Part shown: positions 1 to 64,000 of the stretch, one piece after another
How the letters are laid out: the number at the start of each line of letters is the position of its first letter
How positions within the stretch are numbered: position 1 is the first letter of the stretch
From: Acidobacteriota bacterium
GTDB lineage: Bacteria > Acidobacteriota > Vicinamibacteria > Fen-336
Direction: 5' to 3'
Assembly (NCBI GenBank): GCA_011526565.1
Contig: WYBL01000163.1
Span: 124,001-188,000 of the forward strand
Length of the DNA stretch: 64,000 nt
The notes under the pieces: model-generated
Database searches by the model: none
Seen by the model: the letters and a program-made list of their open reading frames with translations, nothing else
What the model was told of the DNA's origin: nothing
Program-made: the position numbers and the translations under genes

Positions 1-56
1 GCCACCGGCCGGCCCTCTCCACCGTTCGCCACGGCCGGCCGCCGTCCGCGCGCCAT
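1..56 (-). CDS. Start of a gene downstream of dnaJ (partial)
   Basis: An ATG at 56 lies 2 nt after the dnaJ stop and opens a frame that runs off the window edge. Only 18 residues are visible, ending in GGEGRPV. A GTG at 5 preceded by GGAGAGG is an alternative start. Too little is seen to assign a family. Because an HspR-type operator lies upstream of dnaJ, and dnaJ-hspR gene pairs are common, an HspR (MerR-family) repressor is a reasonable guess, but it is only a guess. Confidence 0.25.
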   Translation of the reverse strand, partial: MARGRRPAVANGGEGRPV

Positions 57-58
57 CG

Positions 59-1126
59 TCACCGCTCCTTTCGTGCGAAAGCTCGTCGTGGCTCCTGTGG
101 ATGCAGCGCCGCCAGTTCGCGCAGCAGCGCGCGGCCGCGGTCGTCGACGACGGTGGGGATCTCGATCGCCACCTCGACGAACAGGTCGCCGCGGCCGCCC
201 TCGGGCCGCGGCGCGCCGCGCTTGCGCAGCCGGAACCGCTGCCCCGCCTGGGTGCCCGCCGGCACCTCGATCACGACCGGCCCGTCCGGCGTCGGCACGT
301 CGACGTGGGCGCCGCCCGCCGCCTCCACCATCGACAGCGGCACCACGCAGTGCAGGTCGTCGCCGTCGCGCCGGAACAGCTCGTGCGGACCGACCTCCAC
401 CACCAGCACGAAGTCGCCGGGCGGCCCGCCGTGGCGGCCCGCGTTGCCGCCGCCCGGGATGCGCAGCCGCTCGCCGGGCCGCACGCCGGGCGGGATCCGC
501 ACGTGGATGCGCTCGGTCTGGAGCACGCGGCCCTCGGCCGCGCAGTCTCCGCACGGGCGGCGGCTGACGCGCCCGCGCCCGGCGCAGTCGGGGCAGGCGC
601 GGCTGAAGACCAGGTGCCCGCGGCGGGCCCGCAGGCTGCCGGTGCCACGGCAGCGACGGCACGGCACCGGGGCGAGTTCGACTTCGCCGAGCCCGCCGCA
701 GGCCGCGCAGGCCTCGAAGCGCACGACCTCCAGCGAGCGCTCGGCCCCCTGCATCGACTCGTCGAACGAGACGTGGGCCGCCTGCTCGAGGTCCTCGCCG
801 CGGGCCATCGAGCGCTCTTCGCGCGGGGCCTCGAAGATCTCGCCGAAGCTGACCTCGCCGCCGCCGCGCGAGAAGTCGAAGCCCTCGAAGCCCACGCGCG
901 GCACCGGCTCGGAGGCGACCGCCGCCTCGCCGCGGTCGTAGCGGGCACGCCGCTCGGGGTTGCCGAGCACCTCGAACGCGCGGGCGATCGCGCCATACTG
1001 TTCGGCGGCGACCGGGTCGCCGGGGTTGAGGTCGGGGTGCAGCGCGCGCGCGAGGCGCTTGTAGGCGCGCTGGATCTCGGCCGCGCTCGCGGCCCGGCGC
1101 ACGCCGAGAACCGTGTAGAAGTCCAT
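59..1126 (-). CDS. dnaJ: DnaJ-family co-chaperone
   Basis: This is a Hsp40 co-chaperone that delivers unfolded proteins to DnaK and stimulates its ATPase. The 355-residue protein has an N-terminal J domain (about residues 2-65) with the HPD motif, then a Gly/Phe-containing linker. A zinc-binding region follows with four CxxC repeats: CAACGGLG, CRRCRGTG, CPDCAGRG and a degenerate CGDCAAEG. Two C-terminal substrate-binding beta domains complete it. Length and domain order fit full DnaJ rather than the zinc-less CbpA. The ATG at 1126 lies 9 nt after a TAGGAT -10 box with no Shine-Dalgarno site, so the mRNA is probably leaderless or nearly so. The promoter is overlapped by an HspR-like inverted repeat. 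No dnaK or grpE is in view. A further gene starts 2 nt after the stop, suggesting an operon continuing past the window edge. Confidence 0.95.
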   Translation of the reverse strand: MDFYTVLGVRRAASAAEIQRAYKRLARALHPDLNPGDPVAAEQYGAIARAFEVLGNPERRARYDRGEAAVASEPVPRVGFEGFDFSRGGGEVSFGEIFEAPREERSMARGEDLEQAAHVSFDESMQGAERSLEVVRFEACAACGGLGEVELAPVPCRRCRGTGSLRARRGHLVFSRACPDCAGRGRVSRRPCGDCAAEGRVLQTERIHVRIPPGVRPGERLRIPGGGNAGRHGGPPGDFVLVVEVGPHELFRRDGDDLHCVVPLSMVEAAGGAHVDVPTPDGPVVIEVPAGTQAGQRFRLRKRGAPRPEGGRGDLFVEVAIEIPTVVDDRGRALLRELAALHPQEPRRAFARKER

Positions 1127-1135
1127 CCCGCTTCG

Positions 1136-1165
1136 ATCCTAGAAAGTTGAGTCCCTCATTGTCAA
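1136..1165 (-). promoter_or_regulatory. dnaJ sigma-70 promoter
   Basis: On the minus strand a perfect -35 TTGACA (1165-1160) is separated by 18 nt from a -10 TAGGAT (1141-1136). The -10 box ends 9 nt before the dnaJ ATG. This is the clearest housekeeping-type promoter in the window. Confidence 0.8.
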
Positions 1166-1166
1166 C
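1146..1166. promoter_or_regulatory. HAIR-like operator (candidate HspR site)
   Basis: On the minus strand the sequence reads GTTGACA-N7-ACTCAAC. The HspR-associated inverted repeat is known as CTTGAGT-N7-ACTCAAG, so both spacing and core (TTGA-N11-TCAA) match. The left arm contains the dnaJ -35 box and the right arm lies in the spacer, so a bound repressor would block RNA polymerase. Confidence 0.6.
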
Positions 1167-1986
1167 TTTTGAGCGCGTCCGGACCTGGGAGGTCGCTGCC
1201 GGAGGTGGCCTGAGCGAGCGGGCAGCGGCCGCGAGCCTGAGCGACGCGGCGGCGCTGCTTCCGCACGGCGCGTACACGACCCTGCGCACGTACGATGGAC
1301 GCCGCCTGCTGCGCCTCCCCGCCCACTTCCGCCGACTCGAGGAGTCGGCGGCCCTCGAGGGGCAGCCCGGGCGCGTGGACGAAGCCACCGCCCGCGAGGC
1401 ACTGCGCGCGGTGCTCGCCGCCTGCGACCACCCGGAGTCGCGGTTGCGGCTCACCTTCGCCCCGCCGCGGCTGTTCGTCTCGGTCGAGCGCTTCGCCCCG
1501 CCACCGGCGTCCCTCTACGGGCAGGGCGTCGCCTGCGCCGTGCTCGGCGTCCACCGCGACAACCCGCACGCCAAGGACACCCGCTTCATCGCCACCGCGG
1601 ACGCCGCGTACCGCGCGCTGCCGCCGGGCGTGCACGAGGGGCTGATGGCAGCGGCGGACGGCGCGCTGCTCGAGGGCCTGTCGAGCAACTTCTTCGCGGT
1701 CGCGGACGGGGTGCTGCGCACCGAGGAGGAGCGGGTGCTGCACGGCGTGACGCGCTCGCTGGTGCTCGAGCTGGCCGCGGGCCTCGTGCCGCGCGGGACC
1801 GGGGCGCTGCGGACCGACGAGCTGGCCGTGGCGAGCGAGGCGTTCGTGACCTCGGTGTCGCGCGGCGTGCTGCCGGTCGTGCGCGTCGACGACGCGGTCC
1901 TGGGCGACGGCCGCCCTGGCCCGATCACCCGCGAGCTGATCCGCAGGCTGCGCGAGCTCGAGGAGCGGGAGGCGATCGAACCCTAG
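1147..1986 (+). CDS. Class IV PLP aminotransferase (branched-chain/aminodeoxychorismate lyase family)
   Basis: This is a fold-type IV PLP enzyme of 279 residues, close to the family's usual length. Visible landmarks are the HAKDTRF segment, where the Lys matches the PLP-binding lysine, then a DGALLEGLSSNFF segment matching the conserved E-S-x-N cofactor-phosphate region, and a C-terminal SEAFVTSVSRGVLPV segment. Members transaminate branched-chain or D-amino acids or cleave aminodeoxychorismate; sequence alone does not tell which. The start is uncertain. The TTG at 1147 lies inside the dnaJ operator, and a second in-frame TTG follows at 1159; no good Shine-Dalgarno site precedes either. The gene is divergent from dnaJ and ends 3 nt from the convergent DUF190 gene. 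Confidence 0.8.
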   Translation: MSPSLSTFERVRTWEVAAGGGLSERAAAASLSDAAALLPHGAYTTLRTYDGRRLLRLPAHFRRLEESAALEGQPGRVDEATAREALRAVLAACDHPESRLRLTFAPPRLFVSVERFAPPPASLYGQGVACAVLGVHRDNPHAKDTRFIATADAAYRALPPGVHEGLMAAADGALLEGLSSNFFAVADGVLRTEEERVLHGVTRSLVLELAAGLVPRGTGALRTDELAVASEAFVTSVSRGVLPVVRVDDAVLGDGRPGPITRELIRRLRELEEREAIEP

Positions 1987-1989
1987 CCG

Positions 1990-2331
1990 CTACGCGTCGC
2001 CGGGCGGCGCGCAGAGCACGACCTGGGTGTCGACGACCTCGACCAGGCCGTGGCGGACGATCTCGCGCACCCTCGGCAGCACCCGCTCGATCGCGGCGGG
2101 CTCGTCGACGACCTCGATCCGCACCGGCAGCGACGAGGCGAGGTCGAGCAGGTCGAGGGTGCGGATGCTGCCGCGGCCGGTGAAGCCGGCCATCGCGCGG
2201 AACACGGTGGCGCCCGCCAGGTGCTCGCGACGGAACAGCTCGAGCAGCGCGTTGTAGACGCTGTGGCCCTCGAAGCGGTCGGACTCGTTGACGGTGACGA
2301 TCAGCTTGCGAGCCGGGCCGGGATGGAGCAT
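1990..2331 (-). CDS. DUF190 family protein
   Basis: This is a 113-residue cytosolic protein of the DUF190 family, a PII/CutA-like ferredoxin fold often encoded beside crcB. Visible family features are the KLIVTVNESDRFEG start, the YNALLELFRREHLAGATVFRA helix-strand unit and the FTGRGSIRT loop. It starts at the ATG at 2331 with a GGAGG site 5 nt upstream and 19 nt after the crcB stop, so it is the second gene of a crcB-DUF190 operon. Its biochemical role is unknown; the pairing suggests a link with fluoride export. Confidence 0.85.
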   Translation of the reverse strand: MLHPGPARKLIVTVNESDRFEGHSVYNALLELFRREHLAGATVFRAMAGFTGRGSIRTLDLLDLASSLPVRIEVVDEPAAIERVLPRVREIVRHGLVEVVDTQVVLCAPPGDA

Positions 2332-2350
2332 GTCGGCCTCCAGGGCGACG

Positions 2351-2731
2351 TCAGCGGGCCAGCGCCGCGCCCACGCGCAGCGCGACGAGGCCCGCGGCCA
2401 GCGAGGCGAGCACGTTGAGCCCGGCCATGGCGTACGCGCCCTGGTCGAGCAGGCGGCTCGTTTCGTACTCGAACGTGGAGAAGGTGGTGAACGCGCCCAG
2501 CACGCCGGTGGCGAGGGCGAGCCGGGTCAGCGGGTCGAAGCCGCCGCGCTCGGCGCCGAAGGCGACGACGAAGCCGAGCGCGAACGAGCCCGCGACGTTG
2601 ACGAGGAACGTCGCCAGCGGGAACTCCCCGCTCCACGCACGGGCGACCAGCAGCGACACGGCGTAGCGCAGCACGGCGCCCAGCGCGCCTCCCGCCGCCA
2701 CCGCGAGGAACCGTGCCGCGGGTGCATCCAT
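2351..2731 (-). CDS. crcB: Fluoride channel CrcB/FluC
   Basis: This is a small membrane channel that exports fluoride as a dual-topology dimer. The 126 residues form four hydrophobic segments with the family motifs GGALGAVLRY near the N-terminus, FLVNVAGSFALG in the second helix and GVLGAFTTFSTFEYET in the third, including the Phe/Thr/Ser residues that line the pore and sodium site. The ATG at 2731 is 7 nt after a TAGACT hexamer, and that hexamer begins with the TAG stop of the upstream M48 gene. There is no room for a fluoride riboswitch (the gap is 10 nt). DUF190 follows in the same operon. Confidence 0.95.
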   Translation of the reverse strand: MDAPAARFLAVAAGGALGAVLRYAVSLLVARAWSGEFPLATFLVNVAGSFALGFVVAFGAERGGFDPLTRLALATGVLGAFTTFSTFEYETSRLLDQGAYAMAGLNVLASLAAGLVALRVGAALAR

Positions 2732-2738
2732 TGCCCCG

Positions 2739-2744
2739 AGTCTA
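2739..2744 (-). promoter_or_regulatory. TAGACT -10 box, crcB
   Basis: TAGACT ends 7 nt before the crcB ATG. Its first three bases are the stop codon of the M48 gene. No convincing -35 was found. Confidence 0.45.
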
Positions 2745-4625
2745 ACGCCGCACCACGAGTGCGCCGGCCACCCGCTTCGCCAGCTTCTTCGCCGTGCCCT
2801 GGCCCGTGCCAGCGAGCACGAACGTGCGCAGTTCGCCGGGCACCCGCAGCGGCTCGAGCGCCTGGAGCAGGGCCTCGCCGGCGCGCCGGCCAGCCGCTTC
2901 CGTCTCGAAGAGGCGGCGGCGGCGCACGACGACCAGGCACCAGCAGCGGTGCTCGGGCAGCACCTTCACGCGCCGCTCGGCGAGCACCGCGAGCGCGATG
3001 TCCGGACGCGAGCGAAGCAGGGCCTGCGCCTCCTGCTCCAGCTCCGGCGGCAGGCCGTGCGGGCCGTAGTCCGCCGGGTCTTCGGCCAGCGCCCCGCGTT
3101 CGGCCTCCGCCTGCTCCTCGAGCTCCCCGCGCTCGGCCAGCCGCCGCCGGAAGGCACGCGCCTCGTCGGGCCGGCCGTGCCGCATCAGGTACTCGAAGGC
3201 GAGGCCGCAGGCCGGCACGGTGGCGGCGGGATCGGCCTCGATGGCGCGGCGCAGCAGGTCGAGGCCGCTGTCGTCGTCGCGCTCGAGCCGCAGCTCCGCC
3301 GCGGCGAACATCGCCTCGGGGCGAGGCGACACTGCGGCCAGCAGCGGCGCCAGCGCGGACAGCGCGGCCTCCGGCCCCTCGAGCAGGCGCAGCAGCCGGG
3401 CGCGCTCCAGCGCCTCGTCGGACGTCCAGGCCCCTTCGGCGCCCTGGGTCTCGAGTTCCGCCAGCCGCTGCCGGGCCGTGCGCGCCATCGCGTGGCGCTC
3501 CGCCCAGGCCTCGCGCGCCGTCTCGCGCCAGCGCGTCTCGAGGATCCGGGTCACACGGGGCAGGGCCGCGCCCAGCAGCGCCGCGGCCCCCGGCTCGGCG
3601 ACCGGCGGCGGCAGCCGCGGGGCCTGGCGCAGCGCAGCCAGCCGCTCCCGCAGCGGCGGGTGGCTGTCGTCCACGTCGCCCGCGCGGCGCAGCGCCACTT
3701 CCAGCACCCGCTCCGCGCTGCCGGCCGCGGGCGCCTGCGCCACCTCCCGCGCCAGGCCCGCGAACACCCCTGCCGGCGGCGCCGGCGACTCGGCGACGCC
3801 GCGGAACACCCTTTCCCAGTAGGGTGAGAGCGAGGTCGCCGCCTGGACCTCCAGCCGCACCAGGGCGTCGGCCAGGGCGCGGGCACCGAAGCGCCGGGCC
3901 GCCACCCGGTCCGCCTCGTGCTCCTGGGCTCGCGCCTGGGCGAACGAGTAGGCCTGGAAGCGCGGCGCGTACCAGGCCACGAAGCGGCGGAACACCCAGG
4001 CCCCGGACACCTCGCCGCCGGCGAAGAGCTCGCCGAGCCGCGCCCAGGTCGCGCGCACGCGGTAGACCCAGGCGCCGAATCGCCCGTGGGCGCCGGCCAG
4101 GTGGCCGAACTCGTGGGCGAGCACGGCGCGCAACTCCGCGGTCGACAGCGCGTGGAGCAGCGGCAGGCCCAGGATCAGCGAGTTGCGGTGCCAGCCGAAG
4201 ACGCCGAGCCGTGGCACCTGGGTGACGGCTGCGTTCCACTCGTCGGTGAGCAGCACCTCGTCCGGCTCGCGCACACCGACGGCGGCGCCGACTTCGTCGA
4301 TCGCGGCAAACAGGGCCGGCGACTCGCCGCGGGTCAGCGCCAGGCCCTGCGGCCGCTCCAGGCGGACCCACAGCGCGCGCAGCACGGCCCAGGCGAAGAT
4401 GGCGGCGACCACCGCCAGCTTGAGCGCGGCGGCGCGGCCAGAGCGCGCGTGGAACATCGCCCAGCCCGCGACGCCGACCAGGGCCAGCGCGGCCGCGAGG
4501 GCGAACCCGACGTAGCCGAAGCCGAGCGCGGCCCAGCCAGCGAGCCGCCGACGGTAGGCGCGCGGATCTTCCCGCTGCAGCGCCTCGGCGCGCCGGACCA
4601 GGGCCTCGAACTCGTCGTGGGTCAT
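2742..4625 (-). CDS. M48-family membrane zinc metallopeptidase
   Basis: This is a 627-residue membrane-anchored Zn endopeptidase of the HtpX/Oma1/Ste24 superfamily. Two hydrophobic helices (about residues 33-60 and 70-90) precede the catalytic domain. HEFGH (around residue 168) supplies two His ligands and the general-base Glu. The third ligand is the Glu of EHEAD (around residue 238). The long C-terminal half (about 300 residues) is helical and Ala/Leu/Arg-rich with helix-turn-helix repeats like TPRs (for example EALERARLLRLLEGPEAALSAL, split here as EALERARLLRL and LEGPEAALSAL), suggesting a partner-binding arm. The ATG at 4625 has no Shine-Dalgarno site; TAGACT lies 14 nt upstream. The substrate is unknown; envelope protein quality control is typical of the family. 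Confidence 0.85.
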   Translation of the reverse strand: MTHDEFEALVRRAEALQREDPRAYRRRLAGWAALGFGYVGFALAAALALVGVAGWAMFHARSGRAAALKLAVVAAIFAWAVLRALWVRLERPQGLALTRGESPALFAAIDEVGAAVGVREPDEVLLTDEWNAAVTQVPRLGVFGWHRNSLILGLPLLHALSTAELRAVLAHEFGHLAGAHGRFGAWVYRVRATWARLGELFAGGEVSGAWVFRRFVAWYAPRFQAYSFAQARAQEHEADRVAARRFGARALADALVRLEVQAATSLSPYWERVFRGVAESPAPPAGVFAGLAREVAQAPAAGSAERVLEVALRRAGDVDDSHPPLRERLAALRQAPRLPPPVAEPGAAALLGAALPRVTRILETRWRETAREAWAERHAMARTARQRLAELETQGAEGAWTSDEALERARLLRLLEGPEAALSALAPLLAAVSPRPEAMFAAAELRLERDDDSGLDLLRRAIEADPAATVPACGLAFEYLMRHGRPDEARAFRRRLAERGELEEQAEAERGALAEDPADYGPHGLPPELEQEAQALLRSRPDIALAVLAERRVKVLPEHRCWCLVVVRRRRLFETEAAGRRAGEALLQALEPLRVPGELRTFVLAGTGQGTAKKLAKRVAGALVVRR

Positions 4626-4639
4626 CGGGAGCGTGCCCG

Positions 4640-4645
4640 AGTCTA
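4640..4645 (-). promoter_or_regulatory. TAGACT candidate -10 box, M48 gene
   Basis: Same hexamer and flanking bases (TTAGACTCGGG) as upstream of crcB, but 14 nt from the ATG, so a transcript would carry a short leader. Confidence 0.4.
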
Positions 4646-4659
4646 ACGCTCCGCCTGGC

Positions 4660-6558
4660 TCACTCGCGCAGGAGGCGCACGCGGTCGACGGCCCCCGCCG
4701 TGTTGCGGCCCGACCAGCCGTCGAGGTCTGCGCGGGCGGTCGCGGACCACAACAACTCGACCGCGTTGAAGCCGGGCGCGAGCGCCGCCGCCGGCACCTC
4801 GAAGCGCAACTCGCTCCACTCCGCGCCGAGCGGCGCCTCGCCCAGTTCCACGCCCCCGAGCCGCACTCGGACGCGGACCGCGAGCTCCGGCGGCTCCGCC
4901 CGCGCCCGCAGCACGAGCGTCGCGGGCAGCGCGTGGCGCACCGGCAACGCCAGCCGCGAGCGACGGCCGCGCGAGGCGCGGAAATCCGCGCCCGCCGCGG
5001 CCGGGTACCAGCCCTCGCCCACCGCGGCTTCGACGGCCGGGGCCTCGCGCCCCCCGAGGTCGAGCTCGCCGCGCAGCGACCACGGGCCGTCGTCGAGCCA
5101 CACGCCGCGCAGGTGGTCGTAGGCCAGCACCCACAGCGGCCGCGGCAGCCAGCCGCGCCAGCCGTCGATCGTGCGCCAGGCGACGTCGACCTGCGCGGCC
5201 GCGACGCGGTCGAGCGTCGCGCCCTGGTCCTTGTTGCCGACCAGGTTCGAGTTGTGGATGTAGGAGAGCTGGTCGTTCCACAGGCCCAGCGCGACGAGAG
5301 CCAGCGCCGGGGCGAGGAGCGGGCGCCGGCGCAGGAAGTCGAGCGCCGCGCCGAGGCCGAGGCCGAACAGCGGCAGCAGGCACAGCAGACGACGCTGGCC
5401 GAAGGCGTCCGAGCCCCACCAGTCGATCAGCAGTCCGTTGACGAACGCCGAGAGCGCGAGGCCGGTGACGAACAGCGCGGCGAGCGCTCGGTCCCGCCGC
5501 AGCCAGCCCAGCCAGCCGAGCGCGGCGACGGCGAAGAGCGGGTGCCAGGTGAACAGGCCGTGGCGGGGCGAGAGCAGCACGAGCAGCCACTGCGAGCCCG
5601 CCGTCGCCACCCAGTTCTGCTCGGCCGTCACCGCCAGGAACGCGGTGCCGTACATCGCGAGCCACACCGCGAGCTGGAGGGCGGCGCCGGCGACCGGCGC
5701 GGCCAGCAGCCAGGCGAAGCGGGCCACGAGGGCCGGCGGCCGCCGCAACACCAGGTCGAGCGCGGGCAGCGAGAGCAGCACGGCGTCCTGGGCCCGCACC
5801 AGCGAGAGCAGCGCGCCCGCCGCCCCGACCCACAGCCAGTCGCGGGCCGGCGCGGCGGCGTCGCGGTCCCGCGCCCGCAGCCACAGGAACACCAGCAGGC
5901 AGGCGAGGCCGGCAGAGGTCGCGTGCGACATGAACGCGTTGGCGGTCGCGTAGAAGCGCAGCGGCGTCGCGTACCACAACCCGAGCGCGGCGAGCGCCGC
6001 CACCGCCCGCCCGAAGCGCGGGCGCAGCAGCGCCTCGCACAGCAGCAGGCCGAGCGCGGCCCAGGCGAACGAGGCGAGCGTGACGGCGGACTGGTAAGGC
6101 TGCGAGAAGCCGTCGGCGGCCGGCCCGCCCGGCAGCAGCGCCGCGCCGTGGGCGAGGGCGAAGGCGGGCGACCACGCGATCGCCTGGCCGACCAGCACCC
6201 GCGAGGTGACGCCGACCCCGGGCGTGACGACGGGTTTCGCGCCCAGCCCCGCGTAGTCGTTCGCGAAGTCGAGGTCGAGGTCGAGCAGGGGCGAGCGCAG
6301 CAGCGCGTAGTACTCGTAGCCGTCGCCGCCGAGCCGCCCGTAGACCGACGGCACGTCGAGCAGGACGAGCGCGCACAGCAGCGCGCGCGGCCCGTCGCAC
6401 CAGCGCCGCCCGCCGCGGGCGGCCACCGAGAGCGCGACGAGAATCGCGAAGACGAGGGTCACGGTGCCGAACGCCGGCGGCGCGCCGCAGTCGACGGCGG
6501 CCCGGGCGACGAGCGCCAGCGCGGCGGCGGCCAGCAGGAGGCGGTCGGGGCGGCTCAT
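4660..6558 (-). CDS. Polytopic membrane glycosyltransferase-like protein
   Basis: This 632-residue inner-membrane protein has about ten hydrophobic segments in residues 1-440. An acidic GDGYEYY motif sits in the first large loop (around residue 80), as in GT-C polyprenyl-phosphate-sugar transferases, where an Asp-containing loop is catalytic. The soluble C-terminal part (about residues 470-632) looks like a beta-sandwich carbohydrate-binding domain. Such proteins usually move sugars from lipid carriers onto glycans, lipids or proteins on the outer face of the membrane. The exact acceptor cannot be deduced. The ATG at 6558 lies 9 nt after TAGACT. A protein with a similar plan is encoded at 42276-44489. 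Confidence 0.7.
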   Translation of the reverse strand: MSRPDRLLLAAAALALVARAAVDCGAPPAFGTVTLVFAILVALSVAARGGRRWCDGPRALLCALVLLDVPSVYGRLGGDGYEYYALLRSPLLDLDLDFANDYAGLGAKPVVTPGVGVTSRVLVGQAIAWSPAFALAHGAALLPGGPAADGFSQPYQSAVTLASFAWAALGLLLCEALLRPRFGRAVAALAALGLWYATPLRFYATANAFMSHATSAGLACLLVFLWLRARDRDAAAPARDWLWVGAAGALLSLVRAQDAVLLSLPALDLVLRRPPALVARFAWLLAAPVAGAALQLAVWLAMYGTAFLAVTAEQNWVATAGSQWLLVLLSPRHGLFTWHPLFAVAALGWLGWLRRDRALAALFVTGLALSAFVNGLLIDWWGSDAFGQRRLLCLLPLFGLGLGAALDFLRRRPLLAPALALVALGLWNDQLSYIHNSNLVGNKDQGATLDRVAAAQVDVAWRTIDGWRGWLPRPLWVLAYDHLRGVWLDDGPWSLRGELDLGGREAPAVEAAVGEGWYPAAAGADFRASRGRRSRLALPVRHALPATLVLRARAEPPELAVRVRVRLGGVELGEAPLGAEWSELRFEVPAAALAPGFNAVELLWSATARADLDGWSGRNTAGAVDRVRLLRE

Positions 6559-6567
6559 CGTGCCGCG

Positions 6568-6573
6568 AGTCTA
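6568..6573 (-). promoter_or_regulatory. TAGACT -10 box, membrane glycosyltransferase
   Basis: TAGACT ends 9 nt before the ATG at 6558. Its TAG is also the stop codon of the upstream GGDEF gene. Confidence 0.45.
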
Positions 6574-8013
6574 GCGGCCGGAGGCCGGCGGCGCGGCGCG
6601 GCGCACGCGGTCGCGGCCGGCGCCCTTGGCGTCGTACAGGGCGCGGTCGGCGCGGGCCAGGGCATCGGGCACGGTCTCGCCCGCGAGGTCGACGACGGCG
6701 ACGCCGAAGCTGGCGGTCACCCGCAGAAGGGCGCCGCCGTGGCGCACGGGCTGGTCGCGCAGCACGGCGGCCAGCCGCTCGGCGGTCTCGGCCGCCGCCT
6801 CTTCGCCCGTCATCGGCAACACCAGCGCGAATTCCTCGCCGCCCAGCCGCCCCAGCGCGTCCGAGGAGCGCAGCTCGCGGCGGCAGCGGGCCGCGATCTC
6901 GGTCAGCACGGCGTCGCCCGCCGCGTGGCCGTGGCGATCGTTGATCGCCTTGAAGTGGTCGACGTCGAACGCCGCGACCGCCAGCGGCGTCGCGAAGCGG
7001 CGCGAGCGCTCGAGCTCGCGCTCGGCCACCTCGAAGAAGTGGGCCCGGGTGTGGGCGCCGGTCAGCGAGTCGTGGGTCAGGCGCAGCCGCAGCTCGCGGT
7101 TCTCGGAGTACAGCACCGGCACCGCCAGGCCGAACAGCGCGCTGCCGGAGAGGATCATCGTCGCAAACTGGTAGGAGACCTCGTGCACGCCGGGCCCCAG
7201 TGCCGCGCCGAGGCCGGCGATGGCGGTGCCGAGCGCAGCGATCGCCGCGTAGGTGCGCAACGCGCCTTCCGTGTGGGCGATCAGCGTCAGCGGCACGATC
7301 GCGAAGAACACCAGGAACGAGCCGACCAGCCGGTGCTCGGGCCCGCTCGCCACGACGGCTGCCGACCCGGTCAGGGCCAGCAGGCAGGCCGCGATCTTGA
7401 GGGCGAACGGCCGCCAGGTCGCGCTCAGCGGGATCACCTGGACGTGCACGTGCAGACGGCCCGGGGGGTCGAACCGGAGCCGGTCGAGCAGCCCGCCGAG
7501 CAGGATGCCGAGCAGCGGCGCGAGCGAGAGCACGGCGACCGCGTCGCCGATCCAGAACGCGAGCCAGGCCTCTCGCGCGTCGGCGGCGGCCAGCGCCCCC
7601 GTCGCGACCAGCGCCGCCAGCCCGGTCGCGCTGGCGAACAGGGCGGCGGCCGGCGCCAGCAGCAGGAAGAAGCTGACCGCCTGCGGCGTGGGCCGCTCGA
7701 CGCCGAGCCGGACCAGCAGCCGGGCGCCGGCGACGTAGGTGAGCGCGTGGGCGAGGCCGCTGGCGAACCCGCTCCACAGGCGCGCGTCCCACGGGCGAGG
7801 GTCGGAAGCGAAGATCCCGGCGACGCTCCCGGCGGTCGTGGCGACCAGGATGGCGGGCACGCCGCGCCAGCCGAGCATGACGCCGACGGCGAAGGCGAGG
7901 CCGGCCGGCGGGAACCACAGGCTGGCATGGGGTGCGTACTCCTGGAGCCGGGCCAGCAGCGCGAGCGCGATCCAGGCCCCGGCGACCGCCGCGTGCAGGA
8001 GCAGGCGCTTCAC
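6571..8013 (-). CDS. MASE1-GGDEF diguanylate cyclase
   Basis: This 480-residue membrane sensor makes cyclic di-GMP from two GTP. The N-terminal half (about residues 1-310) is a MASE1-type membrane sensor of eight or more helices, with the LWFPPAGLAFA and WIGDAVAVLSLAP signatures. The C-terminal GGDEF domain keeps DVDHFKAINDRHGHAAGD and an active GGEEF site. An RxxD inhibitory site (RSSD) sits exactly five residues before GGEEF, so product feedback inhibition is expected. It starts with GTG at 8013, 3 nt after the nitroreductase stop, so it is translationally coupled. The ligand sensed by MASE1 is unknown. Confidence 0.92.
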   Translation of the reverse strand: MKRLLLHAAVAGAWIALALLARLQEYAPHASLWFPPAGLAFAVGVMLGWRGVPAILVATTAGSVAGIFASDPRPWDARLWSGFASGLAHALTYVAGARLLVRLGVERPTPQAVSFFLLLAPAAALFASATGLAALVATGALAAADAREAWLAFWIGDAVAVLSLAPLLGILLGGLLDRLRFDPPGRLHVHVQVIPLSATWRPFALKIAACLLALTGSAAVVASGPEHRLVGSFLVFFAIVPLTLIAHTEGALRTYAAIAALGTAIAGLGAALGPGVHEVSYQFATMILSGSALFGLAVPVLYSENRELRLRLTHDSLTGAHTRAHFFEVAERELERSRRFATPLAVAAFDVDHFKAINDRHGHAAGDAVLTEIAARCRRELRSSDALGRLGGEEFALVLPMTGEEAAAETAERLAAVLRDQPVRHGGALLRVTASFGVAVVDLAGETVPDALARADRALYDAKGAGRDRVRRAAPPASGR

Positions 8014-8016
8014 GGC

Positions 8017-8751
8017 TCAGGCGCTCGCGGGCAGCAGCAGGGCGTCGACGTCGGCGCGGCCGGGGTCGTAGCCGTTCACCGGGTCGGCGCTGGGCCAGCC
8101 CAGCGCGACGCCGCACAGCAGCTTCCACCCCTCGGGCACGGCGAACTCCCGCTTCAGCGGACCCGCGAACAGCGCGAGCGCGCCCTGGACGCAGCTCCCG
8201 AGCCCGCGGGCGTGGGCTGCCAGCGCCAGCGACTGGAGGAAGAAGCCGGCGTCGAGCGCCGCGTACGGCCCGAGCGCCGCGTGGACGAAGACGAAGACCG
8301 CGCACGGCGCGCCGAAGAACTCGTAGTTGCGCCGCATCTGGCGCTCGCGGGCGGCGCGGTCCTCGCGGGCGATGCCCAGCCGCGCGTAGAGCCCGAACCC
8401 GCAGCGGCGGCGCGCCGCGAGCAGCTCGGGCGGGTACTGCGTGCGCGGGTCGAAGTCGAAGTCGGGCAGCCCGCGCCGCGTCAGCACCGCGCGCAGCCGG
8501 GTGAGCGCCCCGGCGCGCTGCAGCCGGCGCGCCTCGTCGTAGCGGCGCGGCAGCTCGCGGGCGAGGCGGTCGCGGAGGGGACCGGTCGCGATGCCCAGCC
8601 GGTAGGGCTGGGTGTTCGACCAGGAAGGGGCGTGGCGCGCCTCGTCGAGCAGCTCGCGCAGCAGGGCGGGCGGCACCGCCCGCGGCTCGAAGTCGCGGAT
8701 CGAGCGGCGGCCACGCAGCAGCCGTCCGAGGACGGCCGCGTCGGGGCTCAC
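8017..8751 (-). CDS. Nitroreductase-family flavoprotein
   Basis: This is a 244-residue FMN-dependent oxidoreductase. The N-terminal RGRRSIRDFEPRAVP and SWSNTQPYRL segments carry the Arg/Ser/Asn residues that bind FMN phosphate and ribityl groups. LAAHARGLGSCVQGAL and LLCGVALGWPSADPVNGY match the family's C-terminal flavin region. Members reduce nitro groups, quinones or enones with NAD(P)H; the substrate is not predictable. I chose the GTG at 8751 because conserved sequence begins there and it overlaps the queD stop (GTGA). The frame stays open further upstream, but that part is queD read out of frame. Confidence 0.85.
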   Translation of the reverse strand: MSPDAAVLGRLLRGRRSIRDFEPRAVPPALLRELLDEARHAPSWSNTQPYRLGIATGPLRDRLARELPRRYDEARRLQRAGALTRLRAVLTRRGLPDFDFDPRTQYPPELLAARRRCGFGLYARLGIAREDRAARERQMRRNYEFFGAPCAVFVFVHAALGPYAALDAGFFLQSLALAAHARGLGSCVQGALALFAGPLKREFAVPEGWKLLCGVALGWPSADPVNGYDPGRADVDALLLPASA

Positions 8752-9074
8752 ATCTCCGCCCACTTGCCCCGCCCCTCGTAGACGCGGAGGGTGAGCGGGA
8801 ACTCGATCTCCTTGCACAACTCGCCATGGAGCAGCGCGCAGATGTTCTCGACGGACGGGTAGTCGAGAGAGTCGTTCCAGTCGCGATGGTCGTAGCGCTC
8901 CAGCACCGCGCGGGCCTTCTTCTTGAGGTCCGCGAAGTCGACCAGCATGCCGCCCTGCGCCTCGCCCTCGATGACGAGTTCGATCGTGTAGGTGTGGCCG
9001 TGGTTCTGCCCGCACTTCGCGTGGCCGGGCAGGTGGTGGGCGCAGTCGATGGTGAGGGTGACGCCGAGGCGCAT
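8748..9074 (-). CDS. queD: 6-carboxy-5,6,7,8-tetrahydropterin synthase QueD
   Basis: This enzyme converts dihydroneopterin triphosphate to carboxytetrahydropterin, an early step of queuosine/7-deazaguanine synthesis. The 108-residue protein keeps the zinc ligands (AHHL and the two His of NHGHTY), the catalytic Cys of CGQNHGH, the Asp-His pair in YDHRDWND and the Glu near the end (RVYEGRG). The Cys spacing CxxxHGH favours QueD over eukaryotic-type pyruvoyl-tetrahydropterin synthase. The ATG at 9074 lies 9 nt after TATCTT. The stop overlaps the nitroreductase start. No other que genes are in view. Confidence 0.92.
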   Translation of the reverse strand: MRLGVTLTIDCAHHLPGHAKCGQNHGHTYTIELVIEGEAQGGMLVDFADLKKKARAVLERYDHRDWNDSLDYPSVENICALLHGELCKEIEFPLTLRVYEGRGKWAEM

Positions 9075-9083
9075 GTGCGGCTC

Positions 9084-9089
9084 AAGATA
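9084..9089 (-). promoter_or_regulatory. TATCTT -10 box, queD
   Basis: TATCTT ends 9 nt before the queD ATG. A weak TTTGCG lies 17 nt upstream. It drives the queD-nitroreductase-GGDEF run. Confidence 0.5.
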
Positions 9090-9137
9090 CCGCCCCCGGG
9101 CTCCGGCGCAAAGGAGGCGGCCCGCCGCCCGGCCTGC

Positions 9138-9143
9138 TAGGGT
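9138..9143 (+). promoter_or_regulatory. TAGGGT -10 box, SDR gene
   Basis: TAGGGT ends 6 nt before the ATG at 9150, in the 75-bp divergent region shared with queD. Confidence 0.4.
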
Positions 9144-9149
9144 CGGGGC

Positions 9150-10097
9150 ATGGGCCTGGTCGACCGCGCGCTCGACGCCTCGATCCTGTTCTCGTTCGAC
9201 CGCAGCGGCTTCCTGCGCCACGCGGCCCGCTACGGGGCGGGCGACCTGGACGTCGACCTCGCCGGGCGCGTCGCGCTCGTCACCGGCGCCAACTCGGGCC
9301 TCGGCCTGGCCACGGCCCGCGGCCTGCTCGCGCGCGGCGCGCGGGTGGCCTTCGCCTGCCGCGACCGCGGCCGCGGCGCGGCGGCGATCGCCGCGCTGCC
9401 GGCGGCGTGGCGCCGCCGCGCGCGGCTCTTCGACCTGGACGTGGCGAGTCTCGCGGACGTGGACCGCGCCGCCCGCGGCTGGCGCGGGGCGCTCGACGTG
9501 CTGGTCCACAACGCGGGCGTGCTGCCCGCTCGCCGCGAGCTGACCGACGACGGCCTCGAGCGCACGTTCGCGACCCACGTGGCCGGCCCGCTGCGCCTCA
9601 CCCACGCGCTGCGCGGGGCGCTGCGCAGGGCCGCGGCCGCGCGCGTGATCCTGATCAGCTCCGGGGGGATGTACGCGACGAAGCTCTCGGTCGACGACCT
9701 CGACTGGGCGCGGCGACCGTACGACGGGGTCGCCGCCTACGCGCAGACCAAGCGCATGCAGGTCGTGCTCGCCGGCCTGCTCGCACCGCGGCTGGCGGGG
9801 GCCGCGGTGGTCCACGCGATGCACCCGGGCTGGGCGGACACGCCGGCGGTGCGCAGCTCGATCCCCCGCTTCTGGGAGCGGATGCGCGGCCGGCTGCGCG
9901 ACGCGGAACAGGGCGCGGACACGATCCTGTGGCTGGCGATCGCGGCGGCGCCGGGCCGCGACAGCGGCGGCTTCTGGTTCGACCGGCAGCGCGTGGCGGA
10001 GCACCTGCTGCCGTGGACGCGGGAGAACGCGGCGCAGCGCGAGGCGTTCTGGAGCGCGGCCTGCGCCGCCGCTGGCGTGCCCGCAGTCTGGAGCTGA
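9150..10097 (+). CDS. Short-chain dehydrogenase/reductase (DHRS12-like)
   Basis: This is a 315-residue classical SDR. After about 40 leader residues comes the Rossmann nucleotide-binding motif TGANSGLG, then HNAG, an ISSGGMY strand with the catalytic Ser region and the active-site YAQTK (YxxxK). HPGWADTPAV follows the active site, as in DHRS12/retinol-dehydrogenase-like SDRs. The substrate is unknown. The ATG at 9150 is 6 nt after TAGGGT with no Shine-Dalgarno site. The gene ends 11 nt from the convergent epimerase gene. Confidence 0.88.
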   Translation: MGLVDRALDASILFSFDRSGFLRHAARYGAGDLDVDLAGRVALVTGANSGLGLATARGLLARGARVAFACRDRGRGAAAIAALPAAWRRRARLFDLDVASLADVDRAARGWRGALDVLVHNAGVLPARRELTDDGLERTFATHVAGPLRLTHALRGALRRAAAARVILISSGGMYATKLSVDDLDWARRPYDGVAAYAQTKRMQVVLAGLLAPRLAGAAVVHAMHPGWADTPAVRSSIPRFWERMRGRLRDAEQGADTILWLAIAAAPGRDSGGFWFDRQRVAEHLLPWTRENAAQREAFWSAACAAAGVPAVWS

Positions 10098-10108
10098 CCG
10101 GGCGCGCG

Positions 10109-11026
10109 CTACGGTTCGGCGGCGATCGCCGCCTCGATCACGGCGTCGAGCGTTGTCAGGTCCGCGCCCAGCAGCTCCCGCAGCGGCGCCGGGTCGGAGA
10201 TCTCGTCGCACAGCAGGCAGTCGAGCTCGTCCGCGAGCATCCGCGCCCCGCCCCAGCCGCCCGCCCGCGCCTCCGCGAGCGCGCGCTCGACGGGCACCTC
10301 GCGCACGTGCAGAGCGCCGGGCCGCCCCAGGCGCCGCGCGGCCGCCGCGAAGCGCTCGAGGAAGGCGGCGTACGAGACGGGCTCGGGCCCGACCAGGTCG
10401 AACACGTGCGGCACCGCGAACGGTGCCGCTGCCGCGCGCAACACGAGGCGCGCCGCGTCCGCGACGGCGATCGGCTGCATGCGATAGGCCCCGTCCCCGA
10501 CCCGCGTCACGGCGCCGGCCGCCAGCTCGCGCAGCAGCGCCGGCACCAGCTCGCCGCCGGGACCGAAGATGTAGGAGGGACGGAACACGACGGCCTCCAG
10601 CCCCGACTCGAACAGCTCGAGCTCGCAGCGCAGCTTGGAGAGGAAATAGGGGTTGGTGCAGCGCGGGTGCATCCCGTAGCGGGCGACGCCCAGCCCCGAG
10701 AAGAAGACGACGCGGCGCACGCCGGCCTCGCGGGCGGCGGCGATCACCGCGCGGGTGCCGCCGACGTTGACCGCGTCGTAGGTCTGGCCGTGGCGAGGGG
10801 CGCCGATCTGGGCGAGGTGCACGACGGCATCGGCCCCGCCGAAGGCGGACGCCAGCGCGCGGGCCTCCAGGACGTCGAGACGGAACGGCGTCCCGCCGGC
10901 CGCCAGCACGCGAGCCGCCGCTTCGGCAGTGCGGGCGAGCCCCGTGGCTGCGACGCCCGCGTCTGCGGCGGCGCGCAGCACCGCGCGCCCGACGAATCCG
11001 CTCGCCCCGCTGACCGCGATCTTCAT
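10109..11026 (-). CDS. NAD(P)-dependent epimerase/atypical SDR
   Basis: This 305-residue atypical SDR is of the NAD-epimerase/NDUFA9-like type. It opens with the GASGFVG nucleotide-binding loop, followed by a DAVVHLA strand and a VNVGGTRAVIAAAREAGV segment. The usual YxxxK active site appears to be replaced by NPYFLSKLRCE, in which Tyr and Lys are kept with the right spacing (YFLSK). FRPSYIFGPGG follows. It may act on nucleotide sugars or quinone-like substrates; nothing in the context decides. The ATG at 11026 lies 8 nt after TAAGCT and 34 nt past the acyl-CoA hydrolase stop. Confidence 0.82.
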   Translation of the reverse strand: MKIAVSGASGFVGRAVLRAAADAGVAATGLARTAEAAARVLAAGGTPFRLDVLEARALASAFGGADAVVHLAQIGAPRHGQTYDAVNVGGTRAVIAAAREAGVRRVVFFSGLGVARYGMHPRCTNPYFLSKLRCELELFESGLEAVVFRPSYIFGPGGELVPALLRELAAGAVTRVGDGAYRMQPIAVADAARLVLRAAAAPFAVPHVFDLVGPEPVSYAAFLERFAAAARRLGRPGALHVREVPVERALAEARAGGWGGARMLADELDCLLCDEISDPAPLRELLGADLTTLDAVIEAAIAAEP

Positions 11027-11034
11027 CGCGCAGC

Positions 11035-11040
11035 AGCTTA
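11035..11040 (-). promoter_or_regulatory. TAAGCT -10 box, epimerase gene
   Basis: TAAGCT ends 8 nt before the ATG at 11026, in the 34-nt gap after the acyl-CoA hydrolase gene. Confidence 0.4.
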
Positions 11041-11060
11041 CGGCGCCGCGGCGCGCGCCG

Positions 11061-12359
11061 CTACGGCAGCAGCCTGCGCTCCTTCGCCGCCCGCTCCAGC
11101 TCGTCGCGGAAGCGGGGGTCGGCGATGCGGATCAGCAGCTCCGCGCGCTCGCGCAGGTTGCGGCCGAACAGGTTGACGGCGCCGTGCTCGGTCACCACCC
11201 AGTGCACGTCGCCGCGGCTGGTGACGACGCCGGCCCCCTCCTTCAGGGTGGGCACGATGCGCGACATCGCGCCGCCTTTCGCGGTCGCCGGCAGTGCGAT
11301 CACCGGCCGCCCGCCCTGCGAGCGGGCGGCGCCGCGGATGAAGTCGACCTGGCCGCCGAAGCCCGAGTAGATGTAGGGCCCGATCGAGTCGGAGCAGACC
11401 TGGCCGGTCAGGTCCACCTCGAGCGCCGAGTTGATCGCGACCAGGTTGGCGTTGCGGCCGACGACCTCGGGGTCGTTGCAGTAGTCGACCGGGTGGGCCT
11501 CGATCAGCGGGTTGTTGTCGACGAAGTCGTAGAGCCCCTCGGAGCCGAGCGCGAAGGTGACGATCACCTTGCCGGGATGCAGCGTCTTGCGGGTGCCCGT
11601 GACCAGCCCCCGCTCGACCGCGCGCATCGCCCCGTCCGAGAACATCTCGGTGTGGATGCCGAGCTCGAGGTCGCCGTCGAGCGACTCGTAGACCGAGTCG
11701 GGGATGCCGCCGATGCCCATCTGCAGCGTGGCCCCGCGCGGGATCAGCGGCACGATGTGGCTGGCGATGCCGCGCTCGACGTCACTGGCCGGGCGCGGGC
11801 TGAGGGTCGGCAACGCGCGGGTGTCCTCGACGATCGCCTCCACCCGCGAGACGTGGATGAAGCAGTCGCCGAGGATGCGGGGCATCTTCTCGTTGACCTG
11901 GACGACGACGTGCTTCGCCTTCTGGCAGGCCGCCATCGAGGCCAGCACCTCGACGCCGAGGCTCATGAAGCCGTGCTCGTCCGGCGGCGAGACCTGCAGC
12001 AGCGCGACGTCGAGCGGGATGATCCCCTCCTTGTACAGGCGCGGGATCTGGTGCAGGAACACCGGCACGTAGTCGGCGCGGCCTTCGTTGACCGCCGCGC
12101 GGTCGGCGGGCCCCACGAACTGCGAGTTGTGGCGGAAGTGGCCTTCCATGCCGGGCGCCGAGAGCGGGTCGTTGCCGAGCAGCAGCAGGTGGTTGAGCTG
12201 GACGTTCTGGAGCTCGTCGCGGCGGGCGGCCAGCGCGTCCACCAGCGCCTGCGGCACCGCGGCGTTGCCGCCGTAGAACACCCGGTCACCGCTCTTCACG
12301 CACGAGACGGCTTCGGCCGCGCTCTTGCGCTTGCGGCGGTAGTCGTCGAGCCAGCTCAT
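11061..12359 (-). CDS. Acetyl-CoA hydrolase / 4-hydroxybutyrate CoA-transferase family
   Basis: This 432-residue enzyme moves CoA between carboxylic acids or hydrolyses acyl-CoA through a glutamyl-CoA thioester. The N-terminal MSWLDDYRRK and SGDRVFYGGN segments and the Gly-rich MGIGGIPDSV match family I/class III CoA-transferases. The catalytic Glu is in LGSEGLYDFVDNNP. ATAKGGAMSRIVP and VVTEHGAVNLFGR are C-terminal family motifs. The ATG at 12359 overlaps the stop of the alanine-dehydrogenase-like gene (ATGA), so the two are co-translated. Together with the upstream deacylase they suggest amino-acid or acyl-group catabolism. The substrate acid (acetate, propionate or 4-hydroxybutyrate) is not resolved. 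Confidence 0.88.
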   Translation of the reverse strand: MSWLDDYRRKRKSAAEAVSCVKSGDRVFYGGNAAVPQALVDALAARRDELQNVQLNHLLLLGNDPLSAPGMEGHFRHNSQFVGPADRAAVNEGRADYVPVFLHQIPRLYKEGIIPLDVALLQVSPPDEHGFMSLGVEVLASMAACQKAKHVVVQVNEKMPRILGDCFIHVSRVEAIVEDTRALPTLSPRPASDVERGIASHIVPLIPRGATLQMGIGGIPDSVYESLDGDLELGIHTEMFSDGAMRAVERGLVTGTRKTLHPGKVIVTFALGSEGLYDFVDNNPLIEAHPVDYCNDPEVVGRNANLVAINSALEVDLTGQVCSDSIGPYIYSGFGGQVDFIRGAARSQGGRPVIALPATAKGGAMSRIVPTLKEGAGVVTSRGDVHWVVTEHGAVNLFGRNLRERAELLIRIADPRFRDELERAAKERRLLP

Positions 12360-13483
12360 CGCGCGGCCTCCTCGAGCAGCGCCGGCAGCGAGGCCGCGGG
12401 CGACCCCAGCGACTCGGCCAGCGCGGCGTTGACCAGCCGCCCGCCGTAGAAGCAGGCGCCGCTGGCGAGGCCCGGGTCGCGCAGCGCGACGGCGGGGCCG
12501 TGGTCCGCGATCGAGGCGACGAAGCCGGCGACCGCGTCGGCCAGCGCGATCGAGGCGGTGCGCGCGATCGCCGAGGTCATGTTGGGCACGCAGTAGTGGA
12601 CGACGTCGTGGACCACGAACACCGGGTCGTGGAGGTCGGTCGGGCGGCTGGTCTCGACGCAGCCGCCCTGGTCGATCGACAGGTCGAGGATCACGCTGCC
12701 GGGGCGCATGCCCCGGACCATGTCGGTCGTGACCAGGAACGGCGCGCGGGCGCCGGGGATCAGCACCGCGCCGATCACCACGTCGCACACGGCCGTGTAG
12801 CGCTGCAGCCGGGCGCGGGTGGCGGGCTCGGCCGTGACCTGGGGCCCGAGCCGCCGGGTCAGCTCGCGCAACTTGGTCTCGTCGTCGTCGAGCACGAACA
12901 CCTGGGCGCCCAGCGAGAGCGCCCGCGCGGCCGCCGTGCGGCCGACCGTGCCGGCGCCGAGGATCAGCACCTTGGCGGGCGCGATGCCGGGAACCCCGCC
13001 GAGCAGGATGCCGCGGCCGCTGTTCTGGGTCTGCAGGTACTGGCCGGCGACCAGCACCGCCAGCTCGCCGGCGACCTGGCTGAAGGCCGAGAGGATCGGC
13101 CGGTGGCCGGTCTCGTCCTGGATCAGCTCGTAGGCGATCGCCGTGATCTGCCGCTCGCGGAGTTGCTCGATCGACTTCGCAGGCGCCACCGCGAGGTGGT
13201 GGAAGCCGAGCAGCACGGCACCGGGGCGCAGTTGCTCGAGGTCGCCCGGCGGCACCAGGCCCACGGAGCAAACGACGTCGGCCCGGCCCAGCGCCTCGTG
13301 GCGGCTGTAGGCGATGCGGGCGCCCGAAGCCTCGTACTCCTGGTCCGGGAAGTGGGCGGCCTCGCCGGCGCCGCGCTCGAAGATCACCGTGTGGCCACGG
13401 CCGACCAGCGCCCCGGCGGCGCGCGGGGTGAGCCCGACCCGCCGCTCCTGGCGACCGACTTCCCTGGGAATGCTGATGTGCAT
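12356..13483 (-). CDS. Alanine-dehydrogenase-like protein lacking the substrate lysine
   Basis: This 375-residue protein aligns over its whole length with NAD-dependent L-alanine dehydrogenase (Ald). It keeps Arg15 in ERRVGLTP, His96 in GFHHLA, the SQVAGE segment, the GAGTVGR dinucleotide loop and the DLSIDQGGC active-site Asp region. The conserved KVKEP motif, whose second Lys (Lys75 of M. tuberculosis Ald) binds the pyruvate carboxylate, is replaced without a gap by SVGLV, giving Gly75. The NAD site looks intact, so the protein may oxidise another substrate or have a regulatory role. The ATG at 13483 has a GGAGG site 6 nt upstream. It overlaps the acyl-CoA hydrolase gene by 4 nt. Confidence 0.85.
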   Translation of the reverse strand: MHISIPREVGRQERRVGLTPRAAGALVGRGHTVIFERGAGEAAHFPDQEYEASGARIAYSRHEALGRADVVCSVGLVPPGDLEQLRPGAVLLGFHHLAVAPAKSIEQLRERQITAIAYELIQDETGHRPILSAFSQVAGELAVLVAGQYLQTQNSGRGILLGGVPGIAPAKVLILGAGTVGRTAAARALSLGAQVFVLDDDETKLRELTRRLGPQVTAEPATRARLQRYTAVCDVVIGAVLIPGARAPFLVTTDMVRGMRPGSVILDLSIDQGGCVETSRPTDLHDPVFVVHDVVHYCVPNMTSAIARTASIALADAVAGFVASIADHGPAVALRDPGLASGACFYGGRLVNAALAESLGSPAASLPALLEEAAR

Positions 13484-13552
13484 CCGCTACCTCCGTCGGG
13501 GGAGGGTTTGCAGCAGTCGTGCCCGACCTGCCGCCGCAGATCCTGCGCCCGG

Positions 13553-15220
13553 CTAGCGGGAGACGCCGCGGCGGAGGGCCCGGCCTGGCGTCGCGCCCGT
13601 CGGCTCGCCGTCGCGCAACACTGCGACCCCGTTGACGAAAACGTCGCGCACGCCCACGGCGTACTGGTGCGGCTGCTCGAACGTGGCGCGGTCGGCGATC
13701 GTCGCCGGATCGAACACCACGAGATCGGCGAGGGCCCCCTCCCGGAGCTCCCCGCGATCGCGCAGGCCGAAGTTGCGCGCCGGGAGCCCGGTCAGGCGAC
13801 GGATCGCGTCGGCGAGCGTCAGCCGCTTCTCGTCGCGCACGTAGCGGCCGAGCAGCCGCGCGAAGTTGCCGTAGGCGCGCGGGTGCTGGCTCGACTTCAG
13901 GAACGCCCCCTCGGCCGCCATCGCCCCGGCGTCCGAGCCGAACGAGACCCACGGCAGCGCGAGCTGACGGGCGACGTTCTCTTCGCTCATCAGGAAGAAC
14001 ACCACGCCGATCCGCGAGCCGTCCTCCTTCGTCAGCGCCAGGATCGTCTCCTCCGGCGTCAGGCCGCGCTCCGCGGCGACCGCGGCCAGGGTGCGGCCGG
14101 TCAGCGGCTTCAGCGCCTCGCTGCGGAAGCCGACCAGCAGGATGCGCTCGGCGCTGCCGGCGGCCAGGCACAGGTTCTCGAAGCCGAGGCCCGGGGTGCG
14201 CATCTCGCGCAGGATGCGCTCGCGCAGCGCGGGCTCGGCCGCCCGCGCGTGGAAGCCCTCCCAGCCGCCGTCGAGCGCCCAGCGCGGCACGCAGGCGTCG
14301 AAGCCGGTGGCGCCGGCCGTGTAGTTGTACATGTTGGCGCTCACGTCCTGGCCGGCGGCGCGAGCGGCCTCGACCTTCGCGATCGCCGCCTCGAGCTTGC
14401 CCCAGTTGTCGCGCCCGGCCGCCTTCAGGTGCCAGATCTCGGCGCCGACGCCGGCCTCGCGGCCGATCCGGATCAGCTCGTCGACCGCCTCCAGGAAACG
14501 GTCGCCTTCGCTGCGCAGGTGCGAGAGGTAGCGGCCGCCGAACGGCGCCACCGCGCGGGCCAGCGCGATCAGCTCTTCCGAGGAGGCGTACGAGTCGGGC
14601 GCGTAGATCAGCGACGAGCCGATGCCGAGCGCGCCCAGCTCCATCTCGCGGCGCACCAGTTCCTGCATCCGCGCCAGCTCCTCGGGCGTGGCCGCGCGCT
14701 CGGCGAGCCCGATCACGTGCTCGCGCACGGTGCCGGCGCCGACGAACGAGGCCACGTTGACCGCGACCCCGCGACGCTCGAGGTGTTCGAGGTACTCGCG
14801 CAGCGTCGTCCACGCGACCTCGTAGCGCAGGTCGCCCTGGCCCTCGCGCATCGCGCGCTTCATCGCCTCGTTCAGCGGGCCCATCGACGAGCCTTCGCCG
14901 AAGACCTCGGTGGTCACTCCCTGCTTCACGTCCGACAGCGCGCGGCCGTCGACGAGCAGGGGCTCGGTGGCCCACGACAGCACGTTGACGAAGCCGGGCG
15001 CCACGGCCAAGCCCCGGGCGTCGACGACCAGGCGCGCGGGCGCCTCGCCCAGCTCGCCCACTGCGGCCACGCGGTCGCCGCGCAGGCCGACGTCGGCGAT
15101 GCGGCCCGGCGCGCCGCTGCCGTCGTAGACGGTGCCGCCGCGGATCACGACGTCGTACGGCGCGGCGGCAGGCGGAGCGGTGGCGAGCAGGGCGGCGACG
15201 GCGACGAGCGCGGCGGGCAT
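13553..15220 (-). CDS. Exported D-aminoacylase-like amidohydrolase
   Basis: This 555-residue amidohydrolase-superfamily protein resembles N-acyl-D-amino-acid deacylases. It has an N-terminal signal peptide (about residues 1-20, ending in APPAAA). A beta-sandwich start (VIRGGTVYDGSG) is followed by the barrel. The first metal motif, normally HxH after APGF, reads APGFVNVLSWA, and the bridging Cys region reads FGEGSSMGP. Later ligands remain: His in YLSHLRSEG, His in IWHLKAAG and Asp in FGSDAGAM. A subfamily with this loss exists, so metal content and activity may differ. The ATG at 15220 has GGGAGG 4 nt upstream. It lies 69 nt ahead of the alanine-dehydrogenase-like gene and probably begins that operon. 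Confidence 0.85.
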   Translation of the reverse strand: MPAALVAVAALLATAPPAAAPYDVVIRGGTVYDGSGAPGRIADVGLRGDRVAAVGELGEAPARLVVDARGLAVAPGFVNVLSWATEPLLVDGRALSDVKQGVTTEVFGEGSSMGPLNEAMKRAMREGQGDLRYEVAWTTLREYLEHLERRGVAVNVASFVGAGTVREHVIGLAERAATPEELARMQELVRREMELGALGIGSSLIYAPDSYASSEELIALARAVAPFGGRYLSHLRSEGDRFLEAVDELIRIGREAGVGAEIWHLKAAGRDNWGKLEAAIAKVEAARAAGQDVSANMYNYTAGATGFDACVPRWALDGGWEGFHARAAEPALRERILREMRTPGLGFENLCLAAGSAERILLVGFRSEALKPLTGRTLAAVAAERGLTPEETILALTKEDGSRIGVVFFLMSEENVARQLALPWVSFGSDAGAMAAEGAFLKSSQHPRAYGNFARLLGRYVRDEKRLTLADAIRRLTGLPARNFGLRDRGELREGALADLVVFDPATIADRATFEQPHQYAVGVRDVFVNGVAVLRDGEPTGATPGRALRRGVSR

Positions 15221-15247
15221 GGGGCCTCCCGGGGGCGAGGAGCGGCG

Positions 15248-15253
15248 ATTATG
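15248..15253 (-). promoter_or_regulatory. CATAAT -10 box, amidohydrolase operon
   Basis: CATAAT (5 of 6 consensus) on the minus strand lies 27 nt before the ATG at 15220, leaving room for the GGGAGG site. It lies in the 68-bp divergent region with the FKBP gene. Confidence 0.45.
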
Positions 15254-15272
15254 GGGCCACAGGAGCCGCTGC

Positions 15273-15278
15273 TATCCT
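15273..15278 (+). promoter_or_regulatory. TATCCT -10 box, FKBP gene
   Basis: TATCCT ends 10 nt before the ATG at 15289, with a C-rich stretch and no Shine-Dalgarno site between. Confidence 0.45.
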
Positions 15279-15288
15279 CCCCGCCCCT

Positions 15289-16005
15289 ATGCTCACGATC
15301 CGCCGCACCCTTCCGTTCGCCCTCGTCCTCGCCGTCGCGGGCTGCCAGCAGAAGCCCGCGGAGCCGGCCGCGCCGCAGCTCCAGACCGACGACCAGAAGA
15401 CGCTCTACACCGTCGGCCAGATGGTCGGCCGCAACCTCGCCCCTTTCAAGCTCACCCCCGAAGAGATGGCGATCGTCAAGGCCGGCATCGACGACGCCCT
15501 CGCCGGCAGGCCCGCCGCGGTACCGATCGAGCAGTACGGGCCGCGAATCCAGCAGTTCCTCCAGCAGCGGGCGGCGAGCGCCCAGGCCGACCCGCAGAAG
15601 CAGGCCGCGCTCGACGAGCAGAAGAAGAAGGGGGCTGCGTTCCAGCAGTCCGCTGCGGCGGAACCCGGGGCCCGGGTGTTGCCGGCCGGCACGATCATCC
15701 GCACGCTCGTCGCCGGCACCGGCGCCAAGCCCTCCGGTCCCGGCGCCACGGTGAAGGTTCACTACCGCGGAACCCTGATCGACGGCAAGGAGTTCGACTC
15801 CTCGATCGCCCGCGGCGAGCCCACCGAGTTCCGACTGGACGGGGTGATCCCGTGCTGGACGGAAGGCGTCGGCGTGATGCAGGTCGGGGAGAAGGCGCGG
15901 CTCGTGTGCCCGCCCGATCGCGCCTACGGCGAGCGCGGCGCCGGCGCCGACATCCCGCCCGGCGCCACGCTCGTCTTCGAAGTGGAGCTGCTGGGCGTCA
16001 AGTGA
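15289..16005 (+). CDS. FKBP-type peptidyl-prolyl isomerase lipoprotein (FkpA/Mip-like)
   Basis: This 238-residue periplasmic folding catalyst isomerises X-Pro bonds. The signal peptide ends in a lipobox (LAVAGC), so the protein is lipid-anchored. A helical dimerisation arm (about residues 30-120), as in FkpA and Mip, starts with YTVGQMVGRNLAPF and is rich in Gln and Ala. The C-terminal FKBP domain (about 125-238) keeps VKVHYRGTLIDGKEFDSS, the VIPCWTEGV strand and the YGERGAG loop. The ATG at 15289 is 10 nt after TATCCT. The gene is monocistronic. Confidence 0.93.
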   Translation: MLTIRRTLPFALVLAVAGCQQKPAEPAAPQLQTDDQKTLYTVGQMVGRNLAPFKLTPEEMAIVKAGIDDALAGRPAAVPIEQYGPRIQQFLQQRAASAQADPQKQAALDEQKKKGAAFQQSAAAEPGARVLPAGTIIRTLVAGTGAKPSGPGATVKVHYRGTLIDGKEFDSSIARGEPTEFRLDGVIPCWTEGVGVMQVGEKARLVCPPDRAYGERGAGADIPPGATLVFEVELLGVK

Positions 16006-16041
16006 CGTTGCCGTGACGGCGGCGGCCGCCCCGCGGGACGA

Positions 16042-16047
16042 TAGAAT
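16042..16047 (+). promoter_or_regulatory. TAGAAT -10 box, translocase-HEAT-cNMP gene
   Basis: TAGAAT ends 9 nt before the TTG at 16057. The match supports that TTG as the start. Confidence 0.5.
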
Positions 16048-16056
16048 CCACCCCGC

Positions 16057-19000
16057 TTGAACCTCGGGCAGCGGGCCGCCGCCGTCTTCGACGTCCAGCC
16101 CGGCGAGGGCCGCACGGCCTCGCTGATGCTGGCTCACGCCTTCTCGATGGGCCTGGCCACGGTCTTCTTCGAGACCGCGGCCTCCGCGCTGTTCCTCGCC
16201 CGCTACCCGTCGAGCCTGCTGCCGTGGGTCTACATCGCGGCGGCGGTGGTCAACACCGCGACGGGCCTCGCCTACACGGCGCTGCAGGCCCGGCTCGGCT
16301 TCGCGCGGCTGATGCAGGGCACGCTCGCCTTCCTGCTGGTGGCGACGCTGGTGTTCCGCGCCGGGCTCGCCTGGACGGACGGCGCCGCGCTGGTGTTCGG
16401 GCTGCTCGTCTTCTACCGCGTGGTCTCGATCCTCACCGACCTCGAGTACTGGGCGGTCGCCGCCCGCATCTACGACGTGCGGCAGGCCAAGCGGCTGTAC
16501 GGGTTCGTCGGCTCCGGCGAGGTGATCGCCCGCATCGGCGGCTCGTTCTCGGTGCCGCTGCTGGTGCCCGCCCTCGGCGTGGCCAACCTGCTGCTGCTCT
16601 CCGCGCTCGCGCTGCTCGGCTGCCTGCTGCTGGTGGCGGCCGTGCTGCGCGGCGTCGCGACCGAAGAGCCGCCCACGACCGCCACGCCGGCCTCGGCCGC
16701 CGCACAGCGGCCGGGTGCGCTGTCGCTGCTGCGGACCGTGCTGGCCGACCGCTACCTGAAGCTGCTGGTCGCGGTGGTCTTCTGCGGCGTGCTCGGCAAG
16801 TACTTCGTCGACTTCGCGTTCCTCGAGCAGATGAAGAGCCGCTACGCGGGCGCCAGCGAGCTGGCCACCTTCTTCGGCCTGTTCTCGGGCTTCACCCAGG
16901 TCGGCTCGCTGCTGGCGCGGGCCTTCCTCTCGGGCCGCGTGCTGAAGCGCTACGGCGTCTCGGTCGGACTCGTCATCATGCCGATGGCCCACGTCGCCTG
17001 CACCCTGCTGCTGGTCGGGGCCGGGCTGCTCGACCTCGGCGCCGCGGTGTTCTGGCTGGTGATCGCCAACCAGGGCGTCTACAAGGTGCTCAAGCATCCG
17101 GTCGACTCGCCGTCGATCAAGGTGCTGTACCAGCCGCTGCAGAAGTCGCAGCGGCTGGCGATGCAGGTCGCGGTCGAGACGCTGGTCACGCCGGTCACGT
17201 TCGGGCTGGCGGGCCTGGTGATGCTGCTGTTCGCGACGGTCGTGCCCTACGACCCGACGGCCTTCGCGGTGGTGCTGCTCCTCTCCTTCGCCGCCTGGGC
17301 GTGGTTCGCGCAGCAGGCCGGGCGCGAGTACGCGGGGGCGCTGGCCGCCGCGCTCAAGGGCCGGGTCGAGGACGTCGAGTTCACGTTCGAGGACGAGGCC
17401 GGCCTCAAGGCGCTGAAGGGCACCTTGTTCCAGGGCAAGCCGTCCGAGATCCTGTTCGCACTCGAGCTGCTCGAGAAGAGCCTGGGGCCGAAGCTGGCCC
17501 CGGCCCTGTCCGACCTCGCCGGGCACCCCGCCCCCGAGGTGCGGGCCGCCGTCCTCCACTACGCGGAGCGGCAGCGGCTCGAATCGCTGCGGCCGATCGT
17601 CGAGCGGGCGATCGAGCGCGACTCCGACGCGCTGGTGCGGGCCGCCGCGCTGACCGCACTGGCGGCGGTGGCAGGGACGGCGACCCAGCAGCGGATCGCG
17701 GCCTTCCTCGCCGATCCCGACCCGGCGGTCGCGCGCGCCGCGCTGATCGCCATGCTGCGTCAAGGCGCCGACTTCGCGAACCACCACCTCGCCGAGCGGG
17801 CCCGCTCGCGCCGGCCCGAGCGCCGGCTGTGGGCCGCCCGCGTGATCGCCGACGTGGGCGAGCCGCGGCGCTTCCGGGACGCGCTGGCGCGGCTGCTCGA
17901 GGACGAGTCTCCGGACGTGCGACGGGCGGCGCTGGCCGCCGCGGCCCGCGTGCGCGACCACCGCCACTGGCCGGCGGCGATCCTGGCCCTCGGCGACCGG
18001 GTGGTCGCCGGCGCCGCCGAGAACGCGCTGGTCGCGGTCGGCGACGACGTGCTGCCCGCGCTGCGCGACGCCGTGCGCGTCGAGCAGGACGCGCGGGTGG
18101 CGCGGCGGGCCGCCCGCGTCGTCGGCCGCATCCGCACGCCCGCCGCCCAGGCCCTGCTGTTCGACCTGCTGCAGAGCCCGCACGCGCTGGTCCGCGGCGA
18201 AGCGCTGGGCGCCCTCGCCCGCGCGGGCGCGACCGCGACCGGCGCCGACCGGGCCCGGGTCGAGGCGCTGCTCGAGCGCAGCCTCGAGGACGCGGCCCGC
18301 AAGCTCGCCACCCTCGACGACATCGGCGACGACGAGACCGTCGCGCTGGTCCGCCACGCGCTCGAGAGCGAGCTGCGCGCCGCGGGGGCGCGGCTGCTGC
18401 TGATGCTCGCGCTGACCCACGACCCGGTCGCCGTGCTGCGCGCCCGCGACCACCTCGGCAGCGCCGCCCGCGAGAAGCGGGCCTACGCGCTCGAGCTGCT
18501 GGAGGTGACGCTGGGGCCGGAGCTGTTCGCCCGCGTCCAGCCGCTGCTGGCCGATCCGCCCGACCCGAAGCGGGAGCTGGTGGCCCGCCACGCCCCCGCC
18601 CGCGCGACCCGCGTGGAGCGGCTGGGCGAGCTGGTCGAAGGCGACGCGCTGTGGATGGCGCCGTGGACCCGGGCCTGCGCCGCGGCGGCGGCCGTGCGGC
18701 TCGGGCTGCCCGGCATCGACGTCACGCTGAGCCGCCTGCGCGACCGGGCGCCCGACGACACCTTCGTCGGCGACTCCACGACCGTCGCGCTCAAGCGCGC
18801 CTCGGCGGCGATGCTCGACACGGTTGCGGCGGCGGCGGGCGGCGAGATCGGGAGGGGTCTGATGCTGGCCATCGAGAAGGTGATCATCCTGAAGTCCGTG
18901 AACATCTTCGGGCAGGTCTCCGAAGACGTGCTGGCGGACGTCGGCGCGCTGCTCGAGGAGGTCTCCTACGACGCCGGGCAGGTGATCTTCGAGCAGGGCG

Positions 19001-19317
19001 AGCAGGGCGACAGCATGTACGTGATCATCGACGGCCGCGTGCGCGTGTACGACGGCGAGCGCACGATCGTCGAGCTCGGCGAACGCGACATCTTCGGCGA
19101 GCTGGCCCTGCTCGACCCCGAGCCGCGCTCGGCCTCGATCGCGGCGATGGTGCCGACCCGCCTGTTCCGCCTCGACCGCGAGGCCTTCCTCGAGCTGATG
19201 GCCGGCAGCCCCGAGATCGTGCGCGGCGTGCTGCACGTGCTGTGCGAGCGGCTGCGCCAGACGGCGCGCAAGGCCGGCGGCTACCAGGACAAGCCGGCCG
19301 CTGGACAACAGGGCTGA
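16057..19317 (+). CDS. ATP/ADP-translocase-like (NTT) membrane protein fused to HEAT repeats and a cNMP-binding domain
   Basis: This is a 1086-residue three-part protein. Residues 1 to about 420 form a 12-helix transporter of the NTT/AAA nucleotide-translocase type within the MFS fold (ALFLARYPSSLLP, LYGFVGSGEV, VYKVLKHPVDSPSIKVLYQPL). Residues about 440-920 are HEAT/armadillo-type helical repeats rich in Ala, Arg and Leu (for example VRAAVLHYAERQ and VRRAALAAAARV). The last 130 residues are a CRP-type cyclic-nucleotide-binding domain with the phosphate cassette FGELALLDPEPRSASI, whose Arg normally contacts the cyclic phosphate. The likely role is nucleotide or other anion transport gated by cAMP or cGMP; NTT proteins of free-living bacteria are poorly characterised. 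The TTG start at 16057 is supported by TAGAAT 9 nt upstream. Confidence 0.85.
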   Translation: MNLGQRAAAVFDVQPGEGRTASLMLAHAFSMGLATVFFETAASALFLARYPSSLLPWVYIAAAVVNTATGLAYTALQARLGFARLMQGTLAFLLVATLVFRAGLAWTDGAALVFGLLVFYRVVSILTDLEYWAVAARIYDVRQAKRLYGFVGSGEVIARIGGSFSVPLLVPALGVANLLLLSALALLGCLLLVAAVLRGVATEEPPTTATPASAAAQRPGALSLLRTVLADRYLKLLVAVVFCGVLGKYFVDFAFLEQMKSRYAGASELATFFGLFSGFTQVGSLLARAFLSGRVLKRYGVSVGLVIMPMAHVACTLLLVGAGLLDLGAAVFWLVIANQGVYKVLKHPVDSPSIKVLYQPLQKSQRLAMQVAVETLVTPVTFGLAGLVMLLFATVVPYDPTAFAVVLLLSFAAWAWFAQQAGREYAGALAAALKGRVEDVEFTFEDEAGLKALKGTLFQGKPSEILFALELLEKSLGPKLAPALSDLAGHPAPEVRAAVLHYAERQRLESLRPIVERAIERDSDALVRAAALTALAAVAGTATQQRIAAFLADPDPAVARAALIAMLRQGADFANHHLAERARSRRPERRLWAARVIADVGEPRRFRDALARLLEDESPDVRRAALAAAARVRDHRHWPAAILALGDRVVAGAAENALVAVGDDVLPALRDAVRVEQDARVARRAARVVGRIRTPAAQALLFDLLQSPHALVRGEALGALARAGATATGADRARVEALLERSLEDAARKLATLDDIGDDETVALVRHALESELRAAGARLLLMLALTHDPVAVLRARDHLGSAAREKRAYALELLEVTLGPELFARVQPLLADPPDPKRELVARHAPARATRVERLGELVEGDALWMAPWTRACAAAAAVRLGLPGIDVTLSRLRDRAPDDTFVGDSTTVALKRASAAMLDTVAAAAGGEIGRGLMLAIEKVIILKSVNIFGQVSEDVLADVGALLEEVSYDAGQVIFEQGEQGDSMYVIIDGRVRVYDGERTIVELGERDIFGELALLDPEPRSASIAAMVPTRLFRLDREAFLELMAGSPEIVRGVLHVLCERLRQTARKAGGYQDKPAAGQQG

Positions 19318-19371
19318 AGCAGGGTCAGACTTCGCCCAAGCCGAGCCCTCGAAATCCTCAAGGAGCCATCG

Positions 19372-20601
19372 ATGAAGCCGACCCTGCTGGCGGGGACGAT
19401 CGCCCTCGCCTTCTGCTGCGCCGACGCCCGGGCGGAAGACCTGGCCACCGCCGCCCTCGAAAAGGCCGCGGCCGCGGATGCCTCGGCGCTGGCCGCCGCC
19501 GACTCGGCGGACGACGAGGAAGACGAAGACGACGCCTTCAAGGTCTTCTGGAAGAACGGCCGCACGATCTTCCAGATGAAGAACGCGGAGTTGAACCTCC
19601 GCAACCGCATCGCCTTCCGCTTCACGAACGAGAGCCCCGACGACACCGTGCGGCTGCCCGGCACCGAGCAGCCCGGCGATTCCAAGCCCAGCTTCCGGGT
19701 GCGCCGCGCCAAGACCGAGTTCGCCGGCTGGTTCTGGAAGCCGGAGTTCACCTACGAGCTGCAGCTCTCGTGGGCCGGTCCGGAGGCCGGCGCCTCCACG
19801 GACTCGGCGCTCGAGGACCTGCTGCTGACCTGGGACGCGTCCCGCAAGGGCTCGTTCATGATCACGGTCGGCCAGTTCAAGGTGCCCAACGGCCGCCAGG
19901 AGCTGACGACCTCGATCGGGCTGCAGTTCATCGACCGCTCGCTGCTGACGTTCGAGTTCACCCGCGGCCGCGACCAGGGCGTGATGGTCTGGGGCCGGCT
20001 GGCCGACAAGAAGCTCGAGTACCGCGCCGGCCTGTTCAACGGCAACTCGGCGGCCCGCACCACGAACGACAACGCCAAGCTGCAGTACAACGCGCGGCTG
20101 ATGTTCGAGCCGTGGGGCGAGGTGGGCTACTCGGAGTCCGACTTCGAGTCGAAGGACAAGCCGCTGCTGGCCGTCGCCGTCGGCTTCGAGAACAACGACC
20201 TGTCGGGAGCGACCCAGGGCCTGCAGGGAGGCATCACCGACCTGAACACGACGATCCTGTCGGCCGACGTGTCGTTCAAGTACAAGGGCCTGTCGCTGTT
20301 CGGCGAGTACTTCTCCCGCAACCGCGAGCCCGAGGTCGGCACCTCGTTCCACTCGGACGGCTACCACTTCCAGGCCGGCTACTTCCTGGTCCGCGACAAG
20401 TTCGAGGTCGCCTTCCGCTACGCGGGCTGGGACCCGACCGACGCGGTCGACGGCAACGACCGCACGGAGATCGGCGGCGCCGTCAACTACTACGTGCTCA
20501 AGCACCGCATGAAGCTGCAGGGCGACTACCGCGTGCTCGAAGACGAGCTGCGCGACACCCGCAGCAGCGAGCTGCGGCTGCAGACCTACGTCTCGTTCTG
20601 A
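19372..20601 (+). CDS. OprO/OprP-type outer-membrane porin
   Basis: This 409-residue outer-membrane beta-barrel belongs to the phosphate-selective porin O/P family. A signal peptide (about 1-21, cleaved near ARA) is followed by an acidic Ala/Asp/Glu linker. The barrel region has alternating aromatic strands (FKVFWKNGRTIFQ, RAKTEFAGWFWKPEFTYELQ, FMITVGQFKVPNGRQEL) and ends in the terminal Phe (YVSF) needed for BAM insertion. Ion selectivity cannot be read from the sequence, and the family name does not prove phosphate transport. The ATG at 19372 has AGGAG upstream. The gene stands 13 nt before the subtilisin gene, so the two may be co-transcribed. Confidence 0.88.
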   Translation: MKPTLLAGTIALAFCCADARAEDLATAALEKAAAADASALAAADSADDEEDEDDAFKVFWKNGRTIFQMKNAELNLRNRIAFRFTNESPDDTVRLPGTEQPGDSKPSFRVRRAKTEFAGWFWKPEFTYELQLSWAGPEAGASTDSALEDLLLTWDASRKGSFMITVGQFKVPNGRQELTTSIGLQFIDRSLLTFEFTRGRDQGVMVWGRLADKKLEYRAGLFNGNSAARTTNDNAKLQYNARLMFEPWGEVGYSESDFESKDKPLLAVAVGFENNDLSGATQGLQGGITDLNTTILSADVSFKYKGLSLFGEYFSRNREPEVGTSFHSDGYHFQAGYFLVRDKFEVAFRYAGWDPTDAVDGNDRTEIGGAVNYYVLKHRMKLQGDYRVLEDELRDTRSSELRLQTYVSF

Positions 20602-20614
20602 GGGGGGATCTCCG

Positions 20615-21925
20615 ATGCCCCTTCGGCGAGCCCTGATTGCGAGCGCGGCCGCGCTCGCCTGCTCCCTGCCGGCTTCCGCCCAGGAGGCGGGCGCCGACGT
20701 CTACGACGCGCTGCGGGCCGACGGCCGCGCGCGGGTGATCGTCTCCTTCCGCGCGCCCGAGGCCGCCGGTCTGGCGGCCGCGGCCGAGCGCATCGGCGCC
20801 GTCCGCCAGCGCGTGCTGTTCGACCTCGGCCCGGGCGAGTGGGAAACCGTGTGGTCCTTCGACACGATCCCGGGCGTGGCGGGCCTGGTGACGCCCGCCG
20901 GCCTGCGCAAGCTGCTCTCGGACCCGGACGTGGACCGCGTCGACCTCGACGCGATGGCGTTCATGGCGACCGGCGAAAGCGCGGGGGTGATCCGCGCCAA
21001 CGACGCCCGTGCCGCGGGCGCGACCGGCGCCGGCATCGTCGTCGCGGTGCTCGACACCGGGATCGACAGCGACCACCCGGACCTCTCCGACGACATCGTC
21101 GGCCAGGAGTGCTTCTGCGAGGCCAACGGCGGCGCGGGCTGCTGCCCGAACGGCTCCAAGACCCAGTCGGGGGCCGGCGCCGCCGAAGACGACCAGGGCC
21201 ACGGCACCCACGTCTCGGGCGTGATCAGCGGCGCTGGCGCCGCCGCCCCGCGCGGCATCGCGCCCGACGCCAAGCTGATCGCCTACAAGGTGCTCGGCCG
21301 CGACGGCTCCGGCAGCTCCTCCGGGATCCTGGCGGCGCTCGACCAGATCGCCAAGAGCAAGCCCGAGGTCAAGGTCGTCAACGTCAGCATCGCGATCGGG
21401 CAGTTCCCTGGCCCCTCGTGCGACGCCGCGAGCGCCCTGAACTCCAGCTTCGCGGCGGTGATCAACACCCTGAAGAACCGCGGCACGGTCGTGGTCGCCT
21501 CGTCCGGCAACAACGGACTCAACAGCCAGATCGCGCTGCCGGCCTGCATCACCAACGCGGTGGCCGTCGGCGCGGTGTACGACGGCAACGTCGGCACGGT
21601 GACGTTCGGCTGCACCGACGCGACGACCGACACCGACCAGGTCGCCTGCTTCTCCAACACGTCGCCCGCGGTCGACGTGCTGGCCCCGGGCGCGGCGATC
21701 ACCTCGACCGGGATGGGCGGCGGGGCGGCGACGTTCATCGGGACGTCGCAGGCCGCCCCGCACGTCGCCGCTGCCGCGGCGGCGCTGCTGTCTGCCAACG
21801 GCGGGCTCTCGGTGGACGCGATCGTCAACGCGCTGAAGGGCACCGGGCATGCCGTCACCGACCCCAAGGCCAGCCTGGAGTTCCGCCGCATCGACGTCAA
21901 GGCCGCGCTCGACTCCGTGCGCTGA
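20615..21925 (+). CDS. Secreted subtilisin-like serine protease (S8)
   Basis: This 436-residue exported subtilase has a signal peptide (about 1-22, ASAQ) and an inhibitor-I9-like propeptide (about 25-110). The catalytic domain carries Asp in VLDTGIDSDHPDL, His in GHGTHVSG, the oxyanion Asn in ASSGNNG and Ser in GTSQAAPHVA. A Cys-rich insertion after the Asp (CFCEANGGAGCC) and further paired Cys suggest disulphides, as in extracellular enzymes. Its role is probably extracellular protein degradation. The ATG at 20615 has GGGGGG upstream. A strong bidirectional hairpin follows the stop. Confidence 0.93.
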   Translation: MPLRRALIASAAALACSLPASAQEAGADVYDALRADGRARVIVSFRAPEAAGLAAAAERIGAVRQRVLFDLGPGEWETVWSFDTIPGVAGLVTPAGLRKLLSDPDVDRVDLDAMAFMATGESAGVIRANDARAAGATGAGIVVAVLDTGIDSDHPDLSDDIVGQECFCEANGGAGCCPNGSKTQSGAGAAEDDQGHGTHVSGVISGAGAAAPRGIAPDAKLIAYKVLGRDGSGSSSGILAALDQIAKSKPEVKVVNVSIAIGQFPGPSCDAASALNSSFAAVINTLKNRGTVVVASSGNNGLNSQIALPACITNAVAVGAVYDGNVGTVTFGCTDATTDTDQVACFSNTSPAVDVLAPGAAITSTGMGGGAATFIGTSQAAPHVAAAAAALLSANGGLSVDAIVNALKGTGHAVTDPKASLEFRRIDVKAALDSVR

Positions 21926-21938
21926 CGGCCATGCGGTT

Positions 21939-21965
21939 CGGCGCCGGGCCAGGGGCCCGGCGCCG
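21939..21965. terminator. Bidirectional terminator hairpin between subtilisin and response-regulator genes
   Basis: A perfect 12-bp stem (21939-21950 with 21954-21965; CGGCGCCGGGCC and its complement) closes a 3-nt AGG loop between two convergent genes. There is no T tract, so it may end transcription in both directions by structure alone or with Rho. Confidence 0.7.
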
Positions 21966-21970
21966 GCCGC

Positions 21971-22657
21971 TCAGTCGGCCAGCTTGTAGCCGAGGCCGTG
22001 CAGGGTGACGATCAGCCGCGGCTGCTTCGGATCCTGCTCCAGCTTGCGGCGCAGCCAGGCCACGTGCACGTCGACGGTGCGGGTCGACACCAGCGCGTCG
22101 TAGCCCCACACCTCGCGCAGCAGCTCCTCGCGCGACAGCGTCGCGCCCGGGTGGCGCAGGAAGTACTCGAGCAGCGAGAGCTCGCGGGCCGAGAGATCGA
22201 CGAGCTGGCCGCGGCAGCGCACCTCGGCGCGGCGGGGATCGAGTTCCAGCTCGCCGTGGCGCAGCGGACCGGTTGCTGCCGGGGGCGCCGTGCCGCGACG
22301 GCGCAGGCGGGCCTCGATGCGGGCCAGCAGCTCGGCCATCTCGAACGGCTTGGCCAGGTAGTCGTCGGCGCCGAGCTTGAGCCCGACCACGCGATCGGCG
22401 ACCTGGCCGCGCGCCGTCAGCATCAGCACCGGGGTCTCGTCGCCCCGGGCCCGCAGCTCGCGGCAGACGTCGAAGCCGCTGCGGCGCGGCAGCATCACGT
22501 CGAGGACCAGCAGGTCCCAGCTCCCGGCCCGGGCGCGGGCCAGGCCGGTCTCGCCGTCGCGCGCCACCTCGACGGCGTAGCCCTCGGCCGCGAGCCGGTC
22601 GCTCAGGGTGAGCACGAGGCCGGGCTCGTCTTCGACCAGCAGCAGCCGCGGCTTCAG
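21971..22657 (-). CDS. OmpR/PhoB-family response regulator (CTG start)
   Basis: This is a 228-residue DNA-binding response regulator. The receiver domain has acidic residues ED (about 9-11), phospho-acceptor Asp53 in VLDVMLP, Thr81 in MLTAR and Lys103 in LAKPF. The C-terminal winged helix (about 130-228) keeps LSARELSLLEYFLRHPG, REELLREVWG, TRTVDVHVAWLRRKLE and LHGLGYKL. No ATG, GTG or TTG stands near the start of the conserved region. A CTG at 22657 overlaps the kinase stop (CTGA) and has GGAG 6 nt upstream, so I take CTG as the start. Its likely targets are the phased repeats at 24559-24585. Confidence 0.92.
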   Translation of the reverse strand: MKPRLLLVEDEPGLVLTLSDRLAAEGYAVEVARDGETGLARARAGSWDLLVLDVMLPRRSGFDVCRELRARGDETPVLMLTARGQVADRVVGLKLGADDYLAKPFEMAELLARIEARLRRRGTAPPAATGPLRHGELELDPRRAEVRCRGQLVDLSARELSLLEYFLRHPGATLSREELLREVWGYDALVSTRTVDVHVAWLRRKLEQDPKQPRLIVTLHGLGYKLAD

Positions 22658-24492
22658 GTGCGGCTCCGCACGGGCTCGGCGGCACCCCCGGTCACCGCCT
22701 CGGCCGGCGCCGCGGGCAGCTCGACGACGAAGGCGGCACCGCCGCCGGGGCCGTCCTCGGCGCGGATGCGACCGCCGTGCGCCTGGACGCTGCGCCGCAC
22801 GACCGACAGGCCGAGGCCGCTGCCGGCCAACTGCCCGTCGACGGCCCGGCGACCGCGATAGAAGGGCTCGAAGAGCCGCCCCCGGTCCGCGTCGCCGAGC
22901 CCGGGGCCGCGATCGCTGACGGTGATCACGACGCGCCGGCCCTCGGCGCGGGCCGCCACGGCGACACCGCGGCCTTCGCCGTGGCGGCGGGCGTTGGCGA
23001 GCAGGTTGGCGAACACGCGCTGCAGCGCGCCGGGCTCGCCCCACAGCGCGGGCAGTTCCGCGGCCAGCGACCACTCGACCGCGATCCCCTCGTCGGCGAA
23101 CCCCGCCTGGCGCGCCGCCCGCTCGAGCAGCGCGGGGACCGGCACGGGCCCGCGGCGGCGCGCCCGCTCCGGCGCGTCGGCGCCGGCGAACTCGAGGAGC
23201 TGCTCGACCATCTCCGAGAGCCGCTGCCCCTCTTCCACGAGCGTCGCGCCGTAGCGCTGCGCCTGCTCCGGCGTGGCCACCACGCCGTCGCGCAGGTTTT
23301 CGGCGGCGGAGCGGATCACGGAGAGCGGCGTGCGCAGCTCGTGGGAGACCCCGGCGACGAACTCGCCCTGGGCCTGCAGCAGGGTTCGGGCGCGCACCTG
23401 CGAGAGGGCGAGCAGCGCGACGCTCCCCGCGAGCACGACGAGGATGCCCGCGGCGACCAGCGCCTGCCGGCGCTGGGTGGCCGCGACCGCCGCCTCCAGC
23501 GAGCCTTCGCGATGGGCGACCCGCAGCCGCCAGGCCCCTCCGCCCGACGTGCCCATGCGCAGCACGAGCATGTTGCGGGCCGTCGGCGCCAGGGCGGGGG
23601 CTTCGCCCGTTTCGCGCCGCTCGGCCGTCAGCTCGATCCGGGTCACGGCTCGCCGCGCCGCGAGGTGCGCGAGCACCGCGCCGTCGACGTCGTCGAGCCG
23701 GGGGGAGAACAGCGCAGCCTCGACGTCGGCGCCCGCCGCCGCAGGCGCACCGGGGCTCGCGTAGACGGGGGCGCCGTCGCGGTCCGTGTCGCGCACCACG
23801 CGCAGGTGGTACTCGCCGTCCGCCCCGAAGTGGACGCGCTCCAGCTCCGGCAGCACGCGGGTGCGGAGCGCGTCGAGATCGAACCGCATCAGCAGCCACT
23901 CGCGCGGCCCGGTCGTGGCGAAGTGGAAGGCGACGGCACCACCGGCCGCCGTCTCGCGGCCGGCGCTCAGGGGCAGCGCGACCGGCAGCACGGGCACCAG
24001 CAGCGCCGCGGCGTCAGGCTGCACGCCGGGCGTGGCCTTGCGCGCGATCCGGTCACGCACGGCGAAGAGGTCGGCGGGCCAGCTTGCCTCGTCGAAGCGG
24101 TCGCCCGGCTCGTCGAAGCGGGCGATCCGCGGCGGCGCCTCCGGCTCCCCGGCGCGCACGAGCCACAGGTCCTTCAGCATCGCCGCCCGCGGCGACTCGG
24201 CCCGCCACGCGCGCAGCCGCTCGCCGAGCTCGGGCAGGCGCGCTTGCTGCAACGCCGCCGCGTCCACGTGGAGCAGCACCGTCAGCCGGCCCAGCTCGCG
24301 GTCGAGGTCGCGGGCGAAGGCGTCGGCGCGCGCCTGCGCGCCCGCGCGGCGGCGCTGCAGCTCGGCCTGCTTGACCTCGTCGAGCCAGCGGTGCTGCATG
24401 GCGCCGAGCCCCGCGAGCAGCGCGATCAAGGCGACCGCGGCCGCGGGCAGGACGGCGGCCGAGAGGCGCTCGCGGATGGGGCGGGGACTCAA
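22654..24492 (-). CDS. Membrane sensor histidine kinase
   Basis: This 612-residue HisKA/HATPase kinase is the partner of the overlapping response regulator. TM1 (about 13-32) and TM2 (about 338-360) flank a large periplasmic sensor of about 300 residues. Kinase motifs are the H box FVAGVSHELRTPLS (His near 383), N box NLLANARRHGEG, DRGPGLG, FEPFYRG and GSGLGLSVV. The start is TTG at 24492, with GAGGA 8 nt upstream and a TAGACT -10 further up. The sensor ligand is unknown. The genes divergent from it encode a periplasmic protein and a TonB receptor, suggesting it senses an outer-membrane or nutrient cue. Confidence 0.92.
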   Translation of the reverse strand: MSPRPIRERLSAAVLPAAAVALIALLAGLGAMQHRWLDEVKQAELQRRRAGAQARADAFARDLDRELGRLTVLLHVDAAALQQARLPELGERLRAWRAESPRAAMLKDLWLVRAGEPEAPPRIARFDEPGDRFDEASWPADLFAVRDRIARKATPGVQPDAAALLVPVLPVALPLSAGRETAAGGAVAFHFATTGPREWLLMRFDLDALRTRVLPELERVHFGADGEYHLRVVRDTDRDGAPVYASPGAPAAAGADVEAALFSPRLDDVDGAVLAHLAARRAVTRIELTAERRETGEAPALAPTARNMLVLRMGTSGGGAWRLRVAHREGSLEAAVAATQRRQALVAAGILVVLAGSVALLALSQVRARTLLQAQGEFVAGVSHELRTPLSVIRSAAENLRDGVVATPEQAQRYGATLVEEGQRLSEMVEQLLEFAGADAPERARRRGPVPVPALLERAARQAGFADEGIAVEWSLAAELPALWGEPGALQRVFANLLANARRHGEGRGVAVAARAEGRRVVITVSDRGPGLGDADRGRLFEPFYRGRRAVDGQLAGSGLGLSVVRRSVQAHGGRIRAEDGPGGGAAFVVELPAAPAEAVTGGAAEPVRSRT

Positions 24493-24512
24493 TCGATCGT
24501 TCCTCGTCCAGC

Positions 24513-24518
24513 AGTCTA
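24513..24518 (-). promoter_or_regulatory. TAGACT -10 box, two-component system
   Basis: TAGACT on the minus strand lies 20 nt before the kinase TTG start. The leader carries a GAGGA ribosome site. Confidence 0.45.
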
Positions 24519-24558
24519 GGCCGCGCCCCGAGCCCGTGGTAGGCGCGATCCGCAGACT

Positions 24559-24597
24559 TTTACGAGCCCTTTACAACCTCTTTGCCGGCGCTTGACA
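24559..24597 (+). promoter_or_regulatory. Three 11-bp-phased direct repeats ending in a TTGACA -35 box
   Basis: TTTAC at 24559, TTTAC at 24570 and TTTGC at 24581 are exactly 11 bp apart. A perfect -35 TTGACA starts 11 bp later at 24592. No good -10 follows (GCCCAT at 17-bp spacing), as expected of an activator-dependent promoter. Head-to-tail repeats at one helical turn are the known binding mode of OmpR-family regulators, and one is encoded next door. Confidence 0.6.
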
Positions 24598-24666
24598 CAC
24601 GCCGGAGCGGCGCGGCCCATCTTGGGTCGCATCAGGGGCGCGAGACGCCTCGGGGAGTCGAACGAG

Positions 24667-25569
24667 ATGAAGACGAAGATGCTGTGGGGCCTGGCGCTGG
24701 GCGCGGCCCTGTCGACTGCGGGGCAGGAAGCCCCGGACGCGAAGGCGCAGGAGGTGCTCGCGCAGGCGCGGCAGGCGCTGGGCGGGCCGAAGCTGGACGC
24801 GGTGCAGGCGCTCTCGCTCGAGGGCTCGATGCGGCGGCTGATGGGCTCGGGGCCCGACGCGCCGGAGCTGTCCGGCGACCTCGAGCTGGCCGCCCGCAGC
24901 GACCGCTACCTGCGGCTCGAGACGCTGACGCCGATGCCGGGCATGCCGGGCTTCACGGTCGGCTTCGGCTTCGACGGCGAGGCCGCGTGGTCGGGCCGCG
25001 TCGGCAGCGCCCAGGCGGGCGGCGGCCACATGTTCGTCGTGCGCGCCGGCGGCGACCGCCCCGGCGACGCCGAGCGCACGCGGCGCCGCGTCGCGGCGGA
25101 CCACGCGCGATTCCTGCTCGCGACGCTGGCGACCGCTCCCGCGGGTAGCGAGCTGCGGTTCACCTACGCCGGCCAGGCCGAGGCGCCGGAGGGCAAGGCC
25201 CACGTGATCGACGTCGCCGGCGCGGACGGCTTCGCGGCGCGCCTGTTCGTCGACCAGGCGACCTCGCGGCCGCTGATGCTCAGCTACCAGGAGGTGCAGC
25301 CGCGGGTGCAGTTCCGCCAGGCCGGCCCGGGCACTCCGCCGCCGAGCCAGGCCGCGGTCGAAGCCGCGACCGCGGCCGCGGCTGCCGAGGCACCGCCGGC
25401 GCCCGTGGAGGTGCAGCTCGCCCTCGGCGACTGGAAGGCCGTCGACGGCGTGCAGCTCCCCCATCGCTTCTCCAAGCAGGTTGGCGGCGAGGTCGTCGAG
25501 GAGTGGGAGGTCGCGAAGTACAAGCTGAACCCCTCGCTCAAGGCCGACCACTTCAAGAAGCGGAGCTGA
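24667..25569 (+). CDS. Exported protein of unknown function (LolA-like)
   Basis: This 300-residue protein has a short N-terminal hydrophobic segment (MLWGLALGAALSTAG) that looks like a signal peptide. The body is rich in beta-strand patterns with RYLRLETLTPMP, FGFDGEAAWSG and WKAVDGVQLPHRFSK. Such patterns occur in outer-membrane lipoprotein-sorting (LolA/LolB-like) folds, but no diagnostic motif is visible, so the function stays open. The ATG at 24667 is preceded by GGGGAG about 10 nt upstream. It is 4 nt from the downstream TonB receptor gene, so the two form an operon. Phased repeats and TTGACA stand upstream. Confidence 0.75.
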   Translation: MKTKMLWGLALGAALSTAGQEAPDAKAQEVLAQARQALGGPKLDAVQALSLEGSMRRLMGSGPDAPELSGDLELAARSDRYLRLETLTPMPGMPGFTVGFGFDGEAAWSGRVGSAQAGGGHMFVVRAGGDRPGDAERTRRRVAADHARFLLATLATAPAGSELRFTYAGQAEAPEGKAHVIDVAGADGFAARLFVDQATSRPLMLSYQEVQPRVQFRQAGPGTPPPSQAAVEAATAAAAAEAPPAPVEVQLALGDWKAVDGVQLPHRFSKQVGGEVVEEWEVAKYKLNPSLKADHFKKRS

Positions 25570-25573
25570 CGCC

Positions 25574-28177
25574 ATGTCCCGCCTGCTGCGCGCGGCGCTC
25601 TTCGCCGCCCTGGGCGCGGCCCTGCCCGGCCACGCCGACCCGGCCCCCGCGGCCCCGCCCGTCGACCTCGCCGTGCGCGTCTTGGACCCGTCGGGCGCCG
25701 CGGTGCCGAAGGCCGTCGTGTCGCTGGTTTCGGAGGCCCGCACGCAGCAGGCGAAGGCCGACGGGCGGGGTGTCGCGCGTTTCGCGCGCCTCGCCCCCGG
25801 TCTCTACACCGTGATCGCCGAGGCGAAGGGCTTCGCCGCTCGTGCGTTGCCCGACGTGCGGCTCGCGGGACGCAGCCAGGAGCTGGAGCTGGCGCTCGAC
25901 CTGGCCGCGGTCGAAGAAGCCGTGGTGGTCTCCGGCGACGTCGCGCCGGGCCGCGAGCGCGACTTCACGCGGGTGCTGACGGCGGAAGACCTCGCCGACC
26001 TGCCCGACGACCCCGACGAACTGCAGGAGGCGCTCTTGGCGATGGCGGGCCCCGACGCGATGATGCGCGTCAACGGCTTCGCGGGCGGCCGCATGCCGGC
26101 CAAGGCCCAGATCCGCCAGGTCCGCTTCCAGACCAACGCGTACGCGGCCGAAAACCACGAGATGGCCCACACGTTCGTGGACGTGATCACGAAGCCCGGC
26201 CTCGGGTCGTGGCAGACGTCGGCGTCGCTGGGCCTGCGCGACGGCTCGTGGGCGGCACGTCCGCCGCTCAGCGACGACCGGGCCGACGCCGACTTCTACG
26301 GCCGCGGCACGCTGTCCTTCGACGGCCCGCTGGTGAAGGACCGGACGTCGCTGGCGCTGTCGCTGACGGCGCGTGACACCGCCGAGTCGCGCGCCGTGCG
26401 CGCGCTGACTCCAGCGGGCGCGACCTCCGCCCCCTTCCGGCCGGAGACGAAGCGCCTCGACGTGCAGGCCCGCGTCGAGCACGCGCTCGGCAAGACCCAC
26501 ACCCTGCGCGCGGAGCTGACCTCCTACGGCCAGCGGCAGGAGGGCCTGGGCGTCGGCGGCCTGGTGCTGCCCGAGCGCAGCTACGCCCAGGACCTCGACG
26601 AGACTCGGCTGCGCGTGTCCGACGTCGGTCTCGCGTGGGGCAAGGTGGCAACCGAGACACGGCTCGAGCTGGCACGCACGACCACGCTCTTCGAGCCTGC
26701 GACGCTGGCGCCGGCGGTCGACGTGGCCGGCGCGTTCTCGGCCGGCGGCGCGACCGTGGAGGGCCGCGAGCGCGCGCTCGGCCTCGACCTGTTCCAGGCC
26801 TTCGACGTCTCCCGCGGCAAACACGCGCTGCGCTTCGGCGGCCAGCTCCAGTCGCGGTGGATCGACTCGACCGTCGTGCGCGACGCGCGCGGCACCTTCG
26901 GCTTCGACGACCTCGAGGCCTGGCGGGCGGGCCGGCCTTCGACGTGGAGCCGGCGCACGGCGGGCGAGCCGGTCGCATACGCCCACCACCAGGCGGCGCT
27001 GTTCGTGCAGGACGACTGGAAGCTCTCGCGCCAGGTGCTGCTCGGGCTCGGCCTGCGCTACGAGGCGCAGAGCCGCGTGTCCGACGCGCTGTCGCTGGCG
27101 CCGCGGGCGTCGCTGACCTGGGCGCCGAACGACCGCACGTCGCTGCGGGCGGGCGCCGGCGTGTTCCACGCGTGGCTGGGCGCGGAGACGTACGAGGAGG
27201 CGCTGCGCAGCTCCAGCGCCGGCCGCGAGGAGTTCGTGACCGACCCTGGCTGGCCGGATCCTCTCGCCGGCGGCGCCGCGACCGGCGCGGCGCTTCCCAC
27301 GCGACGCCAGCTCGGCGCTCTCTCCCTCGCGCGGGTCACCCGGTTCTCGCTCGGCGTCGAGCGCCAGCTCGGCGCCCAGGTGCGTCTCAACGCGTCGTAC
27401 GTCCACGAGCGCGGCGAAGATCTCTACCGCGGCCGCAACCTCAACCCGGTCGCGGCCTCCGGCGAACGGCCGCTCGCGGAGTTCGGCAACCTGCTCTCGG
27501 TCGAGAGCGAGGGGCGCTCGCGCGAGCACACGCTGCGCGCCGACGCCCGCCTCGGCGGTCCGATGGGCCGGCTGTCCGGCATCGTCGGCTACGCGCTGAC
27601 GTTCTCGCGCGACGACGCCGACGGCCCCTTCGCGCTGCCGGCCGACGAGGCCGATCCCGGCGCCGAGTGGGGCCCGGCCCGCGACGACGTCCGCCACCGC
27701 CTGTTCGGCTTCGTGACCTGGCGCCTGCGCCCCGACCTGCGCCTCGCGACCAGCTTCCGCGCGCAGAGCGGCTCGCCCTATCCCGTCACGCTGGGCCGCG
27801 ACCTCGACGGCGACGGCCTGCGCCTGGAGCGCCCCGACGGCTTCGGCCGCAACGCGGGCCGAGGTACCGCCACGCTCGACGCCAGCGTGCGCCTGTCGTG
27901 GAGCTTCGGCCTCGGCACGCGGACGACGCCGGCCGGACCCGGCACGCCGCGCGTCATCACGGTGCGCGCGGGCGACGAAGGCGGCCCGCCGGACATCGGC
28001 GGGCCCGGCCGCAGCGACGCCCGCGTGCAGGTCACGCTGCACGCGCAGGCTCTCAACGCCTTCAACCGCACCAACGCGGTCGCGTGGTCCGGGGTGTGGG
28101 GCTCGGCGAGCTTCGGCTCGCCGCTGGCGGCGATGCCGGGCCGGCGCCTCGAACTGGGGGCCTCGGTGCGGTTCTGA
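25574..28177 (+). CDS. TonB-dependent receptor-like protein with carboxypeptidase-regulatory domain
   Basis: This 867-residue outer-membrane protein has a signal peptide (about 1-22). A carboxypeptidase-regulatory-like beta-sandwich follows (about 28-115; VRVLDPSGAAVPKAVVSLV, LAPGLYTVIAEAKGF). A plug-like segment comes next (about 130-215), and then a long beta-barrel with aromatic strands ending in the terminal Phe (GASVRF). This architecture is typical of Oar-like receptors of Acidobacteriota and Myxococcota. A TonB box is not obvious. The ligand is unknown. It is translated 4 nt after the upstream exported protein, which may be its periplasmic partner. Confidence 0.85.
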   Translation: MSRLLRAALFAALGAALPGHADPAPAAPPVDLAVRVLDPSGAAVPKAVVSLVSEARTQQAKADGRGVARFARLAPGLYTVIAEAKGFAARALPDVRLAGRSQELELALDLAAVEEAVVVSGDVAPGRERDFTRVLTAEDLADLPDDPDELQEALLAMAGPDAMMRVNGFAGGRMPAKAQIRQVRFQTNAYAAENHEMAHTFVDVITKPGLGSWQTSASLGLRDGSWAARPPLSDDRADADFYGRGTLSFDGPLVKDRTSLALSLTARDTAESRAVRALTPAGATSAPFRPETKRLDVQARVEHALGKTHTLRAELTSYGQRQEGLGVGGLVLPERSYAQDLDETRLRVSDVGLAWGKVATETRLELARTTTLFEPATLAPAVDVAGAFSAGGATVEGRERALGLDLFQAFDVSRGKHALRFGGQLQSRWIDSTVVRDARGTFGFDDLEAWRAGRPSTWSRRTAGEPVAYAHHQAALFVQDDWKLSRQVLLGLGLRYEAQSRVSDALSLAPRASLTWAPNDRTSLRAGAGVFHAWLGAETYEEALRSSSAGREEFVTDPGWPDPLAGGAATGAALPTRRQLGALSLARVTRFSLGVERQLGAQVRLNASYVHERGEDLYRGRNLNPVAASGERPLAEFGNLLSVESEGRSREHTLRADARLGGPMGRLSGIVGYALTFSRDDADGPFALPADEADPGAEWGPARDDVRHRLFGFVTWRLRPDLRLATSFRAQSGSPYPVTLGRDLDGDGLRLERPDGFGRNAGRGTATLDASVRLSWSFGLGTRTTPAGPGTPRVITVRAGDEGGPPDIGGPGRSDARVQVTLHAQALNAFNRTNAVAWSGVWGSASFGSPLAAMPGRRLELGASVRF

Positions 28178-28191
28178 GCCCGTTTCTGGAC

Positions 28192-28197
28192 TATCTT
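28192..28197 (+). promoter_or_regulatory. TATCTT -10 box, KAS III gene
   Basis: TATCTT ends 8 nt before the ATG at 28206, inside the 28-nt gap after the TonB receptor gene. Confidence 0.45.
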
Positions 28198-28205
28198 TGC
28201 GGGCC

Positions 28206-29273
28206 ATGGGCCTGCGCACGGTCGTGGTCGGCACCGGCAGTTGCATCCCCCCGCGGCGGGTCGCCAACGAAGAGCTCGCGGGGCGCGAGTTCTTCGGCCC
28301 CGACGGGCGGCGCATCGACAAGCCCGGCGACCAGGTGGTCGCCCAGTTCCAGTCGATCACGGGGATCCGCGAGCGGCGCTGGGCCGGCGACGACCAGGTC
28401 GCCTCGGACCTCGCCGTGCTGGCCGCCCGCGACGCGCTCGACTCGTCGGGCGTGGACCCCGAGTCGCTCGACGCGCTGATCGTCGCCCACAACTTCGGCG
28501 ACGTGCGCCACGGCACCCGCAACTCGGACCTGGTGCCGGCGCTGGCCTCGCGGGTCAAGGCGCAACTGAAGATCACCGCGCCGCGCACGGCCGCCTTCGA
28601 CCTGATCTTCGGCTGCCCCGGCTGGCTGCAGGGAGTGCTGCAGTGCGACGCGATGATCCGCGCGGGGGACGCGAAGCGGGCACTGGTGATCGGCGCCGAG
28701 ACGCTGTCGCGGGTGTCCGACCCCCACGACCGCGACAGCCTGATCTACGCCGACGGCGCCGGCGCCGTGATCCTGGAGGCCCGCGAGGGCGAGGCCGGCA
28801 TCCTGGGCCACGCGGTGCGCTCGGACGCGATCGACCACTCGACGATGCTGACGATGGGCCCCTCGTACAAGGACGAGGTCTTCCTCGAGGCCATCTTCCT
28901 CAAGATGGAGGGCCGCAAGCTCTACCGCTACGCGCTGCAGACCGTGGCCGGCGCGATCGCCGACGCGCTGGAGCGCTCCGGGGTCGCCCTCGCGGACGTC
29001 AAGAAGGTGCTGATCCACCAGGCCAACGGCAAGATGGACGAGGCGATCCTGCAGGCGCTCTACGAGCGCGAGGGCCGCACGCCCCCGGCCGACGTGATGC
29101 CGATGACGATCGGCTGGCTGGGCAACAGCAGCGTGGCGACGGTGCCGACCCTGCTCGACCTGCTGCTCAAGGGACGGCTCGAGGGCCACTCCGCGGGCGC
29201 CGGCGACGTCCTGGTGCTGGCCTCGGTCGGGGCCGGCATGAACGTCAACGCCGCGGTGTACCGCCTCCCCTGA
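28206..29273 (+). CDS. 3-oxoacyl-ACP synthase III (FabH-like)
   Basis: This 355-residue thiolase-fold enzyme condenses an acyl-CoA starter with malonyl-ACP or a related acceptor. The catalytic triad is visible: Cys in LIFGCPGWLQG, His in LIHQANGKM and Asn in GWLGNSSVATVP. The Ser/Gly-rich ASVGAGMNVNAAVYR closes the fold. The stand-alone gene has no neighbouring fab genes, so it may serve a secondary lipid or signalling product rather than housekeeping fatty-acid synthesis. I chose the ATG at 28206 over an in-frame TTG at 28197 because TATCTT overlaps that TTG and lies 8 nt before the ATG. Confidence 0.9.
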   Translation: MGLRTVVVGTGSCIPPRRVANEELAGREFFGPDGRRIDKPGDQVVAQFQSITGIRERRWAGDDQVASDLAVLAARDALDSSGVDPESLDALIVAHNFGDVRHGTRNSDLVPALASRVKAQLKITAPRTAAFDLIFGCPGWLQGVLQCDAMIRAGDAKRALVIGAETLSRVSDPHDRDSLIYADGAGAVILEAREGEAGILGHAVRSDAIDHSTMLTMGPSYKDEVFLEAIFLKMEGRKLYRYALQTVAGAIADALERSGVALADVKKVLIHQANGKMDEAILQALYEREGRTPPADVMPMTIGWLGNSSVATVPTLLDLLLKGRLEGHSAGAGDVLVLASVGAGMNVNAAVYRLP

Positions 29274-29277
29274 GAAG

Positions 29278-29294
29278 GGCCGCGCTCAGCGGCC
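29278..29294. terminator. Short hairpin between convergent stops
   Basis: GGCCGC (29278-29283) pairs with GCGGCC (29289-29294) around a 5-nt loop, spanning the gap between the KAS III stop and the small Cys-rich gene's stop. It has only 6 bp. Confidence 0.35.
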
Positions 29295-29447
29295 GAAGCC
29301 GAAGAAGCCGCGGTGGGGCGGCGGCTCGGGCCGCGGGCACTGGCAGCGCTTGTCCTGCGGCACGCCGCGCAACGCCTGTTCGATGTGCTGGCCGCAGCCG
29401 GCCCACGTCGGGCGGCCGCAGCGGGGACAGGAAACCTGGGAACACAT
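29286..29447 (-). CDS. Small Cys-rich (zinc-ribbon-like) protein
   Basis: A 53-residue frame starts at the ATG at 29447: CPRCGRPTWAGCGQHIEQ, then KRCQCPRP and an aromatic Gly-rich tail. The CPRC pair, the Cys of WAGCGQH with its His, and CQC could bind one zinc. Short proteins of this CxxC...TWAGCGQH type occur in many bacteria as uncharacterised families, which supports a real gene. TAACCT ends 10 nt before the ATG, overlapping the upstream lipoprotein's TAA stop. The function is unknown. Confidence 0.75.
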   Translation of the reverse strand: MCSQVSCPRCGRPTWAGCGQHIEQALRGVPQDKRCQCPRPEPPPHRGFFGFGR

Positions 29448-29457
29448 GACGAGGGTC

Positions 29458-29463
29458 AGGTTA
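29458..29463 (-). promoter_or_regulatory. TAACCT -10 box, small Cys-rich gene
   Basis: TAACCT ends 10 nt before the ATG at 29447. Its TAA is also the stop codon of the upstream lipoprotein gene. Confidence 0.35.
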
Positions 29464-29838
29464 CCAGTTCTCGCAGGCGAGCTGGTCGGGGTAGAGCACC
29501 ACCCGCACCGTCGTGAACTCGGCCTCGATGCGGTTCTTCGAGTAGACGCAGGTGGACACGCGGTTGACCGCGCCGAACTGCTCGGAGCGGAAGCGCACGC
29601 GGTCCCCCCGCTCGAGGCACAGCGCGATCCGCCGCGACTGCCCGGGCTGCAGCAGGGTGGCCGCCGAGAACTCCTCCTCGTGGGCCGCGACGTGGGCCTC
29701 GAAGCGGTTCTGGCGGTCGACTCTCATCTCGACGGTGACGTGGCCGCAGGTCCGGAACCGGTCCTGCACCCAGTCGCAGCCGGGGGTCGCGACCGCGACG
29801 GCCAGGAGACATGCGACGACGGCGAAGCGCGTCTTCAC
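29461..29838 (-). CDS. Small lipoprotein of unknown function
   Basis: This 125-residue lipoprotein starts at the GTG at 29838. The signal peptide KTRFAVVACLLAVAVATPGC has a Cys at position 21 as the likely lipidation site. The mature part has three further Cys (FRTCGHV, IALCLER, STCVYS, plus ACENW at the end) and alternating beta-strand patterns (TVEMRVDRQNRF, FTTVRVVLYPD), suggesting a small disulphide-linked beta domain. I do not recognise the family. TATCAT ends 7 nt before the GTG and there is no Shine-Dalgarno site. Confidence 0.75.
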   Translation of the reverse strand: MKTRFAVVACLLAVAVATPGCDWVQDRFRTCGHVTVEMRVDRQNRFEAHVAAHEEEFSAATLLQPGQSRRIALCLERGDRVRFRSEQFGAVNRVSTCVYSKNRIEAEFTTVRVVLYPDQLACENW

Positions 29839-29845
29839 GGCCGGG

Positions 29846-29851
29846 ATGATA
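29846..29851 (-). promoter_or_regulatory. TATCAT -10 box, lipoprotein gene
   Basis: TATCAT ends 7 nt before the GTG start at 29838. Confidence 0.45.
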
Positions 29852-29889
29852 TCGGAGGTGCGCCAGGAAGGCGCTCCGGGGCCCACGCG

Positions 29890-29895
29890 TAGAAT
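29890..29895 (+). promoter_or_regulatory. TAGAAT -10 box, amidase gene
   Basis: TAGAAT lies 37 nt before the amidase GTG. This transcript would have a leader carrying GGGGAGGGA. Confidence 0.45.
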
Positions 29896-29932
29896 CGCGC
29901 TCGTCGCCCCCGCGCGGGGCGGGGAGGGACCC

Positions 29933-31684
29933 GTGATCATCCGACTCCGCGACCACGTCCGCTCGCTGGCCGCCGCCACCCTGCTGACGGTTGCCGCCTC
30001 GACTGCCGCCGCAGCCGAGCTACGGCCCGGGCGCACGCCCGCGGCGCCGTTCAGCGTCGTCGAGGCCTCGATCCCCGAGCTGCGGGCGGCACTCGAGCAG
30101 AAGCGGGTCACCTCGCGCCAGCTCGTCGAGCAGTACCTGTTGCGGATCGCGTTCCACGAGGACCGGGTGAACGCGGCGATCGCGATCAACCCGCGGGCCC
30201 TCGAGGAGGCCGACCGCCTCGACCGCGAGCGCGCGCAGGGCAAGGTGCGGGGGCCGCTGCACGGCATCCCGGTCGCGCTCAAGGACAACATCCACACCAC
30301 CGACATGCCGACGACCGGCGGCGCGCTGGCCTTCGACGGCCTGGTGCCGCCCTACGAGGCGACGCTCGTCCGCCACCTGCGCGAGGCCGGCGCGATCGTC
30401 CTCGCGAAGACCGTGATGACCGAGCTCGCCAACTGGGTGGCGAGCGGGATGCCGACCAACTACAGCGGGCTCGCGGGCTACGGCTTCAATCCCTACGACC
30501 CGCGCCGCGACCCGCGCGAGGCGACCTTCGACGGCCGTCCGGTGCTGGCGACCGGCGGCTCGAGCTCGGGCGCCGGCACCGCCGCCAGCTTCTGGGCGGC
30601 CAGCGTCGGCACCGAGACCTCGGGCTCGATCCTCAGCCCCGCCAACCAGAACATGCTGGTCGGCATCAAGCCGACCGTCGGCCGCATCAGCCGCCACGGG
30701 GTGATCCCGATCACCGCCGACCAGGACACGCCCGGGCCGATGGCGCGCACGGTCACGGACGCCGCGATCCTGATGGGCGCGCTCGAGGGCGCGACACCCG
30801 ACCCCGACGACGCCGCCACCTCGCGCTGCGCGGTTCCGCCCGGCCGCGACTACACGAAGTTCCTGGACGCGGGCGCGCTGAAGGGCGCGCGGATCGGCAT
30901 CCCGCGCGCGTTCTTCTACGACAAGGTCACGCCGCCCGGCGCGACCCAGCCCCGCGGCGGCCTGGACGAGGCCCGGCTCCAGGTGATGAACGAGGCGATC
31001 GCGACCCTCAAGAAGCTGGGCGCCGTGGTCGTCGACCCGGTGGAGATCCCGAGCGTGGTCGCGCCGAAGGCCGAGGACAACTCGCTGCTGTTCGGCGTGT
31101 GCTCGGGGCTCGACGACGCGAAGGGCCAGGACGCGGACTGCTCGATCGTCTTCAAGTACGGCATGAAGCGCGACTTCGACGCGTGGCTGCGCTCGCTCGG
31201 CGACAAGGCGCCGGTCAGGACGCTGACCGAGCTGCGGCAGTGGAACGTCGCCCACCAGAAGGCGGGCGCCATCAAGTACGGGCAGGCGCTGCTCGACATC
31301 TCGGACGAGATGGACGTGCGGCTGGACCGCGCCCGCTACGAGGCCGACCGCGCGAAGGACCTGCGGCTGAGCGCGGCCGAGGGGCTCGACGCGGCCTTCG
31401 CGGCCCACCAGCTCGACGCGATGCTGTTCGCCGCCAACTTCGGCGCCGGCATCGCGGCCAAGCCGGGCTACCCGACCGTGATCGTGCCGTTCGGCACGGT
31501 GCCCAATGCGCCGCCGCCCGGCGCGCCGGCCTCGGCAGCCTTCCCGGCGGGCTTCGACCCGAAGCCCGCGCCGCTCGGCGTCAGCTTCACCGGCCTCGCC
31601 TGCAGCGAGCCGCGGCTGATCGCGCTCGCCTACGCTTTCGAGCAGGCCACGAAGCGCCGGGTGCCGCCGCCGCTCGTGCCCTGA
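29933..31684 (+). CDS. Exported amidase (amidase-signature family)
   Basis: This 583-residue amidase-signature hydrolase has a signal peptide (about 5-27, STAAAAE). The Ser-cisSer-Lys triad is visible: Lys in VALKDNIHT, and the two Ser in the Gly/Ser-rich GGSSSGAGTAASF and GTETSGSI. PTVGRISRHGVIP and DTPGPMARTV are further family motifs. It cleaves amide bonds of an unidentified periplasmic substrate; family members act on peptides, acyl amides or aryl amides. The GTG at 29933 is preceded by GGGGAGGGA. It is followed by a hairpin and a separate promoter for the DUF885 gene. Confidence 0.9.
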   Translation: MIIRLRDHVRSLAAATLLTVAASTAAAAELRPGRTPAAPFSVVEASIPELRAALEQKRVTSRQLVEQYLLRIAFHEDRVNAAIAINPRALEEADRLDRERAQGKVRGPLHGIPVALKDNIHTTDMPTTGGALAFDGLVPPYEATLVRHLREAGAIVLAKTVMTELANWVASGMPTNYSGLAGYGFNPYDPRRDPREATFDGRPVLATGGSSSGAGTAASFWAASVGTETSGSILSPANQNMLVGIKPTVGRISRHGVIPITADQDTPGPMARTVTDAAILMGALEGATPDPDDAATSRCAVPPGRDYTKFLDAGALKGARIGIPRAFFYDKVTPPGATQPRGGLDEARLQVMNEAIATLKKLGAVVVDPVEIPSVVAPKAEDNSLLFGVCSGLDDAKGQDADCSIVFKYGMKRDFDAWLRSLGDKAPVRTLTELRQWNVAHQKAGAIKYGQALLDISDEMDVRLDRARYEADRAKDLRLSAAEGLDAAFAAHQLDAMLFAANFGAGIAAKPGYPTVIVPFGTVPNAPPPGAPASAAFPAGFDPKPAPLGVSFTGLACSEPRLIALAYAFEQATKRRVPPPLVP

Positions 31685-31687
31685 AGC

Positions 31688-31725
31688 AGCGGCTGGGGCG
31701 TCCGCGGCCCCGGACGGCGGCCGCT
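31688..31725. terminator. Imperfect hairpin after the amidase gene
   Basis: AGCGGC (31688-31693) pairs with GCCGCT (31720-31725), and inside it CGTCCG (31699-31704) pairs with CGGACG (31711-31716). It ends on the first base of the next promoter's TACAAT. Confidence 0.4.
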
Positions 31726-31730
31726 ACAAT
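31725..31730 (+). promoter_or_regulatory. TACAAT -10 box, DUF885 gene
   Basis: TACAAT (5 of 6 consensus) lies 20 nt before the GTG at 31751. The leader contains GGAGGTGA. Confidence 0.5.
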
Positions 31731-31750
31731 CGCGACCTCCGGAGGTGAAC

Positions 31751-33520
31751 GTGGACGCTCGCCCGCTCGTCGCCGTGTTCTGCTCGACGCTGCTCGCCGC
31801 GCCTGCCGCGGGCCAGGTGCCCGGCTCGCCGGCGCGCGAACGGGACGCGACGCTCTACGCCGTGCCGTTCGCCGAAGCGAAGGCGCCGGCGACGTCCGAG
31901 CTGGAGGCACTGGTCGAGCGCTACGCCTCCGACCGCGCGGCCTACCTGCGACTGTGGACGATTCCCGGCTCGGCGGCCCGACGCGAGAAGCTTCGCGGCT
32001 TCTACCGCGGCTGGCAGGCGCAGGTCGCGCGGATCGACGCCGCATCGCTGTCGACGGCCGGCCGCGTCGACCACCTGCTGCTCACGGAGCGACTCGGCTA
32101 CGAGCTCGCGCTGCTCGACCGCGAGGAGTCGCAGCAGGCCGATCTGCAGCCGCTCGTTCCGTTCGCCGGCATCGTCGCGCGACTGCACGAGTCCCGCCGC
32201 ATGCTGGAACCGGTCGACGGGGCCGCCTCGGCGCGCGCGCTCGAGGACCTCGCGGCCAGTGCCGACGCCGCCGCGCAGCGGCTGAAGGGCGAAGCGAAGC
32301 CCAACCGGGCGCTCGCGCGCCGCGCCGCGCTGCGCATCGGCGAACTGGAGAAGGGCCTCGACGACTGGTTCCGCCACTTCGACGGCTACGACCCGCGCTT
32401 CTCGTGGTGGACCCGCGAGCCGATGAAGCGGGCGAAGAAGTCGATGGCCGACCTCGCGAAGCGGCTGCGCGAGGACGGCATGGGCTGGAAGGCGGGCGAG
32501 GAGGAGCCGATCGTCGGCGACCCGATCGGCCGCGCGGCGCTGCTCGCGGACCTCGCCCACGAGCGCATCCCCTACACGCCGGAGGAGCTGCTCGCGATCG
32601 CCGAACGCGAGTTCGCGTGGTGCGCCGAGGAGATGAAGAAGGCCTCGCGCGAGATGGGCTTCGGCGACGACTGGAAGCGCGCGCTCGAGAAGGTGCGCGG
32701 GATGTACGTGGAGCCCGGCGGCCAGCCGGAGCGGGTGCGGCGGCTCGCGCTGGAGGCGATCGACTTCGTGCAGCGCAAGGGGCTCGTCACCGTGCCGACG
32801 CTGGCGGCGGACGTGTGGCGGATGGAGATGCTGTCGGCGGAGCGGCAGAAGGTGGCGCCGTTCTTCCTCGGCGGCGAGACGATCCTGGTCGCCTACCCGA
32901 CGGAAGGCATGTCGCAGGAGGACAAGCTCAACTCCCTGCGCGCCAACAACGAGCCGTTCGCGCGCGCCGTGGTCCACCACGAGCTGGTCCCCGGCCACCA
33001 CCTGCAGCAGTTCATGAACGAGCGCTACGCCTCCCACCGCCGCGCCTTCCGCACCCCGTTCTGGGGCGAAGGCTGGGCGCTGTACTGGGAGTTCGTGCTG
33101 TGGGACCAGGGCTTCCCGCGCACCCCCGAGGACCGGGTCGGCATGCTGTTCTGGCGCATGCACCGCTGCGCGCGGATCCTGTTCTCGCTCAACTTCCACC
33201 TCGGCCACTGGACGCCGCAGCAGAGCATCGACTTCCTGGTCGACCGCGTGGGCCACGAGCGCTGGACGGCCACCGGCGAGGTGCGGCGCTCGTTCGCCGG
33301 CGACTACGGCCCGCTGTACCAGGCCGCGTACATGCTGGGCGGCCTGCAGTTCCGGGCGCTGCGCGAAGAGGTCGTCGGCGCGGGGCGCATGACGGACTGC
33401 GAGTTCCACGACCGCATCCTGAAGGAGGGCCCGATCCCGGTGGAGCTCGTGCGGGCGCTGGTCACCGACGCGCCGCCGGCGCCCGGCGCGAAGCCGGCCT
33501 GGCGTTTCGCCGATCGCTGA
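31751..33520 (+). CDS. DUF885 family putative metallopeptidase, exported
   Basis: This 589-residue protein is of the DUF885 family, which is largely alpha-helical and related to M3/M32-type zinc peptidases. An N-terminal signal-like segment (about 5-22, AAPAAG) is followed by helical domains and the zinc motif HHELVPGHHLQ with Glu as general base. The downstream FWGEGWALYWE supplies a third ligand Glu. It probably degrades peptides in the periplasm. The GTG at 31751 is preferred over the GTG at 31745 because GGAGG stands 5 nt upstream of the former and overlaps the latter. Confidence 0.85.
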   Translation: MDARPLVAVFCSTLLAAPAAGQVPGSPARERDATLYAVPFAEAKAPATSELEALVERYASDRAAYLRLWTIPGSAARREKLRGFYRGWQAQVARIDAASLSTAGRVDHLLLTERLGYELALLDREESQQADLQPLVPFAGIVARLHESRRMLEPVDGAASARALEDLAASADAAAQRLKGEAKPNRALARRAALRIGELEKGLDDWFRHFDGYDPRFSWWTREPMKRAKKSMADLAKRLREDGMGWKAGEEEPIVGDPIGRAALLADLAHERIPYTPEELLAIAEREFAWCAEEMKKASREMGFGDDWKRALEKVRGMYVEPGGQPERVRRLALEAIDFVQRKGLVTVPTLAADVWRMEMLSAERQKVAPFFLGGETILVAYPTEGMSQEDKLNSLRANNEPFARAVVHHELVPGHHLQQFMNERYASHRRAFRTPFWGEGWALYWEFVLWDQGFPRTPEDRVGMLFWRMHRCARILFSLNFHLGHWTPQQSIDFLVDRVGHERWTATGEVRRSFAGDYGPLYQAAYMLGGLQFRALREEVVGAGRMTDCEFHDRILKEGPIPVELVRALVTDAPPAPGAKPAWRFADR

Positions 33521-33534
33521 GCGGGCTCCAGGCG

Positions 33535-33562
33535 CCCTGGCGGGCCCGCGGCCCCGCCAGGG
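33535..33562. terminator. Bidirectional terminator hairpin between DUF885 and glycosyltransferase genes
   Basis: A perfect 10-bp stem (CCCTGGCGGG at 33535-33544 with CCCGCCAGGG at 33553-33562) and an 8-nt loop fill the convergent gap and end at the glycosyltransferase stop codon. Confidence 0.65.
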
Positions 33563-36500
33563 TCACGGGCGGCGCGCGATCCGCTCGAACAGCCGGGTCT
33601 CGGCCGCCTCGGCCACCATCGCCCGGGTTTCCTCGGAGACGTCGCCCGCAGCGACGTGGGCCTCGAAGCCCAAGCTGGAGCTGGCGTTGCGCGGCGTCTC
33701 CACCTTCTCCCGCGCGTGGCCGAAGGTCTCGGCCAGCAGCCGGTCGAAGGCCGCCTCGTCGAAGACCTCGACCCGCGAGAGCTCCTCGTGGTGATCGGGC
33801 AGCCGCAACTGCTCGCGCACGTGCGCGAGGCGGCGCCCCGCCAGCAACTCGCGCAGGAACCCGTCGAGCGTCGTGGTGCGGAGCCAGTCACCGATCTCGG
33901 GCCACGCGCCCGGCTGCGCCCGGCCGCGCACCCAGTGGAAGAACGAGCACCACTGGTCGGCCGGCCGGCGCACGAAGGCGAACAGCCACCAGCCCTCCCG
34001 ACACAGGCGGCGCACGACGCGCGGCGGCCAGGCGTGGGCGTGGTTGTGGACGTAGGCGCGCGTGGCGTCGCGGGTCAGCGCGAGCAGCTCGTCCGGCAGC
34101 CAGTCGCGCCCGAGGCCGAAGCCCCACGAGTTGTACACCGCGTAGCCTCGCGGCCACAGCACGCGGTCGGCGAGATAGGCGTCGACGAACGTGCCCCCGC
34201 AGCGCGGCACGTGGACGAAGCCGATGCGCTGCGGCTCGGCGGCGACCGGACGCACGGGCCTCGCCGGAGGCAGGCCGGAGACCGCCGGTTCGCGGGCCGG
34301 CAGGCTCGGCCCCGTCGGCGCGGACGGGACGACCTCGTCGAGCACCTCCCGGAAGCGCCTGGCGTACTCGCCCAGGTCGTGGTCGCGGGCGGCGTCGCGG
34401 GCGGCCGTCTCGCCGATGCTCCGCCGCTCCGCCGGAGACATCGAGAGCAGCCGCTCCAGCGCCGCCACCAGCGCGCCGAGATCGCCGGCCTCGAACAGCA
34501 GGCCGTTCTCGCCGTCGCGCACCCGCTCGCGCACGCCGAAGACCGCCGTGGCCGCGACGCAGCGCGCGGCGGCCATCGCCTCCAGCACCACGAACGGCAG
34601 CGACTCGATGTCCGAGGCCAGCACGACGCCGTCGGCCGCCGCGAACCACGGCGCGACCTCGGAGGCCAGCGGCACGCACCGCACGCGGCTCTCCAGGCCC
34701 GCCGCCCGCAGGTAGCGGTGGAGCCCTTCCGAGTACCAGTTCGACTGGTCGCCGAGCACCACCAGCAGGGCTTCGGGGTGGCGCGCGGCGAGCTGGCCGA
34801 AGGCCTGGACGACGAGGGTCTGGCACTTGCGCGGCTCCACGGTGCCCGGGCAGAGCAGCACCGTGGCGTCCGCGGGCAGGCCGAGCGCGGTCCGCGCGGC
34901 GTCGCGCGACGCGGTGCCGAGGGCGGCGAGATCGAGGCCGTAGGGGAGCACGCGATGGCGCTCGACCGGGATCAGGTCCCGGAACAGGTCGGCCGTGGCC
35001 TGGGCGGCGAACACCGCCCGCTCGGCTTCCCGTACCGCGCGGGTGCCGCGGGCACGGACCGCCGCGTCCATCTGGAACGGATAGGCCACGGCCCAGAAGA
35101 CCTCGATCGGGAAGCTCTCGTGGATCGCCCACACGACGGGCAGGCCCAGACGGCCCGCCGCCTCCGCCCCGGCGAAGGCGCCCAGCGAGTTCACGACGAC
35201 GACGTCGGGCTGGCACCCGGCCGTCCAGGCGGCCAGTTGCGCGACCCGCGCCTCGTGCGCCTCGAGGTCGTGGACCGGGACGCCGTCGACCACTTCGACC
35301 GCGATCTCCGGGCGCAGCCGCGACCGCACCGGCCCGTCACCCGGCGACAGCAGCGAGACCTCCGCACCGTCGCTCACGAGCCGGTCGAGCAGCGCCGCAA
35401 GGTAGAGCTGCCCGCCGCCGAGGCCGAGGCCGTGGGTGAACGCCGCGATCCGCAGCGGCCGATCCGCGGACCGCGGGCTCCGCGGCCGGCGCGCCGCGGC
35501 CAGCGTCTGGCTGGCCAGCGGGTCCGCCGCCGCCGCAGGCAGGCCAACGCGACAGCCGTCGAGGTCGAGCGTCGTGCCGCCGAGCGTCGTGACCCGCGCC
35601 GTGACCTCGACCGCCTGCCCCCCATGTCCGGCGAGGTCGAGTTCCGCCTGGAACCCGCAGACGTGGGCCGCCGGCAGGCCGAACGCGAGGGCGATGTCGG
35701 GGCGCGGCTGGCCGAGGCGGGCGCGGCCGGCCGGCGTCCCGTCGACGAACAGCTCGACCCGCGCCACCGGGGCGTCCCGGTGCAGCGCCCAGCCGGTGAC
35801 CCGCGCGACCGACGGCGTGAGGACCTGAGGCGGGTCGAAGGACGCACGCCACGTCCAGTCGATCGCGCCGGCGGCACGCAGGCGGTCGAGCGGCAGCGGC
35901 AGGCCGCGCCCCCCGCTGCGCGCGACCTGGCGCAGCGCGACGCGCGTCGACTCGGGAAGCACGCGCTTGAGCGGCGCCTTGGCGGCTCGCGCTGCGGCCT
36001 CGAGCCAGCTCCGCCCACGCGCTGCGGCGTCGACCCGTGTCGTGGCCTCGGCCCATCCGCTGCGCAGGCGCACGATCTCCGCGTCGGCGCTCGCGAGTTC
36101 GCGGGTGGCCTGCTCCGACCACCGCTCCCACTGCTGCCGCGTCTCGTGCTCGCGCTCGAGTGCCAGATCCCTCTCGCGAGCCGCCTGCTCCAGCGCGGCC
36201 GAGAGCCGTTCCTCCTGGCCTTCGCTCGCCCGCAGGCCCCGCTGCAATGCGGCGCACTCGGCCACGCGGGCGGCACAACGCAGGGCCAGCGTGAACACCT
36301 GCGCTCCTTCGACTCCGCGGGGCCCGGTCCGCGGCCCGCCGCCCAGCGGAGCGTAGAGCCGCGGCAGCAACCAGGCCAGCAGCGGCTCGAGGCCGGCCGG
36401 CGGCAGGGCGCGGAGCAGGGCGCGCACCTCGGGCACGACGCGCTGCCAGGCCGCCTGGATCCCCGGCGCAGGCAGCGCAGCTCGTGCCTCGAGACGCTCG

Positions 36501-36973
36501 TAGAGCTCCAGCGGCTCGGGCAGCCAGGGCCGGAGCGCCTCGCGGACACGGCACAGGACCGGGCTCGCGAGCAGCGGCGGCAGCGGCGCATGCCGCGTCG
36601 GGACGCCGTCCAGCCCGAAGGCGGCACGGGCATCCGAGGGCCACGCGAGCGCGGCGTCGGACTGGAGCAGGACGCAGCGTCCCGGCCAGCGCTCGGCCAG
36701 GGCGAGGGCGCCACGAGCCGCCTCCACCCACGCGCCGAGCAGTTCGCCCGGCGCCGGGCCGCGCCGGCGCGACAGGCCGACGACGGTGTCGAGCGGGTGG
36801 CGGTAGGCGATTCCCAGCACCGGGCCCGGCTCGGATTCGGCCGGAACCGAGAGGCGCTCCCACTCGCCCGGCGGCACGGCTCGCGCGTCCAGCCAGCGTG
36901 CGAGGCGCGCCCAGCCCGAACCGGGCAGGCCGGTCACGAGCCTCGCGCAGGGCTCCGGCTCGCCAGTCCTCAC
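33563..36973 (-). CDS. Multidomain glycosyltransferase GT4 flanked by sulfotransferase-like domains
   Basis: This 1136-residue protein has five parts. Residues about 10-135 resemble a sulfotransferase P-loop fold (LVTGLPGSGWARLARWL). Residues about 243-306 are a coiled coil rich in Glu, Arg and Gln. Residues about 374-475 form a beta-sandwich. Residues about 502-881 are a GT-B glycosyltransferase of the GT4 type (HGLGLGGGQLYLAALL, PGTVEPRKCQTLV, ASDIESLPFVVLEAMA with the family's Glu-x7-Glu). Residues about 918-1136 are a second sulfotransferase (5' phosphate loop HVPRCGGTF; 3' phosphate region FVRRPADQWCSFFH). The usual Lys of PKTGGT is Arg here. It plausibly builds and sulfates an extracellular glycan. 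The GT2 gene lies 7 nt upstream in the same operon. Confidence 0.82.
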   Translation of the reverse strand: MRTGEPEPCARLVTGLPGSGWARLARWLDARAVPPGEWERLSVPAESEPGPVLGIAYRHPLDTVVGLSRRRGPAPGELLGAWVEAARGALALAERWPGRCVLLQSDAALAWPSDARAAFGLDGVPTRHAPLPPLLASPVLCRVREALRPWLPEPLELYERLEARAALPAPGIQAAWQRVVPEVRALLRALPPAGLEPLLAWLLPRLYAPLGGGPRTGPRGVEGAQVFTLALRCAARVAECAALQRGLRASEGQEERLSAALEQAARERDLALEREHETRQQWERWSEQATRELASADAEIVRLRSGWAEATTRVDAAARGRSWLEAAARAAKAPLKRVLPESTRVALRQVARSGGRGLPLPLDRLRAAGAIDWTWRASFDPPQVLTPSVARVTGWALHRDAPVARVELFVDGTPAGRARLGQPRPDIALAFGLPAAHVCGFQAELDLAGHGGQAVEVTARVTTLGGTTLDLDGCRVGLPAAAADPLASQTLAAARRPRSPRSADRPLRIAAFTHGLGLGGGQLYLAALLDRLVSDGAEVSLLSPGDGPVRSRLRPEIAVEVVDGVPVHDLEAHEARVAQLAAWTAGCQPDVVVVNSLGAFAGAEAAGRLGLPVVWAIHESFPIEVFWAVAYPFQMDAAVRARGTRAVREAERAVFAAQATADLFRDLIPVERHRVLPYGLDLAALGTASRDAARTALGLPADATVLLCPGTVEPRKCQTLVVQAFGQLAARHPEALLVVLGDQSNWYSEGLHRYLRAAGLESRVRCVPLASEVAPWFAAADGVVLASDIESLPFVVLEAMAAARCVAATAVFGVRERVRDGENGLLFEAGDLGALVAALERLLSMSPAERRSIGETAARDAARDHDLGEYARRFREVLDEVVPSAPTGPSLPAREPAVSGLPPARPVRPVAAEPQRIGFVHVPRCGGTFVDAYLADRVLWPRGYAVYNSWGFGLGRDWLPDELLALTRDATRAYVHNHAHAWPPRVVRRLCREGWWLFAFVRRPADQWCSFFHWVRGRAQPGAWPEIGDWLRTTTLDGFLRELLAGRRLAHVREQLRLPDHHEELSRVEVFDEAAFDRLLAETFGHAREKVETPRNASSSLGFEAHVAAGDVSEETRAMVAEAAETRLFERIARRP

Positions 36974-36980
36974 GCGTCCG

Positions 36981-38063
36981 CTACCAGCGCGGGGCCAGCG
37001 CCTGGGTCCAGGTGCCGGCGCGCCCGAGCAGCCGCGCCGCCACCAGCCCGGGATCGAGGGCCAGGCAGCGCAACAGTTCGCGGGCGGCGCTCGCCAGGTC
37101 GCCGCGCCGGCGCGCCAGCTTGGCCCGCAGCCAGACGCCGCGGCTGGCCACGGCTCGCCTCTCGCCGGCCCGCGCCGAAACCGCGGCGTACAGCGCTTCG
37201 GCTGCTGCCGTCGTCTCGGGCGACAGGGCCAGGGTCTCCGCCCACAGCAGGTGCTGCTCGACGAGCGCCGCCTCGATCCGCTGCGGGGCCAGGCCGAGCT
37301 CCGTCAACTCGGCCGCGGAGAAGCGGCCCGGGAGCGCGGCGGCGGCGGGTTCGGCGCGGCCGTCCCGGCGATGCGCCGCGGAGAGACGGGCGGCCAGCGC
37401 GCCCAGCGCCTGCTGCTCGAGCAGCGCGAGGCTCGTCTGGCCCGGGTGCAGGCGATAGCGCAGGACGACGGCGCGCAGGTTCGCGAGCGCTCCCAGTTCG
37501 GCCATCCGCAGCCACAGGTCGTAGTCGTCCGCCGGATAGAACCGCTCGCGATAGCCGCCGGTCCGACGCCAGGCTGCGGTCCGCATCGTCACGGCGGGAT
37601 GGGCCAGGGCGTTGCGCGAGAGCAGCCGGCGCCGGATCGCGGCGTCGCGGGCGGGCAAGGCGAAGACCTGCAGCGGGCGCCCCGCCGAGTCGACCAGTTC
37701 GATCGCGCCCCCGGCCGCCACGACCTCCGGATGCGCCTCGAGGAAGCGGACCTGGCGCGCCAGCCGCTGCGGGTGGCACACGTCGTCCGCATCCATCCGC
37801 GCGAGGTAGTGGCCGCGGGCGAGCCAGCAACCCGCGTTCAGGGCGGCGACGGGCCCGCCGCCGCCGTCGACGACCCGCACCCGCGGGTCCTCGCGCGCGG
37901 CCCGTTCGAGGATCTCCCGGGTGCCGTCGCGAGACCCGTCGTCGACCGCGATCAACTCGAAGTCGCCGAGGGTCTGGTCGCGGACGCTGGCGAGGGCCTC
38001 GGGCAGGAAGCGCTCCGCGTCACGAGCCGGCATCACGACCGAGACGAGGGGAGTGGAGGCCAT
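36981..38063 (-). CDS. GT2 family glycosyltransferase
   Basis: This 360-residue GT-A enzyme has VSVVMPARDAERFL at the start, nucleotide-binding VDDGSRDGT, the metal-binding MDADD (DxD) and a GYRERFYPADDYDLWLRMA segment with the catalytic-base Asp pair. The C-terminal 130 residues are helical with no clear motif. It transfers a sugar from a nucleotide donor, probably in surface polysaccharide or glycolipid synthesis together with the downstream GT4-sulfotransferase gene, which begins 7 nt after its stop. The ATG at 38063 has no strong ribosome site. A TACGCT (38092-38087) 23 nt upstream is a possible -10. Confidence 0.9.
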   Translation of the reverse strand: MASTPLVSVVMPARDAERFLPEALASVRDQTLGDFELIAVDDGSRDGTREILERAAREDPRVRVVDGGGGPVAALNAGCWLARGHYLARMDADDVCHPQRLARQVRFLEAHPEVVAAGGAIELVDSAGRPLQVFALPARDAAIRRRLLSRNALAHPAVTMRTAAWRRTGGYRERFYPADDYDLWLRMAELGALANLRAVVLRYRLHPGQTSLALLEQQALGALAARLSAAHRRDGRAEPAAAALPGRFSAAELTELGLAPQRIEAALVEQHLLWAETLALSPETTAAAEALYAAVSARAGERRAVASRGVWLRAKLARRRGDLASAARELLRCLALDPGLVAARLLGRAGTWTQALAPRW

Positions 38064-38113
38064 GCTCGCGGGCTCGGTGCGGCGGGAGCGTAGCAGGGAC
38101 TTGCGAGCGGGTC

Positions 38114-38119
38114 TAACAT
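38114..38119 (+). promoter_or_regulatory. TAACAT -10 box, glycogen phosphorylase
   Basis: TAACAT ends 6 nt before the GTG at 38126. Confidence 0.45.
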
Positions 38120-38125
38120 CCGGCC

Positions 38126-40597
<2,472 letters not shown>

Positions 40598-40630
40598 TCG
40601 GCGCGCGTTGACCGCCTCGCCGGCGGCGGC

Positions 40631-40636
40631 TAACGT
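40631..40636 (+). promoter_or_regulatory. TAACGT -10 box, GH31-like gene
   Basis: TAACGT ends 8 nt before the TTG at 40645 and supports that TTG as the start over the TTG at 40660. Confidence 0.4.
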
Positions 40637-40644
40637 CCAACGGC

Positions 40645-42279
40645 TTGGGCGACCAGGGATTGATCGGGATCCGCGCGGCACTGCTGGCCGCCTGCCTCGC
40701 CATCGGGGCCTGTGGGGGGAGCACGCCGTCGAGCGACCTGCCTCCGGCGGCGGGCGACGAAGAGGAGGCGCTCGAGCCGATCCCGCCCGACGCCGCCGGA
40801 GAGCGCAGTCACGCGACGGTGCGCGCCGTGTTCGGCCCGTGGTACGGCAGCGGCTGCCCCGACAACGGGGCCTGCGGCTGCGGCACGGCGCGGGACCTCG
40901 GCGCGGAGGCGAGCTGCCAGCTCGAGCGCCTGCAGGCGCTCGACATCCCCGTCACGGTGTACCTGTTCGACGGCAACGCCTGGTCGCCGCGCAACTCGTC
41001 GGTGGACAACCGCTGCAGCGGGCCCGACTGCTGCACGTGGAAGCTCGGCGACCCGGTGCTGCAGCAGTTGTCGCGGGGCCGGGTGCGCGCGCTGCTCCAT
41101 TTCTGGGGCGGCTGCCACGACGAAGAACAGTACCGTCGCGCCTCGACGCGGCTGGGGCGCACGCTGTTCGGCTTCTACCTCGACGACGGGTCGTCGGACG
41201 AAGAGCTGCAGCGCGCCGCCGAGTTCATGCGCTCGGTGCAGCCCGGCGACTGGGAGGTGATCGCCAAGGCGTTCCAGAACCGGGAGCCCGCGACGACCAA
41301 CCCCGGGCTCAGCGAGTGGGCCAACGCCGCCTACGTGGGCGACCTCTCGTACGACTTCGCCGGCCTGCGCACGGGGCTCGACCGGGTGATCGCCAAGTCG
41401 CGCTACCTGCCGGCCCCGTTCAACGAGTTCACGGGCTATGCCTACCTGGATCCCGGCCGCCCGGACGAGGAGGTCTACTACCGGCGCCTGCACTTCGGCG
41501 CGCTGCAGCCGGTGATGGCCCACACGCCTTACGGGAACGCCGACCCGTGGCGCCCCGAGTACTCGCCCGACCTGGTCGCCACCTACCGGTACTGGGCGTG
41601 GTTGCACCGCGAGCTGGTGCCGTACTTCTACAGCTACGCGATCCGCATGCACGAGCAGCCGGCGCTGCCCGTTCTCCGGCGCGGGCCGATGCGCTACTCG
41701 CTGCGGGTGGGCAACGAGCTCTACGCCCCGCTGGTCACCGAGCCGACCCGCGCGATGGACGTGGTGCTGCCCCCTGGGTCGTGGATCGACTATTGGGACG
41801 AGTCGCGCGTCTTCAGCGGCACGGTGGCCGCGCACCCGGTCCCGCTCGGCCGCGAGCCCGTGTTCCTGCGCCAGGGATCGATCCTCCCGCTCGACGTGCA
41901 GAACGGGCAGGCCGGTCACGGCACGCGCGAGTCGGCCGGAGCGCTGACCGTGCTCGTCTACCCGAGCGGCACCTCGACCTTCCGCTACCGGGAGGCCGCC
42001 ACCGGCACCTGGATCACCTTCACCTCGCGGCTCTCGTCGGGCACGCTCACGCTGACGGCGGAACCGGCGCCCGCCACCCCGGTCCTCTACCGGGTGGGCC
42101 GCTGGGCGAACGCGCCGGGCTCCGTCGCAGTCGATGCGTCGGGCCGCGTGCTGATCAACCAGGGCGGGACCACCCCGCGCGTCGACGCGGAGAGCGCCGT
42201 GAACGGCGCCGCGGGCGCCGCCTGGTTCCACGACGGCGGGGCGCGGCGCCTGATCGTCAAGGTCCCGCGAGCCTCGTGA
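40645..42279 (+). CDS. Lipoprotein related to GH31 glycoside hydrolases (diverged)
   Basis: This 544-residue protein has a signal peptide with lipobox LAIGAC and is probably attached to a membrane. The middle and C-terminal parts resemble the second half of GH31 alpha-glucosidases: MAHTPYGNADPWRPE, ELVPYFYSYAIRMHEQPALP, and the post-barrel VVLPPGSWIDYWDE, followed by beta domains. The GH31 nucleophile motif (WxDxNE) is not present. FGFYLDDGSSDEE occupies the likely position, so activity is uncertain. Several Cys pairs in the N-terminal part suggest disulphides. The stop overlaps the next gene's start (GTGA). Confidence 0.7.
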   Translation: MGDQGLIGIRAALLAACLAIGACGGSTPSSDLPPAAGDEEEALEPIPPDAAGERSHATVRAVFGPWYGSGCPDNGACGCGTARDLGAEASCQLERLQALDIPVTVYLFDGNAWSPRNSSVDNRCSGPDCCTWKLGDPVLQQLSRGRVRALLHFWGGCHDEEQYRRASTRLGRTLFGFYLDDGSSDEELQRAAEFMRSVQPGDWEVIAKAFQNREPATTNPGLSEWANAAYVGDLSYDFAGLRTGLDRVIAKSRYLPAPFNEFTGYAYLDPGRPDEEVYYRRLHFGALQPVMAHTPYGNADPWRPEYSPDLVATYRYWAWLHRELVPYFYSYAIRMHEQPALPVLRRGPMRYSLRVGNELYAPLVTEPTRAMDVVLPPGSWIDYWDESRVFSGTVAAHPVPLGREPVFLRQGSILPLDVQNGQAGHGTRESAGALTVLVYPSGTSTFRYREAATGTWITFTSRLSSGTLTLTAEPAPATPVLYRVGRWANAPGSVAVDASGRVLINQGGTTPRVDAESAVNGAAGAAWFHDGGARRLIVKVPRAS

Positions 42280-44489
42280 GCTCGCAGCCCCTGCCCTGGA
42301 GGCGGCTGGCGCTGGCGGCGCTCCTGGTGCTGGCGAGCCGCGCTCCTTTCGTGCCGCCAGCGCTCGAGGACTACGACTCCGTCAACTTCGCGCTCGCGCT
42401 GCACCAGTACGACCCGGTCGCCCACCAGCCGCATCCGCCCGGCTACCCGGTCTTCGTGGCGCTCGGCCGCCTGGTCCACGCCGTCGTGCCCGAACCCGCA
42501 GCAGCCCTCGGCCTGCTCGGGGCCCTGGCCCAGGCCCTGGCGGTGCTCCCCGCCTTTGCGCTGTTCCGGCGACTCGATCCGGCGCGGGCCTGGGCGGCGA
42601 CGCTGCTGCTGTTCACCTGCCCGGTCGTCTGGTTCAACGGGGCGCGGCCGCTCAGCGACAGCGTCGGCCTCCTGTTCATCCTCGCGAGCCAGGCCCTGCT
42701 GCTCCGCGCCGTCGACGGGCACGGCAGCCCGGCTGCGGGTTCGCTGGCGGCCGGGCTGGCCGTCGGCACGCGGCTGCAGAGCCTGGCCCTGACCCTGCCC
42801 CTGTGGCTGCTCGCGACGGCGCGATCGCGATCGCTCCGGGCGCCCGCGGCGCTGGCGGCTGGCGTGCTCGCGTGGCTCTGCCCGATGCTGGTCCTCGCCG
42901 GCGGCTTCGACGCGTTCGTGGCCGCCTTCCGCGAGACGATGGGCATGGCGGTCGGCATCGAGCCGCTGCACACCCGCTTCAGCCTCAACATGGCGGTGCG
43001 GGCGGCGCGGCACGTGCTGCTCGGCCCCTGGGTGTCGATCCCGCTCGGGGTCGCGGCGCTGGCTCTGGCCGCCGTCGGTGCCGTCTGGCTCGCCCGCCAT
43101 CAGCGGCGCGGCCTGGCGCTCGCGGTGCTGGCCTTCGGTCCCTACTTCGCGGCCCACGCCGCGTTCCAGCAGGTCGAGGCGATCCGCTACACGCTGCCCT
43201 ACGTGCCGCTGCTCTGCCTGCTGGCGGCCGCGGGCCTCGCTCCGCTCGCCGCCGCGGTCCGCGTGCGCGGGCGCAGGGTGGCCGAACTGGCCCTGGCCGC
43301 GCCGCTGGCCGCGGGCGCGGCCGTCGTGACGTTGCCGGGGCTGGCCGTTCTGGCCACGGTGCCCAGTCCGCCGGAAGCGGCGGTGGACGCCGCGATCGCC
43401 ATCGCGCGCGAACGCGCCGCAGACCGCGGCCGGCCCGGGGTCGTGCTGGCGGCGCACTACACGCTGGAGCGCTACCTCGACCGCGTCGCGGCCGACTTCG
43501 AGCGGCTGCCGGCGGGCACCCAGGACACGACGCCGCGCCTGCTCGAGTACTGGCGCGGCGGCGGGGAGCGCGAGCTCCTGTTCCTGGCCGACACCCAGCG
43601 AACGGACCTCGAGTCGATGGACCCGCGGTCGCGGCGGCTGCTGGGCCGCTGGCGCTGGCCGCTCGATGCCGACCGGTTCATGCCGGGGGCCCGTCCGCTG
43701 GGCAGCGAACTGCTGCGCCTCGTGCGCCCGGCCTGGGTCGCCGGCCCCGGCTGGCTCATCTCGCTCGAGGCCGGCACGCCGGAGCGGGCGGCGCTGGCCG
43801 ACGAACGCGTGGCCTGGCTGCGCGGCTTCGACGAGCCCACGTTCCTGCTCGTCGCCGGCCAGCCGGCCGGCCCCGGGACCGCCTGCTCGCTGGCACTCGA
43901 GTTCGCGGGCTCGGACCTCGAGCCCGTGCCGTGCGACGTCCCGTTCTTCGCCGGCCACACGCTGGCACCTGCCGGCGCAACGGGCTTCGCCGAGTTGCAC
44001 GCCCGCCCGCCGGCCCGCGACGGCGGCCGTGTGCCCGGGGTGCTCCTGCGTGGCCTGGACTACTCGCCGCGCAGCCGGACGGGGTTCGTACACGGCACCG
44101 GCTGGCACGCTCCGGAACGCGACGAGCGCGGGCGCCCGTTCCGCTGGACGGCGAGCGCCGCCCGTTCGCTGCTCCACGTCCCGGCCACCGGCGCTCGCCT
44201 GCGGATCGACGGCACGGTGCCCGTCGCCTACGTCGGCACCGGCGGCCACGTGCGGCTGCGGGTCGACGGCGCGGAGGTCGCGTCCGCGCCCGTGGACGGC
44301 CCATGGTTCGAGCTCGTGGCCCAACTGCCCGCGCGGGTCGAGCCGTTCCGCGAGATCTCCCTCGAGACCGACCGCAGCTTCCGCCCCGACGACCGCCAGA
44401 AGAACGGCGACCGCCGCGAGCTCGGCCTGCGCGTGTATCACTTCGACCTGCGGACCACGGGCTATCCCGCCCCGAACCGGGCGGGCTGA
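42276..44489 (+). CDS. Polytopic membrane glycosyltransferase-like protein
   Basis: This 737-residue protein has about ten hydrophobic segments in residues 8-370. An acidic EDYDSVNFAL motif sits in the first loop after TM1, followed by HPPGYPVFVALGRL, a pattern of GT39/DUF2723-like GT-C transferases, where the Asp-Asp/Glu-Asp loop is catalytic. Residues about 400-560 form a soluble domain, and the last 150 residues look like a beta-sandwich. It starts at the GTG at 42276, overlapping the stop of the GH31-like lipoprotein gene, so the two are co-translated and may work on the same surface glycan. The plan is similar to the protein at 4660-6558. Confidence 0.72.
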   Translation: MSSQPLPWRRLALAALLVLASRAPFVPPALEDYDSVNFALALHQYDPVAHQPHPPGYPVFVALGRLVHAVVPEPAAALGLLGALAQALAVLPAFALFRRLDPARAWAATLLLFTCPVVWFNGARPLSDSVGLLFILASQALLLRAVDGHGSPAAGSLAAGLAVGTRLQSLALTLPLWLLATARSRSLRAPAALAAGVLAWLCPMLVLAGGFDAFVAAFRETMGMAVGIEPLHTRFSLNMAVRAARHVLLGPWVSIPLGVAALALAAVGAVWLARHQRRGLALAVLAFGPYFAAHAAFQQVEAIRYTLPYVPLLCLLAAAGLAPLAAAVRVRGRRVAELALAAPLAAGAAVVTLPGLAVLATVPSPPEAAVDAAIAIARERAADRGRPGVVLAAHYTLERYLDRVAADFERLPAGTQDTTPRLLEYWRGGGERELLFLADTQRTDLESMDPRSRRLLGRWRWPLDADRFMPGARPLGSELLRLVRPAWVAGPGWLISLEAGTPERAALADERVAWLRGFDEPTFLLVAGQPAGPGTACSLALEFAGSDLEPVPCDVPFFAGHTLAPAGATGFAELHARPPARDGGRVPGVLLRGLDYSPRSRTGFVHGTGWHAPERDERGRPFRWTASAARSLLHVPATGARLRIDGTVPVAYVGTGGHVRLRVDGAEVASAPVDGPWFELVAQLPARVEPFREISLETDRSFRPDDRQKNGDRRELGLRVYHFDLRTTGYPAPNRAG

Positions 44490-44514
44490 GCGCGCCTCCG
44501 CAGGCGTGTGGCGC

Positions 44515-44520
44515 TAGGAT
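44515..44520 (+). promoter_or_regulatory. TAGGAT -10 box, YVTN gene
   Basis: TAGGAT lies 46 nt before the ATG at 44567. The leader has a GAGGAGAG ribosome site. Confidence 0.4.
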
Positions 44521-44566
44521 CGGCGGGCGCCGGCCGGGTCGGGTGACCGCCGGCCGAGGAGAGACC

Positions 44567-45607
44567 ATGCGCCTGCTGCTCGCGACGATCGTGGGATCGA
44601 TGGCCGGCCTGCCCGCCGGTGCCGGCACGCTGGTCGTGCTCAACAAGGGCGAGGCCACGGCCTCGGTGATCGAAGCCGCGAGCGGCCGCGTCGCGCTGAC
44701 GCTGCCGACCGGCGAAGGCCCGCACGAGGCGGCGACGTCGCCCGACGGCCGCCGCGTGCTGGTGACCAACTACGGAAAGCGCGGCGCGCCCGGCGGCAGC
44801 CTGACCGTGCTCGACCTGGCCGCGGGCAAGGTCGCCGCGACGATCGAGCTGGGCGCGAACACGCGGCCGCACGGCGTGCAGTGGCTCGCCGACGGGCGCC
44901 GCGCGGTGGTGACCGCCGAAGGCGAGAAGGCGCTGCTCGTCGTCGACGTGGACGCCGGGCAGGTGCTGTCGCGGATCGCCACCGGCCAGGAGATCGCCCA
45001 CATGGTCGCGGTGACGTCCGACGGCAGCCGCGCCTTCGTCGCCAACATCGGGTCCGGCAACGTGACGGCGATCGACCTCGCCGCGCAGCGCGTGCTCGGC
45101 CACGTGGCGACCGGCAAGGGCGCCGAAGGCGTCGACGTCACGCCGGACGGGCGCGAGGTGTGGGTCACCAACCGCGAGGCGGAGACGGTGTCGGTGGTGG
45201 ACGCCGCGAGCCTCGAGGTGAAGGCCACGCTGTCCGCGCCGTCGTTCCCGATCCGGGTGCGGATCACGCCGGACGGCACGCGGGCGCTCGTCTCCTGCGC
45301 GCGCTCCAACGACCTCGCCGTGTTCGACGTGGCGGCCCGGCGCGAGGTGCAGCGGATCTCCATGAAGCTGTCGGCGAAGGACACGGAGGGCCGCCTGTTC
45401 GGCGACCAGTTCGGCCAGTCGTCGGTGCCGATCGGCGTGGTCGTGCAGCCCGACGGCAAGCAGGCGTACGTCGCCCACAGCGGCGCCGACGTCGTCTCCG
45501 TGCTGGATCTCGAGACGGGCTCGATCGTGAGCGCGCTGACGCCCGGACGCGAGCCCGACGGCATGAGCTGGAGCCCGCTGGCCCCGCCCGCGACTCCGGA
45601 GCGATGA
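44567..45607 (+). CDS. Exported YVTN-type beta-propeller protein
   Basis: This 346-residue protein has a signal peptide (about 1-20) and about seven propeller blades with the recurring pattern PDGRRVLVTN / VTAIDLAAQRVLG / PDGREVWVTNREAETVSVVD. These YVTN repeats form a disc-like scaffold that binds proteins or ligands in the periplasm. No catalytic residues are recognisable. The ATG at 44567 follows GAGGAGAGACC. The transporter gene follows after 19 nt, so a shared transcript is likely, but a functional link is not evident. Confidence 0.85.
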   Translation: MRLLLATIVGSMAGLPAGAGTLVVLNKGEATASVIEAASGRVALTLPTGEGPHEAATSPDGRRVLVTNYGKRGAPGGSLTVLDLAAGKVAATIELGANTRPHGVQWLADGRRAVVTAEGEKALLVVDVDAGQVLSRIATGQEIAHMVAVTSDGSRAFVANIGSGNVTAIDLAAQRVLGHVATGKGAEGVDVTPDGREVWVTNREAETVSVVDAASLEVKATLSAPSFPIRVRITPDGTRALVSCARSNDLAVFDVAARREVQRISMKLSAKDTEGRLFGDQFGQSSVPIGVVVQPDGKQAYVAHSGADVVSVLDLETGSIVSALTPGREPDGMSWSPLAPPATPER

Positions 45608-45626
45608 GCCGGAACGTGGCACCCGC

Positions 45627-47114
45627 ATGACGACGGAGCCGGACGCCGGACTGCAGACCGAAGCCGAGGTGGAGCCGGGCTACGGAGCGCGGCAACGCAT
45701 CGGTTGGGTGCTGGGCCCGCTGGCGCTGGCGTTCACGTTGCTGAGCCCACCTCCAGCGGGGCTCGGGCCCGAGGGCTGGCACACGGCGGGCGTGGCCGCG
45801 CTGATGGCCACGCTCTGGATCTGCGAGTCGATCCCGATCCCGGCCACGGCCCTGCTGCCGCTCGTGCTGTTCCCCGCGTTGGGGCTGGGCGACATCGGGC
45901 AGGCCGCCGCGCCCTACGCCAACCCGATCATCTACCTGTTCCTCGGCGGCTTCCTGATCGCGCTGGCGATGCAGCGCTGGGGCCTGCACCGCCGCATCGC
46001 GATCTCGCTGATCGGGGCGCTCGGCACCCGGCCGCGGCGGCTGGTCGGCGGCTTCCTGCTGGCCTCCGCGCTGGTCAGCATGTGGGTCAGCAACACCGCG
46101 ACGGCGCTGATGATGCTGCCGATCGCGCTGTCGGTCGCCCAGCTCCTGCCCGGCGGCGCAGCGGCGGCGCGGGAGCGCGGCTCGCTGGCCAGCGCGCTGT
46201 TGCTGGCGGTGGCCTACGGGGCCACCACCGGCGGCATGGGCACGCTGATCGGCACCCCGCCCAACGCGCTGCTCGCCGCCTACGCCGCGAGCAACCTCGG
46301 CATCGAGCTCGGCTTCGGCCGCTTCATGCTGCTCGGGGTCCCGGTGGTGGCGGTCGCGCTGCCGATCGTGTACCTGGTGCTGACCCGCGTCAGCTTCCGC
46401 CTCGAGGAGCGCGAGGTGCCCGGCGTGCGCGAGCTGATCGGCGACGAGCGCGCGAAGCTGGGCCCGCTCTCCCGCGCCGAACGCGCCGTCCTGGTCGTGT
46501 TCGCGCTGACCGCCGCGGGCTGGGTCGCCCAGCCGCTGCTGGCGCGTGCGCTGCCCCAGATCTCGGACACCTCGATCGCGATCGCGGGTGGCCTGGCGCT
46601 GTTCCTGATCCCGGTCGACCTGCGCCGTGGCGAGTTCGTGATGTCGTGGGAGGCGACCCGGAGCCTGCCGTGGGAGGTGCTGCTGCTGTTCGGCGGCGGC
46701 CTCAGCCTGGCCGGCGCGATCGAGCGCCACGGCCTCTCGCGCTACCTCGGCGGCCTGGCGGGCGGGCTCGAGGGGCTGCCCACCGTGCTGATCCTCGCGG
46801 CCGTGTGCTTCGGCATCCTGATGCTCACGGAGCTGACCAGCAACACGGCGACCGCCGCCACCTTCCTGCCGATCGTGGCGGCGCTCGCGGCCGGCCTCGG
46901 CCAGCCCGCGCTGCTGTTCCTGATTCCCGCCGCGCTCGCCGCCAACTGCTCCTACATGCTGCCGGTCGGCACCCCGCCCAACGCCATCGTGTTCGCCAGC
47001 GGCCTCGTCACCCTGCCGCAGATGGCGCGCGCGGGGATGCTGCTCAACCTGCTGATGGTGCCGGTCCTGGTCGGCCTGGTGCTGCTGCTCGGCCCGCTGG
47101 TGTTCGGCTTCTGA
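45627..47114 (+). CDS. SLC13/DASS-family anion symporter
   Basis: This 495-residue inner-membrane transporter couples Na+ to uptake of dicarboxylates, citrate, sulfate or phosphate. The two signature repeats are visible, each with the Ser-Asn-Thr motif that binds sodium and substrate: VSNTATALMMLPIA in the first half and TSNTATAATFLPI in the second. GTLIGTPPNALLAAY and LPVGTPPNAIVFASG are the paired re-entrant tips, and ATLWICESIPIPATALLPLV is the N-terminal helix. Which anion is carried is not determined. The ATG at 45627 lies 19 nt after the YVTN stop. Confidence 0.93.
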   Translation: MTTEPDAGLQTEAEVEPGYGARQRIGWVLGPLALAFTLLSPPPAGLGPEGWHTAGVAALMATLWICESIPIPATALLPLVLFPALGLGDIGQAAAPYANPIIYLFLGGFLIALAMQRWGLHRRIAISLIGALGTRPRRLVGGFLLASALVSMWVSNTATALMMLPIALSVAQLLPGGAAAARERGSLASALLLAVAYGATTGGMGTLIGTPPNALLAAYAASNLGIELGFGRFMLLGVPVVAVALPIVYLVLTRVSFRLEEREVPGVRELIGDERAKLGPLSRAERAVLVVFALTAAGWVAQPLLARALPQISDTSIAIAGGLALFLIPVDLRRGEFVMSWEATRSLPWEVLLLFGGGLSLAGAIERHGLSRYLGGLAGGLEGLPTVLILAAVCFGILMLTELTSNTATAATFLPIVAALAAGLGQPALLFLIPAALAANCSYMLPVGTPPNAIVFASGLVTLPQMARAGMLLNLLMVPVLVGLVLLLGPLVFGF

Positions 47115-47137
47115 ACGGCCCGCTCGGACGACTCTGC

Positions 47138-47143
47138 TAGGAT
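47138..47143 (+). promoter_or_regulatory. TAGGAT -10 box, kinase-cyclase operon
   Basis: TAGGAT ends 24 nt before the ATG at 47168 and only 3 nt before an in-frame GTG at 47147, so the GTG would not lie within the transcript. Confidence 0.45.
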
Positions 47144-47167
47144 GCCGTGCACTTCATCCGGGGGCCG

Positions 47168-49375
<2,208 letters not shown>

Positions 49376-49388
49376 ACCCGGGCCCGCC

Positions 49389-51602
49389 ATGATCGACAGC
49401 ACCGTCTCCCACTACCGGATCGCCGCGAAGCTCGGCAGCGGGGGCATGGGCGTCGTCTACCAGGCGGAGGACCAGAAGCTGGGCCGCCAGGTCGCGCTCA
49501 AGTTCCTGCCGGAGGAACTGGCCAAGGATCGCGCCGCGCTCGAGCGCTTCCAGCGCGAGGCGCGCGCCGCCTCGTCGCTCAACCACCCCGGCATCTGCAC
49601 GGTGTACGAAATCGACGAACACCAGGGGCGCCACTTCATCGCCATGGAGCTGCTGGAGGGCGAGACGCTCGCCGAACGGCTCCGCCGCGGGCCGCTCGAC
49701 GCCGCGGCGCTGGTCGATCTCGGCATCCAGGTCGCGGACGCGCTGGAGTCGGCCCACGCCAAGGGCATCGTCCACCGCGACCTGAAGCCCGCCAACATCT
49801 ACCTGACGCCCCGCGGCCAGGCCAAGGTGCTCGACTTCGGCCTGGCCAAGATCGAGCGCCACTCCCCGACCGACGCCCATTCCGAGGCGCCCACCGCGGT
49901 GCCGCAGGACCTGACGTCGGCCGGCACGGCGCTCGGCACCGTCGCCTACATGTCGCCCGAGCAGGCCCGCGGCCAGCTCACCGACTCGCGCACCGACCTG
50001 TTCTCGTTCGGGACCCTGCTCTACCAGGCAGCCAGCGGCCGGGTCCCGTTCCCGGGCGACACGTCGGCGGTCGTGTTCGACGCGATCCTCAACCGCGAGC
50101 CGGCGCCGCTCGCGGAGCACAATCCTGCGCTCCCGGCCGAGCTCGGCCGCATCCTCGGCAAGGCGCTGGAGAAGGACCGCAACCTGCGCGCGCAGACGGC
50201 GACCGAGCTGAAGACCGACCTGCTGCGCCTCAAGCGGGACCTCGACTCCGGCGGCCGCCGCGCGGCCGAGCTCGCCGACTCGCGCTCCGGCGCCGTGCGC
50301 GCCGCCCTCGAGACCTCGGTCGCGGTGCTCTACTTCGAGAACCTGTCGGGCGCCAAGGAAGACGAGTACTTCCGCGACGGGATCACCGAGGACATCATCA
50401 CCGAGCTGTCCAAGATCAAGACGCTCAAGGTCTTTCCCCGGCCGACGGTGCTGCCCTACCGCGACAAGTCGGTGACGCCGCAGCAGGTGGGGCGCGAGCT
50501 GAGCGCGGCCTTCGTGCTCGGCGGCAGCCTGCGCCGGGCGGGGGCCCGGCTGCGGATCAACGCCCAGTTGATGGACGCCAAGACGGACTTCCCGCTGTGG
50601 TCCGAGCGCTACGACCGCGAGATGGCCGACGTCTTCGAGCTGCAGGACGAGATCGCCCGCAAGATCGCCGAGGCGCTGCGCCTGACGCTCTCCCCGCAGG
50701 AGCAGCAGGCGCTGGGCGACCGGCCGACCGAGAACATGCAGGCCTACGACCTGTTCCTGCGCGGCAAGAGCTACGCCCGGCGGCTGACCCGCCAGGACAT
50801 GGAGTTCGCGCTGCAGATGTTCGACAACGCGGTGCTGCTCGACCCGCAGTTCGCCCTCGCCCACGCCGCCAACGCCATCTTCTGCGCCCAGTACTACGCC
50901 AACTTCCAGCGCGACGCGACCTGGAGCGGGCGCGCCCGGCGCGCCGCGGAGCAGGCGATCGCGCTGCGCCCCGAGCTGCCCGACGTGCAGGTCGCCCAGG
51001 CCTGGCTGCGCTACATCGACGGCGATCTGCCGGACGCCATCCAGCGCGTGCGTCAGGCGATCAGCCGCAAGCCCACCTGCGAGGGGGCGTACTACCTGCT
51101 GGGACGGGCGCTGTTCGCCGCCGGCCACTTCCAGGAGGTGGCCGACATCGCCGAGGCCGCCGTCGAGGCGGCGGGCGACGACTACAGCGTCTACGTGCCG
51201 ATCCTCAACGCGCTGGGCGCGCTCGGCAAGACCGAGGCCCGCGCCAGCTTCCGGCAGCGCCGGACCCTGGCGCTCGAAACCCACGTCGTCCGCGTGCCCG
51301 AGGACGCCCGGGCCCGGGTCCTGCTGTCGAGCAGCTACGCCGAGGTCGGCCGCGCCGACGACGCGGTGCGCGAGATGCAGTTCGCCCTCGCCCTGCGGCC
51401 CAACGACCCGTCGGTGCTGTACAACGCGGCCTGCGCCCGCGGCAAGCTGGGGCACCGCAAGGAAGCGCTGGACCTGCTCCGCAACGCCTGGGAAGCCGGC
51501 TTCGAGGAGGCCGACTGGGTGCGCCGCGACCCCGACCTCGCGCTGCTGCACGGCGACCCCGAGTTCGAGCGGCTCTACCCGGCGGGCCGCAGCGGCGCCT
51601 GA
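49389..51602 (+). CDS. Ser/Thr protein kinase with TolB-N-like and TPR domains (copy 2)
   Basis: This 737-residue paralog of the preceding kinase has all catalytic elements kept ([46 protein letters not shown]). The activation segment and TPR half differ most from copy 1, consistent with different partners or ligands. The TolB-N-like domain carries [19 protein letters not shown] and [10 protein letters not shown]. It starts 13 nt after copy 1 and ends 15 nt before the cyclase gene, so all three are one operon. No membrane helix is visible. Confidence 0.9.
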
Positions 51603-51617
51603 GCCGATGGCGCCGCG

Positions 51618-54104
51618 ATGACCACGCCGCCGAATCCCAGCGACGACGCGGCGGTGGCGCCCGGACCGCAGCCGGGCCTTCCGGAGAGCTACCAGCACGC
51701 GCTGGTCGAGACCGTGGCGGTGCTCGACATCGTCACCGAGCTGATCAGCCGCTCGCTCGACACCTCCGACATCGAGCGCATCCTGGCCAAGCTCGACGCG
51801 GCCCAGGGCGACGCCTTCACCGCGAAGCTGGGCGAGCTGCTGCGACGGACCTCCGCGCTGCTGGTCGTCACCAGCCGGCTGGCCGACAGCCAGTCGGTCG
51901 ACGAGTTGCTGGGGCAGATGGTCGAGCTGATGGCGGCCTTCGTCGACGCCGAACGCTGCTCGATCTTCCTCTACGACGCGCGGTCCGACGAGCTCTACGC
52001 GCGGGCCGCCGTCGGCCTCGGCGAGGTGCGCTTTCCCGCCGGCCAGGGCATCGCCGGCAGCGTGTTCCGCAGCGGCAGGTCGGTGCAGATCGACGACGCC
52101 TATGCGGACCCGCGCTTCAGCCCCGAGGTCGACCGTCGCACGGGCTTCCGCACCCGCAACCTGCTGTGCGTGCCGATCCGGCACCTGCGCGACGGGAAGT
52201 CGGCGGTGGTCGGGGCCGCGCAGTTGCTCAACAAGCGGCGCGGGGCGTTCGCCCCGGGCGACATGACCCTGCTGGAGACGCTCAACTCCCAGGCGGCCAC
52301 CGCGCTGGTCAACGCGATGCTGCACGAGGAGATCGCCCGCACCCGCTCCGAGGAGCGGCAGATGCTGGAGGTGACGGCGGCGCTGGGCAGCGAGCTGCAA
52401 TTGCAGCCGCTGCTGCTCAAGATCATGGAGACCGTGTCGCTGATCCTGGAGGCGGACCGCGCGACGCTGTTCGTCCACGATGCCGCCAGCGACGAGCTGT
52501 GGGCGCTGGCCACCCAGGGCGGCCGTGTCTCCGAGATCCGCTTCCCCGCCTCGCGTGGCATCGCGGGGCACGTGTTCCGGACCGGCGACACTATCAACAT
52601 CCCCGACGCCTACGCGGACCCGCGCTTCAACCCCGAGGTCGACCGCCAGACGGGCTACCGCACGCAGACCATCCTCTGCATGCCGGTGTTCGACCGCCAG
52701 GGGCGGGCGATCGCCGTGACCCAGGTGCTCAACAAGCGGGGCGGCCCCTTCACCTTCATCGACGAGCGGCGGCTGCGGGCGTTCTCCAGCCAGGCGGCGG
52801 TGGCGATGGAGAACGCGCGGCTGTTCGACGAGGTGACGCGGGTCAGCCAGTACAACGAGAGCATCCTGGAGAGCATGTCGAACGGCGTGATCACGCTCGG
52901 CGCGGCGGGCACGATCGTCAAGGTCAACGCCGCCGCGGTGCGCCTGCTGCGCCTCGACGAGGCCGGCCAGGCCGTCGGCCGCCACGCCGCCGACTTCTTC
53001 GCAGGCGCCAACGCGTGGATCGCGGAGTCGATCGACGCGGTTCGCGGCAGCGGTCGGCCCGACGTGGCGATGGCGGTGGAGATGTCGGTGCCGCGGCGCC
53101 TCGCCTCCGTCGACCCGGCGGCGGGCCAGGAAGTGCTGTCGGTGAACCTGTCGGTGGTGCCGCTGCCGGACGCGCGCCAGTCGGGCCCCGGCTGCATGCT
53201 GATGATCGAGGACCTGACCCAGGAGAAGCGGCTCAAGACGACGATGGCCCGCTACATGACCAAGGAGGTCGTCGACCGCCTGCTGGAGGAGGGCGAGGCC
53301 GCCCTCGGCGGCCGCGAGCTGCACGCGACCGTGCTGTTCACCGACATCCGCGGCTTCACCTCGATCGCCGAGGCGCTGGGCGCGCACGAGACGGTGTCGC
53401 TGCTCAACGACTACTTCTCGCTGATGGCCGACGTGATCCTGGAGCGCGGCGGGCTGGTCGACAAGTACATCGGCGACGCGATCCTGGCCGTGTTCGGCGT
53501 GCCGTTCGGCTCGCCCGACGACGCCGACCACGCCGTGCAGGCGGCGATCGGGATGCTGTCCGCCGTGGGCGAGTTCAACGGCGCGCGCGAGGCGCTGGGG
53601 CTGCCGCCGGTGCTGATGGGGGTCGGCATCAACAGCGACGAGGTGGTGTCCGGCAACATCGGCTCGCCGCGGCGGATGGACTACACGGTGATCGGCGACG
53701 GCGTCAACCTGGCCTCGCGGCTGGAGGGCGCGAACAAGAGCTACGGCAGCGAGATCCTGATCAGCGAGATGACCGCGGCGGAGCTGAAGCGGCCGTACGC
53801 GCTGCGCGAGCTCGACCGCATCCGGGTCAAGGGCCGCAGCCAGCCGGTGGCGGTGTTCGAGGTGCTGGACCACCTCGCCCCCGAGGCCCCGGCCCGCGAC
53901 CCGCGCAAGCTGGACGCGTTCGCGCGCGGCCTGCGCGCGTACCGGGAGCGCGACTGGGCGCAGGCCGAGCGCGACTTCGAGGCAGCGCTGGCCGTCGATC
54001 CGAAGGACGAGGCGTCACGCCTGTACCTGCGCCGCTGCGCGCACTTCCGGGAGCACCCGCCGGCGCCGGACTGGAACGGCGTGTGGGTGATGACCGAGAA
54101 GTAG
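51618..54104 (+). CDS. GAF-GAF-PAS class III adenylate cyclase with TPR tail
   Basis: This 828-residue soluble cyclase has GAF1 (about 93-235), GAF2 (about 257-398), PAS (about 413-532), a class III cyclase domain (about 560-750) and a short TPR-like tail. The metal-binding Asp residues are in FTDIRGFT and KYIGDAILAVFG. The substrate-selecting Lys (KYIGD) and Thr (DYTVIGD) fit ATP. GAF2 has the full cyclic-nucleotide-binding signature NK-x4-F-x3-DE (NKRGGPFTFIDE); GAF1 has NK-x4-F-x3-D with Met for Glu. The plan matches Anabaena CyaB1/CyaB2, in which GAF-bound cAMP activates the enzyme. It ends 6 nt from the convergent TonB receptor gene. Confidence 0.92.
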   Translation: MTTPPNPSDDAAVAPGPQPGLPESYQHALVETVAVLDIVTELISRSLDTSDIERILAKLDAAQGDAFTAKLGELLRRTSALLVVTSRLADSQSVDELLGQMVELMAAFVDAERCSIFLYDARSDELYARAAVGLGEVRFPAGQGIAGSVFRSGRSVQIDDAYADPRFSPEVDRRTGFRTRNLLCVPIRHLRDGKSAVVGAAQLLNKRRGAFAPGDMTLLETLNSQAATALVNAMLHEEIARTRSEERQMLEVTAALGSELQLQPLLLKIMETVSLILEADRATLFVHDAASDELWALATQGGRVSEIRFPASRGIAGHVFRTGDTINIPDAYADPRFNPEVDRQTGYRTQTILCMPVFDRQGRAIAVTQVLNKRGGPFTFIDERRLRAFSSQAAVAMENARLFDEVTRVSQYNESILESMSNGVITLGAAGTIVKVNAAAVRLLRLDEAGQAVGRHAADFFAGANAWIAESIDAVRGSGRPDVAMAVEMSVPRRLASVDPAAGQEVLSVNLSVVPLPDARQSGPGCMLMIEDLTQEKRLKTTMARYMTKEVVDRLLEEGEAALGGRELHATVLFTDIRGFTSIAEALGAHETVSLLNDYFSLMADVILERGGLVDKYIGDAILAVFGVPFGSPDDADHAVQAAIGMLSAVGEFNGAREALGLPPVLMGVGINSDEVVSGNIGSPRRMDYTVIGDGVNLASRLEGANKSYGSEILISEMTAAELKRPYALRELDRIRVKGRSQPVAVFEVLDHLAPEAPARDPRKLDAFARGLRAYRERDWAQAERDFEAALAVDPKDEASRLYLRRCAHFREHPPAPDWNGVWVMTEK

Positions 54105-54110
54105 GCCCGC

Positions 54111-56606
54111 TCAGAAGCGGAAGCGGACGCCGAAGCTGGGCAGCAACGGGATCGACTGCGAGCGCTCCAGGACGAGCGCGGGCCTGTCGGCGCCGGGCTG
54201 GTACTCGAGGCGCGGCTCCAGCTCGCCCGCGTTCTCGCGGTTCAGGGCGTTGATGACGTCGAGGTAGAACTGCCAGCGGCCCGCTTCGCCGCGCGGCTTC
54301 CACGAGACGCGCAGGTCGAGCCGCGAGAAGGCCGGCAGCCGCGCGGAGTTGAGGTTGGCGACGGTGCCGAGGTCCGTCGTCCACACCAGCCGGCCCGCCA
54401 GGTCGCGCATCGGCACCCGCTCGTCCGTGTCGCCGTCGCGGTCCTGATCGGCGACGTCGGCCGCGTCTTCGACGCGCAGGCCCACGACCGGCGTGTACGG
54501 GAAGCCCGAGGCGACGCGGAAGGTCGCGCCCACGTCCAGGTTGCGGGCCGGCTTCCAGTTGGCGACCAGGCTCAGCGAGTGGCGTCGGTCGTAGTCGAAC
54601 GGCAGCGTGCGGCCCCACGCGTCGCGCTCCGCCTTGCCGAACGAGTACGCGATCCAGCCCGAGAGCTTCGCGTCCGCCGCGCCCCGGCGCGCGAGGTAGA
54701 CGTCGGCGCCCCAGGAGCGGCCGCTGCCGTCCTGGGTCGGGCGGCTGGTGACGCGAGGCGCGGAAGGCAGCGAGGAAGCCAGCTCGATCGGGAAGTCGTA
54801 GCGGGCGAGCCGCGCCGTGACCTCGGCCGGGCTCTCGAGCTGGCCGACGAGCAGCTCGTCGAAGCGCTTGGCCCAGCCCTCGGCGCGGAACAGCCAGCCG
54901 CGGGCCACGTCCCACTCGAAGCCGAACACGCCCTGCAGCGAGCGCTCGAAGCCCAGCTCGCTGCCATCCGCCCGACGCCCCCCCGACAGGTCGAAGAGGT
55001 CGTCGGACTGGATCAGCTTCTCGTAGCCGGGGCTCTGGGTGTGGATGCCCGCCGCGCCGAGCAGGCGCAGCCGCGGGGTGAGCCGGGCGACCGCGGACAG
55101 CCGCGGCTCGAGCGAGGCGCCCGCCAGGCTGCTCCACGAGGCGCGCAGGCCGCCGGTGACGCTGAGCTTCGGCGAGAGGTCGAAGCGGTCCTGGAACCAG
55201 GCGCCGCCGCGGGTCGCCGAGGCGCCGGAGTCGAGCTCGTCGGGCAGCCCCGAGCCGCCGCGCACGCTGCTGCCCACGGCCTCGGTCGGGTTGCGGTCGC
55301 CGGAGCTGGCGAACGCCAGCACGGTGTCGAGGCTGTGCACCTCGAGCCCCGCCTCCAGCAGATGGCGGTCGCCTGCCTGCCAGACGAACTCCTGGCGGAG
55401 CGACAGGTCGCGCACCGACAGCTCGCGGTCGAACACGACGTCGGCGAAGCCGAAGCCCGAGTCGTCCGGGGCGTTGGAGCGGCGCACCTCGCTCTGGAAG
55501 CGGGCGTCGACGTCGAGCACCTCGGCATTGCGGTAGTACGACAGCACCGTTCGCGAGGTGGCGCGCGGCGAGAGCGTCCAGTCGAGCGTCGCGGACAGCA
55601 GCTCGTTGCGGGTCTCGCCCAGGAAGTCGCCCTGCTCGCCTTCGACGTCGCCCTCGAAGTCGGCGTCGGCGTCCTCGCGGCTGACCAGGCCGGAGAGGGT
55701 CAGCCGCGGCCCGGCCACCGAGCCGAACGTGGCGCGCGCCTGCAGGTCGGAGAAGCCGGGCAGATCGGAGTCGGTGAAGCGCTCGGCGACCACGTCGTAG
55801 TACGTGCGGCGACCGGTGACGAGCCACGAGCCGGCGCCCGTGCCGACCGGGCCCTCCAGGATCAGGTTCGCGTCCGTCAGCGACAGCGCCGACGATCCGC
55901 GCAGGCCCGCGTCGCGGCGGCCACCGCGGTTCTCGACGACGAGCAGCGACGACAGCCGGTCGCCGTAGCGCGCGGAGAAGGCACCCGCCGTCAGCTCGAA
56001 GCGCTCGACGATCTCGGGGTTGAAGGCGGCGACCAGGCCGAACAGGCGGTAGGGATTGTGGATCTCGACGCCGTCCATCACGGTCAGGTTCTGGTCAGGG
56101 CCGCCGCCGCGCACGGCGAGGCGCGAGCCGAACTCCTCGGCGCCGGCGATGCCGGGCAGCGTCTGCAGGACGCGGAACACGTTGTCGACGCCGCCGGCGA
56201 CCTGCAGCACGGCAGCCGGGCGCACGGGCAGGGTGGCGGGGCGCTCGGCCTTCGGCGCCGACTCGGCCACGACCTCGATCTCCTCGCTCAGCCGCCCCTC
56301 GAGCAGCACGTCGACGCGGGCGCCGCCGGGACCGGCGCTCACGTCCGCGGTGGCGACGAGGTAGCCCTCGGCCTCGACGATCAGCATCACGTTGCCCTGC
56401 GGCACCGACAGCCGGAAGCGGCCCGCGCCGTCGGTCGTCGTCAGCCGCGGCCCCGCCGAGACGGTGGCCCCGGCGATCGCCTCGCCGGTGACGGCGTCGC
56501 GCACGGCGCCCGTCACGTCGGCGTACGGGCCCTGGGCGAAGGCGGCCAGCGGCAGCAGCGCCAGCAGGGCGGCGAGCAGGGCGGAGCGAGTCGGCGATTT
56601 CTTCAT
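54111..56606 (-). CDS. TonB-dependent receptor with carboxypeptidase-regulatory-like domain
   Basis: This 831-residue outer-membrane receptor has a signal peptide (1-24, AAFAQ). A carboxypeptidase-regulatory-like domain follows (about 28-105; VTGAVRDAVTGEAIAGATVSAG). A plug comes next (about 120-235; LQTLPGIAGAEEFGSRLAVRGGGPDQNLTVMDGVEI, given here as the LPGIAG, RLAVRGGG and VMDGVEIHNPY segments). The barrel ends in FGVRFRF. The substrate is unknown. The ATG at 56606 lies 9 nt after TAGACT with no Shine-Dalgarno site, so it is probably leaderless. Two direct repeats with an 11-bp period abut the -35 position, suggesting control by an OmpR-family activator. Confidence 0.9.
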   Translation of the reverse strand: MKKSPTRSALLAALLALLPLAAFAQGPYADVTGAVRDAVTGEAIAGATVSAGPRLTTTDGAGRFRLSVPQGNVMLIVEAEGYLVATADVSAGPGGARVDVLLEGRLSEEIEVVAESAPKAERPATLPVRPAAVLQVAGGVDNVFRVLQTLPGIAGAEEFGSRLAVRGGGPDQNLTVMDGVEIHNPYRLFGLVAAFNPEIVERFELTAGAFSARYGDRLSSLLVVENRGGRRDAGLRGSSALSLTDANLILEGPVGTGAGSWLVTGRRTYYDVVAERFTDSDLPGFSDLQARATFGSVAGPRLTLSGLVSREDADADFEGDVEGEQGDFLGETRNELLSATLDWTLSPRATSRTVLSYYRNAEVLDVDARFQSEVRRSNAPDDSGFGFADVVFDRELSVRDLSLRQEFVWQAGDRHLLEAGLEVHSLDTVLAFASSGDRNPTEAVGSSVRGGSGLPDELDSGASATRGGAWFQDRFDLSPKLSVTGGLRASWSSLAGASLEPRLSAVARLTPRLRLLGAAGIHTQSPGYEKLIQSDDLFDLSGGRRADGSELGFERSLQGVFGFEWDVARGWLFRAEGWAKRFDELLVGQLESPAEVTARLARYDFPIELASSLPSAPRVTSRPTQDGSGRSWGADVYLARRGAADAKLSGWIAYSFGKAERDAWGRTLPFDYDRRHSLSLVANWKPARNLDVGATFRVASGFPYTPVVGLRVEDAADVADQDRDGDTDERVPMRDLAGRLVWTTDLGTVANLNSARLPAFSRLDLRVSWKPRGEAGRWQFYLDVINALNRENAGELEPRLEYQPGADRPALVLERSQSIPLLPSFGVRFRF

Positions 56607-56615
56607 GGCGGGGAG

Positions 56616-56621
56616 AGTCTA
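56616..56621 (-). promoter_or_regulatory. TAGACT -10 box, TonB receptor
   Basis: TAGACT ends 9 nt before the ATG at 56606. A weak -35 TACTCA (56644-56639) stands at 17-bp spacing and touches the upstream repeats. Confidence 0.5.
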
Positions 56622-56643
56622 GCCCGAAATCGACCGAATGAGT

Positions 56644-56662
56644 AGCTTTTGACCAGCTTTTG
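56644..56662 (-). promoter_or_regulatory. Two phased direct repeats upstream of the TonB receptor
   Basis: CAAAAGCT occurs twice on the minus strand (56662-56655 and 56651-56644) with an 11-bp period. It lies directly upstream of the -35 position, like an activator-binding site. Confidence 0.5.
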
Positions 56663-56676
56663 CGAAACGGTGGGGG

Positions 56677-57978
56677 TCAGGCCACCGCCACCACATGGTA
56701 GGTCTTCTTGCCCCGCCGCAGCACGACGAAGCCGCCCGGCAGCACGTCCGCGGAGCCCAGCACGCGATCGACGGCCTTCTCCGCGTGGCCGTTGACGGCG
56801 ATCGAGCCCTGCTCCACCGCCTGCCGGGCGCGTCCTTTCGATGGCTCCAGCCCCGCGGCGGCCACGACCGCGACCAGTTGCGCCTGCGGCGTGCCGAGCG
56901 CCTCCCGCGCCAGGCTGGAGCGCGGGGCGTCGGCGAACGCGTCCTGCAGCTCGCCGGCGCTCAGCGTGCGCAGGTCGGCGCCCTCGAACAGCACCGCGCT
57001 CGCACGGCGAGCCGAGGCCGTCGCGCTCTCGCCGTGGACCAGCGTCGTCACCTCGGCGGCCAGCACCCGCTGCGCCTCGCGCCTGGCCGGCTCCCGCTCC
57101 ACGGCCGCCGCCAGCTCCGCGATCCGCGCCAGCTCGAGGAACGTGAAGGAGTGGAGGTAGCGCACGACGTCCGCGTCGTCGGTGTTGAGCCAGAACTGGT
57201 AGAAGGCGAACGGCCGGGTCAGCGCGGCGTCGAGCCACACGTTGCCGGTCTCCGACTTGCCGAACTTGCTGCCGTCGCTCTTGGTGACGAGCGGCGCCGT
57301 CAGGCCCCACGCCGGCTTCTGGCGCAAGCGGCGGATCAGGTCCACGCCGTCGACGATGTTGCCCCACTGGTCCGAGCCGCCCATCTGCAGCTCGCAGCCG
57401 TGGGCGTCGTGGAGGTGGACGAAGTCCCACGCCTGCAGCAGCGCGTAGCTGAACTCGGTGTAGCTGATGCCGTGGTCGCGGCCCTCGAGCCGCAGCTTGA
57501 CCGCGTCGCGCGACACCATCTGGTTGACCGAGAAGTGCTTGCCGACGTCGCGCAGGAAGTCGAGCAGCCGGAACTCGCCGAGCCAGCTCGCGTTGTCGAG
57601 CATCAGCGCGGCGTTGCTGCCCGAGAAGTCGAGGAAGCGCTCGAGCTGGGCGCGGATGCCCGCCAGGTTGGCCGCGAGCTGGTCCTTCGACAGCATCGAG
57701 CGCTCGCTGGCCTTGAAGCTGGGATCGCCGATCAGGCCGGTGCCGCCGCCGACCAGCGCGATCGGCCGGTGGCCGGCGCGCTGCAGCCGCACCAGGTTGA
57801 GGATCTGCAGCAGGCTGCCGACGTGCAGGCTGGCGGCGGTCGGGTCGAAGCCGATGTAGGCGGTGATCGGGCCCTGCGCGAGGCGTTCGGCGAGCCCGGG
57901 CCAGCCGGCGTGCGACGGCTCGGCGATGCGGTGGACGAGGCCGCGGGCCTCGAGGTCCTTCAGCAGGTCGGCGCTCAT
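56677..57978 (-). CDS. tyrS: Tyrosyl-tRNA synthetase
   Basis: This class I synthetase charges tRNA-Tyr. The 433-residue protein has [17 protein letters not shown] with the HVGS version of the HIGH motif (about residue 51), the tyrosine-binding GGSDQWGNI and the KFGKS version of KMSKS (about residue 238). A C-terminal S4 RNA-binding domain (about 365-430) includes [18 protein letters not shown]. The ATG at 57978 lies 9 nt after TAGGAT, with no Shine-Dalgarno site. No T-box leader is present. It is an essential housekeeping gene and appears intact. Confidence 0.97.
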
Positions 57979-57987
57979 GGAGCCCGA

Positions 57988-57993
57988 ATCCTA
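57988..57993 (-). promoter_or_regulatory. TAGGAT -10 box, tyrS
   Basis: TAGGAT ends 9 nt before the tyrS ATG, the same hexamer and spacing as dnaJ. Confidence 0.5.
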
Positions 57994-58060
57994 CAGCGCC
58001 GGCGGCCGGGGCGCCGGCTCGTCACGGGATCGTCTTTCTTGTCAAAACCTATTCATATCC

Positions 58061-58089
58061 TTGACGTCGGCGGGGCCCGGGCGTAGCGT
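58061..58089 (+). promoter_or_regulatory. Fasciclin gene promoter
   Basis: TTGACG (58061-58066), 17-nt spacer, TAGCGT (58084-58089). The leader is about 50 nt with AAGGAGAG before the ATG at 58145. Confidence 0.55.
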
Positions 58090-58144
58090 GTCGGGAGTCG
58101 GGCGCCGCGAGCGCCCGCATCGCCAACGCACTCAAGGAGAGAAC

Positions 58145-58621
58145 ATGAACATCCGCAAGTCGTTCGCCGCCGCCGCCGTGGCCGCCGCGCTGGCCGTGCC
58201 CGCGCTCGCCCAGGGCCCGAAGGACATCGTCGACACCGCCGTCGCCGCCGGCAGCTTCAAGACGCTGGCCACCGCGCTGCAGGCGGCTGGCCTGGTCGAC
58301 ACGCTCAAGGGGCCGGGACCGTTCACCGTCTTCGCCCCGACCGACGAGGCGTTCGCCAAGATCCCGAAGGCCGACCTCGACGCGCTGCTCAAGGACAAAG
58401 CGAAGCTGACCGCCGTGCTCACCTACCACGTGGTGCCGGGCAAGGTGATGGCCGCCGACGTCGTCAAGCTGAAGGAGGCGAAGACGGTCCAGGGCGGCTC
58501 GCTGAAGATCGACACGACCTCGGGCGTCAAGGTCGACGGCGCCACGGTCGTGAAGACCGACGTCGCCGCCAGCAACGGCGTGATCCACGTGATCGACACC
58601 GTGGTGCTGCCGAAGAAGTAG
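58145..58621 (+). CDS. Secreted fasciclin-domain protein
   Basis: This 158-residue exported protein has a signal peptide (1-22, PALAQ) and a single fasciclin (FAS1) domain with its two signature stretches: [19 protein letters not shown] (H1) and [15 protein letters not shown], with [12 protein letters not shown] (H2) at the end. FAS1 domains mediate weak adhesion or matrix binding. It has its own promoter and an AAGGAGAG ribosome site, and a strong hairpin terminates it, so the gene is monocistronic and probably well expressed. Confidence 0.95.
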
Positions 58622-58629
58622 TCCCCGCC

Positions 58630-58656
58630 GGCGCCCGGCTCCCGCGGCCGGGCGCC
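58630..58656 (+). terminator. Terminator hairpin after fasciclin gene
   Basis: A perfect 10-bp stem (GGCGCCCGGC at 58630-58639 with its complement at 58647-58656) around a 7-nt loop begins 8 nt after the stop. No T tract follows. Confidence 0.6.
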
Positions 58657-58709
58657 GCCGCTCCGCCCGCCGGCGCGCGCCGCGTCTTGCTTGCTGCTCC
58701 AAGCAGAAA

Positions 58710-58737
58710 TCGACGCGCGGAACGGCGGTGCTAGGCT
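58710..58737 (+). promoter_or_regulatory. Candidate promoter of small exported protein
   Basis: TCGACG (58710-58715), 16-nt spacer, TAGGCT (58732-58737). A short palindrome CTGCT-CCA-AGCAG lies just upstream. Confidence 0.35.
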
Positions 58738-58792
58738 CCGCGCCACTTTCGCGCTGCTTCCGGCGCGGAGCTTCCACAGGGGGACAAAGCGC

Positions 58793-59149
58793 ATGCGTTC
58801 GCTTCGGTTGGTGTTCGCCGGTCTGGTCGTGGCCGTTCTCGGCCTGTCGGGCGCCGCGTACGCCCAGAAGGCGTCGAAGGTCACCGTCGTCAACAAGTCG
58901 GACTGGACCCTCGTCGAGTTCTACATGGCGCCGTCGGACAGCGACGACTGGGGCCCGGACCAGCTCAAGGACAACATCATCGAGCCGGGCGAGAACTTCA
59001 CGCTGACCGGCATCCCGTGCAACACCTGGGACCTCAAGCTGGTCGACGAAGAAGAGGACGAGTGCATCGTCGAGGCGGTCGACCTCTGCAAGGACAACGC
59101 GACCTGGACGATCACGAACAAGATGCTCGCGGCCTGCGTCGAGGGCTAG
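58793..59149 (+). CDS. Small exported protein of unknown function
   Basis: This 118-residue protein starts at the ATG at 58793 with AGGGGGA upstream. The signal peptide (about 1-25, AAYAQ) precedes a mature part of about 93 residues with beta-strand patterns (KVTVVNKSDWTLVEFYMAP, FTLTGIPCNTWDLKLVD), an acidic EEEDE patch and four Cys near the C-terminal half, probably in disulphides. It is reminiscent of small exported proteins with an NKSDWTLVEFY-type strand but I cannot name the family. The preceding 171-nt gap holds the fasciclin terminator and a candidate promoter. Confidence 0.8.
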   Translation: MRSLRLVFAGLVVAVLGLSGAAYAQKASKVTVVNKSDWTLVEFYMAPSDSDDWGPDQLKDNIIEPGENFTLTGIPCNTWDLKLVDEEEDECIVEAVDLCKDNATWTITNKMLAACVEG

Positions 59150-59241
59150 CCGCGATCGTGTTCGCGCGCGGCGCCTGACGCCCGCGCGAGTTGGGTCACG
59201 GGGCGGCCGCGCCAGCGGTCGCCCTTCTTCTTTTCCGGGCG

Positions 59242-59247
59242 TAGGCT
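59242..59247 (+). promoter_or_regulatory. TAGGCT -10 box, class V aminotransferase
   Basis: TAGGCT ends 8 nt before the ATG at 59256 and overlaps the alternative TTG start at 59247. Confidence 0.4.
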
Positions 59248-59255
59248 TGGGCGCC

Positions 59256-60470
59256 ATGAAGCCACCCGACCTCGACGCCCTCCGCGCCCGCTTCCCCGCC
59301 CTGCGCCGCGTCCACGCCGGCCGCCCGGTCGCCTACTTCGACGGCCCCGGCGGCACCCAGGTGCCCGACGCCGTGATCGACGCGATCGCACGCTACCTCG
59401 CCGAGCACAACGCCAACACCCACTGGGCGTACCCGAGCAGCGTCGAGACCGACGCCATGCTCTCCGCTTCGCGCCAGGCCGCGGCGGACTTCGTGGGCGG
59501 CGCCGCCGACGAGATCGTCTTCGGCAACAACATGACGACGCTCACCTTCCACGTCGCCCGCGCCCTCGGCCGCGGCTTCGCGGCGGGCGACGAGCTGGTC
59601 GTCACCGACCTCGACCACCACGCCAACGTCGACCCCTGGCTCGACCTCGCCCGCGAGCGCGGGCTGGTCGTGCGCCACGTGGCCTTCGACCCGGCCACCG
59701 CGCAGCTCGACTGGGGCGCGTTCGAGGCGGCGCTCTCGCCCCGCACGCGGCTGGTGGCGATGGGCGCGGCCTCGAACGCCTTCGGCACGGTCAACGACGT
59801 CGCCCGCGCGGCGCCGCTGGTCCACGCCCGCGGCGCGCTGCTCTACGTCGACGCCGTCCACTACGCCGCCCACGAGCGGGTCGACGTGGCCCGGCTCGGC
59901 GCCGACCTGCTGGCCTGCTCGTCGTACAAGTTCCACGGCCCGCACGCAGGCGTGCTGTGGGCGCGCCGCGAGCTGATCGAGCGGCTCGACGCCCCGAAGC
60001 TGCGGCCGGCGCCGGCGGACGCGCCGGAGCGGCTGGAGACCGGGACCCAGAACCACGAGGGCATCGCCGGCATCGGCGCCGCGATCGACTTCCTGGCCGC
60101 GATCGGCGGCCCCGGGCCGCGGCGCGAGGCGCTCGACCGCGCCTTCGCCTGGATGCACGGGCGCGCGCGCACGCTGCTCGCCCGCCTGCACGGGGGGCTC
60201 TCGGCGCTGCCGAAGGTGAAGGTGCTGGGACCGCCGGTCGACGCGGCGCGCACGCCGACGATCGCGTTCGCCGTCGAAGGGCGCGAGGCCGAGGCCGTCG
60301 CCCGCCACCTCGCGGACCAGGCGGTGTTCGTCTCGCACGGCGACTTCTACGCGACGACGGCGGTGGCCCGGATGGGCTTCGGCGAGGGCGGCGTCGTGCG
60401 CGCGGGCTGCGCGCTGTACACGACCGAGGCCGAGGTCGACCGGCTGGTCGCCGGCGTCGCGGAACTCTAG
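59256..60470 (+). CDS. Cysteine-desulfurase-like class V aminotransferase
   Basis: This 404-residue PLP enzyme belongs to the SufS/NifS-like superfamily (cysteine-desulfurase-like subfamily). It has YFDGPGGTQVPDAVIDA at the start, EIVFGNNMTTLTF, TDLDHHANVDPW with the PLP-stacking His and YVDAVHYAAH. The PLP lysine is in CSSYKFHGPHAG. The usual catalytic Cys loop is not evident, so desulfurase activity is uncertain; other members are lyases or transaminases. The ATG at 59256 is supported by TAGGCT 8 nt upstream. A 9-bp hairpin separates it from the convergent rocD. Confidence 0.87.
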   Translation: MKPPDLDALRARFPALRRVHAGRPVAYFDGPGGTQVPDAVIDAIARYLAEHNANTHWAYPSSVETDAMLSASRQAAADFVGGAADEIVFGNNMTTLTFHVARALGRGFAAGDELVVTDLDHHANVDPWLDLARERGLVVRHVAFDPATAQLDWGAFEAALSPRTRLVAMGAASNAFGTVNDVARAAPLVHARGALLYVDAVHYAAHERVDVARLGADLLACSSYKFHGPHAGVLWARRELIERLDAPKLRPAPADAPERLETGTQNHEGIAGIGAAIDFLAAIGGPGPRREALDRAFAWMHGRARTLLARLHGGLSALPKVKVLGPPVDAARTPTIAFAVEGREAEAVARHLADQAVFVSHGDFYATTAVARMGFGEGGVVRAGCALYTTEAEVDRLVAGVAEL

Positions 60471-60477
60471 GGGGAAC

Positions 60478-60508
60478 CGGCCGGGGACGGTCGCGCCGCC
60501 CCCGGCCG
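60478..60508. terminator. Bidirectional hairpin between class V aminotransferase and rocD
   Basis: CGGCCGGGG (60478-60486) pairs perfectly with CCCCGGCCG (60500-60508) around a 13-nt loop in a convergent gap. Confidence 0.6.
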
Positions 60509-60515
60509 CGCGCGC

Positions 60516-61736
60516 TCAGCCGGCCAGCACGTCCTTCAACTGGTCGACCGCCCAGTCGAGCTGCTCCTTCGTGATCACGAGCGGCGGCGCCAGCCGGATC
60601 GTGTTCACGTGGGTGTCCTTGCAGAGCAGCCCGCGGTCCTTGAGCTTGTAGCAGTACTGGCGCGCGCCACCCGCCTCGGGCTTCAGCTCGACGCCGGCCC
60701 ACAGGCCGAGGCAGCGCACTTCCTTGACGAGCGGCGAGCCGAGCGCGTTCAGCCGCTGCGAGAGGTGCTGGCCCAGTTCCGCGGCGCGCTCCACCAGCTT
60801 CTCCTCGACCAGCACGTCGAGCGCGGCCGACGCGATCGCGCAGGCCAGCGGGTTGCCGCCGTAGGTCGAGCCGTGGATGCCGGGCGTGAAGACGTTCATC
60901 ACCTCGTCGCTCGCGAGGAAGGCGGAGACCGGGTAGAAGCCGCCCGACAGCGCCTTGCCGATCGTGATCCCGTCGGGGCGGATGCCGGCGTGCTCGAACG
61001 CGAACAGCTTGCCCGTGCGCCCGAGGCCGGACTGGATCTCGTCGAGCACCAGCAGGATCTTGTGCTCGTCGCACAGCTTGCGCAGGCCGGGAATGAAGCC
61101 GGCCGGCGGGATCACGACGCCGCCTTCGCCCTGGATCGGCTCGACGAACACCGCGCAGGTCTTCGGCCCGATCGCGGCGCGCACGGCCTCGAGGTCGCCG
61201 TACGTCACGATCTTGAATCCGGGCGTGAAGGGACCGAAGCGGCTGGTGCTGTCGGGATCGGTCGAGAAGCCGACGATGGTCGTCGTGCGGCCGTGGAAGT
61301 TGCCGTCGAAGACGACGATCTCGGCCTCGGGATAGGGGATGCCCTTGACGTCGTAGCCCCACTTCCGCATTGCCTTCAGTGCCGTCTCCACCGCCTCGGC
61401 GCCGCTGTTCATCATCAGCGCCTTGTCGAAGCCGGTCAGCGTGCACAGCTTCTCGAGCAGCGGCGGGAAGCGGTCGTTGCGGAACGCGCGCGAGGTGAGC
61501 GCCAGGCGGTCGACCTGCTCCTTGAGCGCGGCGCCGATCCGCGGGTGGTTGTGGCCCTGGTTGACGGCGGAGTAGGCCGCCAGGAAGTCCATGTAGCGCT
61601 TGCCGTCCACGTCCCACAGGTAGACGCCTTCGCCGCGCTCGGCCACGACGTCGAGCGGGTGGTAGTTGTGGGCGCCGAAGCGGTTCTCGAGGTCGATCAG
61701 CGCCTGGGCGCGGGGAGCGACGGGAGTGGTGGTCAT
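60516..61736 (-). CDS. rocD: Ornithine--oxo-acid transaminase
   Basis: This 406-residue class III aminotransferase converts ornithine plus 2-oxoglutarate to glutamate semialdehyde and glutamate. It has the full-length RocD/OAT pattern: NRFGAHNYHPLDVV at the start, MMNSGAEAVETALKAMRKWGY, FDGNFHGRTTTIVGFSTD, VEPIQGEGGV, VLDEIQSGLGRTGK and the PLP lysine in TIGKALSGGFYPVSA. It feeds arginine and ornithine carbon toward proline or glutamate. The ATG at 61736 has AGGAA upstream. No other arginine-degradation genes are in view. Confidence 0.92.
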   Translation of the reverse strand: MTTTPVAPRAQALIDLENRFGAHNYHPLDVVAERGEGVYLWDVDGKRYMDFLAAYSAVNQGHNHPRIGAALKEQVDRLALTSRAFRNDRFPPLLEKLCTLTGFDKALMMNSGAEAVETALKAMRKWGYDVKGIPYPEAEIVVFDGNFHGRTTTIVGFSTDPDSTSRFGPFTPGFKIVTYGDLEAVRAAIGPKTCAVFVEPIQGEGGVVIPPAGFIPGLRKLCDEHKILLVLDEIQSGLGRTGKLFAFEHAGIRPDGITIGKALSGGFYPVSAFLASDEVMNVFTPGIHGSTYGGNPLACAIASAALDVLVEEKLVERAAELGQHLSQRLNALGSPLVKEVRCLGLWAGVELKPEAGGARQYCYKLKDRGLLCKDTHVNTIRLAPPLVITKEQLDWAVDQLKDVLAG

Positions 61737-61806
61737 GGAGGTTCCTGGCGACCGCTGCGGGTGGCGCCGGAGCCCGGGTCGCGGGCGGGCGTCCGGTTCC
61801 GTGGAT

Positions 61807-61825
61807 GGGCCCTGACGGCGGGCCC
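61807..61825 (-). terminator. GGGCCC hairpin after BASS transporter gene
   Basis: Two GGGCCC hexamers (61807-61812 and 61820-61825) can pair around a 7-nt loop, starting 10 nt after the BASS stop. There is no T tract. Confidence 0.35.
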
Positions 61826-61834
61826 TCCATTGGA

Positions 61835-62761
61835 CTACTGCCCGCCCCCCGGAGGCAACTGCACCCGCGCCGGCTCGCGGCGCGCCCAGAACGCGGCCAG
61901 CAGCGAGCCGGCCATCACGTTCCAGAAGCCCCACGCCGCGGCGACCAGCGCCGCGCCGCCCAGCGTCGGGAACTGCGTCAGCACGATCACGAGCCCGAGC
62001 CCGCCGTTCTGGACGCCGAGTTCGATCGTCAGCGCCCGCCGCGGGGCGTCGGGAAAGCGCGCGAGCGTCGCCGCCACCCAGCCAGCCGCGAAGGCGAGCG
62101 CGTTGTGGGCGATCACGGGCGGCATCAGCAGCGGGCCCCAGGTCCGCAACTCGCGCCAGTTGCCACCGAGCGCCGCCGCGAGGAAGACCACGAGCCCGGC
62201 CAGGGCCAGCCGGTGACAGGGCCGGTGCAGTCGCGCGGCGAGCCCGGGCCAGCGCGCCGCGACCGTCATCCCGAGCGCCAGCGGCAGGCCCAGCATCAGC
62301 GCCGTCTGCAGCAGGAAACTGCGGGCGTCGATGCCCAGCGCGTGCAGCAGCGGCGCGATCTCGGGGTGGCGGCTGCCCCAGAACAGCACGTTGAAGGGCG
62401 TGGTCACCACCGCCAGCGCGGACGAGATCGCGGTCAGCGAGACGGACAGCGCGACGTCGCCGCGCGCCCACTGGGTGAGGAAGTTCGAGAAGTTGCCGCC
62501 CGGGCAGGCGGCGACCACGAGCATCCCGAAGGCCATGCTGGGCGTCGGCGCCAGCGCGCTCGCGACGAGGAACGTCAGCGCCGACAGGCCGAAGATCTGC
62601 ACCGCGGCGCCGAGCAGCGCCCGCCACGGGTGGCGGGCGACGTTGCGGAAGTCGTCGACCTTCAGCGCCAGCGCCACCCCGAACATGATGACGAACAGCA
62701 GCGCCTGCAGCCCGAGCTGGGCGTTCGCGTCGAACGACAGCCGGACCTCGTCGAGCGGCAT
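61835..62761 (-). CDS. Bile acid:sodium symporter (BASS) family transporter
   Basis: This 308-residue inner-membrane protein has about ten helices in the BASS fold. The conserved sodium-site motifs ACPGGNFSNFLTQWARGDVALSV (given in part: ACPGGNFSN, GDVALSV) and ELGVQNGGLGLVIVL are visible. Members import organic acids, pantoate, pyruvate or bile-acid-like compounds with Na+; the substrate here is unknown. The ATG at 62761 lies 8 nt after TACGAT. It is divergent from the zinc-ribbon protein gene over 58 nt. Confidence 0.92.
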   Translation of the reverse strand: MPLDEVRLSFDANAQLGLQALLFVIMFGVALALKVDDFRNVARHPWRALLGAAVQIFGLSALTFLVASALAPTPSMAFGMLVVAACPGGNFSNFLTQWARGDVALSVSLTAISSALAVVTTPFNVLFWGSRHPEIAPLLHALGIDARSFLLQTALMLGLPLALGMTVAARWPGLAARLHRPCHRLALAGLVVFLAAALGGNWRELRTWGPLLMPPVIAHNALAFAAGWVAATLARFPDAPRRALTIELGVQNGGLGLVIVLTQFPTLGGAALVAAAWGFWNVMAGSLLAAFWARREPARVQLPPGGGQ

Positions 62762-62769
62762 CAGCGCCG

Positions 62770-62775
62770 ATCGTA
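62770..62775 (-). promoter_or_regulatory. TACGAT -10 box, BASS transporter
   Basis: TACGAT ends 8 nt before the ATG at 62761. Confidence 0.4.
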
Positions 62776-62806
62776 GCCGCTACTCGGCGCGCAGGCACTC
62801 CAGCGG

Positions 62807-62812
62807 TAGCAT
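62807..62812 (+). promoter_or_regulatory. TAGCAT -10 box, zinc-ribbon gene
   Basis: TAGCAT ends 7 nt before the ATG at 62820. Confidence 0.4.
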
Positions 62813-62819
62813 CCACGCC

Positions 62820-63323
62820 ATGGCCCTCGTCCACTACTGCCCCGACTGCCAGGAAGAGTTCCGCCCCGACGTGCTGCGCTGCTCGGACTGCGGCGGCGTC
62901 CTGGTCCCGCACGACGACGAGTCCGGCGCGCCGCCGCCGGGGGGCGACGACCCCGAGCCGTTGCCCGAGCTGGAGGGCGAAGCGGTGACGCTCGTCGGCG
63001 TCGACCGCGCGTACCACCTCGACCCGCTCGTGGCGCGGCTCGCGAGCCACGGCATGCTGTCGCGCGTCGAGACCTCGCCCGGCCGCTTCCGCCTCCAGGT
63101 CGGCGAAGGCGACAAGGCACGGGCGCTGGAGCTCCTCGCCGAGCTGCTCCCCGCGGTGCCCGCGCTCGAGCACGCCCCCTCGGATCAGGCGGACGGCTTC
63201 GACCACGAGGCCGGCGCCTACGCCGAGTGCCCCGCCTGCGGCGAGCCGACCGCGGGACGACCCGAGTGCCCTGCCTGCGGGCTCGCGCTGGGGGCAGCCG
63301 AAGGCGACGAGGAGGCGCGGTGA
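62820..63323 (+). CDS. Double zinc-ribbon protein with DUF2007-like core
   Basis: This 167-residue protein has an N-terminal zinc ribbon (YCPDCQEEFRPDVLRCSDCGG) listed as CPDC and CSDC pairs 12-13 residues apart. A central alpha/beta domain (about 55-120) is reminiscent of DUF2007 signal-transducing proteins (LVGVDRAYHLDPLVARLASHG). A second C-terminal ribbon follows (CPACGEPT and CPACGLA). It may act as a metal-dependent interaction or regulatory protein; no catalysis is evident. The ATG at 62820 is 7 nt after TAGCAT. The stop overlaps the next gene's GTG (GTGA). Confidence 0.85.
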   Translation: MALVHYCPDCQEEFRPDVLRCSDCGGVLVPHDDESGAPPPGGDDPEPLPELEGEAVTLVGVDRAYHLDPLVARLASHGMLSRVETSPGRFRLQVGEGDKARALELLAELLPAVPALEHAPSDQADGFDHEAGAYAECPACGEPTAGRPECPACGLALGAAEGDEEAR

Positions 63324-64000
63324 TCGACGCCACCAGCACGACCGGGCACCGGCTGGGCGGGCACTGGGGCCTGCGCCTCGACGTGCTGCACCTCAACCAC
63401 GGCTCGTTCGGCGCCTGTCCGCGCGAGGTGCTGGCCGTTCAGCACAAGCTGCGCGAGGAGATGGAGAAGGCGCCGACGGACTTCTTGTGGCGCAGCTTCC
63501 CGCAGCGGCTGGACGAGGCACGGCGGGCGCTCGCCCACTTCGTCGCCGGGCGCGAGGAGGATCTCGTCTTCGTGCCCAACGCGACGGCCGGCGTCAACGC
63601 GGTGGCCCGCTCGGTGGAACTCGCCGCCGGCGACGAGGTGCTCGTCACCGACCACGCCTACGGCGCCTGCCGCAAGGCCTTCGAGTACGTCGCCCGCCGC
63701 GCGGGCGCGAAGGTCGTCACCGCGCACGTGCCGTTCCCGCTGCGCTCGGCGGACGACGTGTTCCAGGCGGTGATGGCGGCGGTCACGCCGCGCACCCGCC
63801 TCGCCCTGCTCGACCACGTGACCAGCCCGACCGCGCTCGTCTTCCCGATCGTCGACCTGGTCCAGGCGCTGCGCGCGCGCGGCGTCGAGACGCTGGTCGA
63901 CGGCGCCCACGCGCCGGGCCAGGTCACGGTCGAGCTCGACGTGCTCGGCGCCGGCTACTACACGGGCAACGCCCACAAGTGGATGTGCGCGCCGAAAGGC
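63320..64000 (+). CDS. Class V aminotransferase, isopenicillin-N-epimerase-like (partial)
   Basis: This gene starts at the GTG at 63320, overlapping the zinc-ribbon stop, and runs off the window edge after 227 codons. Class V motifs are LHLNHGSFGACP, EDLVFVPNATAGVNAV, TDHAYGACR, LVDGAHAPGQV and the PLP lysine in YYTGNAHKWMCAPKG. These match the isopenicillin N epimerase-like family, which includes sulfur-compound lyases and epimerases. The substrate is unknown. The protein is unlikely to make antibiotics on this evidence alone. Confidence 0.88.
   Translation, partial: MIDATSTTGHRLGGHWGLRLDVLHLNHGSFGACPREVLAVQHKLREEMEKAPTDFLWRSFPQRLDEARRALAHFVAGREEDLVFVPNATAGVNAVARSVELAAGDEVLVTDHAYGACRKAFEYVARRAGAKVVTAHVPFPLRSADDVFQAVMAAVTPRTRLALLDHVTSPTALVFPIVDLVQALRARGVETLVDGAHAPGQVTVELDVLGAGYYTGNAHKWMCAPKG

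Follow-up and report, generated by a model that had tools for sequence, protein, structure and literature searches.

The protein encoded by the fusion gene described here (the window denotes the whole stretch of 64,000 nucleotides that was analysed) is tentatively interpreted as a cAMP-responsive membrane transporter or sensor, which may reuse the fold of nucleotide translocases (NTTs) for a substrate other than ATP/ADP; we regard this as a plausible reading of its sequence and predicted structure. The fold and the fusion are real, and the architecture is already known. The reading draws on the predicted fold, the order of the domains, an intact phosphate-binding cassette, the loss of the NTT lysines and purifying selection, and also on the host genome, which has 7 matches to class III cyclases and 35 to cyclic-nucleotide-binding domains (cNBDs), and on a porin gene found downstream in all three genus members. 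The features of the locus are listed in Table 1.

Table 1. Features of the fusion gene, its product and other genes of the window (positions of the window, + for the forward strand)
Feature	Position	Strand	Basis or remark
FKBP-type peptidyl-prolyl isomerase	15289..16005	+	neighbour conserved within the genus only
TAGAAT, -10-like box	16042..16047	+	precedes the TTG start by 9 nt; unchanged in the three same-genus genomes
NTT-HEAT-cNBD fusion gene	16057..19317	+	1086 aa, TTG start; orthologues L004/L005
12-helix NTT/MFS-fold membrane domain	16108..17355 (residues 18-433)	+	Pfam TLC match 16426-17331, model, Foldseek
Y59 at the AtNTT1 K155 site (nucleotide binding)	16231..16233	+	two alignments; PMC3306366
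R121 at the AtNTT1 E245 site (translocation)	16417..16419	+	two alignments; PMC3306366
D252 at the AtNTT1 E385 site, conservative change	16810..16812	+	D in 10/11 clade members
R366..A368..Q370..E374 replacing the canonical K-x-K-G-K...D motif	17152..17178	+	alignments
F382 at the AtNTT1 K527 site (ATP binding)	17200..17202	+	canonical FGKSGG, TFGLAG in the window protein
HEAT-repeat solenoid	17395..18828 (residues ~447-924)	+	Pfam, AlphaFold2 model
Cyclic-nucleotide-binding domain	18868..19272 (residues 938-1072)	+	Pfam, model, Foldseek
Phosphate-binding cassette FGELALLDPEPRSASI	19093..19140 (residues 1013-1028)	+	inspection; conserved in direct orthologues
Porin O/P family outer-membrane protein	19372..20601	+	54 nt downstream; AAGGAG before its ATG
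Subtilase	20615..21925	+	13 nt after the porin gene; neighbour kept in genus
GAF-GAF-PAS class III adenylate-type cyclase	51603..54104	+	32 kb from the fusion gene

Domain architecture

The host genome is a 5.8-Mb Vicinamibacteria MAG of a soil-type bacterium, in agreement with the free-living type of genome that the initial annotation had assumed. The fusion reading frame is a real gene: GC content by codon position (0.77/0.48/0.98) fits a real high-GC gene, two same-genus genomes encode orthologues of about equal length with 98% and 84% identity, and Pfam matches lie above the curated cut-offs for TLC (PF03219, residues 124-425, 39.7 bits with a cut-off of 21), HEAT_2 (63 bits) and cNMP_binding (residues 969-1049, 84.6 bits with a cut-off of 27.5). 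An AlphaFold2 model built from a 50-sequence alignment (pLDDT 85, pTM 0.78) comprises 12 long helices, a helical solenoid and a beta-roll cNBD. The domain make-up proposed from the sequence, namely an NTT-like transporter, a HEAT-repeat stretch of about 480 residues and a cNBD, is thus borne out by Pfam and by the full-length structure prediction that had been suggested as a check. The chain stops after the C-helix of the cNBD, and no CRP/FNR-type C-terminal helix-turn-helix was found by Pfam or in the model.

In a Foldseek search of the PDB the top match to the model was CpNTT1 of Chlamydia pneumoniae (9j3n), and AtNTT1 (9j3m) aligned with a TM-score of 0.73 of the target; a sequence search likewise matched 9j3n, at E 2.4e-6. 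Sequence match and 12-helix fold are those of the NTT or ATP:ADP antiporter family (PF03219, TC 2.A.12), and the succession of NTT, HEAT and cNBD in one chain places the protein in the NTT-HEAT-cNBD fusion family. This fusion family is known from the 2017 paper of Major, Embley and Williams (PMC5381601), who found the NTT-HEAT fusions to be monophyletic, called their function unknown, and put forward the idea that the cNBD might tune the uptake of ATP by binding cAMP. The architecture has thus been in print since that paper, and the earlier remark that similar fusions are known but have no known role agrees with it.

Loss of nucleotide-transport residues

Four charged residues of AtNTT1, K155, E245, E385 and K527, are important for ATP/ADP exchange (PMC3306366), and their conservation has been documented (PMC4256464). 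ADP binding is abolished in K155 mutants and ATP binding in K527E, whereas E245K still binds but has almost no transport left (PMC3306366). In the window protein these columns hold Y59, R121, D252 and F382, on which MAFFT and hmmalign (highest posterior class) agree, and the canonical NTT of Ca. Megaera (L036) has K, E, E and K in all four. The site numbers were presumably assigned to the right motifs, as counting in an AtNTT1 sequence gives K, E, E and K after a uniform one-residue shift. A HMMER pairwise alignment to 9j3n moves the last site by one and yields L rather than F, still not K. The K-x-K-G-K...D motif reads R-x-A-M-Q...E. None of the four essential charged residues is therefore present as such in the window protein, E385 to D being the only conservative change.

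The nucleotide transport suggested by the initial annotation accordingly fares badly, with three of the four defining charged sites and the K-x-K-G-K motif replaced; the loss of such residues, which it had named as a result that would refute the idea, is largely what the alignments show (K155 to Y59, E245 to R121, K527 to F382). As judged from these residues, ATP/ADP exchange by the window protein is unlikely. An altered mode of nucleotide binding is possible and would be compatible with their loss. Since most of the ATP-moving residues are gone, a cAMP-controlled transporter or sensor for another substrate is the more likely reading, and cAMP may gate the transport or sensing that such a protein would perform.

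The window clade and its selective constraint

In a tree of 82 NTT domains, which covers Acidobacteriota and two canonical rows, the window protein groups with other NTT-HEAT proteins, apart from the canonical single-domain NTTs; the architecture labels of this tree under-count cNBDs because many loci are partial. The window clade comprises 11 rows (SH-aLRT 100), and the lysines of K155, K527 and K-x-K-G-K are absent from all of them. The other NTT-HEAT proteins examined retain the third lysine of K-x-K-G-K, a few of them as R, but it is lost in 11 of 11 members of the window clade; the E245 equivalent is retained in some (L012, L023, L024).

Between same-genus species the cNBD is 93% and the NTT domain 89% identical. 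In a Nei-Gojobori comparison of a single gene pair, the window gene and its 84% orthologue, dN/dS is 0.18 for the NTT domain, 0.26 for the cNBD and 0.35 for the HEAT region. All domains are under purifying selection, and by dN/dS the constraint is strongest on the membrane domain, which speaks against its decay.

TLC matches occur in 61 of 199 sampled Acidobacteriota genomes. The host genome itself encodes a second full NTT-HEAT-cNBD protein, on contig C100 (L095 and L096, C100:10001-45000), 38% identical to the window protein; the same region encodes several further cNBD proteins, two of which have TPR repeats, as well as a histidine kinase and a TonB-receptor-like protein. On another contig (C177; L097 5228-9021) NTT-HEAT and a double cNBD are encoded by two separate genes with a 4-nt overlap at the start of the second, the split form of the fusion of Major et al. 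A collection of plasmids searched for close fusions gave a single partial match, from Runella rosea.

The cyclic-nucleotide-binding domain

The intact phosphate cassette reported from the sequence was confirmed: FGELALLDPEPRSASI contains the ribose-binding glutamate E1015 and the phosphate-binding arginine R1024, as the PF00027 cassette demands, and this FGE...PRSAS cassette is intact in the direct orthologues as well. It is also kept, as FGEMAALDPEPRSASV, in the C100 paralogue. The serine that follows the cassette arginine does not discriminate between cAMP and cGMP. The cNBD is degenerate in L013, as it is in one of the two tandem genes of L104, hence control by cyclic nucleotides is not clade-wide.

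The cAMP-forming enzyme announced for the same window does exist, with adenylate-type residues by inspection. It is weak evidence, because 32 kb separate its gene from the fusion gene and the genome has seven cyclase matches in all, beside 35 cNBD matches; for the same distance and number we rejected it as a dedicated partner of the fusion.

Signalling neighbours of other NTT-HEAT clades

In a sister NTT-HEAT clade a STAS gene, one or two NTT-HEAT genes and an FHA-GAF-SpoIIE gene follow one another. SpoIIE and/or STAS adjoin NTT-HEAT in 14 of 14 loci from four Acidobacteriota family groups, two of the loci being interrupted by a contig end (L111 6680-13789; L115 3863-10902; L121 6367-13475; L125; L129-L138). 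The module was absent next to the gene in the other NTT-HEAT loci sampled. A full-text literature search found no report of an association of STAS/SpoIIE with NTT-HEAT, and this link of NTT-HEAT proteins with bacterial signalling is apparently unreported. Histidine kinases adjoin other NTT-HEAT genes, and signalling domains are commoner within two genes of NTT-HEAT than at least four genes away; several loci come from related genomes, for which reason no p-value is attached to this enrichment. A single-domain NTT often lies near the sister-clade STAS/SpoIIE loci, on the opposite strand.

These neighbours are one argument for a rather doubtful alternative, according to which the window protein would be a former transporter turned into a non-transporting receptor or scaffold, whose core would sense a ligand or the state of the membrane while the HEAT arm docks partners and cAMP serves as a second input. 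The lost transport residues and the large HEAT arm would suit such a role. However, the signalling module is absent from the window locus and from its clade, the next genes encoding a porin and a subtilase instead, and position 252 is aspartate in nearly all clade members, as expected of a binding or coupling site. Because the window clade is a different one, the sister-clade module bears on the function of the window protein by analogy only.

Several further arrangements were seen among NTT-HEAT genes. In divergent pairs (L110 7615-14132; L112 7476-14048; L114 7836-14352; L119 7932-14449; L116) an NTT-HEAT gene faces away from a longer one of 1224-1249 aa; this clade keeps the K-x-K...D...K residues, and L110:10455-14132 carries two cNBDs. 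The proposal that fusion to a cNBD goes with loss of the lysines was rejected, another clade with NTT-HEAT-2xcNBD proteins having kept them. In G191 (L104 4071-10889) two NTT-HEAT-cNBD genes stand in tandem with a 42-nt gap; the cNBD of the first-transcribed gene is degenerate, whereas the second gene encodes two cNBDs. A TonB-receptor-like gene and an nSTAND1-WD40 gene lie immediately upstream of the pair. On the Runella rosea plasmid NZ_CP030852 (L108 1776-10489) a TonB receptor, a GNAT protein, an NTT-HEAT-like protein annotated as an MFS transporter and a sensor histidine kinase are encoded in a tight row. TonB receptors were seen in Runella, in G191 and close to the C100 paralogue, yet they make up only 2 of 79 near genes in a wider sample, and linkage to them was discarded as a rule. 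Chlamydia CT589, which lies beside RsbU, had been considered as an NTT-HEAT protein, wrongly, as it is an RsbU paralogue.

Gene neighbourhood and the downstream porin

The genes for FKBP, NTT, porin O/P and subtilase have the same order in three members of the genus; the order's other family does not keep this arrangement. An FKBP-NTT-porin operon of general occurrence was rejected, the arrangement being limited to the genus and the upstream gene being different in the other family. No forward terminator was found between the fusion gene and the porin gene, and NTT, porin and subtilase may share one transcript. The box upstream of the TTG start may give a near-leaderless transcript of the fusion gene. 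TANNNT boxes (TAGAAT, TAGACT, TAGGAT) lie at most 30 nt upstream of 15 of the 33 predicted genes of the window, a count with no chance level attached, and as a sequence pattern they hint at near-leaderless transcription in the host.

The porin gene invites another interpretation, which we consider improbable: a transporter of anions or phosphate that is gated by cAMP and has the Porin O/P protein as its partner. The closeness of that gene, its own ribosome-binding site, its retention in the genus and the missing terminator agree with it. On the other hand, the genome has six matches to PF07396 (Porin O/P), the members of this family are not all phosphate-selective, and the linkage is genus-limited. 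A further point in its favour is the probable export of Pi together with ADP by NTT1 (PMC3306366).

There is also little likelihood of a cAMP-gated ATP/ADP translocase, in which cAMP would report the energy state and tune nucleotide exchange in the manner suggested by Major et al. for the fusion family (PMC5381601): NTT homology and fold, the intact cassette and that published suggestion speak for it, but K155, E245, K527 and K-x-K-G-K are all replaced, AtNTT1 mutants at such sites are impaired (PMC3306366), and the host genome encodes PurH (purine synthesis), so that nucleotide import is probably not needed.

Proposed mechanism and significance

In the preferred reading, that of a cAMP-responsive transporter or sensor for another substrate, the window protein would be a single-chain inner-membrane protein whose 12-helix core of NTT/MFS fold is joined to a HEAT arm in the cytoplasm and to a binding domain of the cAMP type. 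Binding of cAMP to the C-terminal domain would cause a change that the HEAT arm could relay to the membrane core, where it would switch the movement or sensing of a substrate other than ATP/ADP; the most economical guess for that substrate is a periplasmic solute entering via the downstream-encoded porin. Against this reading we count the porin/subtilase neighbourhood, which is not kept beyond the genus, the degenerate cNBDs of some clade members, the conservative nature of the E385 to D change and the E245 equivalents kept in the three members named above. The broader proposition, that the window clade is a class of membrane proteins which took over the fold of ATP translocases, gave up nucleotide transport and now move or sense another substrate under cAMP control, within a wider link between NTT-HEAT proteins and signalling, is possible but should be held with considerable reserve.

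NTTs are usually taken as a mark of energy parasitism. If the window clade cannot move ATP, the label "ATP/ADP translocase" misleads for its members, and the cAMP idea, if true, would turn from the tuning of ATP uptake to the question of another substrate or a sensor. It would also mean a secondary-transporter fold under direct cAMP control in one chain, which would be uncommon in bacteria.

Comparison with known systems

The fusions presented by Major et al. in 2017 (PMC5381601) match the window protein in their three domains and in the succession of these; they are bacterial, including free-living organisms, with Acidobacteria among those sampled. The relevant portions of the main text of that paper carry no analysis of transport residues, whereas the window clade is shown here to be devoid of the NTT lysines. 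A second Acidobacteriota fusion clade (e.g. L110:10455-14132, with two cNBDs) keeps K-x-K...D...K, unlike the window clade. With the canonical NTTs (CpNTT1, 9j3n; AtNTT1, 9j3l/9j3m; the Ca. Megaera NTT on AP017965) the window protein shares the 12-helix fold and a homologous membrane domain. These are single-domain proteins with the equivalents of K155/E245/E385/K527 and with K-x-K-G-K (the CpNTT1 segment examined excludes the K155 and E245 sites), whereas in the window protein the four sites read Y/R/D/F and the motif reads R-x-A-M-Q. SLC9C1, a cNMP-controlled Na+/H+ exchanger, and the channels SthK and MloK1 resemble the window protein in being membrane transport proteins with an attached cytoplasmic cNBD, and it is through the cNBD that SLC9C1 and cNMP-gated channels rank high in the Foldseek search with the model. 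Their membrane domains, with a voltage sensor or a pore, are unrelated to the NTT fold with its HEAT arm, and the analogy is therefore one of mechanism only.

Follow-up and report, generated by a model that had tools for sequence, protein, structure and literature searches.

The gap between a two-component system and a divergently oriented pair of genes for an exported protein and a TonB-dependent receptor (the exported-tonB pair) carries four head-to-tail repeats in this Acidobacteriota genome. With a probability of roughly 84%, judged from sequence comparison, we read this block as the operator of the adjacent two-component system, at which the phosphorylated regulator would activate both the exported-tonB pair and its own promoter. 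The type of mechanism is an ordinary one and is well supported by comparison between genomes. The block is very probably an OmpR/PhoB-type operator and the site through which the neighbouring regulator switches genes. Coordinates refer to the window, the whole 64,000-nucleotide stretch that was analysed.

Four direct repeats between divergent genes

The initial annotation had noted TTTAC, TTTAC, TTTGC and TTGACA at exact 11-bp steps, and the four units do begin at 24559, 24570, 24581 and 24592 (Table 1). Chance does not account for them, as 100 dinucleotide shuffles contained no match to the repeat pattern. The four-repeat pattern, allowed up to three mismatches, matches once in the 64 kb, and the three-repeat pattern finds this site only. 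A weight matrix built without the window's genus gives the site 25.3 bits, as compared to 7.2 for the next-best position in the 64 kb. When up to two mismatches are allowed, the core pattern falls in a single place of the 5.79-Mb genome, in two overlapping registers, so that a search for a wider regulon found no second operator at this threshold; a reversed control pattern had no match in the same genome.

Table 1. Positions of the candidate operator, promoter elements and flanking genes in the window
Feature	Coordinates	Strand	Sequence or description	Basis or remark
Repeat 1	24559..24563	+	TTTAC (TTTTAC from 24558)	Sequence, comparison of genera
Repeat 2	24569..24574	+	CTTTAC (TTTAC 24570-24574)	Sequence, alignment; CTTAAC in most relatives
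Repeat 3	24580..24585	+	CTTTGC (TTTGC 24581-24585)	Sequence, alignment; CTTTGC/CTTAGC in relatives
Repeat 4	24591..24597	+	CTTGACA (TTGACA 24592-24597)	Sequence, alignment; CTTAACC/CTTAACG in most relatives
Whole operator	24557..24601	+	Predicted OmpR/PhoB-type regulator site, two head-to-tail dimers	Conservation; binding predicted
-10-like element, exported-tonB promoter	24618..24623	+	CATCTT	Spacing comparison; weak
-10-like element, kinase-regulator promoter	24513..24518	-	TAGACT	Spacing comparison
Exported protein, 300 aa	24667..25569	+	LolA/LolB/RseB-superfamily fold by prediction	No Pfam family
TonB-dependent receptor	25574..28177	+	CarboxypepD_reg domain	Behind exported gene in relatives too
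Sensor histidine kinase	22654..24492	-	HisKA, HATPase_c; no Pfam match in the N-terminal sensor region	Divergent from exported gene
OmpR/PhoB-family response regulator	21971..22657	-		Likely start CTG at 22657

The regulator had been placed in the OmpR family, and it has both the receiver domain (PF00072, 97.8 bits) and the winged-helix Trans_reg_C domain (PF00486, 98.4 bits) above their cut-offs. Its reading frame has no ATG, GTG or TTG near the conserved start; a CTG on the reverse strand (22655-22657), overlapping the kinase stop codon as CTGA, is the likely start. A fold search with the whole kinase returned matches to kinase cores only and none to a sensor domain.

The exported protein had no match in Pfam, NCBIfam or PDB sequence searches, nor in a plasmid collection, and a fold search alone placed it. 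Its AlphaFold model, of good confidence (pLDDT 84), had 3buu as the best Foldseek match (E 5.5e-9), followed by LolA, RseB, LprG and LolB at modest TM-scores (0.2-0.6), and the protein is thus predicted to belong to the LolA/LolB/RseB superfamily, with a half-open beta-barrel lipid-carrier fold. For LolA proper, the lipoprotein carrier, no sequence-family match was obtained in Pfam or NCBIfam. Elsewhere in the window, a plus-strand gene (16057-19317) encodes an ATP/ADP-translocase-like membrane protein with HEAT repeats and a C-terminal cyclic-nucleotide-binding domain.

The candidate operator is conserved within and beyond the class

Homologues of the exported gene were found in 58 of the 119 relatives searched, and the divergent order of regulator-kinase and exported-tonB genes is kept in many families. 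Outside the genus, the exported proteins are mostly 30-45% identical and the regulators 56-73%. The 30-bp core together with the upstream TTTTAC precedes exported-gene homologues in about 35 genomes from 19 genera. The periodic repeats that the initial annotation sought in relatives with the same gene order do occur, across the class and beyond. When each of the 19 genera is represented by one sequence, the information content is 1.20 bits per column in the block, as compared to 0.16 upstream and 0.13 downstream; different families share 69% identity in the core and 27% in its flanks.

A scan of the phylum with the exact pattern matched 37 of 396 genomes, whereas the control matched none. Both the kinase and the exported homologue, one on either side, accompany the site at 12 of the 21 out-of-class loci examined; another has exported and tonB genes with no kinase within the fetched flank, at four the kinase stands alone, and the remaining four lack all of these genes. 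Sites beside unrelated genes occur at L272, L273, L287 and L288. One out-of-class example of the operator lies in a Pyrinomonadaceae MAG (JAJTWY010000002.1; Acidobacteriota, Blastocatellia), and this locus came from a regulator-alignment scan of named genomes, which mostly returned other OmpR regulators. Searches of the accessible literature yielded no description of this operator or module, which is apparently undescribed and phylum-wide.

Upstream of exported-gene homologues the consensus block reads TTTTACnTn-CTTAACAAnCT-CTTTGCnnnnn-CTTAACCA. The last three units (CTTAACAAnCT, CTTTGCnnnnn and CTTAACCA) keep a strict 11-bp register in nearly all genera, whereas the upstream TTTTAC lies 9 bp before the second unit in other genera and 11 bp before it in the window's genus. 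The even ladder seen by the earlier reader is a consequence of this genus-specific first step: the 11-bp register of three units holds across genera, but the 11-bp step from repeat 1 to repeat 2 does not. As expected of a tandem operator, with at least two direct repeats about one turn apart upstream of a promoter, the block has, in nearly all compared genomes, three 11-bp units in register and one more at 9 or 11 bp.

The block faces two predicted promoters

TTGACA had been taken as a -35 element. The sequence is present and overlaps the -35 position, but no -10 was found 16-18 nt downstream of it, and the -10-like CATCTT begins 20 nt past it. Counted from the operator core, this -10-like element lies at +49 to +51 in most of the sites compared by far, distant ones included, and relatives carry TTAACC or TTAACG in place of TTGACA. 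From this spacing and these replacements it follows that TTGACA is rather the fourth unit, which resembles a -35 here by chance; its assignment as a plain sigma-70 -35 was rejected for the 20-nt spacing and the lack of a promoter match. A weak -10 without a normal -35 at the exported-tonB promoter fits activation.

On the other side, loci with a divergent kinase have a TAGACT/TACACT box at about 26, 36, 47 or 58 from the core, positions roughly one helical turn apart. The four spacing classes give a vector length of 0.98 at 10.5 bp, as compared to 0.30-0.38 at 8, 9 and 13 bp, a phasing drawn from few independent spacing classes. No such conserved box was seen at loci whose kinase lies elsewhere in the genome. 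In the window's genus an extra 2 bp separates the box from the core, equal to the displacement of repeat 1. Because repeat 1 thus keeps a constant distance to the kinase promoter and repeats 2-4 keep theirs to the other promoter, the operator very probably serves the kinase-regulator promoter as well. A same-family genome has two operator-like sites in outward-facing orientation, separated by about 5 bp (L105 4883-4944, G011:C351).

The candidate operator occurs with one group of regulators

With a site defined by at most one mismatch and an orthologue by at least 270 bits against the window's regulator, 35 genomes had both, three the site only, nine the regulator only and 72 neither. Of the 38 genomes with a site, 35 thus have the orthologue (Fisher p 2.6e-18, in a test that ignores shared descent). 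In two of the three site-only genomes the contig breaks at the kinase. The nine genomes with a regulator orthologue and no good site match comprise three with diverged versions, two with two-mismatch sites and four in which no operator match was found. In G103 (L071/L172, about 2650-3071) the regulator is apparently split by a frameshift or sequence error, and the operator is diverged. The site remains with the exported-tonB genes in six genomes that carry the two-component genes elsewhere, and exported-tonB paralogues in five genomes that lack a regulator orthologue have no site. The initial proposal that this kinase and regulator control the exported-tonB pair is supported by the co-occurrence and by the site staying with these genes.

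Alternative explanations

These data also bear on whether the operator, though real, serves another of the genome's OmpR-family regulators. The genome encodes many such proteins and half-site types are common to family members; the reading is nonetheless highly improbable, given that the site co-occurs with this orthologue group in particular, even when the two are unlinked. Almost no credence attaches to chance repeats beside an ordinary -35: the promoter gap does have a higher AT content than the DNA around it, but the shuffles produced no match and the block is deeply conserved, including between families. More room must be left for the sign of control. A regulator that represses the exported-tonB pair, or has opposite effects on the two sides, could exploit an operator that overlaps the -35 position, where it might block polymerase, and that sits between two promoters. 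This is unlikely, since an unassisted promoter would have no normally spaced -35, the layout resembles that of PhoB-type activation, and loci without the kinase gene retain the -10 spacing.

A Pho box of the phosphate-starvation regulon (PhoB/SphR type), with the neighbouring system as PhoR-PhoB, would account for the half-site CTTAACCA, which with its 11-bp step comes very near the cyanobacterial SphR box CTTAACCT, in which 8-bp repeats are joined by 3-bp linkers (PMC1906773). The kinase core also scores best, weakly, against PhoR. The PhoB and PhoR model cut-offs were nonetheless missed (197.5 bits for the regulator against the PhoB model TIGR02154, cut-off 296.2), and the genome's own pst locus has a separate regulator, 39% identical. 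When the reading was tested at the pst loci of six genomes, the operator was absent, with a best matrix score of 1.3 or below as compared to 33.8 at the window's site, and pst-linked repeats in a sister genome are GTTAACAC-like and in another register. The Pho-regulon reading was therefore rejected and is improbable. At L268 of the sister genome (G001:C8:73000-90000), Pho-box-like 11-bp repeats (GTTAACAC, ATTAACAC and others) lie on the minus strand at about 14460-14495 and 15970-16005, upstream of pst-neighbourhood genes. The window's genus probably has two related operator codes, with a similar half-site in different registers.

Comparison with known systems

Like the Pho boxes of E. coli PhoB, cyanobacterial SphR and Streptomyces PhoP, the block consists of tandem head-to-tail 11-nt units upstream of a -10 and belongs with a PhoB/OmpR-family regulator (PMC1906773; PMC4415409). 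Unlike them, it has one target in the genome and no pst link, its first step is 9 bp in most genera, its third unit is consistently CTTTGC or CTTAGC, and its targets are a LolA-like protein and a TonB receptor.

The CpxR box is GTAAA-N5-GTAAA (PMC2912261), and the window's repeats likewise read GTAAA on the kinase-side strand, but with a step of 11 bp rather than 10 and four units. Further likeness to CpxAR and BaeSR comes from other families, where the operator of the orthologous system precedes genes for CpxP/Spy-like (LTXXQ) proteins or RND/HlyD efflux adaptors. LTXXQ genes stand behind the operator in G030 and G034, which represent one other family and in which the operator adjoins the orthologous regulator; in a family outside the class it precedes an HlyD-type adaptor gene. 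At L163 and L113 (G034 and G030, respectively) the LTXXQ gene is the divergent target of the orthologous two-component system, and at L162 (G034:C205) an operator copy lies before an RND efflux operon, directly downstream of an orthologous regulator gene. In contrast to CpxAR and BaeSR, regulator and kinase fall below the CpxR, CpxA, BaeR and BaeS model cut-offs (CpxR 161.6, cut-off 341; CpxA 106, cut-off 486), and no CpxP gene is the target in the window's clade, nor is a CpxP-like target present at the window's locus.

Among regulators with solved structures, RegX3 and PhoP of M. tuberculosis rank close to the window's. PhoP/RegX3-type operators consist of 7-bp motifs with a 4-bp spacer and are bound by a cooperative dimer (PMC4832192). 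They share the direct-repeat layout of the present block and differ from it in half-site and regulon.

Proposed mechanism and possible envelope function

PhoB-type operators are built of 11-nt units bound head-to-tail, with the box just upstream of the -10 (PMC4415409; PMC1906773), and by this analogy activation by the phosphorylated regulator is the most likely action here. The kinase would sense an extracytoplasmic signal and phosphorylate the regulator, whose dimers would occupy, head-to-tail, four half-sites that lie on the same face of the DNA at intervals of one turn, at the place of a -35. The bound regulator would then recruit RNA polymerase to a promoter whose weak -10 is its only recognisable element, and so induce the genes for the LolA-like protein and the receptor. 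The other side of the same operator would act in helical phase on the kinase-regulator promoter, as autoregulation. In this scheme we infer direct binding, phosphorylation dependence, activation and an envelope-type signal.

The CpxP/Spy-like or efflux-adaptor targets elsewhere and the LolA-like fold point to envelope upkeep rather than phosphate. They suggest a role in cell-envelope homeostasis, the least secure part of our account. A larger and doubtful extension is that the system is an old, phylum-wide envelope-surveillance module of Acidobacteriota with a single operator. Production of the LolA-like protein would be confined to times of kinase activity; the protein would carry lipid or lipoprotein destined for the outer membrane and might signal its state to the kinase, much as CpxP or RseB does in proteobacteria, with the TonB receptor as its outer-membrane partner.

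For most of the large TonB-receptor families of soil Acidobacteriota, regulators or substrates are not known. The operator described here links a sensor kinase to a single receptor and a single carrier-like protein, and the kinase offers a handle for finding the inducer of the exported-tonB pair. Because the operator is conserved between families and classes, what is learned from a single cultured species would be informative for the phylum as a whole. With targets that vary from carrier and receptor to a CpxP-like protein or an efflux adaptor behind one operator, these loci lend themselves, as a natural series, to the study of target changes in a two-component system that keeps its site.

Follow-up and report, generated by a model that had tools for sequence, protein, structure and literature searches.

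The minus-strand gene at positions 33563..36973 of the window, the 64,000-nucleotide stretch of DNA that was analysed, encodes a single chain in which a GT4 glycosyltransferase is followed by a divergent sulfotransferase domain. We read the product as a cytosolic glycan-modifying enzyme with two activities, those of the GT4 domain and of the C-terminal sulfotransferase, preceded by an N-terminal leftover of a second sulfotransferase family, and give this reading a probability of about 0.6. On profile and motif evidence the two ends of the chain derive from different families, one end being plausibly active and the other a remnant. All features described below lie on the minus strand.

The gene and its glycosyltransferase core

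The open reading frame starts with GTG and encodes 1136 residues. It is a genuine gene, because a congener genome (G001; the public MAG "Vicinamibacteria bacterium ACD1") carries on JAMQGV010000046 a full-length orthologue that is 96% identical and free of indels, and because dN/dS between the window's genome (G000) and this orthologue is 0.30. These observations bear out the single 1136-residue chain proposed in the sequence-only reading. Resolved by segment, dN/dS was 0.27 for the N terminus, 0.15 for the GT4 domain and, on the basis of 12 non-synonymous changes, 0.33 for the C terminus, well under 1; the main segments of the fusion are under purifying selection.

The GT4 domain (aa 507-880, 34334..35455), already recognized in that reading, was matched by PF13692 (E = 2.1e-24; 86.8 bits against a curated Pfam cut-off of 27), PF00534 (1.4e-23; 83.7 against 26.4) and PF13439 (1.3e-13; 51.8 against 28.5). 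Its EX7E motif, ESLPFVVLE (aa 790-798, 34580..34606), is intact and is also found in a related fusion encoded in the genome G002. Upstream of the GT4 domain, a predicted coiled coil (aa 236-316, 36026..36268) is consistent in its heptad periodicity with the earlier assignment and occupies the same position as the coiled coils of related chains of the L111/L106 type. It is followed by a putative helix with the pattern 'SW...APLKR' (aa 321-345, 35939..36013), which may be comparable to the 'SASWKIT' segment of L111. A putative beta-sandwich-like accessory segment (aa 372-478, 35540..35860) has no Pfam matches but has counterparts in further genomes from the same class.

A GT2 glycosyltransferase gene (36981..38063; PF00535, 2.5e-31) lies directly upstream, its stop codon 8 nt from the start of the fusion gene. 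A GT2 gene adjoins the fusion in G002 as well, and the window's two genes are probably co-transcribed. The locus in the window consists of this GT2/GT4 pair only; genes for a flippase, a polymerase or an ABC exporter were not seen next to the pair. The window's genome encodes an APS kinase, the enzyme that makes PAPS.

A divergent Sulfotransfer_2 domain at the C terminus

The sequence-only reading placed a sulfotransferase-like domain at each end of the chain. Direct searches with either end gave no match to a sulfotransferase model in Pfam or NCBIfam, and neither end retrieved a sulfotransferase above threshold from PHROG or from PDB sequences. Both ends could nevertheless be linked to sulfotransferases through relatives. 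For the C-terminal domain (aa 913-1136, 33566..34237), which does not reach the curated cut-off of PF03567 and was connected to that family through intermediates only, a profile of five family members found a stand-alone protein of the genome G045 with E = 3.8e-5; this protein in turn resembles PF03567 with E = 0.0035 at 18 bits, under the cut-off of 22. Comparison of the five-member profile with Sulfotransfer_2 relatives from the class by hhalign gave 96% and a score of 65.7, where 60 column shuffles reached at most 20.7, and the same profile did not match Sulfotransfer_3 profiles. A profile of Sulfotransfer_2 relatives matches heparan 2-O-sulfotransferase structures (3F5F, E = 4.7e-12). The PHROG family Galactose-3-O-sulfotransferase aligned with the C-terminal 3' motif at E = 0.008. 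These profile comparisons place the C terminus in Sulfotransfer_2, as a divergent domain resembling heparan 2-O-sulfotransferases; convincing alignment to that family is confined to the half that carries the motifs (about aa 913-1060) and does not extend to the distal half. The AlphaFold model of this end is of low confidence (pLDDT 38) and was built on an alignment of two sequences, the second being 94-95% identical. No members of the C-terminal family were found in viral contigs or plasmids.

Relative to Sulfotransfer_2 proteins (PF03567; heparan sulfate 2-O-sulfotransferase, PDB 3F5F and 4NDZ), the domain has the P-loop, H-x-H and R-x-P...S elements in the same order and with the same spacing, but it falls under the Pfam cut-off, sits behind a GT4 domain and carries arginine in place of the P-loop lysine. 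Alignment places the 5'-phosphosulfate motif at HVPRCGGT (aa 921-928, 34190..34213). HNH (aa 976-978, 34040..34048) aligns with the HGH of Sulfotransfer_2 proteins in both MAFFT and hhalign comparisons. The 3'-phosphate motif is RRPADQWCS (aa 1002-1010, 33944..33970), in which residues 1002, 1004 and 1010 are the Arg, Pro and Ser conserved in Sulfotransfer_2. In the alignment of the family with its relatives (A5), columns H22, G28, R103, P105 and S111 are invariant. Whether fused or stand-alone, the proteins of the family keep the P-loop glycine, the H-x-H motif and, at the 3' site, Arg, Pro and Ser.

The P-loop consensus H-x-P-K-x-x-G-T is departed from at residue 924, where the fusion has the Lys-to-Arg change that had raised doubt about activity. 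The substitution is not an isolated lesion: it is common to both known fused lineages, including the 43%-identical fusion of G002, whereas stand-alone paralogues of the C-terminal family, C149 of the window's genome among them, retain the lysine. Sulfotransfer_3 proteins of the same genomes normally carry arginine at this place (PRSGTT, HRSGTS). Since arginine is normal in that related family, the change does not predict inactivity, and with the remaining PAPS-site residues and the H-x-H motif preserved, sulfotransferase activity of the C-terminal domain is plausible on sequence grounds.

It is possible, although we consider it rather improbable, that GT4 is the sole active domain and that both ends are non-catalytic, the C terminus binding PAP/PAPS or an acceptor or acting as a scaffold. 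Divergence of this end to below Pfam detection, alteration of the lysine in both fusions and the presence of a remnant at the other end of the same chain would all fit such a protein, and the higher dN/dS of the C terminus than of GT4 (0.33 versus 0.15) is compatible with relaxed constraint. However, a value based on 12 changes and still far under 1, the invariance of the 3'-site, glycine and H-x-H residues with or without fusion, and the arginine of Sulfotransfer_3 proteins argue against loss of function.

The N-terminal region

The N terminus (aa 9-212, 36338..36949) looks like a decayed module of the 'Sulfotransfer_3 + coiled coil' type. In this region a P-loop-like GLPGSGW (aa 15-21, 36911..36931) shows Arg-to-Gly and Thr-to-Trp replacements relative to the GMHRSGTS of relatives, and a 3'-phosphate-site motif RHPLD (aa 58-62, 36788..36802), located with a segment profile, is followed by Gly where the next Ser is expected. 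The distance from P-loop to R-x-P is 43 residues, as against 116-130 in all eight family members in which both were located; about 80 core residues are absent, the KDPR segment among them. The region was found in G000 and G001 only and is missing from the fusion of G002. PF13469 at its cut-off is unmatched by the N terminus, the only PF13469 match of the window's genome lying elsewhere (C93). The link to sulfotransferases comprises about 60 residues and one motif.

Homology is suggested by the 3'-site half of the region, which scored 9.2 bits with the 3'-phosphate-site profile, a value reached by none of 5000 shuffles and above nearly all non-sulfotransferase background segments, and by an hhalign score of 28.4 against the 'Sulfotransfer_3 + coiled coil' family, where 200 shuffles reached no more than 18.2. 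The P-loop sub-profile was not significant, its score being reached by 1152 of 5000 shuffles. This last result, the lack of a database match and the low confidence of the AlphaFold model (pLDDT 44, again from two sequences, the second 94-95% identical) are what would be expected if the N terminus were unrelated to sulfotransferases, with 'GLPGSGW' and 'RHPLD' arising by chance in an Ala/Arg/Pro-rich linker and the C terminus being the only sulfotransferase. We regard that as unlikely, given the 3'-site and hhalign scores and a location ahead of a coiled coil and a glycosyltransferase that fits the related chains.

Among weak single-sequence matches to the N terminus, those examined in the set L048-L051 and L053-L057 were unrelated genes or antisense frames; L052 alone was part of a true Sulfotransfer_3 protein, and it pointed to the correct family. 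A MAFFT alignment of the shortened N terminus with intact members was misregistered, and segment profiles were used instead.

Very little probability attaches to a chain with two sulfotransferases, in which the N terminus would be a functional, highly divergent P-loop enzyme. Its weak homology to the Sulfotransfer_3 family and its retention in two species with a dN/dS of 0.27 would speak for such an enzyme, but substitutions have removed the Arg and Thr of the P-loop as well as the 3'-site Ser, about 80 core residues that include KDPR are gone and the G002 fusion dispenses with the region entirely. Having lost PAPS-site and core residues, the N terminus is not to be taken for a second functional sulfotransferase, and the remnant is probably inactive. 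The picture of two flanking sulfotransferase-like domains is thus retained as to descent, but the two are unlike: a Sulfotransfer_2 domain behind GT4, and a shortened, motif-depleted Sulfotransfer_3 remnant ahead of it.

Related fusions and a proposed reaction

The fusion had been called rare, which is too strong for this group. Sulfotransferase-glycosyltransferase fusions recur in the class Vicinamibacteria, and the window protein is an unusual variant of this recurring type. Like L106, L129 and L130 from the same class, it combines in one chain a sulfotransferase-type domain, a coiled coil and at least one glycosyltransferase; unlike it, L106 (1082 aa; Sulfotransfer_3, coiled coil, GT4 and GT2) has an intact N-terminal sulfotransferase, and a C-terminal Sulfotransfer_2 domain was not found in any of the three. 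With L111, L106 and L121, proteins that combine Sulfotransfer_3 (PF13469) with a coiled coil, the window protein shares the R-H-P segment, the coiled coil and the putative 'SW' helix, with a glycosyltransferase coming next in L106 also; it lacks the P-loop Arg and Thr, the 3'-site Ser and about 80 residues. A further protein of the same genus, L098 (G002, 669 aa), has a GT4 domain with Sulfotransfer_2 (PF03567, 2.3e-9) C-terminal to it, retains the P-loop lysine and has no N-terminal extension. Its sequence is not significantly similar to that of the window protein, and it is an independent fusion.

In the reaction that we propose, the central GT4 domain would move a sugar onto a glycan or lipid-linked acceptor partly supplied by the GT2 enzyme, and the Sulfotransfer_2-type domain would next sulfate the product at a hydroxyl, with PAPS as the donor. 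The arginine would hold the 5'-phosphosulfate in place of lysine, and H-x-H would be the likely base. The N terminus, as the leftover of a type of module joined to glycosyltransferases elsewhere in the class and with its PAPS site gone, may at most contribute to assembly or acceptor binding, alongside the coiled coil and the sandwich-like segment. A sulfated surface glycan may be the product. A stronger version, in which the protein is a non-cyanobacterial single-chain 'glycosylate-then-sulfate' enzyme whose Arg-type PAPS loop was selected after fusion and whose decayed sulfotransferase became an acceptor-docking module, is in our view doubtful.

Glycosyltransferases and sulfotransferases are also combined in the pathway for the sulfated exopolysaccharide Synechan (xss) of Synechocystis (PMC8205485), but the cyanobacterial xss Wzx/Wzy cluster lists two sulfotransferases and eight glycosyltransferases as separate genes (PMC8205485), whereas here they form one chain. 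A phrase search for described glycosyltransferase-sulfotransferase fusions returned none from the literature collection that it covered. Up to 2021, no sulfated polysaccharide had been reported from bacteria other than cyanobacteria (PMC8205485); the single-chain 'glycosylate-then-sulfate' reading, if true, implies sulfated glycans in Acidobacteriota. The two independent fusions of GT4 to a Sulfotransfer_2-type domain within a single acidobacterial genus suggest, circumstantially, that sulfated glycans may be made there too, and the window protein offers a compact protein for testing sugar and sulfate transfer together. The decayed N-terminal module suggests that sulfotransferase domains in glycan-assembly chains can become non-catalytic parts, and as such it is an annotation trap.

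Fusion gene and glycosyltransferase core

The fusion gene is present at positions 33563-36973 and encodes a protein of 1136 residues, as described in the sequence-only reading; it is on the minus strand and starts with GTG. The GTG lies 8 nt beyond the stop codon of a GT2 glycosyltransferase gene (36981-38063; PF00535, 2.5e-31), and so the two genes are probably co-expressed. Neighbors examined at the locus encode a DUF885 protein, glycogen phosphorylase and a protein matching the GH31 C-terminal domain, with no flippase, polymerase or exporter among them. Further along, two adjoining long ORFs (47141-51599, plus strand) resemble tandem, closely similar serine/threonine kinase genes.

Residues 507-880 matched three Pfam models of GT4 glycosyltransferases far over their cut-offs and carry the EX7E motif of this family at residues 790-798, bearing out the proposed GT4 enzyme. 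The preceding segment (residues 372-478), which had been read as a β-sandwich, matched no Pfam model but is also present in other genomes of the class.

The source genome (G000; 5.8 Mb, 181 contigs) was compared with its congener G001, in which the orthologous fusion gene is 96% identical without indels. Synonymous and non-synonymous differences gave a dN/dS of 0.30 for the whole gene. Split by segment, with small counts in each, the ratio was 0.15 in GT4, whereas the N-terminal region had 0.27 and the C-terminal domain 0.33. These values show that the main segments are kept as protein, although there are few changes per segment. The dS of the GT4 segment (34334-35455, minus strand) was 0.033, as against 0.07-0.14 for most other segments; local gene conversion is possible.

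Family of the C-terminal domain

No curated sulfotransferase model matched residues 900-1136 directly, but the proposed C-terminal sulfotransferase could be linked to the Sulfotransfer_2 family through relatives. Within the genus the domain occurs in two states, fused in G000, G001 and a further congener, G002, and stand-alone in the same genomes (contigs C149, C29 and C176, respectively). The G002 fusion shares 43% identity with the window protein across residues 327-1129. The stand-alone, Lys-bearing paralogues of G000 and G001 (L039:9578-10381:- and L041:9495-10439:+) lie between truB-like and ABC-F-like genes, not near glycan genes. The C176 cluster of G002 (L042:1335-7770) contains a stand-alone sulfotransferase-like gene, a GT4 with the sandwich-like segment, a GT2 and a GT4-sulfotransferase fusion; a GT2 adjoining the fusion is common to this cluster and the window.

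A profile built from five members of the domain family (A1) found one stand-alone protein in another genome, G045 (E 3.8e-5), and nothing further in 193 class or 396 phylum genomes. This protein, whose sequence resembles that of a typical Sulfotransfer_2 member (FVYLHLPKTGGTFV), scored E 0.0035 with PF03567 (18 of 22 bits) and aligned to A1 with an hhalign probability of 94%. Against class Sulfotransfer_2 proteins A1 scored 65.7 (96%), with 60 column-shuffled versions reaching at most 20.7; against a second Sulfotransfer_2 alignment lacking the G045 protein it scored 43.3 (76%; shuffles at most 19.6). Used as a profile, the second alignment matched heparan sulfate 2-O-sulfotransferase crystal structures (E 4.7e-12). 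A1 did not match Sulfotransfer_3 profiles. Invariant positions of the joint alignment are the P-loop His and one P-loop Gly, together with Arg, Pro and Ser in the 3'-phosphate motif. The HNH of the window protein aligns onto HGH in its relatives. The histidines of the HGH-type motif are catalytic in heparan 2-O-sulfotransferase. AlphaFold models of both ends were of low confidence, the sole relative in the alignment being 94-95% identical.

The Lys-to-Arg change noticed in the C-terminal PAPS loop is present: the fused domains read HVPRCGGT (G000, G001) and HLPRTGGT (G002), whereas the stand-alone domains read HVMKTAGS and HLMKSAGS. The change is thus common to two fusions diverged to about 40% identity. 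Because Sulfotransfer_3 proteins of these genomes also carry Arg at the equivalent position (PRSGTT, HRSGTS), the change alone would be no argument for lost PAPS binding.

Origin of the N-terminal region

Among 100 relatives searched, residues 1-231 were present in G000 and G001 only; the G002 fusion begins straight at a short coiled coil. One weak match (L052) lay within a Sulfotransfer_3 protein that also has a coiled coil and ends in a "SASWKIT" helix; it is one of a class family found in 13 of 193 genomes. The profile of this family's 3'-phosphate segment scored 9.2 bits with the window N terminus, a value reached by none of 5000 shuffles, and in hhalign the N terminus scored 28.4 (at most 18.2 in 200 shuffles). 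When 1900 real-frame segments were scored with the profile, nearly all of those that did as well were sulfotransferases or orthologues; a G002 GT2 frame (9.4 bits; several overlapping loci) was the exception. The score of the P-loop half was not significant, GMHRSGTS of the family being replaced by GLPGSGWA. The 3'-site Ser is replaced by Gly, and the P-loop to R-x-P distance is 43 residues instead of the 116-130 of intact members. A chance resemblance to sulfotransferases is a rather unlikely alternative. Moderate evidence suggests that the region is a remnant of a Sulfotransfer_3 and coiled coil module and that it probably does not bind PAPS.

Predicted function and related fusions

In the most economical reading, GT4 would lengthen a glycan that the neighboring GT2 has started or elongated, and the tethered C-terminal domain would, by its predicted activity, sulfate the product. 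The genome can make PAPS, since it contains an APS kinase gene. In Synechocystis a sulfated exopolysaccharide is known experimentally to be made by glycosyltransferases and sulfotransferases, listed as separate genes of the xss cluster (PMC8205485), whereas the window protein has both domain types in one chain. According to that paper, sulfated polysaccharides had not been reported from bacteria outside the cyanobacteria; a 2026 Actinoplanes paper proposed one from gene content (PMC13390465).

The sequence-only reading called such fusions rare. Our searches, of class and phylum samples plus one pattern scan of public genomes, found other class chains combining these enzymes. L106, of the "SASWKIT" family, has Sulfotransfer_3, a coiled coil, GT4 and GT2 in 1082 residues; L129 has a partial Sulfotransfer_3-like segment and repeated GT2; and L130:1236-7397:+ is a very large multi-enzyme glycan-assembly chain, a single 2054-residue frame with a Sulfotransfer_3-like segment, coiled coil, WbsX, GT4 and GT2. 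In a 669-residue G002 protein (L098:244-2250:+ / L142:6925-8931:+, contig C144), a true Sulfotransfer_2 domain (PF03567, 2.3e-9) comes after GT4. As this protein has no significant similarity to the window protein, fusion of GT4 with a Sulfotransfer_2-type domain has taken place on two or more occasions in the genus. The window gene stands out by its combination of domains, with an apparent remnant from one sulfotransferase family at its front end and a divergent domain from a different family at its rear. By eye, ORFs near the 669-residue fusion include sugar-nucleotide dehydratase and ABC-2 permease lookalikes, and the C144 locus is possibly an ABC-type surface-glycan locus. An odd pairing was seen in genome G063 (L101:1138-2289:+), where a PHA granule-region domain (PF09650) precedes Sulfotransfer_2.
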